Assembly: GCA_964036045.1 (NCBI GenBank)
Contig: OZ038382.1
Location: 111,312,578-111,376,577 of the forward strand
Direction: 5' to 3'
DNA: 64,000 bases
From: Eutreptiella sp. 'Long Island Sound 2002'
Lineage: Eukaryota; Euglenozoa; Euglenophyceae; Eutreptiales; Eutreptiaceae
Position 1 is the stretch's first letter, and every line of letters begins with the position of its first letter. The notes below the pieces were generated by a model. It was not told the origin of the DNA. It saw nothing but the letters and a program-made list of their open reading frames with translations, and did not search any database. Both the position numbers and the translations under genes were made by a program. This document shows positions 1 through 64,000 of the stretch, piece after piece.

Positions 1-348
1 CCACTCCCAAGACTGCCGTAGCCGGGCCGCCAGTAGAGACCCCGGTGCCATGGGAATACCCCACAGGGGTTTGGGCCTTATTACCCTGGTCGGGACGACC
101 CATGACACCTCACTGTTGTATGTGGCGACCCGGGGCAGGCGGGTGAAGCATCCCTGTCCGACCCTCATGCACGGGGGCAGTACGGCTCACCATCAGGCCG
201 GCACGACCTGTCACATCGCGTTGGCCGTCATACGCCGCCTGCCAGTACCGCACAATCAGGCCGCGTAGGCACTGCTTCTCTGGCGCCACTCCCTCCGCTG
301 CGTCCAGCGTAGGGATGGTAGCTGGTGCACCCACAATTCCCCTCCCCA

Positions 349-358
<10 letters not shown>
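1..358 (-). pseudogene. Frame-shifted C-terminal continuation of the non-LTR retrotransposon protein
   Basis: On the minus strand a frame at about 352-110 continues the protein encoded by 349-4242. It reads as plausible coding sequence (for example CLRGLIVRYWQAAYDGQRDV) and ends at a TGA near 110. One extra base in the C-run at about 359-363 (G-run on the coding strand) would fuse it to the long ORF without a stop. The rest, 1-109, shows nothing I recognise and may be the 3' untranslated part of the element. Seen: the frames and the homopolymer. Inferred: that they are one protein. Confidence 0.45.
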
Positions 359-6378
<6,020 letters not shown>

Positions 6379-7467
6379 TTATAATTGTAGAGTCTGTGTA
6401 CGTATCTCGTCAGTATTGCATGGAACCGTAAACTTGTGTCCCCCACCTATTGGGCCCCAAAGGAGTTGACCACACCGGTAGCAAAGTGCATCAAAAAGTG
6501 GTGAGTACAAAGTGTCCAGACCATCAAGCCAATACTCTCGAACAGACTTCAAAGAAATGTTGGACGGCGATGATGCATTAACACGGAACAACTCCCGAGA
6601 CACTGTACGAACGACCCCGCAAGAACGACGCCCCGATGCCTTGATGTGTTGCTTCTCTGGCGTATTGCCGTGTCCACCAACGATGCCCTTATTCCGTTGT
6701 GATTCTGGCGTGTTGTTAATGCCTCCAGACGAACCCTTGGCCGCTTGGGACTCCGCGGTGTTCTTCTTGCCTCCAGACGAACCCTTGGCCGCCTGGGACT
6801 CCGCCGTGTTCCTTTTGCCTCCGGACGAACCCTGAGCCGCTTGGGACTCTGCGGTGTTCTTTTTGCCCTTGTCGGCTTGGGACTCCGCAGTGTTCTTCTT
6901 GCCTCCAGACGAACCCTTGGCCGCTTGGGACTCTGCGGTGTTCTTCTTGCCCTTGTTGGCTTGGGACTCCGCGGTGTTCTTCTTGCCCTTGGCCGCCTGG
7001 GACTCCGCAGTGTTCTTCTTGCCTCCGGACGAACCCTTGGCCGCTTGGGACGCTGCGGTGTTCTTCTTGCCCTTGTTGGCTTGGGACTCCGCGGTGTTCT
7101 TCTTGCCCTTGGCCGCTTGGGACTCCGCGGTGTTCTTCTTGCCTCCAGACGAACCCTTGGCCGCTTGGGACTCCGCGGTGTTCTTTTTGCCCTTGTTGGC
7201 TTGGGACTCCGCGGTGTTTTTCTTGCCTGCAGACGAACCCTTGGCCGCTTGGGACTCAGGAGTGTTCAAACTTGCCACCGTCGCTGCTTGGATCCCAAGT
7301 GCGGCGCGCTTTTGCAATCGCTTCATCAGCGTGGCGCGCAACTGCGCATGTTGCCGACGGATCGTACGCTGGGGTACTTCGCTATGCAGCTTGATGAAGT
7401 CGGCCACCGGGAAGTCAATGTCCGTGTCCAAGCATTGTTGCAACTCGTGCTCCCCGCGATTTGACAT
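6379..7467 (-). CDS. Low-complexity NT-x-ESQ repeat protein with C-terminal CxxC
   Basis: The ORF has 362 residues and an ATG start at 7467. Residues 1-65 are non-repetitive and probably helical (IKLHSEVPQRTIRRQHAQLR). Residues ~66-275 are about 15 units of NT(A/P)ESQAAKG in two lengths, 12 residues (KGKKNTAESQAN) and 16 residues (KGSSGGKKNTAESQAA), in a loose 16-12-12 higher order. The motif resembles short NUMOD3-like DNA-contact modules (GKKHSEET..), but this is only resemblance. The C-terminal 50 residues contain a single CYRCG pair next to W residues, like half a zinc site. A possible donor (AATAG|GTGGGG) follows near 6453, so the gene may continue in another exon. Function unknown; a basic, DNA- or RNA-binding role is inferred from Lys richness. 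Confidence 0.6.
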   Translation of the reverse strand: MSNRGEHELQQCLDTDIDFPVADFIKLHSEVPQRTIRRQHAQLRATLMKRLQKRAALGIQAATVASLNTPESQAAKGSSAGKKNTAESQANKGKKNTAESQAAKGSSGGKKNTAESQAAKGKKNTAESQANKGKKNTAASQAAKGSSGGKKNTAESQAAKGKKNTAESQANKGKKNTAESQAAKGSSGGKKNTAESQADKGKKNTAESQAAQGSSGGKRNTAESQAAKGSSGGKKNTAESQAAKGSSGGINNTPESQRNKGIVGGHGNTPEKQHIKASGRRSCGVVRTVSRELFRVNASSPSNISLKSVREYWLDGLDTLYSPLFDALCYRCGQLLWGPIGGGHKFTVPCNTDEIRTQTLQL

Positions 7468-8130
7468 GGTGCGAAATAAAAGGTAACTCCGTTAAGAGTA
7501 CACCTGTACTCCAAGTCCAACTGCCGAGAGCAAGAAAAAACATTAGTTGGGAAAAAACAAAGTAACTACTTGGGGCATAGAAGCATCATTGATAATCATC
7601 GATGCGATCTTTTTGCCCAATGTTGGTAGCGCCTATACCTGTACAGCCTCAAACCCAACCGGATGGCAGTATCTTGTTTTGCGTTGGTGGGCCTTATCCT
7701 CCCAAAGCTTGAGCCCCATTCCTACCCACTAGTACCCAAGCCCAAACAAAACCTCACCTTTCGTACCCTTGGAACAACAAAGCACACAGACGGCAAAACA
7801 CGGCACGGAACTACTCGTACCTGTTGTACCAAACACTTCAGCCTATTATTGCAACGCTTGCCTCGTGATTAGACATGGCATGAATTTGAAGGTAACTCCG
7901 TTAAGAGTACACATGTACTCCAAGTCCAATCACCAAGAGCAAAGGGCACAGAAGAACAAAGCACACAAACGGCAAAACACGGCAAGCAACTACTCGTTCC
8001 TCTTGTACCAAACACTCCACACTATTGTTGCAACTCTTGCTCCTATGATTAGACAGGGCGTGAATGTGAAGGTAACTCCGTTAAGAGTACACCTGTACTC
8101 AAAGTCGAATCAGTAAGAGCAAAGGGCACA
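7468..8130 (-). repeat. Tandem copies of the promoter and 5' end of the NT-x-ESQ gene
   Basis: The block GGTAACTCCGTTAAGAGTAC, preceded by a TGACATGG or AGACATGG-like start-codon region, recurs at 7483, 7891 and 8071, with a divergent copy at 6116. The last two are 180 bp apart. On the minus strand each copy pairs an upstream GTACTCTTAACGGAGTTACC with MSN.. or its decayed form and a CAACAAT run. Seen: the repeated blocks. Inferred: duplication of the promoter plus first codons of the downstream gene. Confidence 0.7.
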
Positions 8131-8199
8131 ATGAACGAAGCACACAACAGCAAAACACAGCAAGGATTACTTATCCCTCTTGTACCAAAAAAGACTCAA

Positions 8200-11095
<2,896 letters not shown>

Positions 11096-11164
<69 letters not shown>
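11096..11164. repeat. (TA)n microsatellite, ~69 bp
   Basis: TA run that closes the third TA-flanked element. Confidence 0.97.
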
Positions 11165-11166
<2 letters not shown>

Positions 11167-13227
11167 ACTATATAATTCATATTCAGTCAAACACCGGAAA
11201 ATGGGCAGCATTATCAGGTGGTTCTTGGTATAAAAACATTCTCTCACACAAAATTTTCCCATACAATCACAGTAGCAATTGCCTGACACAATCTAATGAC
11301 TCAAACACCCAAATGTACATGTAAGCAGCAAAGCAATTTGCACAAACCATTACACAGAAGCCACACAACGTTGTGCATGCCACCAAAACACCCAAAACCA
11401 CGCTTTTAGACCTCACTTGCATGAGTGACAATCGATCAACTTCTTGCCAAAATTTTGCCATTTTTGCAACAAAAAACCAGAGATGGGGATTGTGTTCAGG
11501 ATTCAGGGCTCTTCCGAAAAATAAATTCACAGGATATGCCATACACGAGGTGTGAACATATGGCACTGGAAACATTGGACTGCACAGTAACTGGTCGACT
11601 GGGTGGCGTTAGGCAGTGATGGGTTAGTGAAAAGCGGTTGTGGAGTGTACTGTGTACCATCTTGTGCTTGCAGTTGTTCCCTTTCTGGACTTATGATGCA
11701 CGCAAAGGCAGACCTACCATATCCGTTTTCCGTGACAAATGAAGCATTTGCCATAAATGTCATGATTGATGCTGTTGTGAGTTGTTCCCACGTGCCTGCC
11801 TACCACCGTGCCAATGCCTGTGTGTGTACATCCCTGTGCCCACACCTCAATGCCCTCACTTCTGTTCCCACAGTCTTAGAGCCAATCGACTCCACAACAC
11901 CTGCTATATGAAAGGCCACAAGTGGTCTGTCAGCATTGGGTGAAACCAGCAGAAAATGGGACTGTACTGCAACCTCCAGCCGGATTGCCAATGAGGGTTC
12001 TGAGTGGCAAAATGCTCAAGACTATTAAATCTAGGAATGCGCCAAATGCCTCGGTAGGTTAAAGACGCAAACAAGCTACAAATGTCTTGACGTTGCCAAA
12101 AAAAAAGAGCCAGTGATCATTCATGGATGCTGCACTCACCGGTACCAGACACCTGAACACTGCAGGACACCAGCCACTTCTGGGAAGGGCTGCGATTGTA
12201 TTTGTTCCCTGCTGGTGGGTGGCAACAGGGCCACCCAACAGCATTTTGTCAAACAAGCGCTGTGTATGCGCTCAGCGGCCACACCTGCTCCAAAAGTCGG
12301 TATGTTTCTTATCACAGAGGAACGCATTGTCTAATAGGCAGTGGATGTATGATCACAAAGCAAAGGGCAAAAGGTCAACAAAATAGTGCTCGCTAGGTTT
12401 ACAGCCTCAAGGCCGCTGAGAGGGAACAGGGGTGTGCCTTTTTCCGATGAGAGGTTATGAGGTGGGGTATTTGTGGCCCTGTCTTCATGCTCCCTCCCTG
12501 CCTGACGATTCAGCGGCCTCAAGGTTTGAAAGGGGGAGTGAGCGAGCCACACCCTCAGAACCCCATGCAACTTTATGAGCATGTGTGAAAAAGTTGTGTG
12601 GGGTGTTACCTAGTGTGGACCGTGGACCCCACCTTTGCCTGGAGGATACAGCAGTGTGGGTTTGACGAATGGCAGGGGGTGCACATGAGAACGCGGTGTA
12701 TGTGCGACCACAGGGCAATGCTTCGTGAAACAGGCGAAAAGGTCCAATCCGTTCGGTGGAGGACCAGCTGTGGAGGTCTTGGTCAGCAGGAGGAGGGCTC
12801 ACATGCAGCAGGCCACTCGCTGGGGAGGTCTACTGCCATTAAAGATTGTTGACAGTTGACCACCAGCGGTTTGTGGTTTACTGACAGCTGTAGCAGTGAC
12901 TTAAAAGAAAGGAAGGAAGATGTTGGGAGGAATGGGTGAGGATTGTTGGGCAACTTGTGATGTCACAAATATCGGGATGCTCTGGATTTCCTTCTCCCTC
13001 CCTCCCTGTGGTGGTATCAAATAGTGCACAAAACAGTCCATTTCGTTGGAGCACAGGGGCCAATGAGGTGCTGTTGTGCGGAAAAAAACATAGATTAACG
13101 AATATGTCTTTCCAGCAACACATCTTCTTTACCGCTGCTCACTAGAAGGCTGGGAAAGTTTCGTCCGAATGTATGTTCATGGACCAGCGCTGGTGTGAGT
13201 CGAGCCTGTTTGCCACAGACTGACGAG
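11165..13227. other. Unrecognised AT-moderate region
   Basis: No frame here has convincing composition or motifs; the open frames are short and overlap on both strands. I see no repeat shared with the rest of the window, no tRNA and no microsatellite of note. Confidence 0.5.
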
Positions 13228-13875
13228 TCATGAGGCCCATGCACCATCGACATATCCACCACGGGCAGGGTGCGGCCTGCTAAGGCCTGCAGGGGGTTGG
13301 CGCAATGGGAGTAGTGGTATCCCTCCATCCTTGTACTTCGCCTGGTGGCCCACACTCAACAGCCCCGTTTGCCGGATCACACCCCGATGACAGTTGGTGT
13401 CCCTAGTCAGGTCAAACAGCTGTCGCATAAATACCTGCAACGCTTCATACACCTTTGATTGAGACAGCTCACACCTAAAGGTACACCTCAAAGACAAATG
13501 GTAAATGAATTCACAAAACTGCCTCTTGGTGGGGGTTGTTGATCCGACACCTGTGCTGGTCGTAGTGTCCGCACACAGTGCAGCGCAAGCACAGCACCTG
13601 TTCATGAGGCTAGGCACTGCAAACCTATGCGTGTAACCACTCTGGATGTGGTCTGGGGGGGCTTGTACTGGGTCTTTGAGGGCGAGCCTGGAAGCCCCCC
13701 GTTCCCCAAAAAAGGGGGAGGACGAGTGAATCAGGTAGCCCCCGATCGGTAGTGCATACACATTTGGGCGTGGGGTCCTTTGCGTGTTCTGATCGGCAAC
13801 TCCCAAAACCATCACATTGAGCCGGGAGTCGCTATTGTTTGTGGTTGGCAAGGGCGGTGCTGCGGAAGCGTTCAT
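13228..13875 (-). CDS. Unknown 215-residue protein or exon
   Basis: ATG at 13875, TGA/TAA-bounded. It starts with a Pro/Thr/Asn-rich segment, then a Cys-rich patch (RCCACAALCADTTT at ~95-108), then a mixed helical segment (ELSQSKVYEALQVFMRQLFD at ~145-165) with plausible globular composition. No family recognised. A second plausible coding stretch on the same strand (14944-15378) lies 1.1 kb upstream and could be an earlier exon, but no splice pair was confirmed. Confidence 0.35.
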   Translation of the reverse strand: MNASAAPPLPTTNNSDSRLNVMVLGVADQNTQRTPRPNVYALPIGGYLIHSSSPFFGERGASRLALKDPVQAPPDHIQSGYTHRFAVPSLMNRCCACAALCADTTTSTGVGSTTPTKRQFCEFIYHLSLRCTFRCELSQSKVYEALQVFMRQLFDLTRDTNCHRGVIRQTGLLSVGHQAKYKDGGIPLLPLRQPPAGLSRPHPARGGYVDGAWAS

Positions 13876-14943
13876 TATGTTGTCCTTTAACCGCCAATCG
13901 CCATCGCTAAAGAATCAACTCCCCATTGAGAAGCCAAAAATCGCCATCAGTCATCGTTGACGACGTAAGAGCAAATTACAGGGGGATGGGGGGGCTTGTG
14001 CCGCACATGAGACGCCAATCCTACCATCCACCACACACTGCACAAGTGTGTTCATATGTTTGATGAGCACAGCGGTCTGGAAAGCCCAGGAGACACTACC
14101 CTCAGTGGACCATCAACACCGCGAAAACTCAAACGAGAAAGAGAAGGAGAGCAGCACAATCAGTGACAAAGCTTGTGGGCCGGCCCTGTTTGCAGGCGCA
14201 AGGGATTCTGCACGTGTGGGCAGCTGGCTCCACTGGTGAACTGGTGTTCATTCTGGGGTTGTCGGGGTGCTAGTGGAACGGCAGTATACAAAACGGGGCG
14301 GCAGCGCCAGGGGGTTGGCATGCCGCCTGGACGGATTGCTGTCTGAAGCTGGCAGCGCCTATTGGCCTCTCACCACTTACCCTTGTCCTTTATTCGAACC
14401 CTTTCCTGTGGTGGCGGTGCCCATTGGCCTCTCACCGCGTCGTGCCCTTGCTCTCCCACCCTGGCCTATCCGCACACCCTTCCTTTCCCTCGGTAGGTTG
14501 CCAACGGAGCCCCCCAGACTGTCCCTGTTTCACTGCTCTGTGTCGGGTCCACACAGAGGAGGGCAACGGCCCTCGCCATTGGTCAGACGCGTCCAATTGC
14601 TCAAACATGAGAAGCAAGAACAGGGCTTGATGAAACACCATTCCGACCACCACGCATGTTATAGTGACCTGCTCACCAACCGGGTCAAAAAATTTCAAGA
14701 AGGAGCACGTGCCATGAGCAGCGGCCCTCACCTCAGCTTGCTTTGACATGAAGAATGTTATCGTGAAGGTTGACATGGCAAATACCAGAAAATCCCCAAC
14801 GGCGGCTGTTGGGTCCAGAGAGTTGCGAGGTCACTTCCCTGACAGCGGCGGCCGGGGGGGGGGGGGTCAGGGGGCGTCACAGTGTCGAGAATGCATTCCG
14901 CTGATGAACTAAGGCCATTAACCCCCACAGAAGTGATGGCGTG
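13876..14943. other. No recognised gene; G13 homopolymer
   Basis: Contains a loose direct repeat (CATTGGCCTCTCACC near 14361 and 14424) and a run of about 13 G near 14850. Open frames exist but have biased composition with no family features. It could be intronic if the two flanking minus-strand segments are one gene. Confidence 0.35.
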
Positions 14944-15378
14944 TCACTCTCCGCGCTCGGCAGCTACAGGGGGGGCGATAGGCGACGAGCTGTCCACGAA
15001 GAGGCTGTCCAGGATCGCGTGTGCCACCTCCGACTCAGACTCTGCCAGCGCACGTGTTGCCTCAACGAGGCACTCCGCGTTGCACAGCGCACCCACCAAG
15101 TGGCCACACACCCGCGCCACGTGGGCCTCGTTGGGCATTTTGTTGTGCTGGTTCTGCAGCGCCGTCTGCAGGACGCCGCAGTAGTTGCGCAGGAGGTTGA
15201 CGACGAAGGCCACACACTCCAGCCCCCCGCAGGCCCGGGGGTGCGGCGACTTGCTGAACGTCGAGGTTGGTAGGGATGCCTCCAGGGCCACCTCGTCGGT
15301 GCGGATGCGGTCCAAGATCCGCACCGCCGGCAGGGCCGCCAGGTCGCAGCCATCGATTTGCTTCGCGGCCTGATGCAC
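14944..15378 (-). CDS. Unknown helical 144-residue protein or exon
   Basis: ATG at 15378. The composition is typical of a soluble all-helical domain: VRILDRIRTDEVALEASLP, ECVAFVVNLLRNYCGVLQTA, HVARVCGHLVGALCNAECLV and ALAESESEVAHAILDSLFVD, ending in a short Ser/Pro tail. No signal peptide or membrane segment. I do not recognise the family. The plus-strand frames over this interval are shadows. Upstream sequence to 15470 stays compatible with coding but contains poly-C. Confidence 0.45.
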   Translation of the reverse strand: MHQAAKQIDGCDLAALPAVRILDRIRTDEVALEASLPTSTFSKSPHPRACGGLECVAFVVNLLRNYCGVLQTALQNQHNKMPNEAHVARVCGHLVGALCNAECLVEATRALAESESEVAHAILDSLFVDSSSPIAPPVAAERGE

Positions 15379-16212
15379 AGACGCATGGGGTGCAGGACAT
15401 AGCTGAGCAACCCCCCCCTCCCCCCTTGGGGCAGAGGCACATGCGGAGGCGCTCTAAGAGACCCAGCAAACCACTGTCAGTTATCCCGGTACCAGAGGCA
15501 CTTGCAGCTTATGGGGGTCACCATGGACACCGCCGTAATGCTGGACAATCTGTACAATTGAGAAGCAGCCAAATAACTCACCGTGGAATTACACACCTCC
15601 GTCGACCCTGGGTGAACGGGGAGAAAATGGAGCCCTGTCCAGCCCTTCGACCTGGTCAATAAGGCGATGTCAAGTCGCTTTGGCACCCGCCACGCTGAGT
15701 GTGGACGTGGACCAAGGCCCATGTTGGGAACCCCTCCCTATTGGCCCAAGATAGCAGAGGGTACTCGCACAGGCTAACTGTGGGGTGTGGCCCACCGCAC
15801 ACGGACGTGAGCAAAGGGACACACAACCACCGACCCACAGGATACACCGGTAGGATGCCAGCCCAGGACCCTACAGAACACTACATGGACAGCACACAGC
15901 GAACAGTACCGAATGACGGGCACTGCACGAAGCTTTGCACGGAGTTGAACATTAATAAGTAATGATAGTGCCTTGCCCGTGCTTACCGATATGCTCCCGC
16001 TTTTGTGCATTTTCCTGTTGCTTGTTGCCTGTTGCCTATGGTACCTCAGCCCACTACATGAGTCATAATCAGGCTAGAAGGCACGAGCTCACAGGTACAT
16101 CCTCCTACTCATTGTAGTTCGACCAAGAGGTGCACCTCAACCCTTGGGGCCCCCGCTTGAGGGAACCCGATCTGCGGAGGGGAGCACCCCTGCAGCATGA
16201 GGGGCTACCTCA
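15379..16212. other. No recognised feature
   Basis: Short overlapping frames only; nothing I can support. Confidence 0.4.
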
Positions 16213-17205
16213 TCAGAGCCGGCCTAAGTTCCCCCGCGGCACTCTTGGGCTTGTCCCTCCCCTTACAGTTCTGCCTCGGTGACATGTCCGAATCCTCCGC
16301 CTCGCATGCTGCAAAGCCCACCTCCATAAGCAAGCCCTTTGCATCTTTCCCGTAACCCTCTCCTCCACCTTGGGAGAGATTGGCGAGCACGCCATCAGAC
16401 GTTTGCGCAACATCTTCTCGGTGTTCACCACTCCACCACGCTCAAGGTCAAACACCTTTCCCGGCCACAGTATTTGTTTATGCAGAACCGGGCAAGACTT
16501 CTTCGAGATCACAAGGCCCTTTTCCGACAAAAACTCGACCAGTCTTGAGGCCATCTCCTCCGGCTTCACCCTGTCCTTGGAGACCACCAGAACATCATTG
16601 AGGTAGTGGAACCTGTAGCACTCCATTCCTGGAGCCCACCTCTCAAAGAATTCTTTCAAAAGGGCAGCCAGGGTGTCTTGCGCCAACACCGGCGAGAACT
16701 TCCACCAAAAGGTAGGCACTGCAAATGAGTGCCATGGATTTGGAATGGCCCCCTATACTAGATTGGTAACCGTAGGCTCCAGTAGAAGGTGAAGATATCG
16801 AGCGTAATTCACCACAATTTCTTTGCCGTGCTTGGATATCCCCGCTTGGATAGTCTTAATTACACCCTGCACTGACGGCAACTTCACCCTGCGCAGTACT
16901 TCATACTCCGTGCCCTCCAAGTTTCCCGCATTCCTGGCCATGAGTCCTGTGTTCAGCAAGACACATATCATCCTCTGTGTCTTTTCAAAGGTTGCCCAAA
17001 CACCATGCTCTCTGGTCGTTGATGTTGTGGACCACTCTTTGATATCCCATATGAGTCTGGTGGGGACATTCTCATTCCAGAGCAGTGTGGGGATCGGCAA
17101 GCACCCCCTAATCCCTAGACCAAAGTCTATCATCTTTGGGGTAATGTATCCCGAAGGTCCGTCCCCATCATAACTATCGCATAATCTTGCCCAAGTAGCA
17201 ACCAA
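16213..17205 (-). pseudogene. Reverse-transcriptase domain, decayed
   Basis: One reading frame runs 17205 to 16213 with a single in-frame TAG at ~16753. Just downstream of that stop lies the palm motif, read as YRFHYLNDVLVVSKDR in place of the canonical Y-x-DD; the first aspartate of the pair is Asn, so catalysis would be lost. It is followed by GLVISKKSCPVLHKQ and W-x-G, matching the block after the palm (..GL.l...K..  ..WPGKVFDL). No RNase H is evident downstream. It shares its strand with gag-like and tyrosine-recombinase sequences just upstream. The element class is inferred from that context. Confidence 0.6.
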
Positions 17206-17674
17206 TCCGAGTTATGCAGGTCCTCCACATGTCGTAGCAACGGGTCTAGGTACACTTGCCCATTCAGCACATCGCCCAATCTCTCTCGAGCCCTTGTGAT
17301 CGGTGCTGGAATGGCGGCATACAGCTCCTTCCGTGAAATATCAGACAATTCAGATATCCTCTGGGATGCGGACCATGCACACAACCTCGCTTTTTTAAAT
17401 TGGACCCATGCACCAAACTCTGCGCCTTTTTGCTCCACCCCAAACAGTGTCTTCCCCACCCTCCTCCATGGCAGAGAGTCAGACTGCTGCCATGAGAGTG
17501 GCCTCGTACATCCACTAGACGCCATGACCTTTCCCATCCCCTTGAGCATGCAGCCAACAGCTGCTCACACACTCCTTCGGCGCTTACCCGTGTTGCCATC
17601 GGTCCTCCGAGGGAAGCGGCAAGCATCATGGGTTCTCTGCTGCTAGAGGAGCTGCTAGAGTCAATGAATCCGCC
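17206..17674 (-). pseudogene. Retroelement coding remnant between recombinase and RT
   Basis: A minus-strand frame (17549-17130) has coding-like composition (KELYAAIPAPITRARERLGD, LLRHVEDLHNSDWLLLGQDY) and overlaps the RT frame by ~75 bp in another phase. A competing frame lies at 17629-17264. It is probably the N-terminal part of the pol protein, with a frameshift. No protease or RNase H motif identified. Confidence 0.4.
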
Positions 17675-18658
17675 CTAATTGTTGGGTATGCCATACGCTT
17701 CTAGGGCCCAGAATTCTGTGCATTTGAGTTTGATCTGTCCAGAGATCCACGGACCAGGCCTAAGGCAACGGGGCACTGTGGGCAGTATGAACGGGTGCTC
17801 GATGCGACTTGGGTGCGGACATGAAATGCACCCCATCAGTGTTCCGGTACTTCTCCGGCGGAACCAGACTTTGATACCAGCGACTTTTTCTCCAGTCTTG
17901 TACATCGTCGCTAGCCCTAGTCTTCTCCACGCGTGCCATCGCAGGTGCTGCCACCTCGAATCCCAAAGGAAATGGACCATCGTACCCTCGAGCCTTCTCT
18001 CCAACACCACGGCCTCTGTAGGCTCCATTTGCCAGCATCGCTGTCCAATTTGGCCATAGAACCACACCCACTTGAGGGCGTCTCCGTGTTCGAAACAGAT
18101 AACCCATGCCCTATGGTCCTTCCGGTCATAAAAGGTGCACCCGCCAAAACCCCCGGCCTCCAAAGGCTCATATTGGCCGCCTCCCCAACTCGAAGGCCCA
18201 AGAATTGCAAGCCCGGCCACGTACCATTCCATCGGTGTCTCCGCCCCGTGTGTCATGACATACAATGCTTCAAAACTGCCCCTCTCTTGAAGAAATCGTT
18301 CTTACAAGCACTGGGATGCCTTGAAGGCCATCCACAATCTCTTTGGGACCGGGTCCCGCACAATGCCCCCAAGGTGCATGCCATTGCCGCTGCATTGAGG
18401 ATGGTCTTGGCCGCTCCCTTTGCCATCTCGGATGGTGTCACACACGACTTGCTCGACCAATTTGTAGCATCCCCATGTAGGTTGCACAATGTGTAGTTGT
18501 CTAAGCTTCCACATGCCCGTCTTGTATGTCCCCAACGTTGATGGGCTAGAGGAGCAGGCAAGGATTTGCCGGTTTGCTCCCAACACTCTGTCCTGGGCAT
18601 TAAGTTGTGCCCTGCACTGTGACATAGGGCCACGCACGCCCTTGTGTGGTTTGGCCAC
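17675..18658 (-). pseudogene. Tyrosine recombinase, decayed
   Basis: One frame from 18658 to 17675 carries one in-frame TAA at ~18302. The N-terminal part contains SSSPSTLGTYKTGMWKLRQL, the typical S..T...Y......L start of a core-binding (SAM-like) domain. The C-terminal part contains HLRWHAWRRLGLATMYKTG followed by VAGIKVWFRRRST, which matches H-x-x-R then G-x-W. The expected GRW-x-S is FRRRS, and no Tyr sits at the nucleophile position. So the fold is recognisable but inactive as written. Tyrosine recombinases integrate DIRS/Ngaro/Kangaroo-type retroelements and Cryptons. The neighbouring RT favours the retroelement reading. Confidence 0.58.
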
Positions 18659-19286
18659 TTGGAGGGTATTTTATCCTCGTCCTCCTCATCATCATCATTA
18701 TCTGGGGGCGTGTTGAGGTCTCCACTTTTGTGCTCCTCCACATGCCACACACGACGACCCCCCCCTTGCCGCGATTCAGGCCTCACATTCCCAGACCCAT
18801 TGGCCCCCTCCACACTCCCCACGGGTGCCCGGGGACCTTTTGCCACATCATAGGTTCCGTCTCCTTTCGTTGCACAGTAGTACGTGGCGTTCTCAAACGC
18901 AGCAAACTTGAATCTCCCATGCCATGTCTGCTCAATCCATGCACAAGCTTCCAGTCTCTCCACCTCCTTGACCAATGTGCCGCAAACTTGGGCTGTGATT
19001 TTCCGCCTTTCCCCTTGCTAGATCCGGCCGTCACATTGTTACCCCCCCTGGGTACTTCTCCTTGTAGTTGTCCTTGGACGAGAGCATGACTTCCCATATC
19101 TCCTTCGCCAACATCTCCCCTCTGTTCGACTCCGGACAACAGGAATTTCTTCAAGGACTCTGTGGCCTCCCTCATCCATTTGGTGTTGCCCAGGGCTTCA
19201 ACAAATTCATCCAATGTTGCCGGGGTCAGCGGCCGAACTATTTTCAGCCTTGGTTTCCTCTCCGGCTTGAGCTTCATGGACTCCAT
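18659..19286 (-). pseudogene. Gag-like N-terminal ORF of the tyrosine-recombinase element
   Basis: Two frames share this interval. The first (19286-~18990) starts MESMKLKPERKPRLKIVRPL and contains LDEFVEALGNTKWMREATES. Coding then seems to move to the 18975 frame (VKEVERLEACAWIEQTWHGR, then an acidic DDDEEDEDK tract). There is no zinc knuckle. The Lys/Ser/Gly linker and its position upstream of recombinase and RT suggest a gag-like protein; function is inferred from position only. Confidence 0.4.
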
Positions 19287-19414
19287 CTGCCTCGAGATTT
19301 GGAGTTCCTCTAGGTCTTACAAGTCTGTGGATCATAGGTGGAGGAACCCACTTAAGTTATCAAACTACGCCAGTGCACCCAGCGCACATTCATCAAAGAC
19401 AGGGTTCCCATGTA

Positions 19415-21930
19415 CTTGCGGCTCACTTGGAAATGTGAAGTTGGGGCTCAGTTGGGGCTAAAACGGCTCATTTGGGGCTAAGTGGTGTTTTTCAAGGGGT
19501 TTCATGTGAAAATTTGTGGCTTTCGGGGGTGGGTTGGGGTTTTGGAATGTCCCCAAAGGGATCCCAATCTTTAGTGCAAGAGGATTCGACTGGGGGGTTT
19601 CTTTTTTTTTGACGGCTCAGTTGACTGAGCGCCCGACTGAGTCGTCACTGAGCCGTCACTGAGCCGGCTCACTTAGCTCTCACTTAGCTCTCACTTAGCT
19701 CTCCCTGAGCACGCCAAATGGCTCACCGAGCGCTCACTGAGCGCTCATTGAGAGCTAATTAGGGGCTCACTCAGGGCTCACTCAGGGGTTTCTCCCCCTT
19801 TCTGCCCTCTCTTCCCACCCTTGCTGGCCCACACTTCACCCTTTTCACACCATCATCGGTCCGCGGTTCTCACCATGTCTTTTCTCCAAGAACGTTAGCG
19901 TGCATGCACACATACATACTTGCATACATGTACCCGTGGCGACAAACACACAAACATCCAAACAAACATACTTCATCAGGGACACAAATATCCAAACACA
20001 TACACACACATACACCATACACACATCCACACACACATGCACATGCATAAATTGACAACCACATTCATTCTTGTGTGCAATTATCTTGCGTGTACATAAA
20101 CACATGGCCACATTGAACCATGTGAAGTGAAGGGCTAGGGAGAGATGGTTACGGGGTTGGATTCGGGGATATGAACCTAGCCATTTGCGAGGGTGTTCCT
20201 TGTTGCCTCATGACAATGACAACCCCCCCCACACACACACACACACGGGCGCGCGCGCCATGAAGCACAAATAGGTTACAGAGGATAGTGCTCGCTTTTG
20301 TGAGGTTCATCATACAACCATCTTGACCTACACCATGACACACTCATTCCCCTCCCTCCTTATCCCCTCCCGTCCCCTTTTGCCATGCCTCATCCCCACG
20401 CTTACCCCATGTGAATCCCTTCTCTTATCTTGCCTGTCGCGTCCCCTTGCCCTGCCCTTGCCATGTCTTCCCTATTTGTTGGCCATGGCATAGAGTGCAT
20501 GATGGTGGCGGCAATGACGATGACCTTTGCAGGTATGTCGTGCCATTGTGTGTGTTCGTGGGTGTGTGCTTGTGCCCATGCGCATGTGCGCAAGTGTGGA
20601 TGGCTTGTTCCCTGTTGGTTTCTCTCATTTAGTGTGGTTGTATGTATGGTTGTGTGTGAGTCGGGGGGGGGGCTTGCTTGGATCGATGCGTGGGTGAAGG
20701 TGTCTTTGTGCCTTAGTGTTTATGAGTGTGTGACTGCATTCTTTGGTTTCTGGTTGCCTAGGTTCGTGTGCGTATGTGGATTCGTGAATGTGTGTACGCG
20801 CAGGTGTGTGTGTGTGTGTGTGTGCCAATGTGTGTGTGTGCCTCGTCTTGAACGTGCACAGGAAGACGCGGGTAATCAAAAAAGTGCGTCATCCCATGTG
20901 CGTACAACGTGCATGTGCTACCCCCGTCACACATCTCAGTGATGAGGAGGGTTAAATACACATGCACTTTACCCCGTGTGGACCATACACATGGTGGCAT
21001 GTGCTTGGTCCCATACACCACAGCCACAAGCACAAACACAACCATACCTGCGTCTGCACCCACAAACACAATGTTATGCGCACACAATCAAAGCCTATGC
21101 CGCAGAACACCAAAACCAACAACAACACCCAAAACAACAGGTGCAAAAGCTGCAACACACACACACACACACACACATGGCCGTTGTGGTAGCTCTCGTT
21201 GTTGGTGTGGTTATGGTAGTGGCTGTGGTTGCGGCTTTGGTTGTGGGTGTCGGTGTGGGTGTGGGTGTGGGTGTGGATGTGTTTCTACAAGCTGTGTTGT
21301 GTGTGGAATTGGTTGTGGTTGTGTCAGTGTGTGTGGCCCTGGCTGTGGCGAAGGCTGCAGTTGCAGCTTTCACTGTGGCTGCAGCTGTTCTGTGGGTTCT
21401 GGCTGTAGCTTTGGGGGGGGGTTAAAGGACTGCAAAGAGGGGGGCTCAAATTTCCATCCACCCCATCCCAAAAAAAACCGCACCAGGTTTGCAGTGACAG
21501 TGTACAGTGACAGTGTACAGTGTACAGTGAGAGCGTACAGTGATTGTAGAGTGACAGTGTAGAGTGCTAGTGTAGGGACTTGGCCGTTGTGGCGGACGTA
21601 CTGTGTGTGGGGATACAATCTATGAGACCTTGGGGAGTACAGTGTACAGAGTACAATGTACAGTGTACTGTGTGCAGTGACAATGTACAGTGGCAGTGTA
21701 TAGTGACAGTGTGTAGTGGCGGTGCGAAGTGCGCAGTGACAGCGTACAGTGCCAGAATACAGTGTACCATGTACAGTGACAGTAGACAGTGACAGCATTG
21801 ACAGTGTACATGGACAGTGTACAGTGACAGTGTACAGTGGGAGTGAACCATGAGTGAGCCATCACTGAGCGCTCACTGAGCCATTTGGCGTGCTCACTAA
21901 GCGCTCGCTGCGCCATTTGGCGCGCTCAGT
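19415..21930. repeat. Left arm of a ~4.8-kb palindrome
   Basis: Reverse-complementary to 21970-24195. Landmarks: outer end GCGGCTCAC..TGGAAATGTGAAG (19419-19440); GTTGACTGAGCGCCCGACTG (~19619); CCGCGGTTCTCACCATGTC (~19861); a (CA)n tract; and near the centre ACAGTGTACAGTGACAGTG minisatellite followed by CTGAGCGCTCACTGAG units. The left arm carries ~300 bp (about 20850-21160) that the right arm lacks. Frames in the CA/TGG-rich parts are not genes. Confidence 0.9.
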
Positions 21931-21969
21931 GAGCGCTCAGTGAGCGCGCGAAACGGCGCAGTGAGCGCT
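21931..21969. other. Palindrome centre with AGTGAGCGCTCA repeats
   Basis: The symmetry axis lies at about 21950 in GCGCGCGAAACGGCGC. Both sides are built of GTGAGCGCTCAGTGAGCGCT, itself centred on the AGCGCT palindrome, so the loop is at most a few tens of bases. Confidence 0.75.
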
Positions 21970-24195
21970 CAGTGAGCTGGCCAAATGGCGCAGCGAGCGC
22001 TCACTGGGCGCGCCAAATGGCTCAGTGAGCGCTCAGTGAGGGCTCACTCATGGTTCACTGTCACTATACACTGTCACTGTACACTGTCCATGTACACTGT
22101 CAATGCTGTCACTGTCTACTGTCACTGTACATGGTACACTGTATTCTGGCACTGTACACTGTCACTGCACACTGCACACTGCCACTGCACACTGCCACAA
22201 TACACTGTCATTGTACATTGTCACTGCACACTGTACACTGTACACTGTACACTGTACTCTGTACACTGTACTCCCCAAGGTTTCATAGAATGTATCCCCA
22301 CACACAGTACGTCCGCCACAACGCCCAAGACTCTATACTAGCACTCTACACTGTCACTCTACAATCACTGTACGCTCTCACTGCACAATGTCATTGTACA
22401 CTGTCACTGTACACTGTCACTGTAAACCTGGTGCGGTTTTTTTTGGGAGGGGGTGGATGGAAATTTGAGCCCCCCTCTTTGCAGTCCTTTAACCCCCCCA
22501 CCCCACAGCTACAGCCAGAACCCAAAGAACAGCTGCAGCCACAGTGAAAGCTGCAACTACACCCTTCGCCACAGCCAGGGCCACACACACTGACACAACC
22601 ACAACCAAATACACACACAACACAGAAAGACACCCACACCCACACCCACACCCACACCCACACCCACACCCACAACCAAAGCCGCAACCACAGCCACTAC
22701 CATAACCAAACCAACAACGAGAGCTACCACAACGGCCATGGCCAACACACACACACACACACACACATTGGCACACACACACACACACACACACACCTGC
22801 GCGCACACACATTCACAAATCCACATACACACACGAACCTAGGCAACCAGAAACCAAAGAATGCAGTTACACACTCACAAACACTGAGGCACAAAGACAC
22901 CTTCACCCGCGCATCGATCCATGCAACGCCCCCCCCCCCACACACACACAAGCAGACATACAACCACACTAAATGAGAGAAACCAAGAACGAACAAACCA
23001 TCTACAATTGCGCACATGCGCATGGGCACAACTACACACGCACGCAAGCACGCACACACACAGCCACACACATAATAGCACAACATACTTGCAAAGGTCA
23101 TCGTCCTTGCCGCCACCATCATGCATGTGATGCCACGGCCAAAAAATAGGAAAGGCAGGACAAGGGGACGGGGCGCAAGAGAACAGAAGGGCTACGCACG
23201 AGGGAAGCGAGGGAACGCAGCATAGCGAAAGGGAAGGGGAGGGGATAAGTAGGGAGGGGGGTCAATGTGTCATGGTGTGGGTGAAGATGGTTGTATGATG
23301 AACCTCACAAAAGCGAGCAATGTCCTTTGTGCCCTACTTGTGCTTCATGGTGTGTATGCGTGTGTGTATGGGGTGGGTGGGTGCCATTGTCATGAGGCAA
23401 CGAGGAACACCCTCGCAAATGGCTAGGTTCATATCCCCAAACCCCAACCCCGTAACCATCTTTCCCCAGCCCTTCACTTCACATGGTTCAATGTGGCCAT
23501 GTGTTTATGTACGCGCAAGATAATTGCACACAAAAATGAACGTGGTTGTCAATTTATGCATGTGCATGTGTGTGTGGATGTGTGTATGGGTGTATGTGTG
23601 TATGTGTTTGGATATTTGTGTCCCTGATGAAGTATGTTTGTTTGGATGTTTGTGTGTTTGTCGCCACGGGTACATGTATGCAAGTATGTATGTGTGCATG
23701 CACGCTAACGTTCTTGGAGAAAAGACATGGTGAGAACCGCGGACCGATGATGGTGTGAAAAGGGTGAAGTGTGGGCCAGCAAGGGTGGGAAGAGAGGGCA
23801 GAAAGGGGGAGAAACCCCTGAGTGAGCCCTGAGTGAGCCCCTAATTAGCTCTCAATGAGCGCTCAGTGAGCGCTCGGTGAGCCATTTGGCGTGCTCAGTG
23901 AGAGCTAAGTGAGAGCTAAGTGAGAGCTAAGTGAGCCGGCTCAGTGACGGCTCAGTGACGACTCAGTCGGGCGCTCAGTCAACTGAGCCGTCGCCAAAAA
24001 AAGTACCCCCCCCCTTTGAACCTTGACCAAGTGAGTATCTACTTGTAGACTTCTAAAAACAGTAAATGCACATTACCTAGCATGCAAAAAGCACAACGAA
24101 CAAGCACAAAGACATCGCAATGCACAACTGAGCCCCAAATGAGCCCCAACTTCACATTTCCACTTAGCCACCAGTGAGCCGCGGGTACACAGGGC
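21970..24195. repeat. Right arm of the ~4.8-kb palindrome
   Basis: Mirrors the left arm through to the outer end CTTCACATTTCCACTTAGCC..GTGAGCCGC (24150-24182). It includes (CA)n runs at ~22746-22796. Relative to the left arm there are scattered substitutions and a ~10-bp insertion near the outer tip, so the two arms are not a recent perfect fold or simple assembly artefact. Confidence 0.9.
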
Positions 24196-24734
24196 GCGCA
24201 CTTTTTGGTACAGCCTCATGCAGTTCGGTAATAGAGATATGGCTCTTCTTCATCGGCTCCGCCACCGTCATGGCAGAAATAGCAATTTCCCCACTAGTAC
24301 AGAGCTTTTCGAATGTGGGGGAATGAGTATCAGCAAATGGCAGCTTTTGGCCCTTGATGACGACGTTCACAAGAGGTTCGTCGTCCTTGTTCAGTTGTTG
24401 GCCTTGTTGGCTATCTCATTAGTGCACTTGTAGCGGCTCTCCTGACCTGTGATACCATGGACAAATTGCACCAGTTCTCCTTCTCAGCTAGATGCCGTGT
24501 CGAGTACCTCCAGCCACATGACAGGCTCTACCCTTGGCGCCTGTGAAACGTAGTTTTGTTCATCATAAATGGTTTTATGAAATATGAACGGATTTTTCTC
24601 TTGCTAGGGTACCCCTGGACCATGTTCGTTCAAAATTGGGGGGGTTGCGTCAACACCCTTGGGGTGAGTTTTTTTTTGTCCGCCAGGGGTTTTTTGGAAA
24701 AATTACCATTTTTGCCAGTTTTTGAAAATTATGA
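24196..24734. other. No recognised gene
   Basis: Only short open frames; a G5 and T9 homopolymer near 24640-24680. From 24556 scattered TTCATAA/TTATGAA motifs begin, related to the hairpin introns to the right. Confidence 0.35.
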
Positions 24735-24850
24735 AAACCTCCTCCCGTGTTCATAATTCGGTTCATAATTCGGTTCATAATTCAGTTCTCGTTTTATGAA
24801 CGCGCCGAGCGTTTTATGAACGCGCTTTATGAACGCGTTTTATGAACAGC
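24735..24850 (-). repeat. TTCATAA/TTATGAAC foldback repeat, copy 4
   Basis: The plus strand reads GTTCATAATTCG three times, then GTTTTATGAACGCG three times. The minus-strand first half carries GTTCATAAAACGCG and its second half GAATTATGAACC, as in the three intron copies at 26140, 27774 and 28654. No confident splice sites were found here, so it may be an insertion rather than an intron. Confidence 0.7.
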
Positions 24851-25008
24851 TGCACAGGCACACAAAAATCGCTGAGGCTTCAATCTTTCTTGTACTTGCT
24901 TGTCCTTGCTTGTCCTTGCTGGTTCATGCCGCCCTACACCTCAGGGCTGGGGCCTGTCAGGTCCTCCCAAAGGGGGGCCGTGGCCTGGTTTTCGCCCCCA
25001 ACTGGGGC

Positions 25009-26337
25009 CTAGGCATGGGTTTGGGCAGGTGGTTGGGCTACGGGTTTGGCCGAGGGGTGCGCTGGGGCATCCATCTCCATGGGGGCGGCCTGAGGGGCAG
25101 CTTTGGGCTCAGGCTGAGGGGCCTGCTTAGCCTTAGGCTTGGGTTCAGGTTTGGCTGGCTTGGGGGGCGGCTCAGCCGGTGGGTCAGCGTCCGGTTTGGG
25201 GTTAGGCTTCTTTTTGGCCTTGGCGGCCTTCTTACCTGCAGCTGCAGCCTTCTGCTGCTCCCAGTGGGTCACTGCTGCAGCATGAGAGGCATACAACAGA
25301 TGCCTCTCAACTCGAAACATCCCCTTTCCCCTTGGGTGTTCCACCCAGACTCTCCCCCGCCCCTCTCACAACCGAGGTCACAACCCCCGGGTAGACACCA
25401 TCGGTGTAGGGCACATACACGTGCTCACCAAGCAGCGGGTCAGGTGACTCATCCCCCTCCAAAGAGGGGGGCTCCTCGCGCCGCTTTTGCTGCTGCGGCT
25501 GCTTCCCCTTCCCCTTCCCATGGGGAGGGGGGAGTGCCTCGTCCGACGACGAGCTGCTGCCCGATTCGAAGGACTTGCGCTTCAGTGCGGGGGTCTTTTT
25601 GGGTTGCGTGGGTTTGGAGGGGGGCACGGCAGGGGGTTTGGGTTTCTCGGCGGGGGCGGGCTTTGCTGGGGAGGCGCTGCAGGGTCAGCACCAGGCGCTG
25701 GTTGGACTGGCTGAGGCCCCACGCATGGCCTGCCTCCCCCCTCAACCAAGCGAAAACCCCTCCCCCACTACCCCCTCCCCTCCACTGCCACGTCCTCGAC
25801 CTCAGCCTTTACCTCCTGACCTCCTCGATGTCCTCCGCGGCCTCCTCCTCCTTCACCCCCCTCCCCCCCCGCTGCTTCCTTCTTCCTCTTCTTCTCCTCC
25901 TTCTTTTTCTCCTTCTTCCTCCTCTTCCTCTCCTGCTCCGAGGAGTCTGTTGACTCCTCACTCGAGGAGTCGGCGGCGGGTCGGGAGGCGGAGGCGGGGT
26001 GAGCGGCGTGGGGTTGGGGGTGGGCTTGAGGAGGCGGAGGAGCTTGAGGTGGAGGTGGAGGTGGAGCTTTAGGATGCGGAGGAGGCAGAGGAGCTGGAGC
26101 ATGGGCTGCCAATCGCTGCTCTTGTGGACATGGGGGACACTGTTCATAATTCGTTCACAAAAGCGATTCACCATTCATCAGTTCATATATCGGTTCATAA
26201 TTCATTTATGACGGCAGTTTCGGTTTTATGAACGCCGAATCATGAACGCAACATGAACGCGACTGACAGCATACCACGAGGGCGAGTGTCGCCATCTGGC
26301 TCTCCTCTAGCAGCTTCCTCATCTCGGCAGCATCCAT
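25009..26337 (-). CDS. Lys/Pro-rich protein with Tudor-like core, three or more exons
   Basis: Exon 1 is 26337-26275 (21 codons, MDAAEMRK..LALV). Intron 26274-26140 (GTATGC..AACAG) splices phase 0 into CPPCPQEQ. Exon 2 runs to 25772: a Pro-rich stretch, then Ser/Glu, then KRRKKEKKKEEKKRKK. Intron 25771-25677 (GTAGTG..CTGACCCTGCAG) splices in frame into SPAKPAPAEKP. Then come ALKRKSFESGSSSSSDEA, HVYVPYTDGVYPGVVTS and, after a one-base break at the G-run near 25355, WVEHPRGKGMFRVERHLLY. The last two blocks together look like a Tudor/SH3-like barrel (Y.DG.Y.G.V..). A Lys/Pro tail follows to a TAG at ~25009; the same frame stays coding-like beyond it. Likely nuclear from composition; function unknown. 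Confidence 0.6.
26140..26274 (-). other. Foldback intron, copy 1 (135 nt)
   Basis: On the minus strand it starts GTATGC and ends GAATTATGAACAG. The first half has GCGTTCATG and GCGTTCATAAAACC; the second half has GAATTATGAACCG and GAATTATGAACAG, so the intron can fold on itself. It contains AACTGCCGTCATA, also present in the copy at 27774. Removing it keeps phase 0 between LALV and CPPC. Confidence 0.65.
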
Positions 26338-27030
26338 GGATGGGCGAAGAATAAGAAAGCTGAATCGCAGAGGGCGCGTGGGTGGAGGGTGCTTGGGGGG
26401 TACTGCTTAGAAGTGAAGCGGCGGTGCACACCGCGGTGTGTGGGGTGTTGTAGTGCAGCAACGGCAGGTCAAAGGTTAGAAACCACCATTCCCAAACCTG
26501 CTGGACGACCACTGCTTCCCGTTCCGCTGCACTCTTACCCGAATCCCCACCCCTAGCACTATGCCCATTGTACCCCTTCTTCAAAATGTAATTTGCGCTC
26601 TCCACAACCTCCCCTCACACAGCAGCCAATCCCACCCCACATGCATCCGCACTCTCGAGCATGGCATCACAGTCCTCTTCGAGGAACAACAACCCCCCCC
26701 CCCCCCCAAATGGATTCCCACTGGGGGAGGCACTCCAACTTGCGCCCGGAGCGCTGCAGCTTCACCCACCCCCGTTCCTCCCAGTGGAGGAACAACAACT
26801 CCCAATGGGAGCTCCGCATCAAGCGCCCCCCCCGGCCCTGAAAAAACTTTGGCCTGCGTGAAATCCCCAGCCCCAATTGGTTCGGGGATGGGGGACAGGG
26901 GCTTTCCCGCCAGGGGCTTCCATGCCCATGCCCCCCCCCCCCTTACCGCCAGACCCCCCCCTCCCCCTTGTTGCGGATGCAGTGCCGCAACATGCGCCGG
27001 AATGGCCAGCGCAGGGTGACGTAAGTCACC
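26338..27030. other. Intergenic with poly-C runs
   Basis: C-runs of 10-14 at ~26693-26706 and ~26933-26943. Frames on both strands are short or low complexity. It separates the two minus-strand genes and probably holds the promoter of the downstream one, but no motif is evident. Confidence 0.35.
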
Positions 27031-29117
27031 TCAGGGCTCGAAAAAAGGGGGGCATCGGGGGAGTACCCGCTGTCCATCGCCCCTTGCGCCCAGGGCAGAC
27101 CCCGACTCCCCGCGGCAATGTTCCCGAAACGCAGCAGCAACAGATCGGCACGAACGGCGCGGCACAACCGGAATCGGCGAGTACAAACCGCGCAGCAATG
27201 TTCGCAGCCCGACAACCGCTTGCCACGTGGGGTCCTCCTTGACATATGCAAGCAGCGGCGCAGTCTGCTCCCAGGCCCAGAACAGGTTGTGGGCCTCCTC
27301 ACCGTCCGGTGCGTTGTGCGCCCCCAAACGCACGCCACACCAGTTGCGGTACAAATTTTTTGCACCTCCCCTGCAACCTCAAGGGGATGATTTCCCAGCT
27401 GGGCCTCCAGGAAGGCCACGAAGAGCCTCCCGAAGGCCATGCAACAGTGCAAAATGCACAAAAATACCAGGTTACTGGCTATGACCAGCAGGGGCTCGCC
27501 GGTGCATCTTGCCGCAACCAAACTTTTGCGGGTCATCGGATAGCGACGATGATTGTTCGCATCTGACTGCGTTGTCCTCGGAGCAGCGATGCCATTCCAC
27601 TGCTTGGCCGTGTTGTCACGCACGGCCTCGTTGAAAATGCTCCCCACTTGGGGAGCCACACTGATGCCGAGCAGCCGCCAGAGACACAGATGGTCCCCAC
27701 CAAGGAGGACCGCTGCCAGCACCCAACTGTCGCACCAGTAAATTTTTTTGCAGTCAATGATGGGCTGCAGGACCTGTGTTCATAAAAGGTGTTCATAATT
27801 CGTGTTCATAAAACGCGTTCATAATTCATAAATGGGCAGCACGGCGTTCTATGACGGCAGTTCTCGAATTATGAACGTGCGAATTATGAACAACTTATGA
27901 ACACGAAAATGCAGACTACAAACATGTAGCACCTAAGCCCCGATTTGGCCCAGGGCAACCATATCCTTGTCCCCCGTGACGGCCATGCCGATGACCCATA
28001 GGAAGGCGGGTGTGCGCGCCTTTACCCCATGGTTCAATAGCCCCACCGATAGCTGCGACCAAATGCCACCGGTACAAGGATACCCGTCAGCCCACACCAC
28101 AAAGGTGAGGGGGCGGGTCCAGTCAATAGACTGGCACAGTGCCGGCCGGGATTGCACGTCTTGTGCCCACGACCGCAGGGGCCAGCAGTGACCCGACGAT
28201 GGGGGGTCGGCAGATTCCACCGCGGGGGAGAACGCAAGCGGAGCGGTCAATGACTTCCACGTTGCGTCAAATTGGTCCCGTGTGGGGATGGGCCGTGGGA
28301 AGGGCAGTCCCGTGCGGGCGGTGTAGGCGTCGCCCTGGCGGGTGATGTACTCAGACAACACCCGGAAGCCGGACCGGGGTGCACCCAACTCCAGAAGGAG
28401 CCCTATCAGATAGGGTGCGGGAAAGGGGCCTCCGCATACCTACGGATGGCCTGCACCTTGGTTTTGTGGACCGCTGGGAGGGGAGCGTGGTCTATTGCCT
28501 CCGTGAAACGGGCCCGGATGAGGGGGGACGATGACATCCATTGGGCCAACAGGTCGGAACACTTACTTTCCCGAAGATTGGTGGCACCACTGAGCCGAAC
28601 AAGCATCATGTTCAGCTCCGTGAAGACGGAGGGAGGGTAAGACATAACAAAATCTGTGGACAAAGAAGCGTTCATAAAAGCTGTTCATAACTTATGGTTC
28701 ATATATGAACCGTTCATATATGAAATATGAATTATGAACAATACTACTTTTCATACAGGTACCAAGGGGTGTCTGCATCTTTGACGTCACGACGTTGGCT
28801 GCTAGGGCCCACCCACCAATACTGCATGAGGACACGCAGCCGGTAAGTGGCTGGGTCACAGTGACCCGCAACTGTAGATGGCGCATGGACAGAAAACACC
28901 CGATAGTGGACAGAACGTGCAAGAGGGCAGAGTGCCGCCAACGAGGTGCCTCCATGGTTTGCAAGCACCGAGACCAAGTGCACATAAGGGAACAGGGAGA
29001 GGCGGTCCAGTGGACAACATACACTGGCCGAGGACCATGGCATGCAGGGAAACTGGGCACGACGGGCAGTGTAAGAAAGGAATGGTTGCGATACACAGCA
29101 TCCACTTCATTTAACAC
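27031..29117 (-). CDS. DDE-type transposase-like protein, spliced
   Basis: Exon A (29117-28763, 5' limit uncertain) ends SKMQTPL. Intron 28762-28654 joins in frame to DFVMSYPPSVFTELNMM. Exon B runs to 27933 and holds LTFVVWADGYPCTGGIWSQL and AFLWVIGMAVTGDKDMVALG. Intron 27932-27774 joins phase 0 to VLQPIIDCKKIYWCDSWVLA and GGDHLCLWRLLG. Later, EEAHNLFWAWEQTAPLL follows. The spaced acidic sites (WADG, GGDH, E in EEAH) and the W/LG context resemble an RNase H-fold transposase with D, D, E. Two frame breaks (G-run 28419-28421, T-run 27356-27361) are each repaired by one extra base. A TAG forms the last codon before the second intron. Superfamily not assigned. Confidence 0.5.
27774..27932 (-). 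other. Foldback intron, copy 2 (159 nt)
   Basis: On the minus strand it begins GTGCTACATG and ends CCTTTTATGAACACAG. The 5' half holds GTTCATAAG, GTTCATAATTCG and GTTCATAATTCGAGAACTG; the 3' half holds AATTATGAACGCG, TTTTATGAACACG and AATTATGAACACC. Splicing keeps phase 0, but the preceding exon ends with an in-frame TAG. Confidence 0.6.
28654..28762 (-). other. Foldback intron, copy 3 (109 nt)
   Basis: On the minus strand it begins GTACCTGTATGAAAAG and ends with a clear 3' splice site, CTTCTTTGTCCACAG. It contains TTGTTCATAATTCATATTTC and TTATGAACAGCTTTTATGAA as opposing halves. Splicing G|AT (phase 1) fuses two open frames without a stop, the best-supported junction of the set. Confidence 0.7.
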
Positions 29118-30414
29118 CTAAAACACTGCATGCTACAAAGTAGTGCGGGTGATCCCGGAAGCAAAGAGGAGAGCAATGTCCCAGGGGGTGATCTCACCAG
29201 TTAACTCAATGGTGGCACATGGGTAAGCTAGAGGAACATGAAAAGGGTCAGAGACCAGACAGATGCCGAAAAGATCATGTCCATGTAGGATGCAAATCTC
29301 GTGCCCAGTGACTGCCGAAACTCTCCATCGCTGGCAGAAATTTTGGAGAGCCAGCAGAAGCCGGGTGTGGAACAGGACACGTAGAAGGGGTGCCATGCGG
29401 TGCTGCTCAACGTAGTGCCGTGGCGCCGCAGAATGGGCACAACACACCACGTGCTACGCCTGCGTTGTGTCGGACGGAAGCTGTCATCAGCTGGACACCA
29501 TGGGTGACGAGCGCTTTCATGACAAGGTCGCTGTAAAAAGCATAGCACAGGTGGTCCTCAACCGGGGGCAGGGACACCGCTTCCCTTAGGTGCCAGCGGA
29601 GGCGGTGTCGGAACAGCAGCTGTGGCCTACTGTGGGGTCCTGCAAACGCGCTATCTAGCCTGATGTAAGCTGCTACCGGAGGGCCACGTCCTTACCGCAT
29701 GAGTCAACCCGCTCCAACACTGCATCCAAGCTTGTGCCCCGGAGATGAGAGTACCAATGGCGCGGGACTTCGCGCTGGCTGCATGGGCTCCGGCGGCGCT
29801 GAAGTAGAGCGGATACGAAGGGGCAGCCGCCGCCATTCCTACTTTCCATCGCAAAGATGTAGGACTGTGAATCCGAGAAAGTCCAAGTGGCGCCACGCCA
29901 CGGTGCCGCACTGGGAAAACGAGATTGCACCACAACCAAATCCACATAGACCTCCGCCTGGTAAGAATTATTGCAAAAGATGGATGTATGTAAGGGCTAA
30001 AATTTATAGATGCCGGTAACCAGGTTCAGAACAACGAGTGCAGCGCCGGAGTGGCAATGCCATGGGTACCCGGAGGCGTCATGAATATACGCAACAGGCT
30101 CAGCGGGAGGCGGGATGTTGAGTAGCACCGGACATAATGCCAATGTGACTTGCGAAAAAGGGGGAAGTGCTGGGGGAGGAGGTTCGGGCCGCAGGGCCAA
30201 GCAGAACGGACCGCATCGCTGAGGGAGGCGTCGCCGGGATCCATGCAGAAGTGCACGTCATCGGTTTGCCACTCGTGAACAGACAAATGTGTAGGCCTAA
30301 AAATTGTGGGTACATGCACGGGCTCCTCGGGCACGTGCACCTCTAGGCACACCCGGTGGCAGACAACAAGGAAACGACTGTGGTAATCAGCATGCGACAG
30401 ACAATGGCGGCTCC
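29118..30414. other. Weak minus-strand coding segments, unknown
   Basis: The minus-strand frame 30424-30026 (HRVCLEVHVPEEPVHVPTIF, HEWQTDDVHFCMDPGDASLS) has coding-like composition and may belong to the transposase-like gene or to another element. 29133-29970 has only short frames on both strands. No motifs recognised. Confidence 0.3.
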
Positions 30415-30680
30415 AAGCTTCCAAGCTCAGGGAGAGTTAACCTGTTTAATGAACCGTCCACCAGGACCTCCAATGCCGCAATCACTCAGGGGCGACTAAC
30501 TGTGCGCCACTAACATGCATTTTTTAAACCCCAACAACGGCCCCGGACACCCCCCCGAATCCGGGCACTTTTTCAACTTTCGGTGTTTTTTTTTCAACCG
30601 CGACATTTCCCCCCCCCCTACTAGCTTGAAATTTCGCCTGCCGGGGTGAATTTTTTCTCGCCCCCCCCCCCCTGGTCCAA
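30415..30680. repeat. Left terminal inverted repeat of a ~4-kb element
   Basis: Starts AAGCTTCCAAGCTCAGGGAG. It continues with GTTTAATGAACCGTCCACCA, AATGCCGCAATCACTC, a CAACTTTCGGTGTTTTTTTT block, a C-run of ~10 and GGGGTGAATTTTTTCTC. It matches 34128-34406 in reverse complement along its full length with moderate divergence. Confidence 0.9.
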
Positions 30681-32452
30681 CTCGGTGGTGGTGTTGAAAA
30701 ACACCGCAACAAACTCCCTCCTCCTTTGGACTACATGTTGCACAAGAGATTGAAGTTCGAACGCCTCGTTGAGGTCCGGGGTCGGTGCTGCGGAACTAGC
30801 GCAGAGAGCAGCAGCCGAATGGGGGCCGCTACGACGGGGGGGGGGGGGCAAACTGAGACGGTTTAGGCAACAACTACCCAAGCTGCGGCCGCATGGGGAG
30901 GGGGGGGGGGCACGCAAGGAGGCTGGGGCGGGCCACAACCACTCCGGGGCTGAAGGGAGTGGCAGCAGTGAGGAACGGCGGTGCCTGCTGAACTGGGTTG
31001 GTACCACCTCATCACTAGCCGGGGGGGCGGGGGGAGAGGTCGACGACGTGGAAGGCGGGGGAGTGGCTTGGGTTCACGGGGGGGGGGGGTTCGGGGGCAG
31101 CAGAGATGGCTTACGGGACGGCGGTTGCGTGCTCCTTGTCCCTGCTGAGGAAATGCGAATAGCTAATCCGCATTCCCTCTTGCCACACCAAAAAGGGGTT
31201 TTTCTTGGGTCGTTGAACCGCAAACTAATACATGGCTCAGCGGTTCAACACCCCATCCACAAAATATTGAACCCCCTCCTTCAGGAACCAGATCATTGTT
31301 TCAATCAGTACGGTCCTCAAGGGCAGCCCTCTAGACCATCATTTCCAACCAACCGATGGCGGTCGAAGGCCCATTTCCTGTAAAACCGGTGAAAAGTTGT
31401 CGGTTGGCTACTGCCATCTTATGACCGGTTACTGCTGTTGAACGCCGGCTGCTATTAGGTGACCGCCGACAACTTTCGGTGACAAGTGAACTGCCCTTGG
31501 TGACAGGCCGGGCGGTGTTTACCGGCTGTTGTCGCGTGTGTCATTCCCTTTTTTTGTGAAAGATGATGGAATTTTCTGTTTTGCCCGACAACGACAGCAA
31601 TTTCCGCAATTTCCGCGGTGGCATTAGCATGAACATCCCGGAGGCCAGACAAAGTGATGTTGCCATCCTCCGTTCTCCGCCACCCCGTACAGCCTCACGC
31701 GCGGGAGGTATGCAGCCCAGACAGCCACCCCCTGATTCCCCTTCTCAGCTGCCCCTGTGGTCTCTTGTCAAGGAGACGAGCTCCGGAAAAGAGGAACAAG
31801 GGGCCCAGAGGAAGTGCGCAAGTCGCGGGGTAGGGTGTAGCATGACGATTCGATGCTGGCCCATGGGGGCTGCTTTTGGTGTCGGTAGTGCGGAGACGAC
31901 ACACACGGCGGTACAAAGTGCGCGTGGAGTGCTGGCATGGCGAGGTCTGGCCATCCGTCACAATATGAGACGGGGACCCCAGCGAAGGAATGCAAGCCCA
32001 GGAACGCCGCAAGGGAGGAGCTCATCGCTGAAGGGGCGCAAGCGCGAATCTAGGATCTGGTAGTAGACCGGGATTCACGGATGTTGCATGCTTGGCATAG
32101 CTGCCCCATCTGAGGGAGGCGAGGTAGTAGTAGGAAGAAGGCATCGGGCCGGGTGTCGATTCCATACTTTGCGCAAATCCTAGTCTAATTTTTGTAACGG
32201 TCGTCAAGGGCGGGGAAAGGAAGCGGAAAATCCAGGTCATTCAATATTTTTTAGAAATGATTATGTTGCATGCATTTTTGGTTTTGTCCGCCAAAAATCA
32301 CTTGCAAGTGCACAAACGGATCTGGTTCAAAGCATGGTGGGTGAGAGGTTCTGTTTTTCCTCAATGTCGCCAAACTCCCCGCATCTCCCTGTACGACAAG
32401 GCCTGCTTGAAAGGCATGCCAGCCGTCGAAACAAGCCCTAATCCGCCATGGG

Positions 32453-32908
32453 GTGACCGCCAAACTGGTTCACACCGTCATCATTGCTTTTTGGAAAGCA
32501 CTTTTGCACATGTTCCACGCATCCCACCCTGTGGAGTTGCAGGACAATGGCAACACGATCATGCCAGGACACGAGATGACAACATATCATGACTTGTGCC
32601 TTTCTCGGGTTTTCCCTAAGGCGGGACACTGGCGAGTAGTGCCACACGATGTGACCGCAGGACCTACCGCGATGCCTGCCCACCTTTGGCACCACTTGGG
32701 TGGCACTTCTGTGTACGTGCCCCACAAAGGTTTGGTACAACACGGTACGGGAGACACTCTGTATTGGTTCCATCACAGTGTTTACTTGCTGGAGCGTGCT
32801 AGGTGGCCGGCTTTCGTCAATTGTCACGACACAGTCTACTGTGTCATAGACCCCCCTACAGCTAGCAGGGAGGCACAAGGCTATCAATGTTGGTTTGTTT
32901 TCAGGTAA
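32453..32908 (+). CDS. Unknown coding exon ending at a strong donor
   Basis: An open frame of ~150 codons with ordinary composition (HLWHHLGGTSVYVPHKGLVQ, GDTLYWFHHSVYLLERARWP) ending TTTTCAG|GTAAGGCACATG, close to the 5' splice consensus. A plausible acceptor TGTTGCTTAG lies near 33121, followed by open frames to ~33300 or 33660 (the latter Pro-rich). The start codon is unclear. Family unknown. Confidence 0.4.
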   Translation: MTAKLVHTVIIAFWKALLHMFHASHPVELQDNGNTIMPGHEMTTYHDLCLSRVFPKAGHWRVVPHDVTAGPTAMPAHLWHHLGGTSVYVPHKGLVQHGTGDTLYWFHHSVYLLERARWPAFVNCHDTVYCVIDPPTASREAQGYQCWFVFR

Positions 32909-33120
32909 GGCACATGTGTGCAACAGTATCTAGCCGGATACACCACGCACGTGCCGATCCCGAGAGTGCATGAGGTTCGAACTTGGTGGCGTAGGTGGTA
33001 CTTCTACCTACAGAGTTGTGGGCATATGGTACCCTAACAGTACACTAGCATGCGTTTGCACATGCCAAGCGACTAAGCAGGATGTGCTGTGCCTTTACGT
33101 TTGCTTTGTAATGTTGCTTA

Positions 33121-33660
33121 GGGTGCTGGCACCTTTGCTTGCAAGTTTTCGCCGCCTCTGCCGATGGACTACATTCAATGCAGGCTTTGAGTGTGGTGCG
33201 GTTGGGGCACAGACAAATGTACATGACCCCCTACGAAAAGGACCTCACACAAGACACACAGAGGGGCACCGGGCACTGGTTGAGCAGGGAAGTCCGCTCT
33301 AAGAATGCAACTGCAAACGGAGCTAAGACATCCAAAGCATGTACATTAAGCGGAGAGACGCCCCCCCCCCCCCCGAGCCGCGTGGTAGCCCAAAACCACG
33401 GGTGCGCCTCGTGGAGGCACCCATGCCCGTTTGCACCCCCCAAAGGCACAGTGATCCACAATGGGGTGAGTTGGCCCGAGCCAAGCTCCAATCCCATACC
33501 AGTGCAAGTGCGAGTTCTTGCAGACCCACCACCACCACCATCCACACCCACCCACCCACCTGTGGTGCAGGTGACACGTCCAAGACAGGAAGATGCAGTG
33601 GACAACACAACCGCACATACGACGAGAGCAATGGGCAGTGGAACAAACAGCCGAACCTAG
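33121..33660 (+). CDS. Possible downstream exon, Pro/Thr-rich C terminus
   Basis: Two overlapping plus frames exist. The longer contains PYEKDLTQDTQRGTGHWLSR, then Pro-rich low complexity (PPPPPSTPTHPPVV) and a Thr/Asn tail ending TNSRT. The frame that splices cleanly from 32908 is the other one. I cannot decide between them. A C14 run at 33360 is a candidate site of an assembly indel that would connect them. Confidence 0.3.
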   Translation, partial: GCWHLCLQVFAASADGLHSMQALSVVRLGHRQMYMTPYEKDLTQDTQRGTGHWLSREVRSKNATANGAKTSKACTLSGETPPPPPSRVVAQNHGCASWRHPCPFAPPKGTVIHNGVSWPEPSSNPIPVQVRVLADPPPPPSTPTHPPVVQVTRPRQEDAVDNTTAHTTRAMGSGTNSRT

Positions 33661-34127
33661 AACAGCGACGGACTGCAAGATCAGTAGCAGCCAGCCACAC
33701 AAGGACACAGTGACACATGACACTGACTATGCGGGGCAATCGGACGTCGCGCCGAACGCAAGGCTTAGATAGGTAGCCCCCCCCCCCCGTTGCACAAAAG
33801 CCCCCCAATAGGTGGGGAGTGGCACTCTTCATTTGGGAACGATGTGGCACACTTTCCCCAACAACCTAGCATATAGATGGCCCTGCACAGACCTCGGTAC
33901 GGGCAATCATCCTGAAAATACATGGTTGTACCCCTCTGACCGCAAAAAGCACATTTAATTCGGCTTGGTGTGTCCAACCCGTGCCCGAAGGAAACCATAC
34001 GAAGGTGTTCACCCCATGTTAAGGCACCCGAAGCCATGCAGGACGTGTAATAGGCGTAAGATGGCACCGAGGGGGCGTAAGCTACTTCTTGCTATAGGGA
34101 TATTGTTGGCGCAGCAGCCGATCTTGT

Positions 34128-34406
34128 ATAGTGGCAAGATCGGGCGGGAGGGCGGGGGAGAACAAATTCACCCCAGAACGCAAAATTTCAACCCAGCAGG
34201 GGGGGGGGGGGGCAAGTGTTGTGCTTGAAAAAAAACACCCAAAGTTGAAAGAGTACCCGCTTTTGGGGGTATGTCCGGGACCGCTGTTGGAGTTGAGAAA
34301 ATGCATGTTTGTGGTGCACAGTCAATCGTCAGCGAGTGATTGCGGCATTTGATGTCCTGGTGGACGGTTCATTAAACAGGCTAACTCTCCCTTAGCTTGG
34401 AAGCTT
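34128..34406. repeat. Right terminal inverted repeat of the ~4-kb element
   Basis: Reverse complement of 30415-30680. It ends CTTAGCTTGGAAGCTT and contains a G-run of ~14, compared with C~10 in the partner. Confidence 0.9.
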
Positions 34407-35640
34407 AGAGCTAGCATTGTAGTTGTGCCCCAATGCAGGTCCCCGTGTTTGGGCAGTACGCTCTTTTTTTCAAGGCAAAATGTCCAAGTAGGGGCTCCCA
34501 AGGGCACCGTCCACGCTGTGCCTCTTGCTCATATGCTGTTTGTTTGTTCCGAATGCCAGTTCTAGTTGGGAGTGGGTCTGGGCTGTGTGGTTAGACACGG
34601 GGTCAATGGGAACCTCATGGACTCATTCTAGTTGCACATCTCAAAAATATTTGTTCACAATTGGTTGTGCTGAATGTTTGTGCTTTTCGGGAGTGTGACC
34701 AGGCTATGTGGTCACACACATGGCCCATGGGGCTCCTAGACAATGCGAGCAAGCCTCTTATGTTACATCCCTCTTCCCCATTTTGGTTGCAGATACTACA
34801 AATCTTCCACTTACAAATAGGTGACATGCGCACACCTCCCCCATGCTTGCCTACCGTGAATGTCTCGGCGGTGTGGAGCAACCGCCCCATCCTAAGTAAG
34901 AAATGGCACTGCCCGTGCGGCACGGTCTTGCCCATAGTCCAGGGCCCGGACAGCAAGGCGTTTGGCATCCACTGCTCGGGTGCCCAACATACGGATTGAT
35001 GCTGAGAGGTGTCAAGGCGAATTGGCCTCGCCCCCGCCCCACATGTTGACACTACCGCCTCTCCACCACCAATCATCTGGGCACCACCACCCCCTCCTTC
35101 CCCACCAGCTGCAAGTCCCCCTCCCAGACCCCAACCTTCCGTGACTCCATACCACGTGACCATGGAAGCCCTGCAAGAGGCACTGATGTCCACCGCCATG
35201 TCACCAACATCCCCCCCACGACCCCCCAAGTATGTCCCCAACCCCCTCCCCCAACCCACCGTTCACGGGCCCTACAGTGCCAAGACACTGTAGCTGATTC
35301 CGGGACAACCATGGGGGGGCAGGTCTGGGGCGAAAAAAGTGGTCCAGAGAACCATTTGTTCGGGCTCACCCCAGACTGCAATGCATGTCCAATCCAAAAG
35401 CAAACTGCATCAAACAACATTCAACCGCCGAGGAAAGGGGGCAAATGCGAAGAAAGCTCCCGTTGAAACCGCCCCTTGACCCAACAGGCCACAGCAGCAG
35501 GTCAACCTACCTGTGCGTGAGCGCAAACGCCCCCTGGTTGAGGGGACAGCTCTGAAATCCAACATCTTTGACAGGACTACTGCAATACAAGTTCCAGGCA
35601 TTGTAGAGGCCACACAAACTCAAGGCACAACCAACCGACT
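34407..35640 (+). other. Weak plus-strand coding segments, unknown
   Basis: 34661-34999 (ILSKKWHCPCGTVLPIVQGP) and 35009-35293 (Pro-rich, then TPYHVTMEALQEALMSTAMS) have coding-like composition. The segment ~35500-35640 (NLPVRERKRPLVEGTALKSN) resembles an exon of the same kind. A short diverged duplication (a CTGTGTGGTTAGACACGGGG region near 34580 and GGCTATGTGGTCACACACAT near 34700) precedes them. No domain identified. Confidence 0.3.
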
Positions 35641-35647
35641 CACCATT

Positions 35648-38425
35648 TCACCAGGAAGCACGGCAAAACACTACATTTCTTGGCTCTGGTGTACACAAAG
35701 CGGTCAGCACCAAGAGATATGCAAGGCAAACCTCGTCCGCAAGTTCCGCATGCCACAGCGCCATAACGAGGCAGCGCTCCAGTTGGTGCGCACTGGATTG
35801 GTCCTCTGTGGCGGCCCCATGGGGCAGCGCAACAGCCCTCAATTTCGTGCACAGGTCTCGCAGCAGGCACACGAGCATCCCGAGGCACGCCACCCCCTTG
35901 GGCCCGTCAAACGTGCTATTCAACAGCTCTTGTGCTCCTGTGACTCTGCGATCCGGTGGCCCAGTGGACTGTGATGATTCCAAACGCGAGATCGGCTGCA
36001 CGTCTCCACTGTTCGCCTCCGGCAGATGCTGTGACGGCTCTTGTGCTCCTCTGACTCTGCGATCCGGTGGCCCAGTGGACTGTGATGCTTCCAAACATAA
36101 GATCGGCTGCAAGTCTCCACCGTCTGCCTCCGGCAGATGCTTTAGCTCCTGATTGGACCCGGAGGCAGAAGAGACATGGTGAGATGAAGATGAAGCGCTG
36201 CCGAAGCCCGCGGAAGAGGACGTGTGATCCCCGTGCAGCTCCATTGCCGGCGCTGGCACCTCTGCCTGGGCCTCGACCGGATCTCCACTTTTGGTGCGCG
36301 GCCAAGGCGATTCCTTGAGGGCCTCAGTCAGCCAACGGGCAAATTGTGCCTCCCTTGTGCCGAGATGCTGCTCCAGCTTCATCACTTGTTGCTGGGTCTG
36401 CATCAGCTGCGACTTGGTTGTCTCCAGCTCGTGGGTCACTTCCCTAAGCCGCTGCTTCGACGTCTCAAAGTCCTGCATTGTCCGCTTGAGTGTGTTCTGC
36501 AAGCCCTGTACTTCCCCAGACAACTGCCTCATGTCGTCTCGCATCGTCATATCAGACTGGGCCGAATGTGCTGCCACACCCAGTGCTGCCCCGCCGTTGC
36601 CCAACCCCTCCGTCCGGTGCCCCCTTGCCGTACCATTTGCAGTGGTGGACTGGCAATCAGCGTACCTAGGCCCGGACGCATCATCACGCAGCCCATGCCC
36701 AGCAGCTTGCAGCTGTGCTAGGCGGTTGAACACCAGTGCGACGTCAGCACGCTGCCGCTGTCCATCCCGGTGGTGTTCCTGCAGCTGCTCTTTGATGGTG
36801 CCTAGCGTAGCCTGCAGGCCGTGCTGCTCGGTACACATGACACTCCAGTGTCTGTGCAATTTGTCAATGGATTGCTCCGCCAGCGCCAGCTTGTCCCGGA
36901 TGCTACGACTGGTTTCAGACGCTGCAGGGCTTGCATGTGCCGGGTGGAGAGTGCTGGACGGCGGTGGGACGGGGGACGTCGGTTGTAGGGTGGGGGATGC
37001 CGAGGATGGTTCTTGTGGTGACGCCCTAGAAGAGGCTGTGATGCCCTGCGCCTGCGCCGGATCCGTGGGCACTTTGGGGCTTGCCATGGCGAATTGTTGG
37101 CTCCTCGACAACATTGCAGTTGGGCTGGATTTGGGTGGCGTCTGGAAGTTTGAGGGACTCATTTCACCGAGCGGATCGCCCGACGACATGCCGCTCTCCC
37201 GCATGAGTTTAAGGCTTAGCTCGCGGAACCTGCGACACTCGGCCTCTAATTCGAGGTTGTCGCGCTGCAGCCTCATGAGTTTCGTGTCGCTAATTTCTTT
37301 CGAGGACTGGAACGGGGGTCCGTGATGGGTCTCGGCCTGCTGGCTGCGTTGACAACCTTGGCTAACGGATTCATTGAGCCCGCTCGCAATCGAGAAGCCT
37401 TCAAGCTTACCATTTGCACCGGGAGGCGGCAAATTTGGAGACTTTGGGCTTCGTTGGGCGCCTAAATGCCTGGGGCCTCGCGTAGGTGTCAACGGTGAGC
37501 CCATGGCATGCCCAACGCTGTTGGGCGTGCCGTTCACGCCATCCGCAGGGCCCTCTGGCCACGCCTTGGGCAGCTCCACCTCTGCAACTGAGATGCCACC
37601 CTGGTCGTGCTGTTCCGCTCCTTGCAGCCCTACCCGGCTGAGCCCGGGGGTCCAATCGGGCTCAACTCCTGAGAGGTCGTGGGCTTTGAGCCGCATAACC
37701 CGATCATCAACGATGGCTTGCAAATGGGACATGGTCACGATGCTGTCATCTGATGTGAACATCCCCATGTCCTCATGCACAGACCTGCTTCGGTCGTGGG
37801 GGCTTGCGGGCGACCCCACATTGCAATAGTCCTCTAGGGCTTGCAAGTCCCCTAAGAGGGAGTCATCTTGCGATGGGGCCGCCAATACTTTCACAAGAAT
37901 GCGGCGTAGGCATTGCGTGACTTCCATGCGCGCGCGTTTCTCATGCCCAAGATGCTCGGCGACCAAGCAATAGTCGTGCCGCATCTTTTTGTACCGCTCC
38001 GCCAACCATCCCACAGCTTGACTCGCAGAATAGGCCGAGCGGCTGGCAGCTGATGTATGATGATCCGCCAAAAAATCCTTTGGCACTCGGTGCGAACCTA
38101 GCCTTTGCCCCGCTCCCACCGAGGGGACGAAAGGCTGCTTCAGCGCCGGGTTAGGGGCATGTCGAAAGGGAGGAGTCATGGAAGTCGGACTCACCCACGC
38201 GTTCAGTTCCGAGATTGGTGGTTGTGGTCCATTGGGAGTGTGAGGGTGAAAATTGCGGTGGTTTTGAGGCGAGTGGGTAGATGTAGCAGGGCTATGAGGA
38301 GGGGTTGAAAATGTGGTGGTGTGAGGGGTTGGAGTCGTTGCATTGCCTTTTCCGGGTCCTTCTTCTTCAACGTCAACTGTGTCGTCCACGAGGTTCGACA
38401 TGGTGGCGCCCAGAGTCACGAACAT
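35648..38425 (-). CDS. Orphan 925-residue Ser/Pro-rich coiled-coil protein
   Basis: A single uninterrupted ORF with ATG at 38425 (alternative ATG at 38401) and TGA stop. Residues 1-110 are Pro/Thr/His-rich and disordered. Residues ~125-200 are helical (GWLAERYKKMRHDYCLVAEH). Predicted coiled coils lie at ~380-405 (LMRLQRDNLELEAECRRFRE), ~500-570 and ~627-700 (LKRTMQDFETSKQRLREVTH), with Ser/Pro linkers. Near 770-845 two ~36-residue tandem repeats share HLPEA and ASQSTGPPDRRV. The C terminus is Cys/Leu-rich. There is no catalytic motif, zinc finger, signal peptide or membrane span. It could be a scaffold/cytoskeletal protein or a gag-like protein of an unknown element. A repeat-free 2.8-kb frame makes a real protein very likely. 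Confidence 0.75.
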   Translation of the reverse strand: MFVTLGATMSNLVDDTVDVEEEGPGKGNATTPTPHTTTFSTPPHSPATSTHSPQNHRNFHPHTPNGPQPPISELNAWVSPTSMTPPFRHAPNPALKQPFVPSVGAGQRLGSHRVPKDFLADHHTSAASRSAYSASQAVGWLAERYKKMRHDYCLVAEHLGHEKRARMEVTQCLRRILVKVLAAPSQDDSLLGDLQALEDYCNVGSPASPHDRSRSVHEDMGMFTSDDSIVTMSHLQAIVDDRVMRLKAHDLSGVEPDWTPGLSRVGLQGAEQHDQGGISVAEVELPKAWPEGPADGVNGTPNSVGHAMGSPLTPTRGPRHLGAQRSPKSPNLPPPGANGKLEGFSIASGLNESVSQGCQRSQQAETHHGPPFQSSKEISDTKLMRLQRDNLELEAECRRFRELSLKLMRESGMSSGDPLGEMSPSNFQTPPKSSPTAMLSRSQQFAMASPKVPTDPAQAQGITASSRASPQEPSSASPTLQPTSPVPPPSSTLHPAHASPAASETSRSIRDKLALAEQSIDKLHRHWSVMCTEQHGLQATLGTIKEQLQEHHRDGQRQRADVALVFNRLAQLQAAGHGLRDDASGPRYADCQSTTANGTARGHRTEGLGNGGAALGVAAHSAQSDMTMRDDMRQLSGEVQGLQNTLKRTMQDFETSKQRLREVTHELETTKSQLMQTQQQVMKLEQHLGTREAQFARWLTEALKESPWPRTKSGDPVEAQAEVPAPAMELHGDHTSSSAGFGSASSSSHHVSSASGSNQELKHLPEADGGDLQPILCLEASQSTGPPDRRVRGAQEPSQHLPEANSGDVQPISRLESSQSTGPPDRRVTGAQELLNSTFDGPKGVACLGMLVCLLRDLCTKLRAVALPHGAATEDQSSAHQLERCLVMALWHAELADEVCLAYLLVLTALCTPEPRNVVFCRASW

Positions 38426-38860
38426 TCACGATGCACGATAGGTTTGTTGCAAGGTTCCAAATGCTCATGACAACTAACCGGAAATGGAGCTAGGAAGTGA
38501 GGAGGTGTGTCTAGCCGCGGCTGGGTGGCTGGGAGGCTTTGGAACCCCCCCCCCCCCTGGTTGGCTGGCTGGCTGGCGCCCCCCCCAAAAACAGCCAAAA
38601 TACGTAGTGCACCATTGTAACGCCTCTTCTCACGCATGGTATGGGTATGGGTATGGGTTGCAAGGATGGGGGGGGGTTAGCCACCTTTCAAGAACACCCT
38701 TACCTCATACTCCAAGTTGCCTTGCCTTCGGAACCTCCCATAGAGACCAAAAACACAAAACATAGAATCACCGCATCAAACGAACGTTCAAATACAAAGG
38801 TTCTTGTTACCGATGTAAAGGGGTTGCCTCCAATTCCTCAAAGTACACAATTGTCTTCAA
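38426..38860. other. GGCTGGCT / poly-C repeat and spacer
   Basis: 38510-38600 holds GGCTGGGTGGCTGGGAGGC, a C14 run, GGTTGGCTGGCTGGCTGGCG and a C8 run. It belongs to the same dispersed family as 39172-39310, 57650-57745 and 59705-59775. 38640-38860 shows nothing recognised. Confidence 0.6.
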
Positions 38861-39370
38861 TCCGAAATATATACCATCCATGTTGCATTATATAACCCAA
38901 GGCACCTTTCCAAAGAACACTTACATCTCCAACTCCTCATTCCGCGACATGTAACCCAACACAAAGTCATACACCTTCTTGGTCAGAGCAAAGTAACCTT
39001 GATACTTGTAGCGGAACGCGTAATTATAACAAATACCTAATTAAGCACCAACCGAGAAAAACAAGTTTTGGCCTCTCTATATGAGTGTGGCAAGTGAGAG
39101 CAAGGGCGGTGAGGCAAATATGCATGTACAAAGCAATGAAAGAATCCACATTTAATCTTTGAAAAGCAATTATGGCTCATGTGTGCTGGCTGGCTAGTTG
39201 GCTGACTGGGTGGCTGGCTAGGTGGTTGGCTGGGTGGCTGGCTAGGTGGCTGGCCAGCTCGCCGGCCGAACCCCCCACCCCCCCGTGGCTGGCGCGCCTC
39301 CTGAGCACGGCCGATATGGCTTCAAAGAGCACTAGTCCGGCGCGATGGTTTTGAAATTGCGAATGCAATT
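38860..39370. repeat. Dispersed ~500-bp repeat, copy 1
   Basis: Shares with 57340-57830 the blocks TATATAACCCAAGGCACCTT, TCATTCCGCGACATG and ACACAAAGTCATACACCTT, then a unique middle, then GAGAGCAAGGGC.GT.GGCAA, GGCTGGCTAGGTGG repeats, GCCGGCCGAACCCCCC and GTGGCTGG, in the same order and orientation. No coding capacity. Confidence 0.8.
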
Positions 39371-39525
39371 TCGTGACCATGATCGTCCTTTTTTACCACA
39401 TGTGTGAACATCGAACACTAACTTTCACTCGCATAAACAACGCACTTTGCGAGTCGCACTCCCTTCGGGCCCTTGGCCCCTCTTCAACAAGACCTCCACT
39501 CTAGTAGACGCAAGGTGTTTGCGGG

Positions 39526-40334
39526 GTGCGCTTCCACATAATTCTCTTCGATTTGACGGTGTTGGTTCGAATTTTTTGGCTTCTTGAAACCTCCCCAATT
39601 AAAGTTGAAGATGCCATGAATAGGGGGTTAATTTACGTGCCACCAATAGAAGAAACACTTGATGTAATTTCTCACGTCTCCACGTCGTCAGGTGCGGTCT
39701 ACGGAATTTAGCTGCCCTGGAAACGGTTCACCCAATGTTATTCCAGATTTTGATCTCTGCAATTAGTAGTTCTCTTGTGGTTCTTTTCCCCAGAGCAATG
39801 CAATGCTGCAGTGATGGATCCGAGAGCCCCAGGTACGAACAAACCAAATACAGTGACCGTCAGGTGGAAAAGCGTCAGAGAGAGCGGGCACACATGGCAG
39901 GCACAATTCCAGAGACAACATGGCTTGTTTCCAATCAAGGTGCATGCACAACAATCAGAGGTCACTTGTGCGAAGGCTACTACACACTCCGATGCAAAAC
40001 GAAAGAACTAAAGTACGATGTGGAACTGTTCATCTACACCTTCAATCGTGTACAATGTACATGGGTTCTTGTCCACCATGACAAGGCGAGCTTCCCAAGT
40101 CCAATTCCCAAACTCGTGGCACACACTTGTTGGTTGGCAAAGCACGAAGAAATCATGCTAGGAGGCTACACAAACACAACGCAACATGAGTATGATGTGT
40201 ATTCTTCTATGGGAATCATGTGTCATGCGCATTGCCCCCCTGTTCAGGTCCACGAGATTGGGCCTTTCGTTGGCTTTTGCATAACTGGGGGTTCTCAACG
40301 TCTGCGACCGCCTGCGACCGCTGGCGGCCCTTAA
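39526..40334 (+). CDS. Unknown protein, possibly two exons
   Basis: 39735-40334 is a ~199-codon open frame with globular composition after residue ~40 (ETTWLVSNQGACTTIRGHLC, ELKYDVELFIYTFNRVQCTW, AHTCWLAKHEEIMLGGYTNT), ending in a low-complexity GC tail. An upstream segment, 39600-39711 (VEDAMNRGLIYVPPIEETLD), may be an earlier exon. Several Cys and His occur without a canonical zinc spacing. No family recognised. The GCGACC repeats at the 3' end recur near 57860. Confidence 0.42.
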
Positions 40335-40404
40335 GAAAAATTTTTTGGCATCTAGTGATGGCATAACCCTTACACCCCCTCGGGCCCGCCCGCCCTCCCT
40401 CCCT

Positions 40405-40705
40405 CTCTCCCTACAAGTGTGCAACCCATTGATGGAAAGACATATCCGGCTGCAAAGGCAAGCGCACACACGTCAAAGAACTCCTCAGACAAGCAAAATG
40501 GCCAATCTGCCCATGAGGCTAGTGCGAAGAAAGTGCATGGAAGAGCAGCGTTCACACAATCACAATTGTCTCTTGCACGAAATAGTAGCATTGTCAATGG
40601 CTTGTTGGCTCCTTGTAAGCACAAGTGGTTGGAGGCAAGCAACCTTGGGCTTTCGCCGCTTGCCATGATCAACATGCACCTTGCTAGCTTCCACTGGATC
40701 TAAGG
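40405..40705 (+). CDS. Possible exon, unknown
   Basis: A plus frame reading IDGKTYPAAKASAHTSKNSS and HKWLEASNLGLSPLAMINMH to a TAA near 40703, preceded by a pyrimidine-rich CTCCCTCTCTCCCTACAAG that could be an acceptor. It may continue the preceding gene. Weak. Confidence 0.3.
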
Positions 40706-40852
40706 TATACTCACTATCAACACCAACGTTGTAACTATGAAGTAAAGGCCCAAAGGGGTTTTGGAGTTTGCACAAAAGATTGGCGGTTAAGTAAAAAGGG
40801 CACTTTGCACGCACAAGAGCCCCCCCTTTTGTGTATCCAAAAACCTAGTAAT

Positions 40853-41512
40853 ATCCCTTATATCCGTGGCATAGGCCCGAGGATATCCGCAGATATCCGT
40901 GGTATATGACCCGGGATATCGCAGCGGTGAACCCGGGTTATATTCCTTTGGCTACCGGGTACGGGGTGTACACCGGTACCCCCGGAAATGCTCGTTGGGG
41001 AACAGGGCACGCTGTAGAACGTCGAGGACGTAGGCGGTTGGCAACGTTGGGGAACACATGGGAACATTTGTACCCGCGTTTTGTACCTGGGTACAAAAAA
41101 TGTTCCCCAGCGTGTAGAACGTCCCCGGCGTCTGTGTAGAACGTCCCGAACGTTCTACACCGCAAGGCGTGGGAACACTTTTTGTACCCGGGTACAAAAC
41201 GCGTGTACCCGCGTTTTGTACCCGGGTACACACGGATGTTCCCCAACACACTGGTCGTTGAGGACGCCGAGAACGACGAGCCGTGTGTTGGGGAACATCT
41301 GGGAACATGTTGGGGGAACATGTGGGAACATTTTCCATTTCACATAAAAAAAAAGGGTTTTTGAAGGTACCCGACATTTTAAACGGTCTCGGCACACTCA
41401 AAAACCCATTTTACCAACAAAAAATGGGGGGTTGATGTAGCGCGTTGGGGAACATTTTCGGGGGTAGCCAAAGGAATATACCACAGATATCTGCGGATAT
41501 CCCGGGTCAACT
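40853..41512. mobile_element. Foldback MITE with GATATC termini and nested palindromes
   Basis: The outer ends are inverted: left GATATCCGCAGATATCCGTG..GACCCGGGATATC..TTATATTCCTTTGGCTACC, right GGTAGCCAAAGGAATATA..CAGATATCTGCGGATATCCC. The interior contains TTTTGTACCCGGGTACAAAA (palindrome) and repeated TTGGGGAACA/TGTTCCCCAA and GTAGAACGTC/GACGTTCTAC pairs. No protein. A terminus-only relative is at 56185-56370. Confidence 0.8.
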
Positions 41513-42079
41513 CCCCCAAAACTCAAAAGCAACCAAATTCACTCCAGTTAAAGCATAGAAGAAACAAAAGGAACGGAGACCCTCTCCATCCTCTGCAAGG
41601 ATTACCATTGATCTCACTGCGGAGGAGGAGTATGCCTCCTTCCCATTGACACAATTGAGTGAGAGGGAACCATCTACATATGAGCTCAATGAGAAGGAGA
41701 GCATTGTATATGGTGTGAGATGTACCGTTTTCGTGTATGGGCAGCCCCGGCAACACCTGCCAAGGCCCCAATCAGTCAGGATTTGTCAGCTATCCCATCA
41801 CCATTTGCCCAGGCCATGTTTGAAGAGCAACCCAAAAAAAAAAGGTGAAAAAGGAAGTGCAGGTGAAAAAGGAAATGCAATGCTTCCGTTGTGATTACTC
41901 CCCCTAGCTTGTAAGACCTGCTAATTATTTATTTCCACGGCCTAACCGCGGATTAGCGGAAAAAAAAATTAAAAGTTATTCCATAGCACCGCGGATTAGC
42001 GGATATTTTGAGGCAATTTATCTGCTAAATTGTTTCTGCCTCGATCGCCTCCACTATGCCCTAATCGGCGCCGTGTCCC
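41513..42079. other. No gene; small CCGCGGATTAGCGGA repeat
   Basis: ACCGCGGATTAGCGGA occurs twice (~41945 and ~41990) separated by an A/T-rich spacer. Otherwise only short frames. Confidence 0.4.
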
Positions 42080-42698
42080 ATGGTTTCTATGTTTTCCTCC
42101 TACGAATACTACAAACGCGGCATACGGCAAAGCAAACATGACGACAGCAAAAAGCATTGGTGTGGAACCCAGAACTGTACCCTGCCATATATGCAGGATG
42201 CGTCATATGGTGCCAAAGGAGTGCTGGTAAAAAAAGCTGTTGGTGACAGGCAAAAAGTCTGTTGTTCCGCGGACACAAAACCTAGTGTTACCCTGCAAAA
42301 AGTCTGTTGTTGCCCAACAAAAAGTCTGTTGCTCACCACCAGCCCTACCCACACACACAGCATTTTTGCCCTTTCCAAAATCAGAAATTCATCATGCCCC
42401 GGAGTGCAAAAATTGTAGACATGATGCACAGCAAAATGTTGAAACGCCGGACTTTTGACGAGGGGATGTTAAAGAACGTGAAAAATCATTTACATTGATG
42501 CAAAGAACGCATTCATACCTGCCCGAAAAACTTCAAAAAGTCTTGCCCCAAGAACCCAAATCAGATTTGAAATCTGAGCGGAAAGCCGCAGCGCGCGGTG
42601 ACAAATCGTCGCAGAACTGGGCCATAACAAGGGAGGGCGGAAGGGGAGAAGCAGGCTCGAATCATTCTCGGTGGAACCATGAAGGATTTTGTAGCTAA
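42080..42698 (+). CDS. Short coding fragments, unknown
   Basis: 42080-42240 (EYYKRGIRQSKHDDSKKHWC, CTLPYMQDASYGAKGVLVKK) reads like a genuine exon beginning ATGGTTTCTATG. It then enters a tandem CAAAAAGTCTGTTGTT repeat (42249-42330). A second segment in another frame, ~42385-42495 (SKMLKRRTFDEGMLKNVKNH), may follow. A spliced or decayed gene; no family. Confidence 0.3.
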
Positions 42699-44404
42699 GC
42701 CTAGGGGTGCAGTTATAAAAAAAGAGTCCATGCTAACAATGCATGCAACACCATCTAAACAAGGTATAGCCTACCTACTAGCGTAATCAGGCAAATGCAT
42801 CAAAGCTGAGTCCTAGCTCAGAAGCATAGATTAGAAAGGCAGCCCTAGACAATTGTAACCTTCGTGAATAGAAGCAATTTTTTTCTATGCATGTATGTGG
42901 CTCTAGTTAGCCAGCAAGATTGTTTAAAGTGTAAAACCGACACTAAGGATGAAAAACTTTATCTAGATGAAGAAGATGAAGAAAATGAAGGCAACATTGA
43001 AGTATGCGACCCCTTTGCATATGTATAGGCATGGTTACTTCATACATTAAGCAATTGTAAGAAAAAAAGATAGGTTTGATGCATGTTACATGGCTAGGCT
43101 TGGTTGCCGGGACACTACGCGCCCCCCCAACCAAGCCTAGCATATCCCTTCATCGTTTGGTCTCAGACAGGCCTCTCTTCTGGGCTCAAAATGTGCAAAA
43201 ACGATAAAAATATTGAAAAAATAGCTGTTTCGCGGTTCAAAATTGTTCAAAACAACCCTACTTTGGCAAACATGAAGTTCAACGATCTGAATGCAATGTT
43301 TCGTAACTCCGTTTTGCACACTTTGATACAATGACCTACCTTACTTTGCTGTGGAAAAGACAACATGTTTCGACACAATGTTTCCGATTGAAGGCTACAA
43401 AAAGCAGCGAAACTGCATTTTTTCAGCAAAGCGCAACTCATTTGCCCTCGGCATTATGGTAGTAGTGACCGATTGCTCTTTACGCCCCCCCAACCGGCTC
43501 CATCTTTGCTATCTATATGTGTCTGCTGCCTTGCTAGCTGAAGAAGGAGTTTAGTAACAAACATACGAGCCTCGATGAAAACCCACATTTGTAGCACTGT
43601 AGTTGCCAAAGAAAACTTGTAATTTTCACCAATGCTTTGCCTTTTGCTACAAGCACGTTTAAAAATACCAAATTAACCTTTGCATTGTCTGCGGCTCCCA
43701 TGCAGAGATTTTCGATGGGCTAGGTCTCCATTCTCAACTCTGCCATATGGGTAAGCATTGAGTCTACTTTTTGAGCATGAAATCCAGAAACAACAAACAT
43801 TGTCCCAAAAACGGTCTTTGGCGACCTACTTTTCCAACTTTGGATATTTCTGCCTACAATATTTATTTTTCTGTGCCCAAGTCACGTATCACCGCTTTGC
43901 ATGCGATAGTAGGTTGTTTGAGACAGCTAGTGCACATACAAAAAGATAATGGAAACATAAACAAAGACATAATATCATTTTAACCAAGATTTCGAGCGTT
44001 TCCCTTTTTTTCTAACAAAAGGTTCCTAAGACACAGGTCTATCCTTGATTGTTCCCCTTGCTGCTCGATGGCTTCGATGTTGGATAGTTTTTACTCTAGT
44101 GGCTTTGTTATACTTGCACCCGAATGCCTGAATGAAGAATATTTGATTGCTCGGAGCGGAACTACGATTATTGGACGACTTCTAGCCTTTTGCACCTTTA
44201 CATTACAATGTACAATGGTACGAAAATTTTTAAGAATGTTGTAACACACTTCGATGTCGCAAAACAATGCTAAAGGTGACATCATTTGTACTTTGGCAAT
44301 GTGCGGAATCCAAAACCATGCAAAGGCTTGCTTTTGCGTTCCAAAGTGCTCAGTGCATCGCACAACCGCCATGCGAAATTACCATAACAAACCGATTGAA
44401 TGAA
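42699..44404. other. AT-rich region without recognised gene
   Basis: Only short frames. It contains a short inverted pair GGCTAGGCTTGGTTG / CAACCAAGCCTAG at ~43091-43140 around GGGACACTACGCGCCCCC, able to form a hairpin. It ends with AACAAG at 44406, the left border of the X/Y array. Confidence 0.5.
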
Positions 44405-45575
44405 TAACAAGCGGAGGGGGGCTCCACGAGATGGGGAAGGGCGGTGTGCGGGCTGTGATGCCTCTGAAGAGTATGTGTCGGACGTGGAAGTCAGATTGCA
44501 CGATATGCAAGTGCATGATCAAGTATTTACAACAAAGAACGATGAGCATTTTGAGGACATCTCAATGAAGCAATGATACATGATATGTTGTGGAGGATGT
44601 GGAAAAGTAGGATTAAGTGAATCCTTCGTGTTTCGTCCTTGGTCTGGCTTTTCCTTTGCTGGTGCGAAGCACCATCAAAAGAAAAGCCTTATTACGTTTC
44701 TAGCCATTTTCGGGTCGCCTTTCCATGTCGGAAATGGAGCCGGGCGGTGACAAACAAAGGCAAAAACACTCCTTTGCCTTATGTTTAAGCGAGCAGCGCA
44801 AGGACAGGGAGGGTGCATTGGGCAAGATTAGCGACACAGAGTGCAAATAGCATACAATTGACATATTCATAACTCGGGCCCATTGTATCGGATTTTGACA
44901 AAATTACAGGCAATTTTGGTCAATTCGGGAGTGTTGTTTTCATTTTTGAGCTCAAAAAGTCGTCTGCGTACGCTGAGAACGGTGAAATCGAAAAGCGGTG
45001 CCAAAACAAAATGACGGCGGTTTTCTAATTGGACAGCAAGATGCGGCTTCTAAAATAAGTTGCAAAATTGGTCTTAGATCGAAATTTCGTGCACTGTAGC
45101 CCGATTTCACTTTGGACAGTCAAAATGAAAGATCGCAAATGCCGGCGACTGCGAAATGCACGCGTGCACAATAAATAAATAATATAGCAAATAGATTTCT
45201 TGCGTTTTTGGGCCTGTGGCTTCTTGATAGTGTTGTTCGGCACCTCAGCTTTCCTAGTGCACCTTTAAATCGCATCCCTAGCTTATATGGAATTAGTGGA
45301 TGCTGGTAAAGAAGTTAAAACTTGGTAAAGGCCCTAACTTTGTAAAACAGCCATGATTCATCAAAACAAATATGACGGCGCCAATCAGCTCTCCGACGCG
45401 GTCATTTAGAGGGGCTGCATCGTACACTTTTGAGGTATGTTTCGTTTCGGCGCGCGGATTGTATATAATGGCATAAAGACTGCTTTTAGAGGGGGCCGGG
45501 GCCCCATTCCCCGGCCCCCCAGTTAAAAGCCCCCCATGGGGGGGGAGGTGAACAAGCGGAGGGGGGCTCCACGAG

Positions 45576-45722
45576 ATGGGGAAGGGCAGTGTGCGGGTTG
45601 TGATCGCCTCCGAAGGGTATGTGTCGGACGACGAATTCAGATTGCACGATATGCACGTGCATGATCACGTATGTATAACAAAGAAAGATGAGCATGTTGA
45701 GGAAATTTCAATGAAGCAATGA
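45576..45722 (+). CDS. 48-residue micro-ORF of X units
   Basis: Begins MGKGSVR and contains SDDEFRLHDMHVHDH and DEHVEEISMKQ; acidic and His-rich. It is intact in four of five units (X2 here, X3, X4, X5) and broken in X1 by a one-base deletion near 44459. Differences between copies are mostly conservative at the protein level (H/Q, N/K, D/E). Whether it is translated is unknown. It may be the start of a longer spliced protein. Confidence 0.4.
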   Translation: MGKGSVRVVIASEGYVSDDEFRLHDMHVHDHVCITKKDEHVEEISMKQ

Positions 45723-45725
45723 TAC

Positions 45726-45896
45726 ATGATATGTTGCGGAGGGTGTGGAAAAGTAAGGTTAAATGAATCCTTCGTCTTTCGTGCTTGGAGTGGCTTTTCC
45801 TTTGCTGGTGCGAAGCACCATCAAAAGAAAAGCCTTATTACGTTTCTAGCCATTTTCGGGTCACTTTTCTATGTCGGAAACGGAGCCGGGCGGTGA
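45726..45896 (+). CDS. 56-residue micro-ORF of X units with CCxxCG
   Basis: Begins three bases after the stop of the preceding ORF, in the same frame. MICCGGCGKVRLNESFVFRA then a W.GFSFAGAKHHQKKS block. A CC-x2-C cluster plus paired His could bind metal, but the set is incomplete. X5 (54273) keeps it open for 83 codons. The hairpin at 45792-45834 falls inside it, so conservation may come from the DNA/RNA fold rather than the protein. Confidence 0.4.
   Translation: MICCGGCGKVRLNESFVFRAWSGFSFAGAKHHQKKSLITFLAIFGSLFYVGNGAGR
45792..45834. other. Conserved 20-bp stem-loop of X units
   Basis: GGCTTTTCCTTTGCTGGTGC, loop GAA, then GCACCATCAAAAGAAAAGCC: two mismatches in 20. Equivalent hairpins lie at 44646, 50587, 51730 and 54339 in the other X units. 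Confidence 0.85.
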
Positions 45897-46695
45897 CAAA
45901 CAAACGCAAAAACACTCCTTTGCCTTATGTTTAAGCTAGCAGCGCAAGGACAGGGAGGGTGCATTGGGCAAGATTAGCGATGCAGGGTGCAAATAGCATA
46001 AAATTGACACATTCATAACTCGGGCCTATTGTATCGGATTTTGACGAAATCAAGGGCAATTTTGGTCAATTTGGGGGTGTTCTTTCCATTTTTGAGCTTA
46101 GAAAGGCGGCTGAGGGCGCTGAAAACCGTCAAATCGAAAAGCGGTGCTAAAACCAAACGACGGCGGTTTCTCGATTGGACAGTAAGACGAGGCTTTTAGA
46201 ATCATTTATAACTCTGGTCTTAGATGGAAATTTAGTGCATTGTAGCCCGATTTCACTTTGCACAGTCAAAATGAAAGATCGCAAATGCCGGCGACTGCAA
46301 AATGCACGCGTGCACAGCAAATAAATAATATGTCAAATAGATTTCTTGAGATTTGGGGCCTGTGGTTTATATATAGTGTTGTTCGGCACCTCAACTTTGC
46401 TGGTGCACCTTTAAATCGCATCCCTAGCTTATATGGAATCAGTGGATGCTAGTAAAGAAGTTAAAACCTTGTAAAGGTCCTAACTTTGCAGAACAGCCAT
46501 GATCAATCGAAACAAATATGACGGCGCGAATCAGCTCTTTGAGGCGGTCATTTAGAGGGGCTGCATCGTACACTTTTGGGATATGTTTCGTTTCGGCGCG
46601 CGGATTGTATATAATGGCATAAGGACTACTTTTAGAGGGGGGCGGGGCCCCATTCCCCAGCCCCCCAATTAAAAGCCCCCCATGGGGGGGGATTT

Positions 46696-47425
46696 GAACA
46701 AGCGGGGGGAAATTGCACGAGGTGGGGTCGCACGGGTGCTCAGATGAGAACGGGGAGGACAAGGAGCACAAAGGCAAAAAGACCATTCAAAGGCGGAGAA
46801 GGAGAAAACCATGAAAACACGGGAGCAACGGCGCCAGCGCCGGCCGCTAGGCTCCGTTTTTGTGGGCCAAGCCCCACAAAAACGAAGCCTAGCGGGTGCT
46901 GCTTCGTGCCTCTTGCACAATATGGTTGCACCATTGGCAAAAAAGGCTTGCTAGATGGGCAGCAAGTATACATGCCAAATATGGCGGAAAAAATGGCAGA
47001 AAACTGCCAAAAAACGCACAAAATTGACAGTAAATCATCAAAACGGCACCAGATTTGGCCAATGAGGTTGCTTTTCTGACGTTTTGGCCCGAGCCGGTCA
47101 TTTTAAGGGGCTACCACATGATGTAACTTCGCAAGCAAAAGCCAATACGGAATTCAGCCCCAAATTTTCGGAGACTGCCCGAAAAACTGCTTAAAACGGT
47201 CCTAATTCACCAAAACGACCATCGTCGGCCAAAAAGAAGAAAAGTCGCGTTCTTAGAATTCCATTGCGATCATTTTAAGGGGCTGCATTGCAGGGTTTTG
47301 AGAAGGGCTGTCTTCCAGGGGGGGGGGGTCGCGTAACGTAGTAGTTGGTCACTGCTTCTGGCGCGGGGTCAGGGGCCCCCAACACCCCGACCCCCACAGA
47401 AGCCAGCCCCCTGCGGGGGGGATTT
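46696..47425 (+). repeat. Y unit (representative, Y1), 730 bp
   Basis: Order: GAACAAGCGG head; a Lys/Glu-coding stretch; a 52-nt hairpin (46844-46895); two internal CATTTTAAGGGGCTxCA boxes (~47099 and ~47272); G10-11 run then GTAACGTAGTAGTTGGTCAC; GGGGTCAGGGGCCCCC; and the terminal GCCCCCTGCGGGGGGG hairpin. Y2-Y5 are near-identical tandem copies of exact length; Y7 is the most divergent. Confidence 0.9.
46844..46895. other. Conserved 23-bp stem-loop of Y units
   Basis: A stem beginning CCGCTAGGCTCCG and closing with AGCCTAGCGG, with a six-base CCAAGC loop. At most one or two mismatches in every copy: 47574, 48304, 49034, 49764, 52782 and 53515. In Y5 a T-to-C change in the 5' arm creates one C-A mismatch while the partner arm position reads as the ideal complement elsewhere. 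Confidence 0.88.
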
Positions 47426-50400
47426 GAACAAGCGGGGGGAAATTGCACGAGGTGGGGTTGCACGGGTGCTCAGATGAGAACGGGGAGGACAAGGAGCACA
47501 AAGGCAAAAAGACCATTCAAAGGCGGAGAAGGAGAAAACCATGAAAACACGGGAGCAACGGCGCCAGCGCCGGCCGCTAGGCTCCGTTTTTGTGGGCCAA
47601 GCCCCACAAAAACGTAGCCTAGCGGGTGCTGCTTCGTGCCTCTTGCACAATATGGTTGCACCATTGGCAGAAAAGGCTTGCCAGATGGGCAGCAAGTATA
47701 CATGCCAAATATGGCGAAAAAAATGGCAGAAAACTGCCACAAAACGCACAAAATTGACCGTAAATCATCGAAACGGCACCAGATTTGGCCAATGAGGTTG
47801 CTTTTCTAACGTTTTGGCCCGAGCCGGTCATTTTAAGGGGCTACAACATGATGTAACTTCGCAAGCATAAGCCAATACGGAATTCAGCCCCAAATTTCCG
47901 TAGACTGCCCGAAAAACCGCTTAAAACGGTCCTAATTCACCAAAACGAACATCGCCGGCCAAAATAAAGAGAAGTCGCGTTCGTAGAATTCCATTGCGAT
48001 CATTTTAAGGGGCTGCGTTGCAGGGTTTTGAGAAGGGCTGTCTTCCAGGGGGGGGGGGTGGCGTAACGTAGTAGTTGGTCACTGCTTCTGGCGCGGGGTC
48101 AGGGGCCCCCAACACCCCGACCCCCACAGAAGCCAGCCCCCTGCGGGGGGGATTTGAACAAGCGGGGGGAAATTGCACGAGGTGGGGTCGCACGGGTGCT
48201 CAGATGAGAACGGGGAGGACAAGGAGCACAAAGGCAAAAAGACCATTCAAAGGCGGAGAAGGAGAAAACCATGAAAACACGGGAGCAACGGCGCCAGCGC
48301 CGGCCGCTAGGCTCCGTTTTTGTGGGCCAAGCCGCACAAAAACGTAGCCTAGCGGGTGCTGCTTCGTGCCTCTTGCACAACATGGTTGCACCATTGGCAA
48401 AAAAGGCTTGCCAGATGGGCAGCAAGTATACATGCCAAATATGGCGAAAAAAATGGCAAAAAACTGCCAAAAAACGCGTAAAATTGACCGTAAATCATCA
48501 AAAAGGTACCTGACTTGGCCAATTAGGTTGCTTTTCCGACGTTTTGGCCCGAGCTGGTCATTTTAAGGGGCTACAACATGATGTAACTTCGCAAGCAAGA
48601 GCCAATACGGAATTCAGCCCCAAATTTTCGGAGACTGCCCGAAAAACTGCTTAAAACAGTCCTAATTCACCAAAACGACCATCATCGGCCAAAAGGAAGA
48701 AAAGTCGCGTTCTTAGAATTCCATTGCGATCATTTTAAGGGGCTGCATTGCGGGGTTTTGAGAAGGGCTGTCTTCCAGGGGGGGGGGGTGGCGTAACGTA
48801 GTAGTTGGTCACTGCTTCTGGCGCGGGGTCAGGGGCCCCCAACACCCCGACCCCCACAGAAGCCAGCCCCCTGCGGGGGGGATTTGAACAAGCGGGGGGA
48901 AATTGCACGAGGTGGGGTCGCACGGGTGCTCAGATGAGAACGGGGAGGACAAGGAGCACAAAGGCAAAAAGACCATTCAAAGGCGGAGAAGGAGAAAACC
49001 ATGAAAACACGGGAGCAACGGCGCCAGCGCCGGCCGCTAGGCTCCGTTTTTGTGGGCCAAGCCGCACAAAAACGTAGCCTAGCGGGTGCTGCTTCGTGCC
49101 TCTTGCACAACATGGTTGCACCATTGGCAAAAAAGGCTTGCCAGATGGGCAGCAAGTATACATGCCAAATATGGCGAAAAAAATGGCAGAAAACTGCCAA
49201 AAAACGCACAAAATTGACCGTAAATCAACAAAACCGCACCAGATGTGGCCAATGAGGTTGCTTTTCTGGCGTTTTGGCCCGAGCCGGTCATTTTAAGGGG
49301 CTACAACATGATGTAACTTCGCAAGCATAAGCCAATAAAGAATTCAGCCCCAAATTTTCGGAGACTGCCCGAAAAGCTGCTTAAAACGGTCCTAATTCAC
49401 CAAAACGACCATCATCGGCCGAAAAGAGGAAAAGTCGCGTTCTTAGAATTCCATTGCGATCATTTTAAGGGGCTGCATTGCAGGGTTTTGAGAGGGGCTG
49501 TCTTCCAGGGGGGGGGGGTGGCGTAACGTGGTAGTTGGTCACTGCTTCTGGCGCGGGGTCAGGGGCCCCCAACACCCCGACCCCCACAGAAGCCAGCCCC
49601 CTGCGGGGGGGATTTGAACAAGCGGGGGAAAGTTGCACGAGGTGGGGTCGCACGGGTTCTCAAATGAGAACGGGGAGGACAAGGAGCACAAAGGCAAAAA
49701 GACCATTCAAAGGCGGAGAAGGAGAAAACCATGAAAACACGGGAGCAACGGCGCCAGCGCCGGCCGCTAGGCTCCGCTTTTGTGGGCCAAGCCCCACAAA
49801 AACGGAGCCTAGCGGGTGCTGCCTTCTGCCTCTTGCATAATATGGTTGCCCCGTCCGCGGAAAAGGCTTGCCAGATGGGCAGCAAGTATACATGCCAAAT
49901 ATGGCGAAAAATATGGCAAAAAACTGCCAAAAAATGCTCAAAATTGACCGTAAATCATCCAAACGGCACCAGATTTGGCCAATGAGGTTGCTTTTCCGAC
50001 GTTTTGGCCCGAGCCGGTCATTTTAAGGGGCTACAACATGCTCCAACTTCGCAAGCAAGAGCCAATACGGAATTTAGCCCCAATTTCCGGAGACTGCCCC
50101 AAAAACTACTTAAAACCGTCCTAATTCACCAAAACGACCATCATCGGCCAAAAAGAAGAAAAGTCGCGTTCTTAGAATTCGACTGCGATCATTTTAAGGG
50201 GCTGCATTGCAGGGTTTTGAGAAGGGCTGTCTTCCAGGGGGGGGGGGTCGCGTAACGTAGTAGTTGGTCACTGCTTCTGGCGCGGGGTCAGGGGCCCCCA
50301 ACACCCCGACCCCCACAGAAGCCAGCCCCCTGCGGGGGGGAATTGAACAAGCGGAGGGGGGCTCCACGAGATGGGGAAGGGCAGTGTGCGGGCTGTGATC

Positions 50401-53363
50401 GCCTCCGAAGGGTATCTGTCGGACGACGAATTCAGATTGCACGATATGCATGTGCATGATCAGGTATTTATAACCAAGAACGATGAGCATGTTGAGGAAA
50501 TTTCAATGAAGCAATGATACATGATATGTTGCGGAGGGTGTGGAAAAGTAAGGTTAAATGAATCCTTCGTCTTTCGTGCTTGGTGTGGCTTTTCCTTTGC
50601 TGGTGCGAAGCACCATCAAAAGAAAAGCCTTATTCCGTTTTTAGCCATTTTCGGGTCACTTTTCTATGTCGGAAACGGAGCTTGGCGGTGACAAACAAAC
50701 GCAAAAAGACTCCTTTGCCTTATGTTTAATAGCAGCGCAAGGACAAGGAGGGTGCATTGGGCAAGATTGGTGATACAGGGTGCAAATAGCATAAAATTGA
50801 CATATTCATAACTCGGGCCTATTGTATCGGATTTTGACGAAATCAAGGGCAATTTTGGTCAATTTGGGGGTGTTCTTCCCATTTTCGAGCTTAGAAAGGC
50901 GGCTGAGGGCGCTGAAAATCGTCAAATCGAAAGGCGGTGCTAAAACAAAATGACGGCGGTTTCTCGATTCAACAGCAACACGAGGCTTTTAGAATTATTC
51001 AAAATCTGGTCTTAGATCGAAATTTAGTGCATTGTAGCCCGATTTCACTTTGGACAGTCAAAATGAAAGATCGCAAATGCCGGCGACTGCAAAATGCACG
51101 CGTGCACAGCAAATAAATAATATGTCAAATAGATTTCTTGAGATTTGGGGCCTGTGGTTTATATATAGTGTTGTTCGGCACCTCAACTTTGCTGGTGCAC
51201 TTTTAAATCGCATCCCTAGCTTATATGGAATTAGTGGATGCTGGTAAAGAAGTTAAAACCTTGTAAAGGTCCTAACTTTGCAAAACAGCCATGATGAATC
51301 GAAACAAATATGACAGCGCGAATCAGCTCTTTGAGGCGGTCATTTAGAGGGGCTGCATCGTACACTTTTGAGGTATGTTTCGTTTCGGCGCGCGGATCGT
51401 ATATAATGGCATAAGGACTGCTTTTAGAGGGGGGCGGGGCCCCATTCCCCGGCCCCCCAATTAAAAGCCCCCCATGGGGGGGGAGGTGAACAAGCGGAGG
51501 GGGGCTCCACGAGATGGGGAAGGGCAGTGTGCGGGCTGTGATCGCCTCCGAAAGGTATCTGTCGGACGACGAATTCAGATTGCACGATATGCACGTGCAT
51601 GATCACGTATTTATAACAAAGAAAGATGAGCATGTTGAGGAAATTTCAATGAAGCAATGATACATGATATGTTGCGGAGGGTGTGGAAAAGTAAGGTTAA
51701 ATGAATCCTTCGTCTTTCGTGCTTGGTGTGGCTTTTCCTTTGCTGGTGCGAAGCACCATCAAAAGAAAAGCCTTATTACGTTTTTAGCCATTTTCGGGTC
51801 ACTTTTCTATGTCGGAAACGGAGCTGGGCGGTGACAAAAAAACACAAAAAGACTCCTTTGCCTTATGTTTAAGCTAGCAGCGCAAGGACAAGGAGGGTGC
51901 ATTGGGCAAGATTAGCGATACAGGGTGCAAATAGCATAAAATTGACATATTCATAACTCGGGCCTATTGTATCGGATTTTGACGAAATCAAGGGCAATTT
52001 TGGTCAACTTGGGGGTGTTCTTTCCATTTTTGAGCTTAAAAAGGTGGCTGAGGGCGCTGAAAACCGTCAAATCGGAAAGCGGTGCTAAAACAAAACGACG
52101 GCGGTTTCTCGATTCAACAGCAACACGAGGCTTTTAGAATCCTTTATACATCTGGTCTTAGATCGAAATTTAGTGCATTGTAGCCCGATTTCACTTTGGA
52201 CAGTCAAAATGAAAGATCGCAAATGCCGGCGACTGCAAAATGCACGCGTGCACAGCAAATAAATAATATGTCAAATAGATTTCTTGAGATTTGGGGCCTG
52301 TGGTTTATATATAATGTTGTTCGGCACCTCAACTTTGCTGGTGCACCTTTAAATCGCATCCCTAGCTTATATGGAATTAGTGGATGCTGGTAAAGAAGTT
52401 AAAACCTTGTAAAGGTCCTAACTTTGCAAAACAGCCATGATTGATCGAAACGAATATGACAGCGCGAATCAGCTCCTTCAGGCGGTCATTTAGAGGGGCT
52501 GCATCGTACACTTTTGGGATATGTTTTGTTTCAGCGCGCGGATTGTATATAATGGCATAAGGACTGCTTTTAGAGGGGGGCGGGGCCCCATTCCCCGGCC
52601 GCCCAATTAAAAGCCCCCCATGGGGGGGGAGGTGAACAAGCGGGGGGAAATTGCACGAGGTGGGGTCGCACGGGTGCTCAGATGAGAACGGGGAGGACAA
52701 GGAGCACAGAGGCAAAAAGACCATTCAAAGGCGGAGAAGGAGAAAACCATGAAAACACGGGAGCAACGGCGCCAGCGCCGGCCGCTAGGCTCCGTTTTTG
52801 TGGGCCAAGCCCCACAAAAACGTAGCCTAGCGGGAGCTGCCTCCTGCCTTTTGCACAATATGGTCGCCCCATTGGCAGAAAAGGATTGCCAGATGGGCAG
52901 CAAGTATACATGCCAAATATGGCGAAAAAAATGGCAGAAAACTGCCAAAAAACGCACAAAATTGACCGTAAATCATCGAAACGGCATCATATTTGGCCAA
53001 TGAGGTTGTTTTTCTGATGTTTTGGCCCGAGCCGGTCATTTTAAGGGGCTACAACATGATGTAACTTCGCAAGCAAGAGCCAATACGGAATTCAGCCCCA
53101 AATTTTCGGAGACTGCCCGAAAAACTGCTTAAAACGGTCCCAATTCACCAAAACGACCATCATCGGCCAAAAAGAAGAAAAGTCGCGTTCTTAGAATTCC
53201 ATTGCGATCATTTTAAGGGGCTGCATTGCAAGGTTTTGAGAAGGGCTGTCTTCCAGGGGGGGGGGGTCGCGTAACGTAGTAGTTGGTCACTGCTTCTGGC
53301 GCGGGGTCAGGGGCCCCCAACACCCCGACCCCCAAAGAAGCCAGCCCCCTGCGGGGGGGATTT

Positions 53364-54096
53364 GAACAAGCTGGGGAAAGTTGCACGAGGCGGGGTCGCA
53401 CGGCAACGGTCTGCATGACAACGGAAGACAAAGAACACAAAGGCAAAAAGAACCATGCAGAAGCGGAGAAGAAGAAAAACTCGAAAAAAACGGGTTCAAC
53501 GGCGCAAGCGCCGGCCGCTAGGCTCCGTTTTTGTGGGCCAAGCCCCACAAAAACAGAGCCTAGCGGATTCTGCCTAATGCTTGTTGCCCACTATGGTTGC
53601 CCCATGGGTCAAAAAGCCTTGTCGGATGGGCAGCAAGTATACATGCCAAATATGGCAAAACTATGGCAAAAAACTGCCAAAAAATGCACAAAGTTGGCCG
53701 TAAATCATCCGAATGGCACCATTTTCGGCCAATGGGGTTGATTTTTGAAAAATTTTGCCCCAAGCCGGTTATTTTAAGGGGCTACAACATGGTGCAACTT
53801 CGCAAGCAGAAGCCAATACCAAATTCAGCCCCAAATTTTCGGAGACTGCCCGAAAAACTGCTTAAAACGATCCTAATTCACAAAAACCACCATCATCGGC
53901 CAAAAAGAAGAAAAGTCGCGTTCTTAGAACTCCATTGCGATCATTTTAAGGGGCTGCATTGCATGGTTTTGAGAAGGGCTGTCTTCCAGGGGGGGGGGGT
54001 GGCGTAACGTAGTAGTTGGTCACTGCTTCTGGCGCGGGGTCAGGGGCCCCCAACACCCCGACCCCCACAGAAGCCAGCCCCCTGCGGGGGGGATTT
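53364..54096 (+). repeat. Divergent Y unit (Y7) with an intact frame
   Basis: Contains ATG at 53415 opening a 108-codon frame: TTEDKEHKGKKNHAEAEKKK, then SKKTGSTAQAPAARLRFCGP across the hairpin, then DGQQVYMPNMAK. The other Y units carry the same two halves in different frames because they are one base shorter between KGKK and the next block. Y7 therefore either preserves the ancestral frame or gained a base. Confidence 0.6.
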
Positions 54097-55242
54097 GAAC
54101 AAGCGGAGGGGGGCTCCACGAGATGGGGAAGGGCAGTGTGCGGGCTGCGATCGCCTCTGAAGGGTATCTGTCGGAGGATGAATTCAGATTGCATGATATG
54201 CACATGCATTATCAGGTATTTATAACAAAGAACCATGCGCATGTCGGGGAAATTTCAATGAAGCCATGAAACATGATATGTTGTGGAGGGTGTGGAAAAG
54301 TAAGGTTAAATGAATCCTTCGTCTTTCGTGCTTGGTCCGGCTTTTCCTTTGCTGGTGCAAAGCACCATCAAAAGAAAAGCCTTATTACGTTTTTAGCCAT
54401 TTTCGGGTCACCTTTCTATGTCGGAAGTGGAGCCAGGCGCCGACAAACAATTGCAAAAACACTCCTTTGCCTTGTGTTTAAGCTAGCAGCGCAAAGACAG
54501 GGAGGGTGCATTTGGCAAGATTAGCGACACAGGTTGCAAATAGCATAAAATTGACATATTCATAACTCGGGCCTATTGTATCGGACTTTGACGAAATGAA
54601 TGGCAATTTCGGTCAATTTGGGGGTATTCTTTTCATTTTTGAGCTTGTGTAGGCGGCCGTATGCGCTGAAAACCGTCAAATCGAAAAGCGGTGCCAAAAC
54701 AAAATGACGGCGGTTTTTCAACTATACAGCAAGACGAAGCTTTTAGAACACTTTATAAAACTGGTCTTAGATCGAAATTTCGTGCACTGTAGCCCGATTT
54801 CACTTTGAACAGTCAAAATGAAAGATCGCAAATGCCGGCCACTGCGAAATGCACGCGTGCACAGCAAATAAATAATATGGCAAATAGATTCCTTGGGATT
54901 TGGGGCCTGTGGCTTATAGATAGTGTTGTTCGGCACCTCAACTTTGCTGGTGCACCTTTGAATCGCATCCCTAGGCTATATAGAATTAGTGGATGCTGTT
55001 AAAGAAGTTAAAACCTTGTAAAGGTCCTAACTTTGCAAAACAGCCATAATTGATCGAAACAAATATGACAGTGCGAATCAGCTCTCTGAGGCGGTCATTT
55101 AGAGGGGCTGCATCGTACACTTTTGGGATATGTTTCATTTCGGCGCGCGGATCGTATATAATGGCATAAGGACTGCTTTTAGAGGGGGGCGGGGCCCCAT
55201 TCCCCGGCCCCCCAATTAAAAGCCCCCCATGGGGGGGGAGAT

Positions 55243-55808
55243 GAACAAGAAATTTCATACCCTTGGTGCAACATTTTCCATTCTCGGAAATTTTTTCCGT
55301 TTCTACAAGATTGGAACCGATGAGTTGATTTTTTCTTAAATCTAAAGCTGAAACCAACGAATACATGTGGCTCATCAGTTGTGAAGATGTGAATAAGGAA
55401 TCAATTATTGCTTATGTCAAATTAATTATGTTCAAATTCGGACAATGAGATTCAATTTTCGACGGTCCGAAAAATATCGACAGTTCGACCGGCGCCATAG
55501 TCGAAATTCGCCTGCTGCTAAAAAGTCGATTTTTTAGTAGCAATTTTACGATTTTCCCGTCACATCAGTTTGTGCGGATTTGGATTCCGAGTCTGTTGCA
55601 TATATTATCGTTGCCTTTCAGACCCAAAAAATCTACCCCACTTGCTCCAGGAGGGGGTACGCACTTCTATACAGATGCTTCAGTGGTCCGTGGCGGCCGG
55701 GGCCCTCTCCCAGCCGCCGCATCTACCAGCGCGCTGTCGCGCATAAGCAATAGTTAATTATGCTGCAGCAGGCTCGCAGATTCGTACAAAGTTAGTTCGA
55801 AACTTTTT
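55243..55808. other. Right flank of the array, no recognised gene
   Basis: AT-rich to 55560; then a short plus frame (TPLAPGGGTHFYTDASVVRG) with weak coding character near 55630-55750. Nothing else. Confidence 0.35.
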
Positions 55809-56018
55809 TTGAAAGGTCGCAGAAATATTGATTCGCAGGTTTCACAAGCTAGGGGGAGTATCCCATCAAGAAGAATGCATGTGGTGGCCATCGACCCTGT
55901 CACATGTGACATTTGCCATGCTGTGTATCGTATGTCTTGTGCCAAGCTCGGGTTTCTTCCGAAGCATGGTTCTTGGGCCTGCGAATCTTGTGTCACCGAA
56001 ATGATTGGCTCCCAGTAG
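55809..56018 (+). CDS. PHD-finger-like exon, partial
   Basis: The frame opens after a possible acceptor TGATTCGCAG at ~55840; first ATG at 55875. Reads VTCDICHAVYRMSCAKLG then HGSWACESC, i.e. the C-x2-C, R(H)-x2-C, W-x-C-x2-C second half of a PHD finger (chromatin reader fold), with the usual His replaced by Arg. Ends TAG at 56016. A following frame (55913-56236) has CMCLLCKGVHGECARL, a second Cys cluster in another phase, so splicing or a frameshift is likely. Confidence 0.45.
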   Translation: MKGRRNIDSQVSQARGSIPSRRMHVVAIDPVTCDICHAVYRMSCAKLGFLPKHGSWACESCVTEMIGSQ

Positions 56019-56580
56019 ACCTTCTATATGTTCCTAAATGTTCCATGGTTGTAGGCAGCTTGCTTGAAGCTCTGCGAAAGAAAGGTCATTTCGCATTTGT
56101 TCTACTCCAAGTGGTCTTCACAAATGTGTTTTGCATGTGTCTCCTATGCAAGGGTGTTCATGGGGAGTGTGCAAGGTTGCGCGCTGATATCCTCGGGTCA
56201 TATACCACGGATATCTGCGGATATCCTCGGGCCTGAATGCCACGGATATATTATATGTGCCTAATGCCACGGATATGTGCGTTGTATCCCGTGGCATATA
56301 CCACGGATATCGACCGGAGGGAGATATGCGTGGTATATGCCACGGGATACAACGCAGATATCCGTGGCATAGGCACAAGTACTGTGTAAAAAATGGGTTA
56401 ATAGCCCATCTTTTTTTGGCGAAAAAGAACAGGTCATTGTCCCCAGCCATAACCCGTTTTTGTACCAAAAAAACCATGCTATGGATTCATAACCCGGTTT
56501 TTTCACCCAAAGAATGAGTTGTGACCTTTTTTTAGCACCGGGGGGCTGCTGATTGGGCCTTTAAGGTACTTCAACGCAAA
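56019..56580. repeat. GATATC-type MITE terminus and TTAATAGCCC motif
   Basis: 56185-56370 is composed of CCACGGATATC / GATATCCGTGG inverted units and matches the left end of the 40853-41512 MITE in reverse complement (CAGGCCCGAGGATATCCGCAG). 56390-56515 carries GGGTTAATAGCCC and AACCCGTTTTTG motifs that recur at ~58330-58430 and ~59280-59405. Confidence 0.65.
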
Positions 56581-56583
56581 TTG

Positions 56584-57078
56584 ATGTTCAAGGACCTGGC
56601 TCGACGTGCAGCCATGACTAAAGCTGCTAACTCAGGGTTGCCATTGCCTGAGACTTTCAAGTACTTTAAAGGAAGGCCCTTCATAATGATGGTGTATCAC
56701 CAGGCATTAAGGGACACTGCTTACAAAGTGGCAGGCACCTTGAGTGGACATTCTTCAGCCTCTAAGCCCGCGGGTCCTGGCCTCTTGGATGCAGACTTCC
56801 TTTTGGAAAGCAGCTCGCTCGGTATCCCTGACAATAATGTTGAGGTTGTCGCTGCTGCAGTGCCATCCTCCGTTCAAGATGTTCCTCATGTGCCCAAACA
56901 AGGAGCACCCCCAATTGCACCTGTGGCAGATTGGAGCCCACAAAAGGTTAGTGTGACCTCCTGGCAACAATTAGCTTTGTCTGTGGACCTGCTTGCTATT
57001 TGTAAGAGTGCATCTTCTAACTCTGAATGGGATGGTTTCCTTCAAGCGGTCTTCGGACCAAGGGCGCGAAGAGTATAA
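56584..57078 (+). CDS. Unknown protein, paralogue of the 58466 gene N-terminal region
   Basis: ATG at 56584, 164 codons to TAA. The N terminus (MFKDLARRAAMTKAANSGLP, FKYFKGRPFIMMVYHQALRD) is unique. The C-terminal part (APVADWSPQKVSVTSWQQ..SVDLLA) aligns with APVADSSPAKLTVASSQS.. SVDLLA in the 58466 gene, and the 3' flanks also match (GCCGGTGGCAGGGTTTTTAT versus GCCGGTGGTAGGGTTTTTTA). So this is a diverged tandem duplicate that lacks the Cys-rich C terminus. Confidence 0.5.
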   Translation: MFKDLARRAAMTKAANSGLPLPETFKYFKGRPFIMMVYHQALRDTAYKVAGTLSGHSSASKPAGPGLLDADFLLESSSLGIPDNNVEVVAAAVPSSVQDVPHVPKQGAPPIAPVADWSPQKVSVTSWQQLALSVDLLAICKSASSNSEWDGFLQAVFGPRARRV

Positions 57079-57339
57079 GGCTAATGACTATGGAGCTCGT
57101 AGATTGTACAGGCACAAGATTGCTCACAAATGCATTTGAGGCGAAAAAAAAATAGACACCCCCCCAAGTGCAGTCTTTGTATAGTGGAGACACTTTCCCT
57201 CATGCCGGTGGCAGGGTTTTTATTCACGTCATCCAACATTTGATTTCGTATGTCATTCTTTTGCTTTGCTTCTTGTCAAAGTGTGCTTTGGTAGGCAAGG
57301 GGGACCCACACCGGACTCGGGGGGGTTTCATATAAAGTG
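57079..57339. other. 3' flank of duplicated locus
   Basis: 57170-57260 repeats 59097-59185 (CATGCCGGTGGCAGGG, CATCCAACATTT). No gene. Confidence 0.55.
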
Positions 57340-57830
57340 GTTTGTCTAAAATATACAACATCCACGTTGCAATATATAACCCAAGGCACCTTTCCAAAGA
57401 ACACTTACGTCTCCCACTCCTCATTCCGCGACATGCATCCCAACACAAAGTCATACACCTTTTTGGGTCAGAACATAGTAACCTTGATACTTGTCATGGG
57501 AAACCAGAATGTCATCATGCACCACATTTGCAAAAAAAGGAATTGTTTTGTTTCACCACACACTTTTACCACACACTTCATGGATCGGTGACATCATCTT
57601 GAGATCTTGAGAGCAAGGGCAGTAGGGCAAACATGCATGTACCAAGCAATGGTGGTTGGCTAGGTGGCTGGCTAGGTGGCTGGCTGGCGGGCTGCCGCCG
57701 GCCAGCCGGCCGGCGGAACCCCCCCCCCCCCGTGGCTGGTGCAGCTCCGTTGTCAAATGTTGTCAACGGTAGTTTCATGTCAAACAGCACAAGAAAATAT
57801 GTACGTAGAGGGGTCATTACCCACAATACA
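57340..57830. repeat. Dispersed ~500-bp repeat, copy 2
   Basis: Same order and orientation as 38860-39370: TATATAACCCAAGGCACCTT, CTCATTCCGCGACATG, CAACACAAAGTCATACACCT, then GAGAGCAAGGGCAGTAGGGC, GGCTGGCTAGGTGG units, GGCCGGCGGAACC, a C14 run and GTGGCTGG. Confidence 0.8.
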
Positions 57831-58465
57831 CTTCCGTAGCGCCCTCAAAAAAGGGCATTTCAACAACCTGCGACTGTTTGCGACCACCTGCGACCATGGG
57901 CAGACCATGGGCACCCCCATTGTTTGCGATCCCTAGATGGCTTGTGAAGATGTATCGACCGGCCAGGGTCGCCCATTTTTCATGTTGCTAGACAACCCAT
58001 AAGAAACGTGGACCGGGCAGGCAACAAGCTAAACAGCTTCGGTTGCCATGACGACCCACCAACGCTTAGAATTTCATTGTACTCTACGCAGACTAAAGGC
58101 CCACTGAGCGCACAAAGAAAAGCTGCTCACTAATGCATTAAAGGCTAAAAGTGACATGGGTGCAACAATGGCACCTCTGCCAGCTACTACAAAAAATTCA
58201 GACGGCAGAGTGGCCCGAAAACACAAATGATGGCAACACTCCAAAAAATTTAATTGGCTGACCTTGCGACGTACTACATGAAAAAGGTCATAAGCTGAAG
58301 GGTGAAAATGTCATCAGAACTCAAGAATGTGTTGATAGCCCGTTTTATTTGGCTGAAAAAACGGTTAAGCTGTCCACAGTTTTGGCAGGGGTTTACCCAT
58401 TTCCCTCAATGAAAACGGGCTATTAACCATTTTTTCTGGATAGAAGCGGCTTAACCCCAAATTTT
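57831..58465. other. Spacer with GCGACC and TTAATAGCCC motifs
   Basis: 57862-57905 has repeated CTGCGACTGTTTGCGACCACC, related to 40300-40325. 58325-58440 contains inverted GATAGCCCGTTTT / AAAACGGGCTATTAACC, able to form a stem just upstream of the next gene. No coding evidence. Confidence 0.45.
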
Positions 58466-59020
58466 ATGGGCTTATGGGTGGAGGCTCTTCCTGACCCTGT
58501 TCCCGTGGCGGATTCGAGCTGTGAACCGGTGCACGCTCCTCCTCGGCCTGCTCCTGTGGCCGATTCGAGTCCTGCAAAGCTTACTGTGGCATCCTCGCAA
58601 TCAGGTGTCTCTGTTGACTTGCTTGCTGATGGTAGAATTGAGTCTAGTGAGTCGGTGTGGGACTATGACGAGCGGCCCCTGACACAAGTGTCCCTGAAGC
58701 GCTCTTTGGTGGATAGCCGCCAAGAGTATAGGGATGCTGCTTGGGCTGCACCTCCCACCGCAGTTAATGCTCCCATTTCCCAAGATCTCTCGGATATGCC
58801 AATGCCTTTCCAAAAGATGCGGCGACCAAAGTGTCCGCTTGCGGTTAGGCAAGTGGCATCCGAGTGTCATAAGTGCTTCCGAAAGATCAATGTGTGGCCT
58901 CCTTTGCGACAGGAGCATTGTGTCTTTTGTGTGATGTGTAATGCTCCGTACCATGAAGCTTGCATGGGCGAGGGTGCCAAAGATGGCTCCATGCGTGGCC
59001 CTTGTTGCCCCAAGGAGTAG
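58466..59020 (+). CDS. Cys-rich PHD/RING-like protein
   Basis: 184 residues, ATG start, TAG stop. Residues 1-60 are Pro/Ala/Val-rich with two PVADSS repeats. A middle acidic/Ser region follows, then SDMPMPFQKMRRPKCP. The C-terminal 55 residues form a metal-binding cluster: ECHKC, then HCVFCVMCNAPYHEAC, then GPCC. The spacing C-x2-C...C-x2-C-x2-C...H-x2-C...CC fits a PHD/RING-type cross-brace, but the last pair is compressed. Probably a nuclear chromatin or ubiquitin-related factor; this is inference. Neighbour 56584-57078 is a truncated duplicate. Confidence 0.55.
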   Translation: MGLWVEALPDPVPVADSSCEPVHAPPRPAPVADSSPAKLTVASSQSGVSVDLLADGRIESSESVWDYDERPLTQVSLKRSLVDSRQEYRDAAWAAPPTAVNAPISQDLSDMPMPFQKMRRPKCPLAVRQVASECHKCFRKINVWPPLRQEHCVFCVMCNAPYHEACMGEGAKDGSMRGPCCPKE

Positions 59021-60110
59021 ATCATAATTATCATACACTATCATTAATAATGTACACTCGGATTCGAAAGGTGACCACTAGAAACTATCCTGTATAGTGT
59101 ATGTACAGTGCAGGCGTTTTTCCCCATGCCGGTGGTAGGGTTTTTTATCACGGCATCCAACATTTCACATGCGCTACTTTCTTTTGCCTTGCCTCTCCTC
59201 CCTGTGTCAACTGGAACCCGCACCGGTCGCCGGGAGGTTTGCACAAGTGTACCAAGAACCTAACGTCGGTGTGGTTTACCCGTTTTTTAGCCAAATAAAA
59301 CAGGCTACAATAACCCGTTTTTAGGAAAAACATGCTATTATCCCGTTTTCCTCAAAGAAAAGGGGCTGTAAAAGGTGCGTAAGTGGGTTAATAGCCCGTT
59401 TTCATAATAAAAATCACCCAGGACTAACCCTAACCGAGCCCCCCGTCTCTCGATGAGAGATGCGGGACGCCGCATTGTGCGCCAAGCCGCTTTTGATTTT
59501 GCGCAGCCTTCCGGTTTGACCTTGTGACCTGGGCAGGTTCGAAACGCTACTTTTCGTGGACCGATCCGTCGTCCTTCCCAAATGTGGCTAGATGGCTCAA
59601 AATAGTCACCCAAAAGGTTGCTACTCCTTTGTCCGGACCCAAAATTTTCGCCACTACTCTAGTGTGCCGAATAGAAGACCGGTGACTAATAAGATGGGTG
59701 AACCTAACCATGGCGGCTGGTGGCTGGCGGGTGGAGAAAAGGGAGAGACCCCCCCCCCCCTCCCCCCCTCCCTTTAGACGCGGCTAGCCGCGGACAGGGG
59801 CGAATTGCGCCAAGGCCCCATGTGGACAAAAATATGCAAAGGCCGAGGGGGCTGGAGTTTGCCTCCCAAGAATGTGATTAGTGTTCTGTAACCATGGCCA
59901 CACGAAGTGAATTGAATTCAAACAGGCCTAGCTAGTAATTGTGCAACCTACCATTGCATAATGCCATGGTCACCATTGACTAAAACTACTGCAGCAGGAG
60001 GTTTGCAAGTAAACGAAAGGAATTGTACTAGTAGCATATCATGTACTATGTGGGGCTCTGTGCCATACAAACACAAAGCAAGAGAAGGTCTACAACAGCC
60101 GGCTAGAGGG
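59021..60110. other. Spacer with GGCTGG/poly-C repeat
   Basis: 59270-59405 carries GGGTTAATAGCCCGTTTT and related inverted motifs. 59705-59775 carries GGCGGCTGGTGGCTGGCGGG followed by C12 and C7 runs, a fourth member of the dispersed family. No supported gene. Confidence 0.45.
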
Positions 60111-60883
60111 TCGAGAATCGGAGGAGACCCCCCTGTTGTGGTTTGTTTCTTGGGAACTCGACTGTGCCTCTTTGTTTCTCGAAAATCCCAAAATACGACA
60201 AACCTCTTCTGCGCAGGATCTTTAGACGGGGCACCAATAATAACACAATCTCGAAGACATAAACCCTGTTCAAAGATCGAAGTATCTTACAGCCCTCATT
60301 CACAGTTGGCATTTGATGCTTCTTTATTATTCACAGACTGCAGTGCGATTGCGACTGCGACTTGCGACTTGCGCGCTGCTGCGCTGCTGCTGTTCGAAGC
60401 CATAACACTACCCCCCCGTTGAGACCTCGAAGAGGTCTCACTCACCTGGGCGGGCGTCACAATGTCGAATATGCAGAGCAGGCCCAGAAAAAATTTTTTT
60501 TGGACCTCGACATGTGTTGGCTACAGAAGCATAACAGTGGTCGAAACTCACACACTGAGGTGCAGTCATGGTACACCTGTCGTCAGCGCCTCATTCATAC
60601 GCCATGTTCGACTCTGCCACGGCTGTGGCTCTTGGCGGAAGCTGCAGAAGACAACCTCGCCAGGCATACTGCACGGGCGCTGTACCCGCAGCAAGGCTGT
60701 TGGCACGTCGAACCATAACATACCATAACATTGGGCACAGCTATCGAAGCTGGATGCCCAGCAGACAAACAACCAACAGGCCTATACATCTGTCAACTCG
60801 ACAGGACATATGAAGGCAGTCGATACCATTAATGGCATCCAGACTGTCGAATAAGCCATTACCTGGCATCCAGACATGTCGAA

Positions 60884-63415
60884 TCAGCAGTCCGTGCCCC
60901 ACGTAAACGTGGATGAAGGATTCACCTGGAGTCGACATACTTCATGCACATCCTTCAGTGTCTCGACGCCCCCCATGAACTTGAAGGTGTCATGACCGGT
61001 GTAGTGTCGACGGATATCACTGTCGAGGGCACGCTTCTGAATCAGGATACCAGATTGATGGTTCAGCAATTGAAGGTTGGGATCACCAGGTCGGTTGTCG
61101 ACGGGGCACTTGTACTGGAATACGAAGACATGTTCACGGGCAAGCGCTCGAAATTGTCCAGGTCCCAGTGTTTGTGCCCTGGTCGAATAGAAGTCCCAGA
61201 GGCTCGACGGGTTCCAAACGTCCTCACGCCACAGATCGGTCCGATTGGTGGCCTCGAAGGAGCATCCGTCATGTCGACCAGTAGACCATCGATAGGTTTC
61301 CTTCGATCCAGTACCAGCGGCCATGCTGTGGTAGAACTGACCAGTTCGCGTATCGACTCGCCACCACGGCGTGTCGGCAATCGAAAGTCGTCGCACGACA
61401 ATGACGGCGCTGATGTTGTCCACTTCAGGGCCGAGGGCATATCGGTCGATGATCTCAAGCATGTCGGTTGGAGAACCTTCTTCTTGGAGTCGACCGAGGT
61501 GTTGATGTACATACTGACCATCAGCGAGGAAACTCTGCAGAGCGAACCGAACCGCTTCTGCAGTCACAAGGCTCGAAGCCGTGTCAACAATGACCGCTTC
61601 GAGGACTTGGTCTCGGCAGCTGACCTTGCGTCGATGTGCAGCCTTAAAGTCATCGTGGATCAGTGTGAGGTACCTGAAGAACGGGATGTTGAAGTGGTGC
61701 TGATAGGCGTTTGACTCCATCGACAAAAACCGGTGATCGACGGGGTCCGGGTGGAACGGGTCACTCGCAGGCGAGTCGGTTTTCTCGATCTCCTCGCGTT
61801 CATCAGTATAGACATCCCTTCGGAACTGGACCGCTCGACGCCAACGTCGTCCACCTTCGTATCCGGCCTCGAAGGGGGACATGAGGTATTTCGAGGTACC
61901 CAGGCGTCGAACCAATTCGGGGGCATCCACGAAAGGGAAAAGGTTGGCGTACTCTTCATTCGATGAGTGAAGCGCAGCAACTCGTCGGATCGCCTTATCG
62001 AAGACGTGGTACCCGAGCCGTCCGGGTCCAGTCTGGTAAATCGTCGCCAACTGGACAAGGTCGATGGGGGCGCCTGGTGTGACGGCGTTGTACGCATAGG
62101 GTTCCGTCTGTTCTCCGAGTCGCAAGTACTCCTGGAGCTGGACCGCAAGGTCCTTTGTTCGATGTGGAGCGCACCCATACCGCTTATACCCAAGTCGAGA
62201 GGTGCCTCGTAGGCCGCGCAGTTGGTGTCGGCGAAGAAGCAAATCGACTTTGTACGCAAGAAAGGGGGCTCGATCTTCGAAGAGCCAGTCGTTCGCCTGG
62301 CAAACCTTCTGAAGATCACGGATAACTCCCATGATCGAAACGGCAACGGGAGCTTCTCGTTTCATCCTTTCGTGGGTCCAGAGGCGTCGATATTTGAAGA
62401 TCAGGTCGATTCCATCGGCAACGTTTATCAGGTCGTCGATTCCCGAGATCTCTCGATGCATGCGGTTGAGTCGAGCAATTTGACTCGGCAGGGTATATTC
62501 GGTGAGGCTTTGTCGGAATCCCCAATCGAGCTCTTCATCACAACGTCGCCACTCGACGAGGGCTGCTCGAAAGTTCTGACAAGCCACTTCGATTCTTGTA
62601 TACCACTGGTATCCCGGCTTACCACCAAGATTTCCACGCTCATCGAAAGACGTGTCAGGGGCGCTTCGAGCCAGTTCGTAAGGGAATGGTGCGGTTCGTC
62701 CCCACCTGTCGATGCAGATGGTCTTGCCTAAGTCGGAAATGGTGGCATTTGCTTTCGAGACGGCTGCAGCATGTTTCTCGTTCAGGAACGCGTGCGGTCC
62801 TCGAAAACCAGCCATGGCGCTCGACGCAATAGTGAGTACCGATGGTTCGAGCTTAGTGTATTCCGTCTTCATCGGATCATCCTCATGTGTCCCAAATCGA
62901 TAGGGTGGCTTCAATCCGAACGTGCCCAAGTGTCGGAGTTCTTCGATGGTCTCGATTTCATGATTGTACTGCGGCATGTTATAGGGCTGCCACTTCGACT
63001 CTCGCACCGGCACAGAATCGTAGCTGCGCGGTGCTGTCGACCACACGGGCTCGTAAGGATATTCTTCTTCGTCGTCGGACTCGAGTGGCCAGGGTTCATC
63101 GTCGTCGTTGTGGTCGTCGTCGTGGTAATAGGAGTCGGATTGGTTCGTTCGAGTAGAAGCTTGTGTTTTTGGGGCATTTGGAATGCCAGGATTGGTCGAC
63201 CCAGTCGTCTTCGACTTTCTGCTCTGCGGTACCCGGTTCCTCCCTGGATGGCCTTGATGTCCAGGTGTTCGGCCTCGATGTCCAAGAACTGTCGACCCAT
63301 CCGGGTGCTGAACAGAGGAAGGAAGATCAGTTGTCGTACCCCGTGTAGCAAGCAAGATCTTCATCAGAATCGAACCAGTCAGGGCTTGAGCACCGCTCTC
63401 GAAAGTATTCTGCAT
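60884..63415 (-). CDS. Orphan 843-residue protein
   Basis: ATG at 63415, TGA at 60884; uninterrupted. Residues 1-95 are Pro/Gly/Ser/Arg-rich; 96-126 strongly acidic (DDDHNDDDEPW, ESDDEEEYPYEPVW). From ~150 on it is globular and Trp/Tyr/Arg-rich (LDWGFRQSLTEYTLPSQIAR, LIFKYRRLWTHERMKREAPV, SSAEEYANLF-like region, DTPWWRVDTRTGQFYHS). There are no zinc knuckle, protease, RT, signal peptide or membrane segments. Coding-like sequence continues upstream in another frame (63917-63340), overlapping by ~75 bp, so the real N terminus is probably longer, reached by splicing, a +1 frameshift, or after correcting an indel. Unknown family; an element- or virus-derived protein is possible but unproven. Confidence 0.7.
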   Translation of the reverse strand: MQNTFESGAQALTGSILMKILLATRGTTTDLPSSVQHPDGSTVLGHRGRTPGHQGHPGRNRVPQSRKSKTTGSTNPGIPNAPKTQASTRTNQSDSYYHDDDHNDDDEPWPLESDDEEEYPYEPVWSTAPRSYDSVPVRESKWQPYNMPQYNHEIETIEELRHLGTFGLKPPYRFGTHEDDPMKTEYTKLEPSVLTIASSAMAGFRGPHAFLNEKHAAAVSKANATISDLGKTICIDRWGRTAPFPYELARSAPDTSFDERGNLGGKPGYQWYTRIEVACQNFRAALVEWRRCDEELDWGFRQSLTEYTLPSQIARLNRMHREISGIDDLINVADGIDLIFKYRRLWTHERMKREAPVAVSIMGVIRDLQKVCQANDWLFEDRAPFLAYKVDLLLRRHQLRGLRGTSRLGYKRYGCAPHRTKDLAVQLQEYLRLGEQTEPYAYNAVTPGAPIDLVQLATIYQTGPGRLGYHVFDKAIRRVAALHSSNEEYANLFPFVDAPELVRRLGTSKYLMSPFEAGYEGGRRWRRAVQFRRDVYTDEREEIEKTDSPASDPFHPDPVDHRFLSMESNAYQHHFNIPFFRYLTLIHDDFKAAHRRKVSCRDQVLEAVIVDTASSLVTAEAVRFALQSFLADGQYVHQHLGRLQEEGSPTDMLEIIDRYALGPEVDNISAVIVVRRLSIADTPWWRVDTRTGQFYHSMAAGTGSKETYRWSTGRHDGCSFEATNRTDLWREDVWNPSSLWDFYSTRAQTLGPGQFRALAREHVFVFQYKCPVDNRPGDPNLQLLNHQSGILIQKRALDSDIRRHYTGHDTFKFMGGVETLKDVHEVCRLQVNPSSTFTWGTDC

Positions 63416-63984
63416 CGACCGGGGGCGGGGGCCCGTACAGCTTACAGAGTTCTGGCTGCATGTCGGGTGGGGTCCCTCCCTTGGTCGGTTCCGGAACAGG
63501 CCAGTTGGCCAGGGCTATCTCGAGCACTTCCAAGCCTGTGGCGCCTCATGATATGAAGGGCCGTCCACTCGGCGCTATTCCTGCAAATTTCCCGCGAGGG
63601 AACACACCTCCCTTGCCTCCTTTTGACGGGCCTCCTTTTCCTTTCGAGCTCCCAGCATATGCCGACTGGCTGCAGTTCGGCGGTTCGAATGGATCGAGAG
63701 GTCGACTCGGACGAGTTGGAGCTGATGCTACCAACAAACAGCGGCCAGTTGAAGTCGTCCTCGCTGGGGGTTGGGCACCAACGTTGTCATTGATCGCGTC
63801 AACATCGATGACGTCCGACGGTGATGCTCGAGAAGGCGGAGGTCGAGAGTAAGTTCGGGGCGTCCGGGATGTAGTACCATAGGCGGAGGCTCCGGCGATC
63901 GACCCGGAACCTCGCATGAGTTTTTCGAAAAACCACGCTGCAGAGAAGAGTAAGGTTACTCAGGGTGGAGTCGAAGGAACTCAA
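63340..63984 (-). CDS. Upstream overlapping frame of the orphan protein, partial
   Basis: One phase from 63917 to ~63340 reads RTYSRPPPSRASPSDVIDVD, a Gly/Lys/Ser linker, then one TGA near 63546, then LEVLEIALANWPVPEPTKGG, PPPPVDAEYFRERCSSPDWF and DSDEDLACYTGYDN, ending TGA near 63330. The 843-codon ORF is in the +1 phase. Just past the end lies CTTCCTTCCTCTGTTCAG, an excellent 3' splice site. 63799-63984 has another short frame. The start of the gene is outside the window or unresolved. Confidence 0.45.
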
Positions 63985-64000
63985 GGTACACAGGATCCTC

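Follow-up and report, generated by a model that had tools for sequence, protein, structure and literature searches.

A dense, evenly spaced TCGA word in a Ty3/Gypsy-type LTR retrotransposon of Eutreptiella

Why should a four-base word, TCGA, abruptly become dense near the end of a 64,000-nucleotide stretch of Eutreptiella DNA (the window, i.e. the whole stretch analysed)? Between 60111 and 63971, there are 93 TCGA sites with a mean gap of 42, and the rest of the window holds 120 sites in 60133 bases (2.0/kb). This island had been pointed out in an initial annotation, and our recount reproduced its longest gap (124 bp), the counts given for two comparison regions (7 in 349-4242 and 8 in 35648-38425) and the lack of sites upstream, with none between 59539 and 60111. 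The sharp onset reported near 60111 is indeed sharp but was misplaced: the true edge is the end of a long terminal repeat (LTR) at 60134, and the site at 60111 belongs to the host flank, so that 92 sites lie within the element.

What forms the TCGA island is a minus-strand copy of an LTR retrotransposon of the Ty3/Gypsy type. The earlier suggestion of an integrated element is thus borne out by LTRs, a gag zinc knuckle, reverse transcriptase (RT)/RNase H and integrase, accompanied by a third open reading frame (ORF3) without known relatives. The element is 10,202 bases (~10.2 kb) long, and the window contains its final 3.87 kb; the far end lies outside, at about C5:111,382,912, and the window end cuts the island. 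The features within the window are:

60111..60133, no strand: host flank with one TCGA (60111); it ends in CCCCC, which agrees with a run of C outside the opposite LTR
60134..64000, minus strand: TCGA-dense part of the element within the window, 92 sites by count
60134..60407, minus strand: 3' LTR with 5 TCGA, its plus strand reading TGTTGTGG...CCATAACA; ends read from the sequence
60408..60418, minus strand: putative polypurine tract, G-rich on the sense strand, suggested by its position just inside the 3' LTR
60884..63307, minus strand: main exon of ORF3, downstream of the integrase (the mechanical ORF of 843 aa spans 60884-63415)
63308..63607, minus strand: ORF3 intron (GT...AG, ~300 bp, 4 TCGA) with a pyrimidine-rich 3' end, precisely missing from some copies
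63608..63917, minus strand: first exon of ORF3, an ORF starting MRGSGS that resembles the N-terminus of P0001

The 3' LTR is 97.9% identical to the 5' LTR region (L009 4638-4922) over 285 aligned bases, and both LTRs have TG...CA ends. Alignments to 37 other copies start at query base 20-24, equivalent to window positions 60130-60134, in all but one case, which starts at 106 (60216). GGGGG is present at both sides of the element and may represent a 5-bp target-site duplication, but it lies within G-runs. Site-specific insertion was rejected: a script located the LTR edge in 18 of 20 copies (all but L012 and L025), and the bases next to it differ; four flank pairs among these 20 copies have repeat sequence in common, though at different points. 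TTAGGG-type telomere repeats were seen at one of the four contig starts read.

RT/RNase H (L009 3-1760) and, downstream of it, the integrase with its H2C2 and rve domains (L008 8951-9991) are both encoded on the minus strand. Judged against solved structures alone, the RT is closest to that of Ty3, its best PDB matches being 4ol8 (Ty3 RT, E 5.6e-72) and 7q5b (Ty3-G Gag-Pol, 8.5e-72), followed by 8r0s (5.4e-43). Gag contains a CCHC zinc knuckle (PF00098, E 2e-8), and divergent gag families also exist (P0121, with 144 matching pieces). The two ORFs tested in the window's copy gave no Pfam match to an aspartic protease; a related protein, P0109, matches PF13975 and PF13650. Alternative gag-pol splicing was rejected, since the two junctions in L050 lack GT-AG and were therefore taken as deletions. 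As to the intron of ORF3, the P0001 reading frame is uninterrupted across the exon junction, and the corresponding interval (query 3200-3497) is missing from 6 of the 37 other copies; the junctions of five of these six (L060-L064) were read and agree. Searches with ORF3 returned no Pfam match, no PDB-sequence match at E <0.5 and no PHROG match at <0.05, its relatives are exclusively unnamed ENA proteins, and its AlphaFold model has a pLDDT of 27.8.

In the whole element, TCGA occurs 221 times (21.6/kb, or one site per ~46 bases), as compared with ~2/kb in the host flanks. Its density ranges from 17 to 39/kb among the non-ORF parts and from 19 to 25/kb among the long ORFs. Coding and non-coding parts are thus similar in density, and the earlier claim of selection on DNA rather than protein holds at the nucleic-acid level. 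Relative to the rest of the window, TCGA is the most enriched tetramer (12-fold), with TCGT reaching 3.3-fold, TCGG 2.4-fold and the other 13 CpG-centred tetramers at most 1.5-fold. Dinucleotide shuffles produced 68±7.4 sites against the 221 observed (300 shuffles, highest 88), and synonymous-codon shuffles about half of the observed numbers (gag, 29 vs 14.3±2.7; RT-IN, 57 vs 28.4±3.9; ORF3, 65 vs 34.3±4.1), with none of 2000 per ORF reaching them. Hence, neither shuffling nor any of the host sequence read gave a comparable density, either of which, by the initial annotation, would have undone its claim.

The arrangement of the sites is equally distinctive. The coefficient of variation (CV) of the gaps in the whole element is 0.58, as opposed to 0.92 expected by chance and 0.745 in the lowest of 5000 random placements, and it is the lowest among the 25 tetramers with at least 60 copies (median 0.98). 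The longest gap measures 147, and none of 5000 placements had a longest gap that short. Only 11 gaps are shorter than 14 bp (42.8 expected), in agreement with the initial impression of sites that are spaced rather than clumped, and 62 gaps fall between 40 and 59 bp (35 expected). The latter excess is short for the nucleosome-linker mark proposed initially; pair counts covered distances of up to 123 bp. That chance, codon choice or a foreign composition produced the pattern is barely credible: codon usage and protein sequence explain about half of the coding sites, but the shuffles and the spacing refute such an origin, and the enrichment of TCGA far exceeds that of the next CpG-centred tetramer. 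The suggested horizontal origin, or composition as the cause, is not supported, given the distance of TCGA from every other word and the retention of its positions between subfamilies beyond that of similar words.

Both density and positions were compared among relatives. All 20 near copies cut out, the window's own included, have 23.1-25.7 TCGA/kb inside, whereas 29.9 kb of flanking host DNA contains 57 sites, and the density is kept in relatives down to ~70% DNA identity. It is 14.4-30.5/kb in all 16 ORF3-related loci fetched and 13.5-21.3/kb in all 10 RNase-H loci cut. Three of the latter are less regular, with CVs of 0.75, 0.75 and 1.56, the last containing a 730-bp gap. Within ORF3, where the DNA identity of ordered pairs is 72-80% (76 pairs), 63.1% of TCGA sites, 39.1% of other NCGN words and 39.6% of all tetramers are kept; where it is 60-72% (12 pairs, each involving the single locus L047), the values are 56.6%, 29.9% and 31.6%. 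Upstream of ORF3, two loci have kept 138/186 and 84/125 TCGA sites, compared with 270/479 and 166/370 other NCGN words.

It is conceivable, albeit quite unlikely, that TCGA is continually regenerated without selection by a mutational bias of the replication cycle, be it RNA editing, gene conversion or error-prone reverse transcription. The sense strand has far fewer TTGA than a first-order model predicts (29 vs 58) but no shortage of TCAA (51 vs 45), which could reflect directional change. Moreover, a McDonald-Kreitman (MK)-type test in the young family gave no support for selection and no sign of its purifying form; shared variation was, if anything, greater at TCGA than at other CpGs (23:36 vs 41:95, P 0.25), a result that repeated CpG mutation may blur. 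However, biased mutation alone would not space the sites, and those lost between subfamilies have turned into many different words. With regard to the methylation target suggested initially, 45 CpG transitions were counted after insertion at 90 TCGA sites and 90 at 204 other CpGs; the word thus decays as frequently as other CpGs and has no special protection in integrated copies. Per base, these copies show an approximately threefold excess of CpG transitions (0.22-0.25 vs 0.078), so that the host probably methylates CpG.

The TCGA density is not a trait of all LTR elements in this genome, as five loci of an abundant LTR family B (L066-L070) contain 2.3-2.5/kb. A sixth (L065) has 9.65/kb and was left out because its coordinates overlap a TCGA element inserted at C6:125,900,489. 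Nor was a host-wide exon mark seen in four actin loci (1.8, 1.8, 1.8 and 5.3/kb), three of which are at background; three of the four are closely alike, so that in effect two genes are represented. TTCGAA words abound in a further repeat of this genome. These data bear on the idea that the lineage exploits a host RNA- or DNA-binding protein that reads TCGA during splicing, export or escape from silencing. The splicing of this lineage and the TTCGAA-rich repeat speak in its favour, but the background densities in three of four actin loci and in the other abundant LTR family render it unlikely.

The word also has a modest orientation bias. CTTCGA is found 44 times on the sense strand and 19 times on the other; of the 44 sites outside the long ORFs, 12 have CT directly before them and none has the mirror, AG, after it (CT before 9 of 39 with one LTR dropped, 6 of 33 with both dropped). 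In the coding parts, C occupies position -2 at a frequency of 0.464, compared with 0.306 in codon-shuffled TCGAs, and the smallest P among 16 flank comparisons was 0.0013. Across distinct ORF3 columns from all subfamilies, the bias is weak (C at -2, 0.406; CT 0.089 vs AG 0.079).

Collectively, our findings provide statistical support for selection that maintains a dispersed, spaced and oriented TCGA word during the element's active life cycle. The most likely mechanism, though somewhat short of an even chance, is that this word is a binding site for an element-encoded protein that coats, protects or packages the element RNA. The signal would be TCGA, preceded preferentially on the sense strand by C at position -2 and T at -1, recurring about every 46 bases over the full length, and the putative footprint of its reader would be ~14 bases. 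Either the zinc knuckle of Gag or the product of the orphan ORF3 would have to sit along the whole RNA, which would thereby be coated, protected or packaged. Against this RNA reading stand the palindromic CpG core, common for double-stranded DNA sites, and the predicted local folding of the sense strand, in which TCGA is not more unpaired than other words (0.121 vs a mean of 0.166); the intron, too, has the word (4 in 300 bases). The MK-type result, the three irregular RNase-H loci and the modest orientation bias also count against it. The broader notion of a self-recognition code over the whole element, an oriented four-base word with ~46-base spacing, ~14-base exclusion and indifference to coding, read by Gag or ORF3 and reserving coating and escape from the host for self RNA (or DNA), appears nearly as probable as its negation.

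The RNA reading is the most likely and a DNA reading almost as likely. As a distinctly possible alternative, an element protein, with ORF3 as candidate, may bind TCGA on integrated DNA and keep silencing off. The palindromic CpG core, the probable CpG methylation by the host, the additional orphan ORF common to the lineage and the restriction of high density to the word's own family, with near-background values in the one other LTR family and in the host sequence covered, are all in its favour. VANDALs are DNA transposons, unlike the LTR retrotransposon described here. VANC proteins keep host silencing off Arabidopsis VANDAL elements, and the short motifs of that system likewise reach high density in no family but their own and share one orientation (PMC5735166), a likeness that extends to the additional trans-acting gene. 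However, VANC motifs are found chiefly in non-coding DNA and expand as tandem repeats (PMC5735166), whereas the ORFs of the present element are as dense as its non-coding parts and a single tandem pair (31 bp) was found in the island's window part. Furthermore, unlike VANC, ORF3 matches no Pfam family, and the decay of TCGA at the rate of other CpGs speaks against lasting protection.

The element resembles other Ty3/Gypsy elements (Metaviridae) in its LTRs, CCHC-containing Gag, RT-RNase H followed by integrase and an RT nearest to yeast Ty3 in the PDB, but differs in its orphan, intron-bearing ORF3 after the integrase and its full-length array of evenly spaced TCGA. We know of no Ty3/Gypsy element with such a combination, and a literature search found none, although this is a weak test, because TCGA also denotes a cancer atlas. 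In LTR retrotransposons (Ty1/Ty3) and in RNA viruses with dispersed packaging signals, Gag or coat protein selects the RNA by means of local or structured signals. The proposed recognition of RNA by such a protein would be similar, except that the signal here is a four-base word occurring 221 times without special predicted structure. How retroelements discriminate their own from host nucleic acid is an open question, and the self-recognition signals known to us are all local. A word that recurs evenly over a whole element and persists despite extensive sequence change would amount to an identity tag in distributed form, and tetramer spacing, besides density, can expose such codes in raw sequence.

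The window lies at C5:111,312,578-111,376,577 (contig OZ038382.1) in a genome of 2.28 Gb. A recount reproduced exactly the TCGA numbers given in the initial annotation, with 93 sites from position 60111 onward and seven and eight, respectively, in two comparison stretches. The proposed island start at 60111 had to be moved, since the site at this position is part of the host flank; the element ends inside the window at 60134. In the sequence examined beyond the window end (L008 and L009), the island continues at ~20 sites/kb to position ~4900 of L009 and then ceases. Each of its edges carries a ~275-bp repeat; the two repeats share 97.9% identity across an alignment of 285 bases, have TG...CA termini and are bordered on their outer sides by G-runs. 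Between them, the minus strand encodes Gag with a zinc knuckle, reverse transcriptase (RT) and RNase H, and an H2C2-rve integrase, followed by an 843-aa open reading frame (ORF3) without any Pfam match. The island is therefore a single LTR retrotransposon, comprising 10,202 bases. Its RT is closest to that of Ty3 among PDB structures, and the element is a member of the Ty3/Gypsy kind. The comparison stretches and further features of the window are:

349-4242, minus strand: ORF of 1297 aa, first comparison stretch, in a sharp block of 66% GC that is bounded at its end by an AT array of 198 bp; Pfam gave no match above the cut-off
35648-38425, minus strand: ORF of 925 aa, second comparison stretch; weak coiled-coil Pfam matches, below the cut-off only
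4241-4438, 5649-5844 and 9698-9934: long arrays of almost pure AT dinucleotide, close to tandem arrays of ~162-bp units

Elsewhere in the assembly, TTAGGG-type telomere repeats mark the start of contig C2 (C2:1-3000, L031) and are absent from three other contig starts examined.

The suggestion that the TCGA density reflects more than composition or coding withstood shuffling: dinucleotide shuffles yielded 68 ± 7 sites, compared with 221 observed, and for each of three ORFs, synonymous-codon shuffles gave about half of the observed number and never attained it. Relative to the remainder of the window, TCGA is enriched 12-fold, as against at most 3.3-fold (TCGT) and mostly less than 1.5-fold for other CpG-centered tetramers. 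Across the whole element, the variation of its gaps (CV) is 0.58, compared with 0.92 under random placement, and all gaps are at most 147 bp. This CV is the lowest among 25 tetramers with at least 60 copies in the element (median 0.98), with the next-lowest values (0.77-0.82) belonging to CGAG, CCGA and GTCG, words related to TCGA. Site pairs 4-13 bp apart are scarce (11 observed versus 48 expected), and past ~14 bp pair density is 0.7-1.3 of normal; a second site inside one footprint seems to bring no gain.

The window part of the element matched at least 37 other copies, a lower bound from 38 of 3009 candidates scored, at 92-98% identity over the main piece. The alignment starts at the LTR edge in 36 of the 37 listed copies and 82 bases inside the LTR in one. 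All 20 copies cut out, including that of the window, have 23.1-25.7 TCGA/kb inside the matched part; their pooled host sides contain 57 sites in 29.9 kb. P0012, an ORF3 relative with 59% identity, matched at least 125 pieces at 60-100% identity (78 of 3922 candidates scored). Sixteen loci fetched from these matches show 14.4-30.5 TCGA/kb and gap CVs of 0.43-0.77, and TCGA is the top tetramer in 15 of them, although they are partly non-independent of the window copy (six 95-97%, one 90% and nine 71-86% identical). Likewise, the first 10 loci cut out of 150 listed RNase H matches all belong to the same lineage, with 13.5-21.3 TCGA/kb and gap CVs of 0.54-0.61 (seven), 0.75 (two) and 1.56 (L052, with a 730-bp gap). 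Two copies of greater divergence (82-87% DNA identity) likewise have a TCGA-rich pol, and the onset of density coincides with that of homology. A genome-wide search for the TCGA pattern gave 391 + 410 matches, versus 81 + 99 for a reversed control, with many listed matches representing inverted TTCGAA words. Such words are abundant in the intron-like blocks (L004 1470-1560 and 2650-2760) that break the coding-like frames of a different dispersed repeat (L003-L005, C1:14,439,288-14,444,523).

The same ~300 bp of ORF3 (window 63308-63607) are absent from six of the 37 further copies. The junction was read in five of these six (L060-L064), with the same outcome each time: the missing piece, 298 bp in the match listing and 300 bp with a two-base overlap, has the form GT...AG, with a pyrimidine run before the AG. 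Spliced element RNA was therefore reverse transcribed, as was unspliced RNA. The continuous frame of the related protein P0001 (911 aa) suggests that the ORF3 product can come from two exons; near the second-exon start, the frame of the window copy is unlike that of the spliced copies.

Among ORF3 loci of 72-80% DNA identity (76 ordered pairs), 63.1% of TCGA sites are kept, compared with 39.1% for other NCGN words and 39.6% for all tetramers. The corresponding values are 69.0%, 55.8% and 55.2% at 80-90% identity and 56.6%, 29.9% and 31.6% at 60-72% (12 ordered pairs, all with L047). In each identity bin, at least nine other words, most of them rarer, match or exceed the retention rank of TCGA. 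Positions turn over, with 30 common to the window copy and L049 out of 45 and 46 aligned sites. Among 19 copies (truncated L018 excluded), singleton transitions number 45 at 90 TCGA CpG sites and 90 at 204 other CpG sites, with a change rate of 0.078 at each of the other C/G bases. TCGA is thus unprotected after insertion, and CpG is hypermutable in integrated copies, probably owing to methylation, so that selection would have to act before or during transposition. A McDonald-Kreitman-type comparison within the young copy set did not support selection, with, if anything, more shared variation at TCGA (P = 0.25). Taken as a whole, we consider it very probable that the word is under selection, and its generation by biased mutation highly improbable.

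While the TCGA core is palindromic, its flanks are asymmetric. On the sense strand, C occupies position -2 in 98 of 221 sites (mirrored letter: 61; P = 0.004) and T position -1 in 82 (mirrored letter: 45; P = 0.001), each among 16 comparisons, and CTTCGA occurs 44 times, versus 19 on the antisense strand. In coding parts, C at -2 has a frequency of 0.464, which codon shuffles (0.306) fail to reproduce. Of the 44 sites not in long ORFs, 12 are preceded by CT and none is followed by AG; excluding both LTRs leaves 33 sites, six of them preceded by CT and again none followed by AG. The bias is weaker in distinct ORF3 columns of all subfamilies (C at -2, 0.406; CT 0.089 versus AG 0.079). The word therefore appears to be oriented with respect to transcription, a property that favors RNA or a directional DNA site. 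We tentatively propose that the element RNA would be coated or packaged via TCGA; predicted RNA structure revealed no special presentation of the word.

TCGA reaches 1.8, 1.8, 1.8 and 5.3 sites/kb at four actin loci and 2.3-2.5 sites/kb in another abundant, intact LTR family (L066-L070). As far as these loci and this family go, the host in general is not the reader, and recognition by a host protein is unlikely. An element-encoded protein would therefore be the simplest reader, with the Gag zinc knuckle and the ORF3 product as candidates, the latter on account of its restriction to the lineage. Searches with the ORF3 protein returned only unnamed ENA entries as relatives, fold prediction gave no usable fold, and the ENA entries matching gag and ORF3 probably come from another assembly of the same organism. 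The L066-L070 family (open frame of ~1640 aa, at least 127 matches) itself shows a strand-specific, ~3-fold excess of CAAG, TGGA and CTAC on the sense strand, reflecting either codon usage or another sense word. The actin frames on contigs C12 and C7 (L073-L075) are unbroken over almost the entire Pfam model, so that the matched part lacks introns, and these contigs carry several closely spaced actin matches.

Among the papers listed in a literature search there was no precedent for the TCGA word, a weak result, as publications on the cancer atlas of the same name crowd out this search term. A role in anti-silencing at the DNA level is conceivable, and only slightly less probable than RNA coating or packaging. 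The nearest functional parallel is VANC, the anti-silencing protein of Arabidopsis VANDAL elements, whose motif is dense in its own family only and in one orientation (PMC5735166). The VANC motifs differ in being sited in non-coding tandem repeats.
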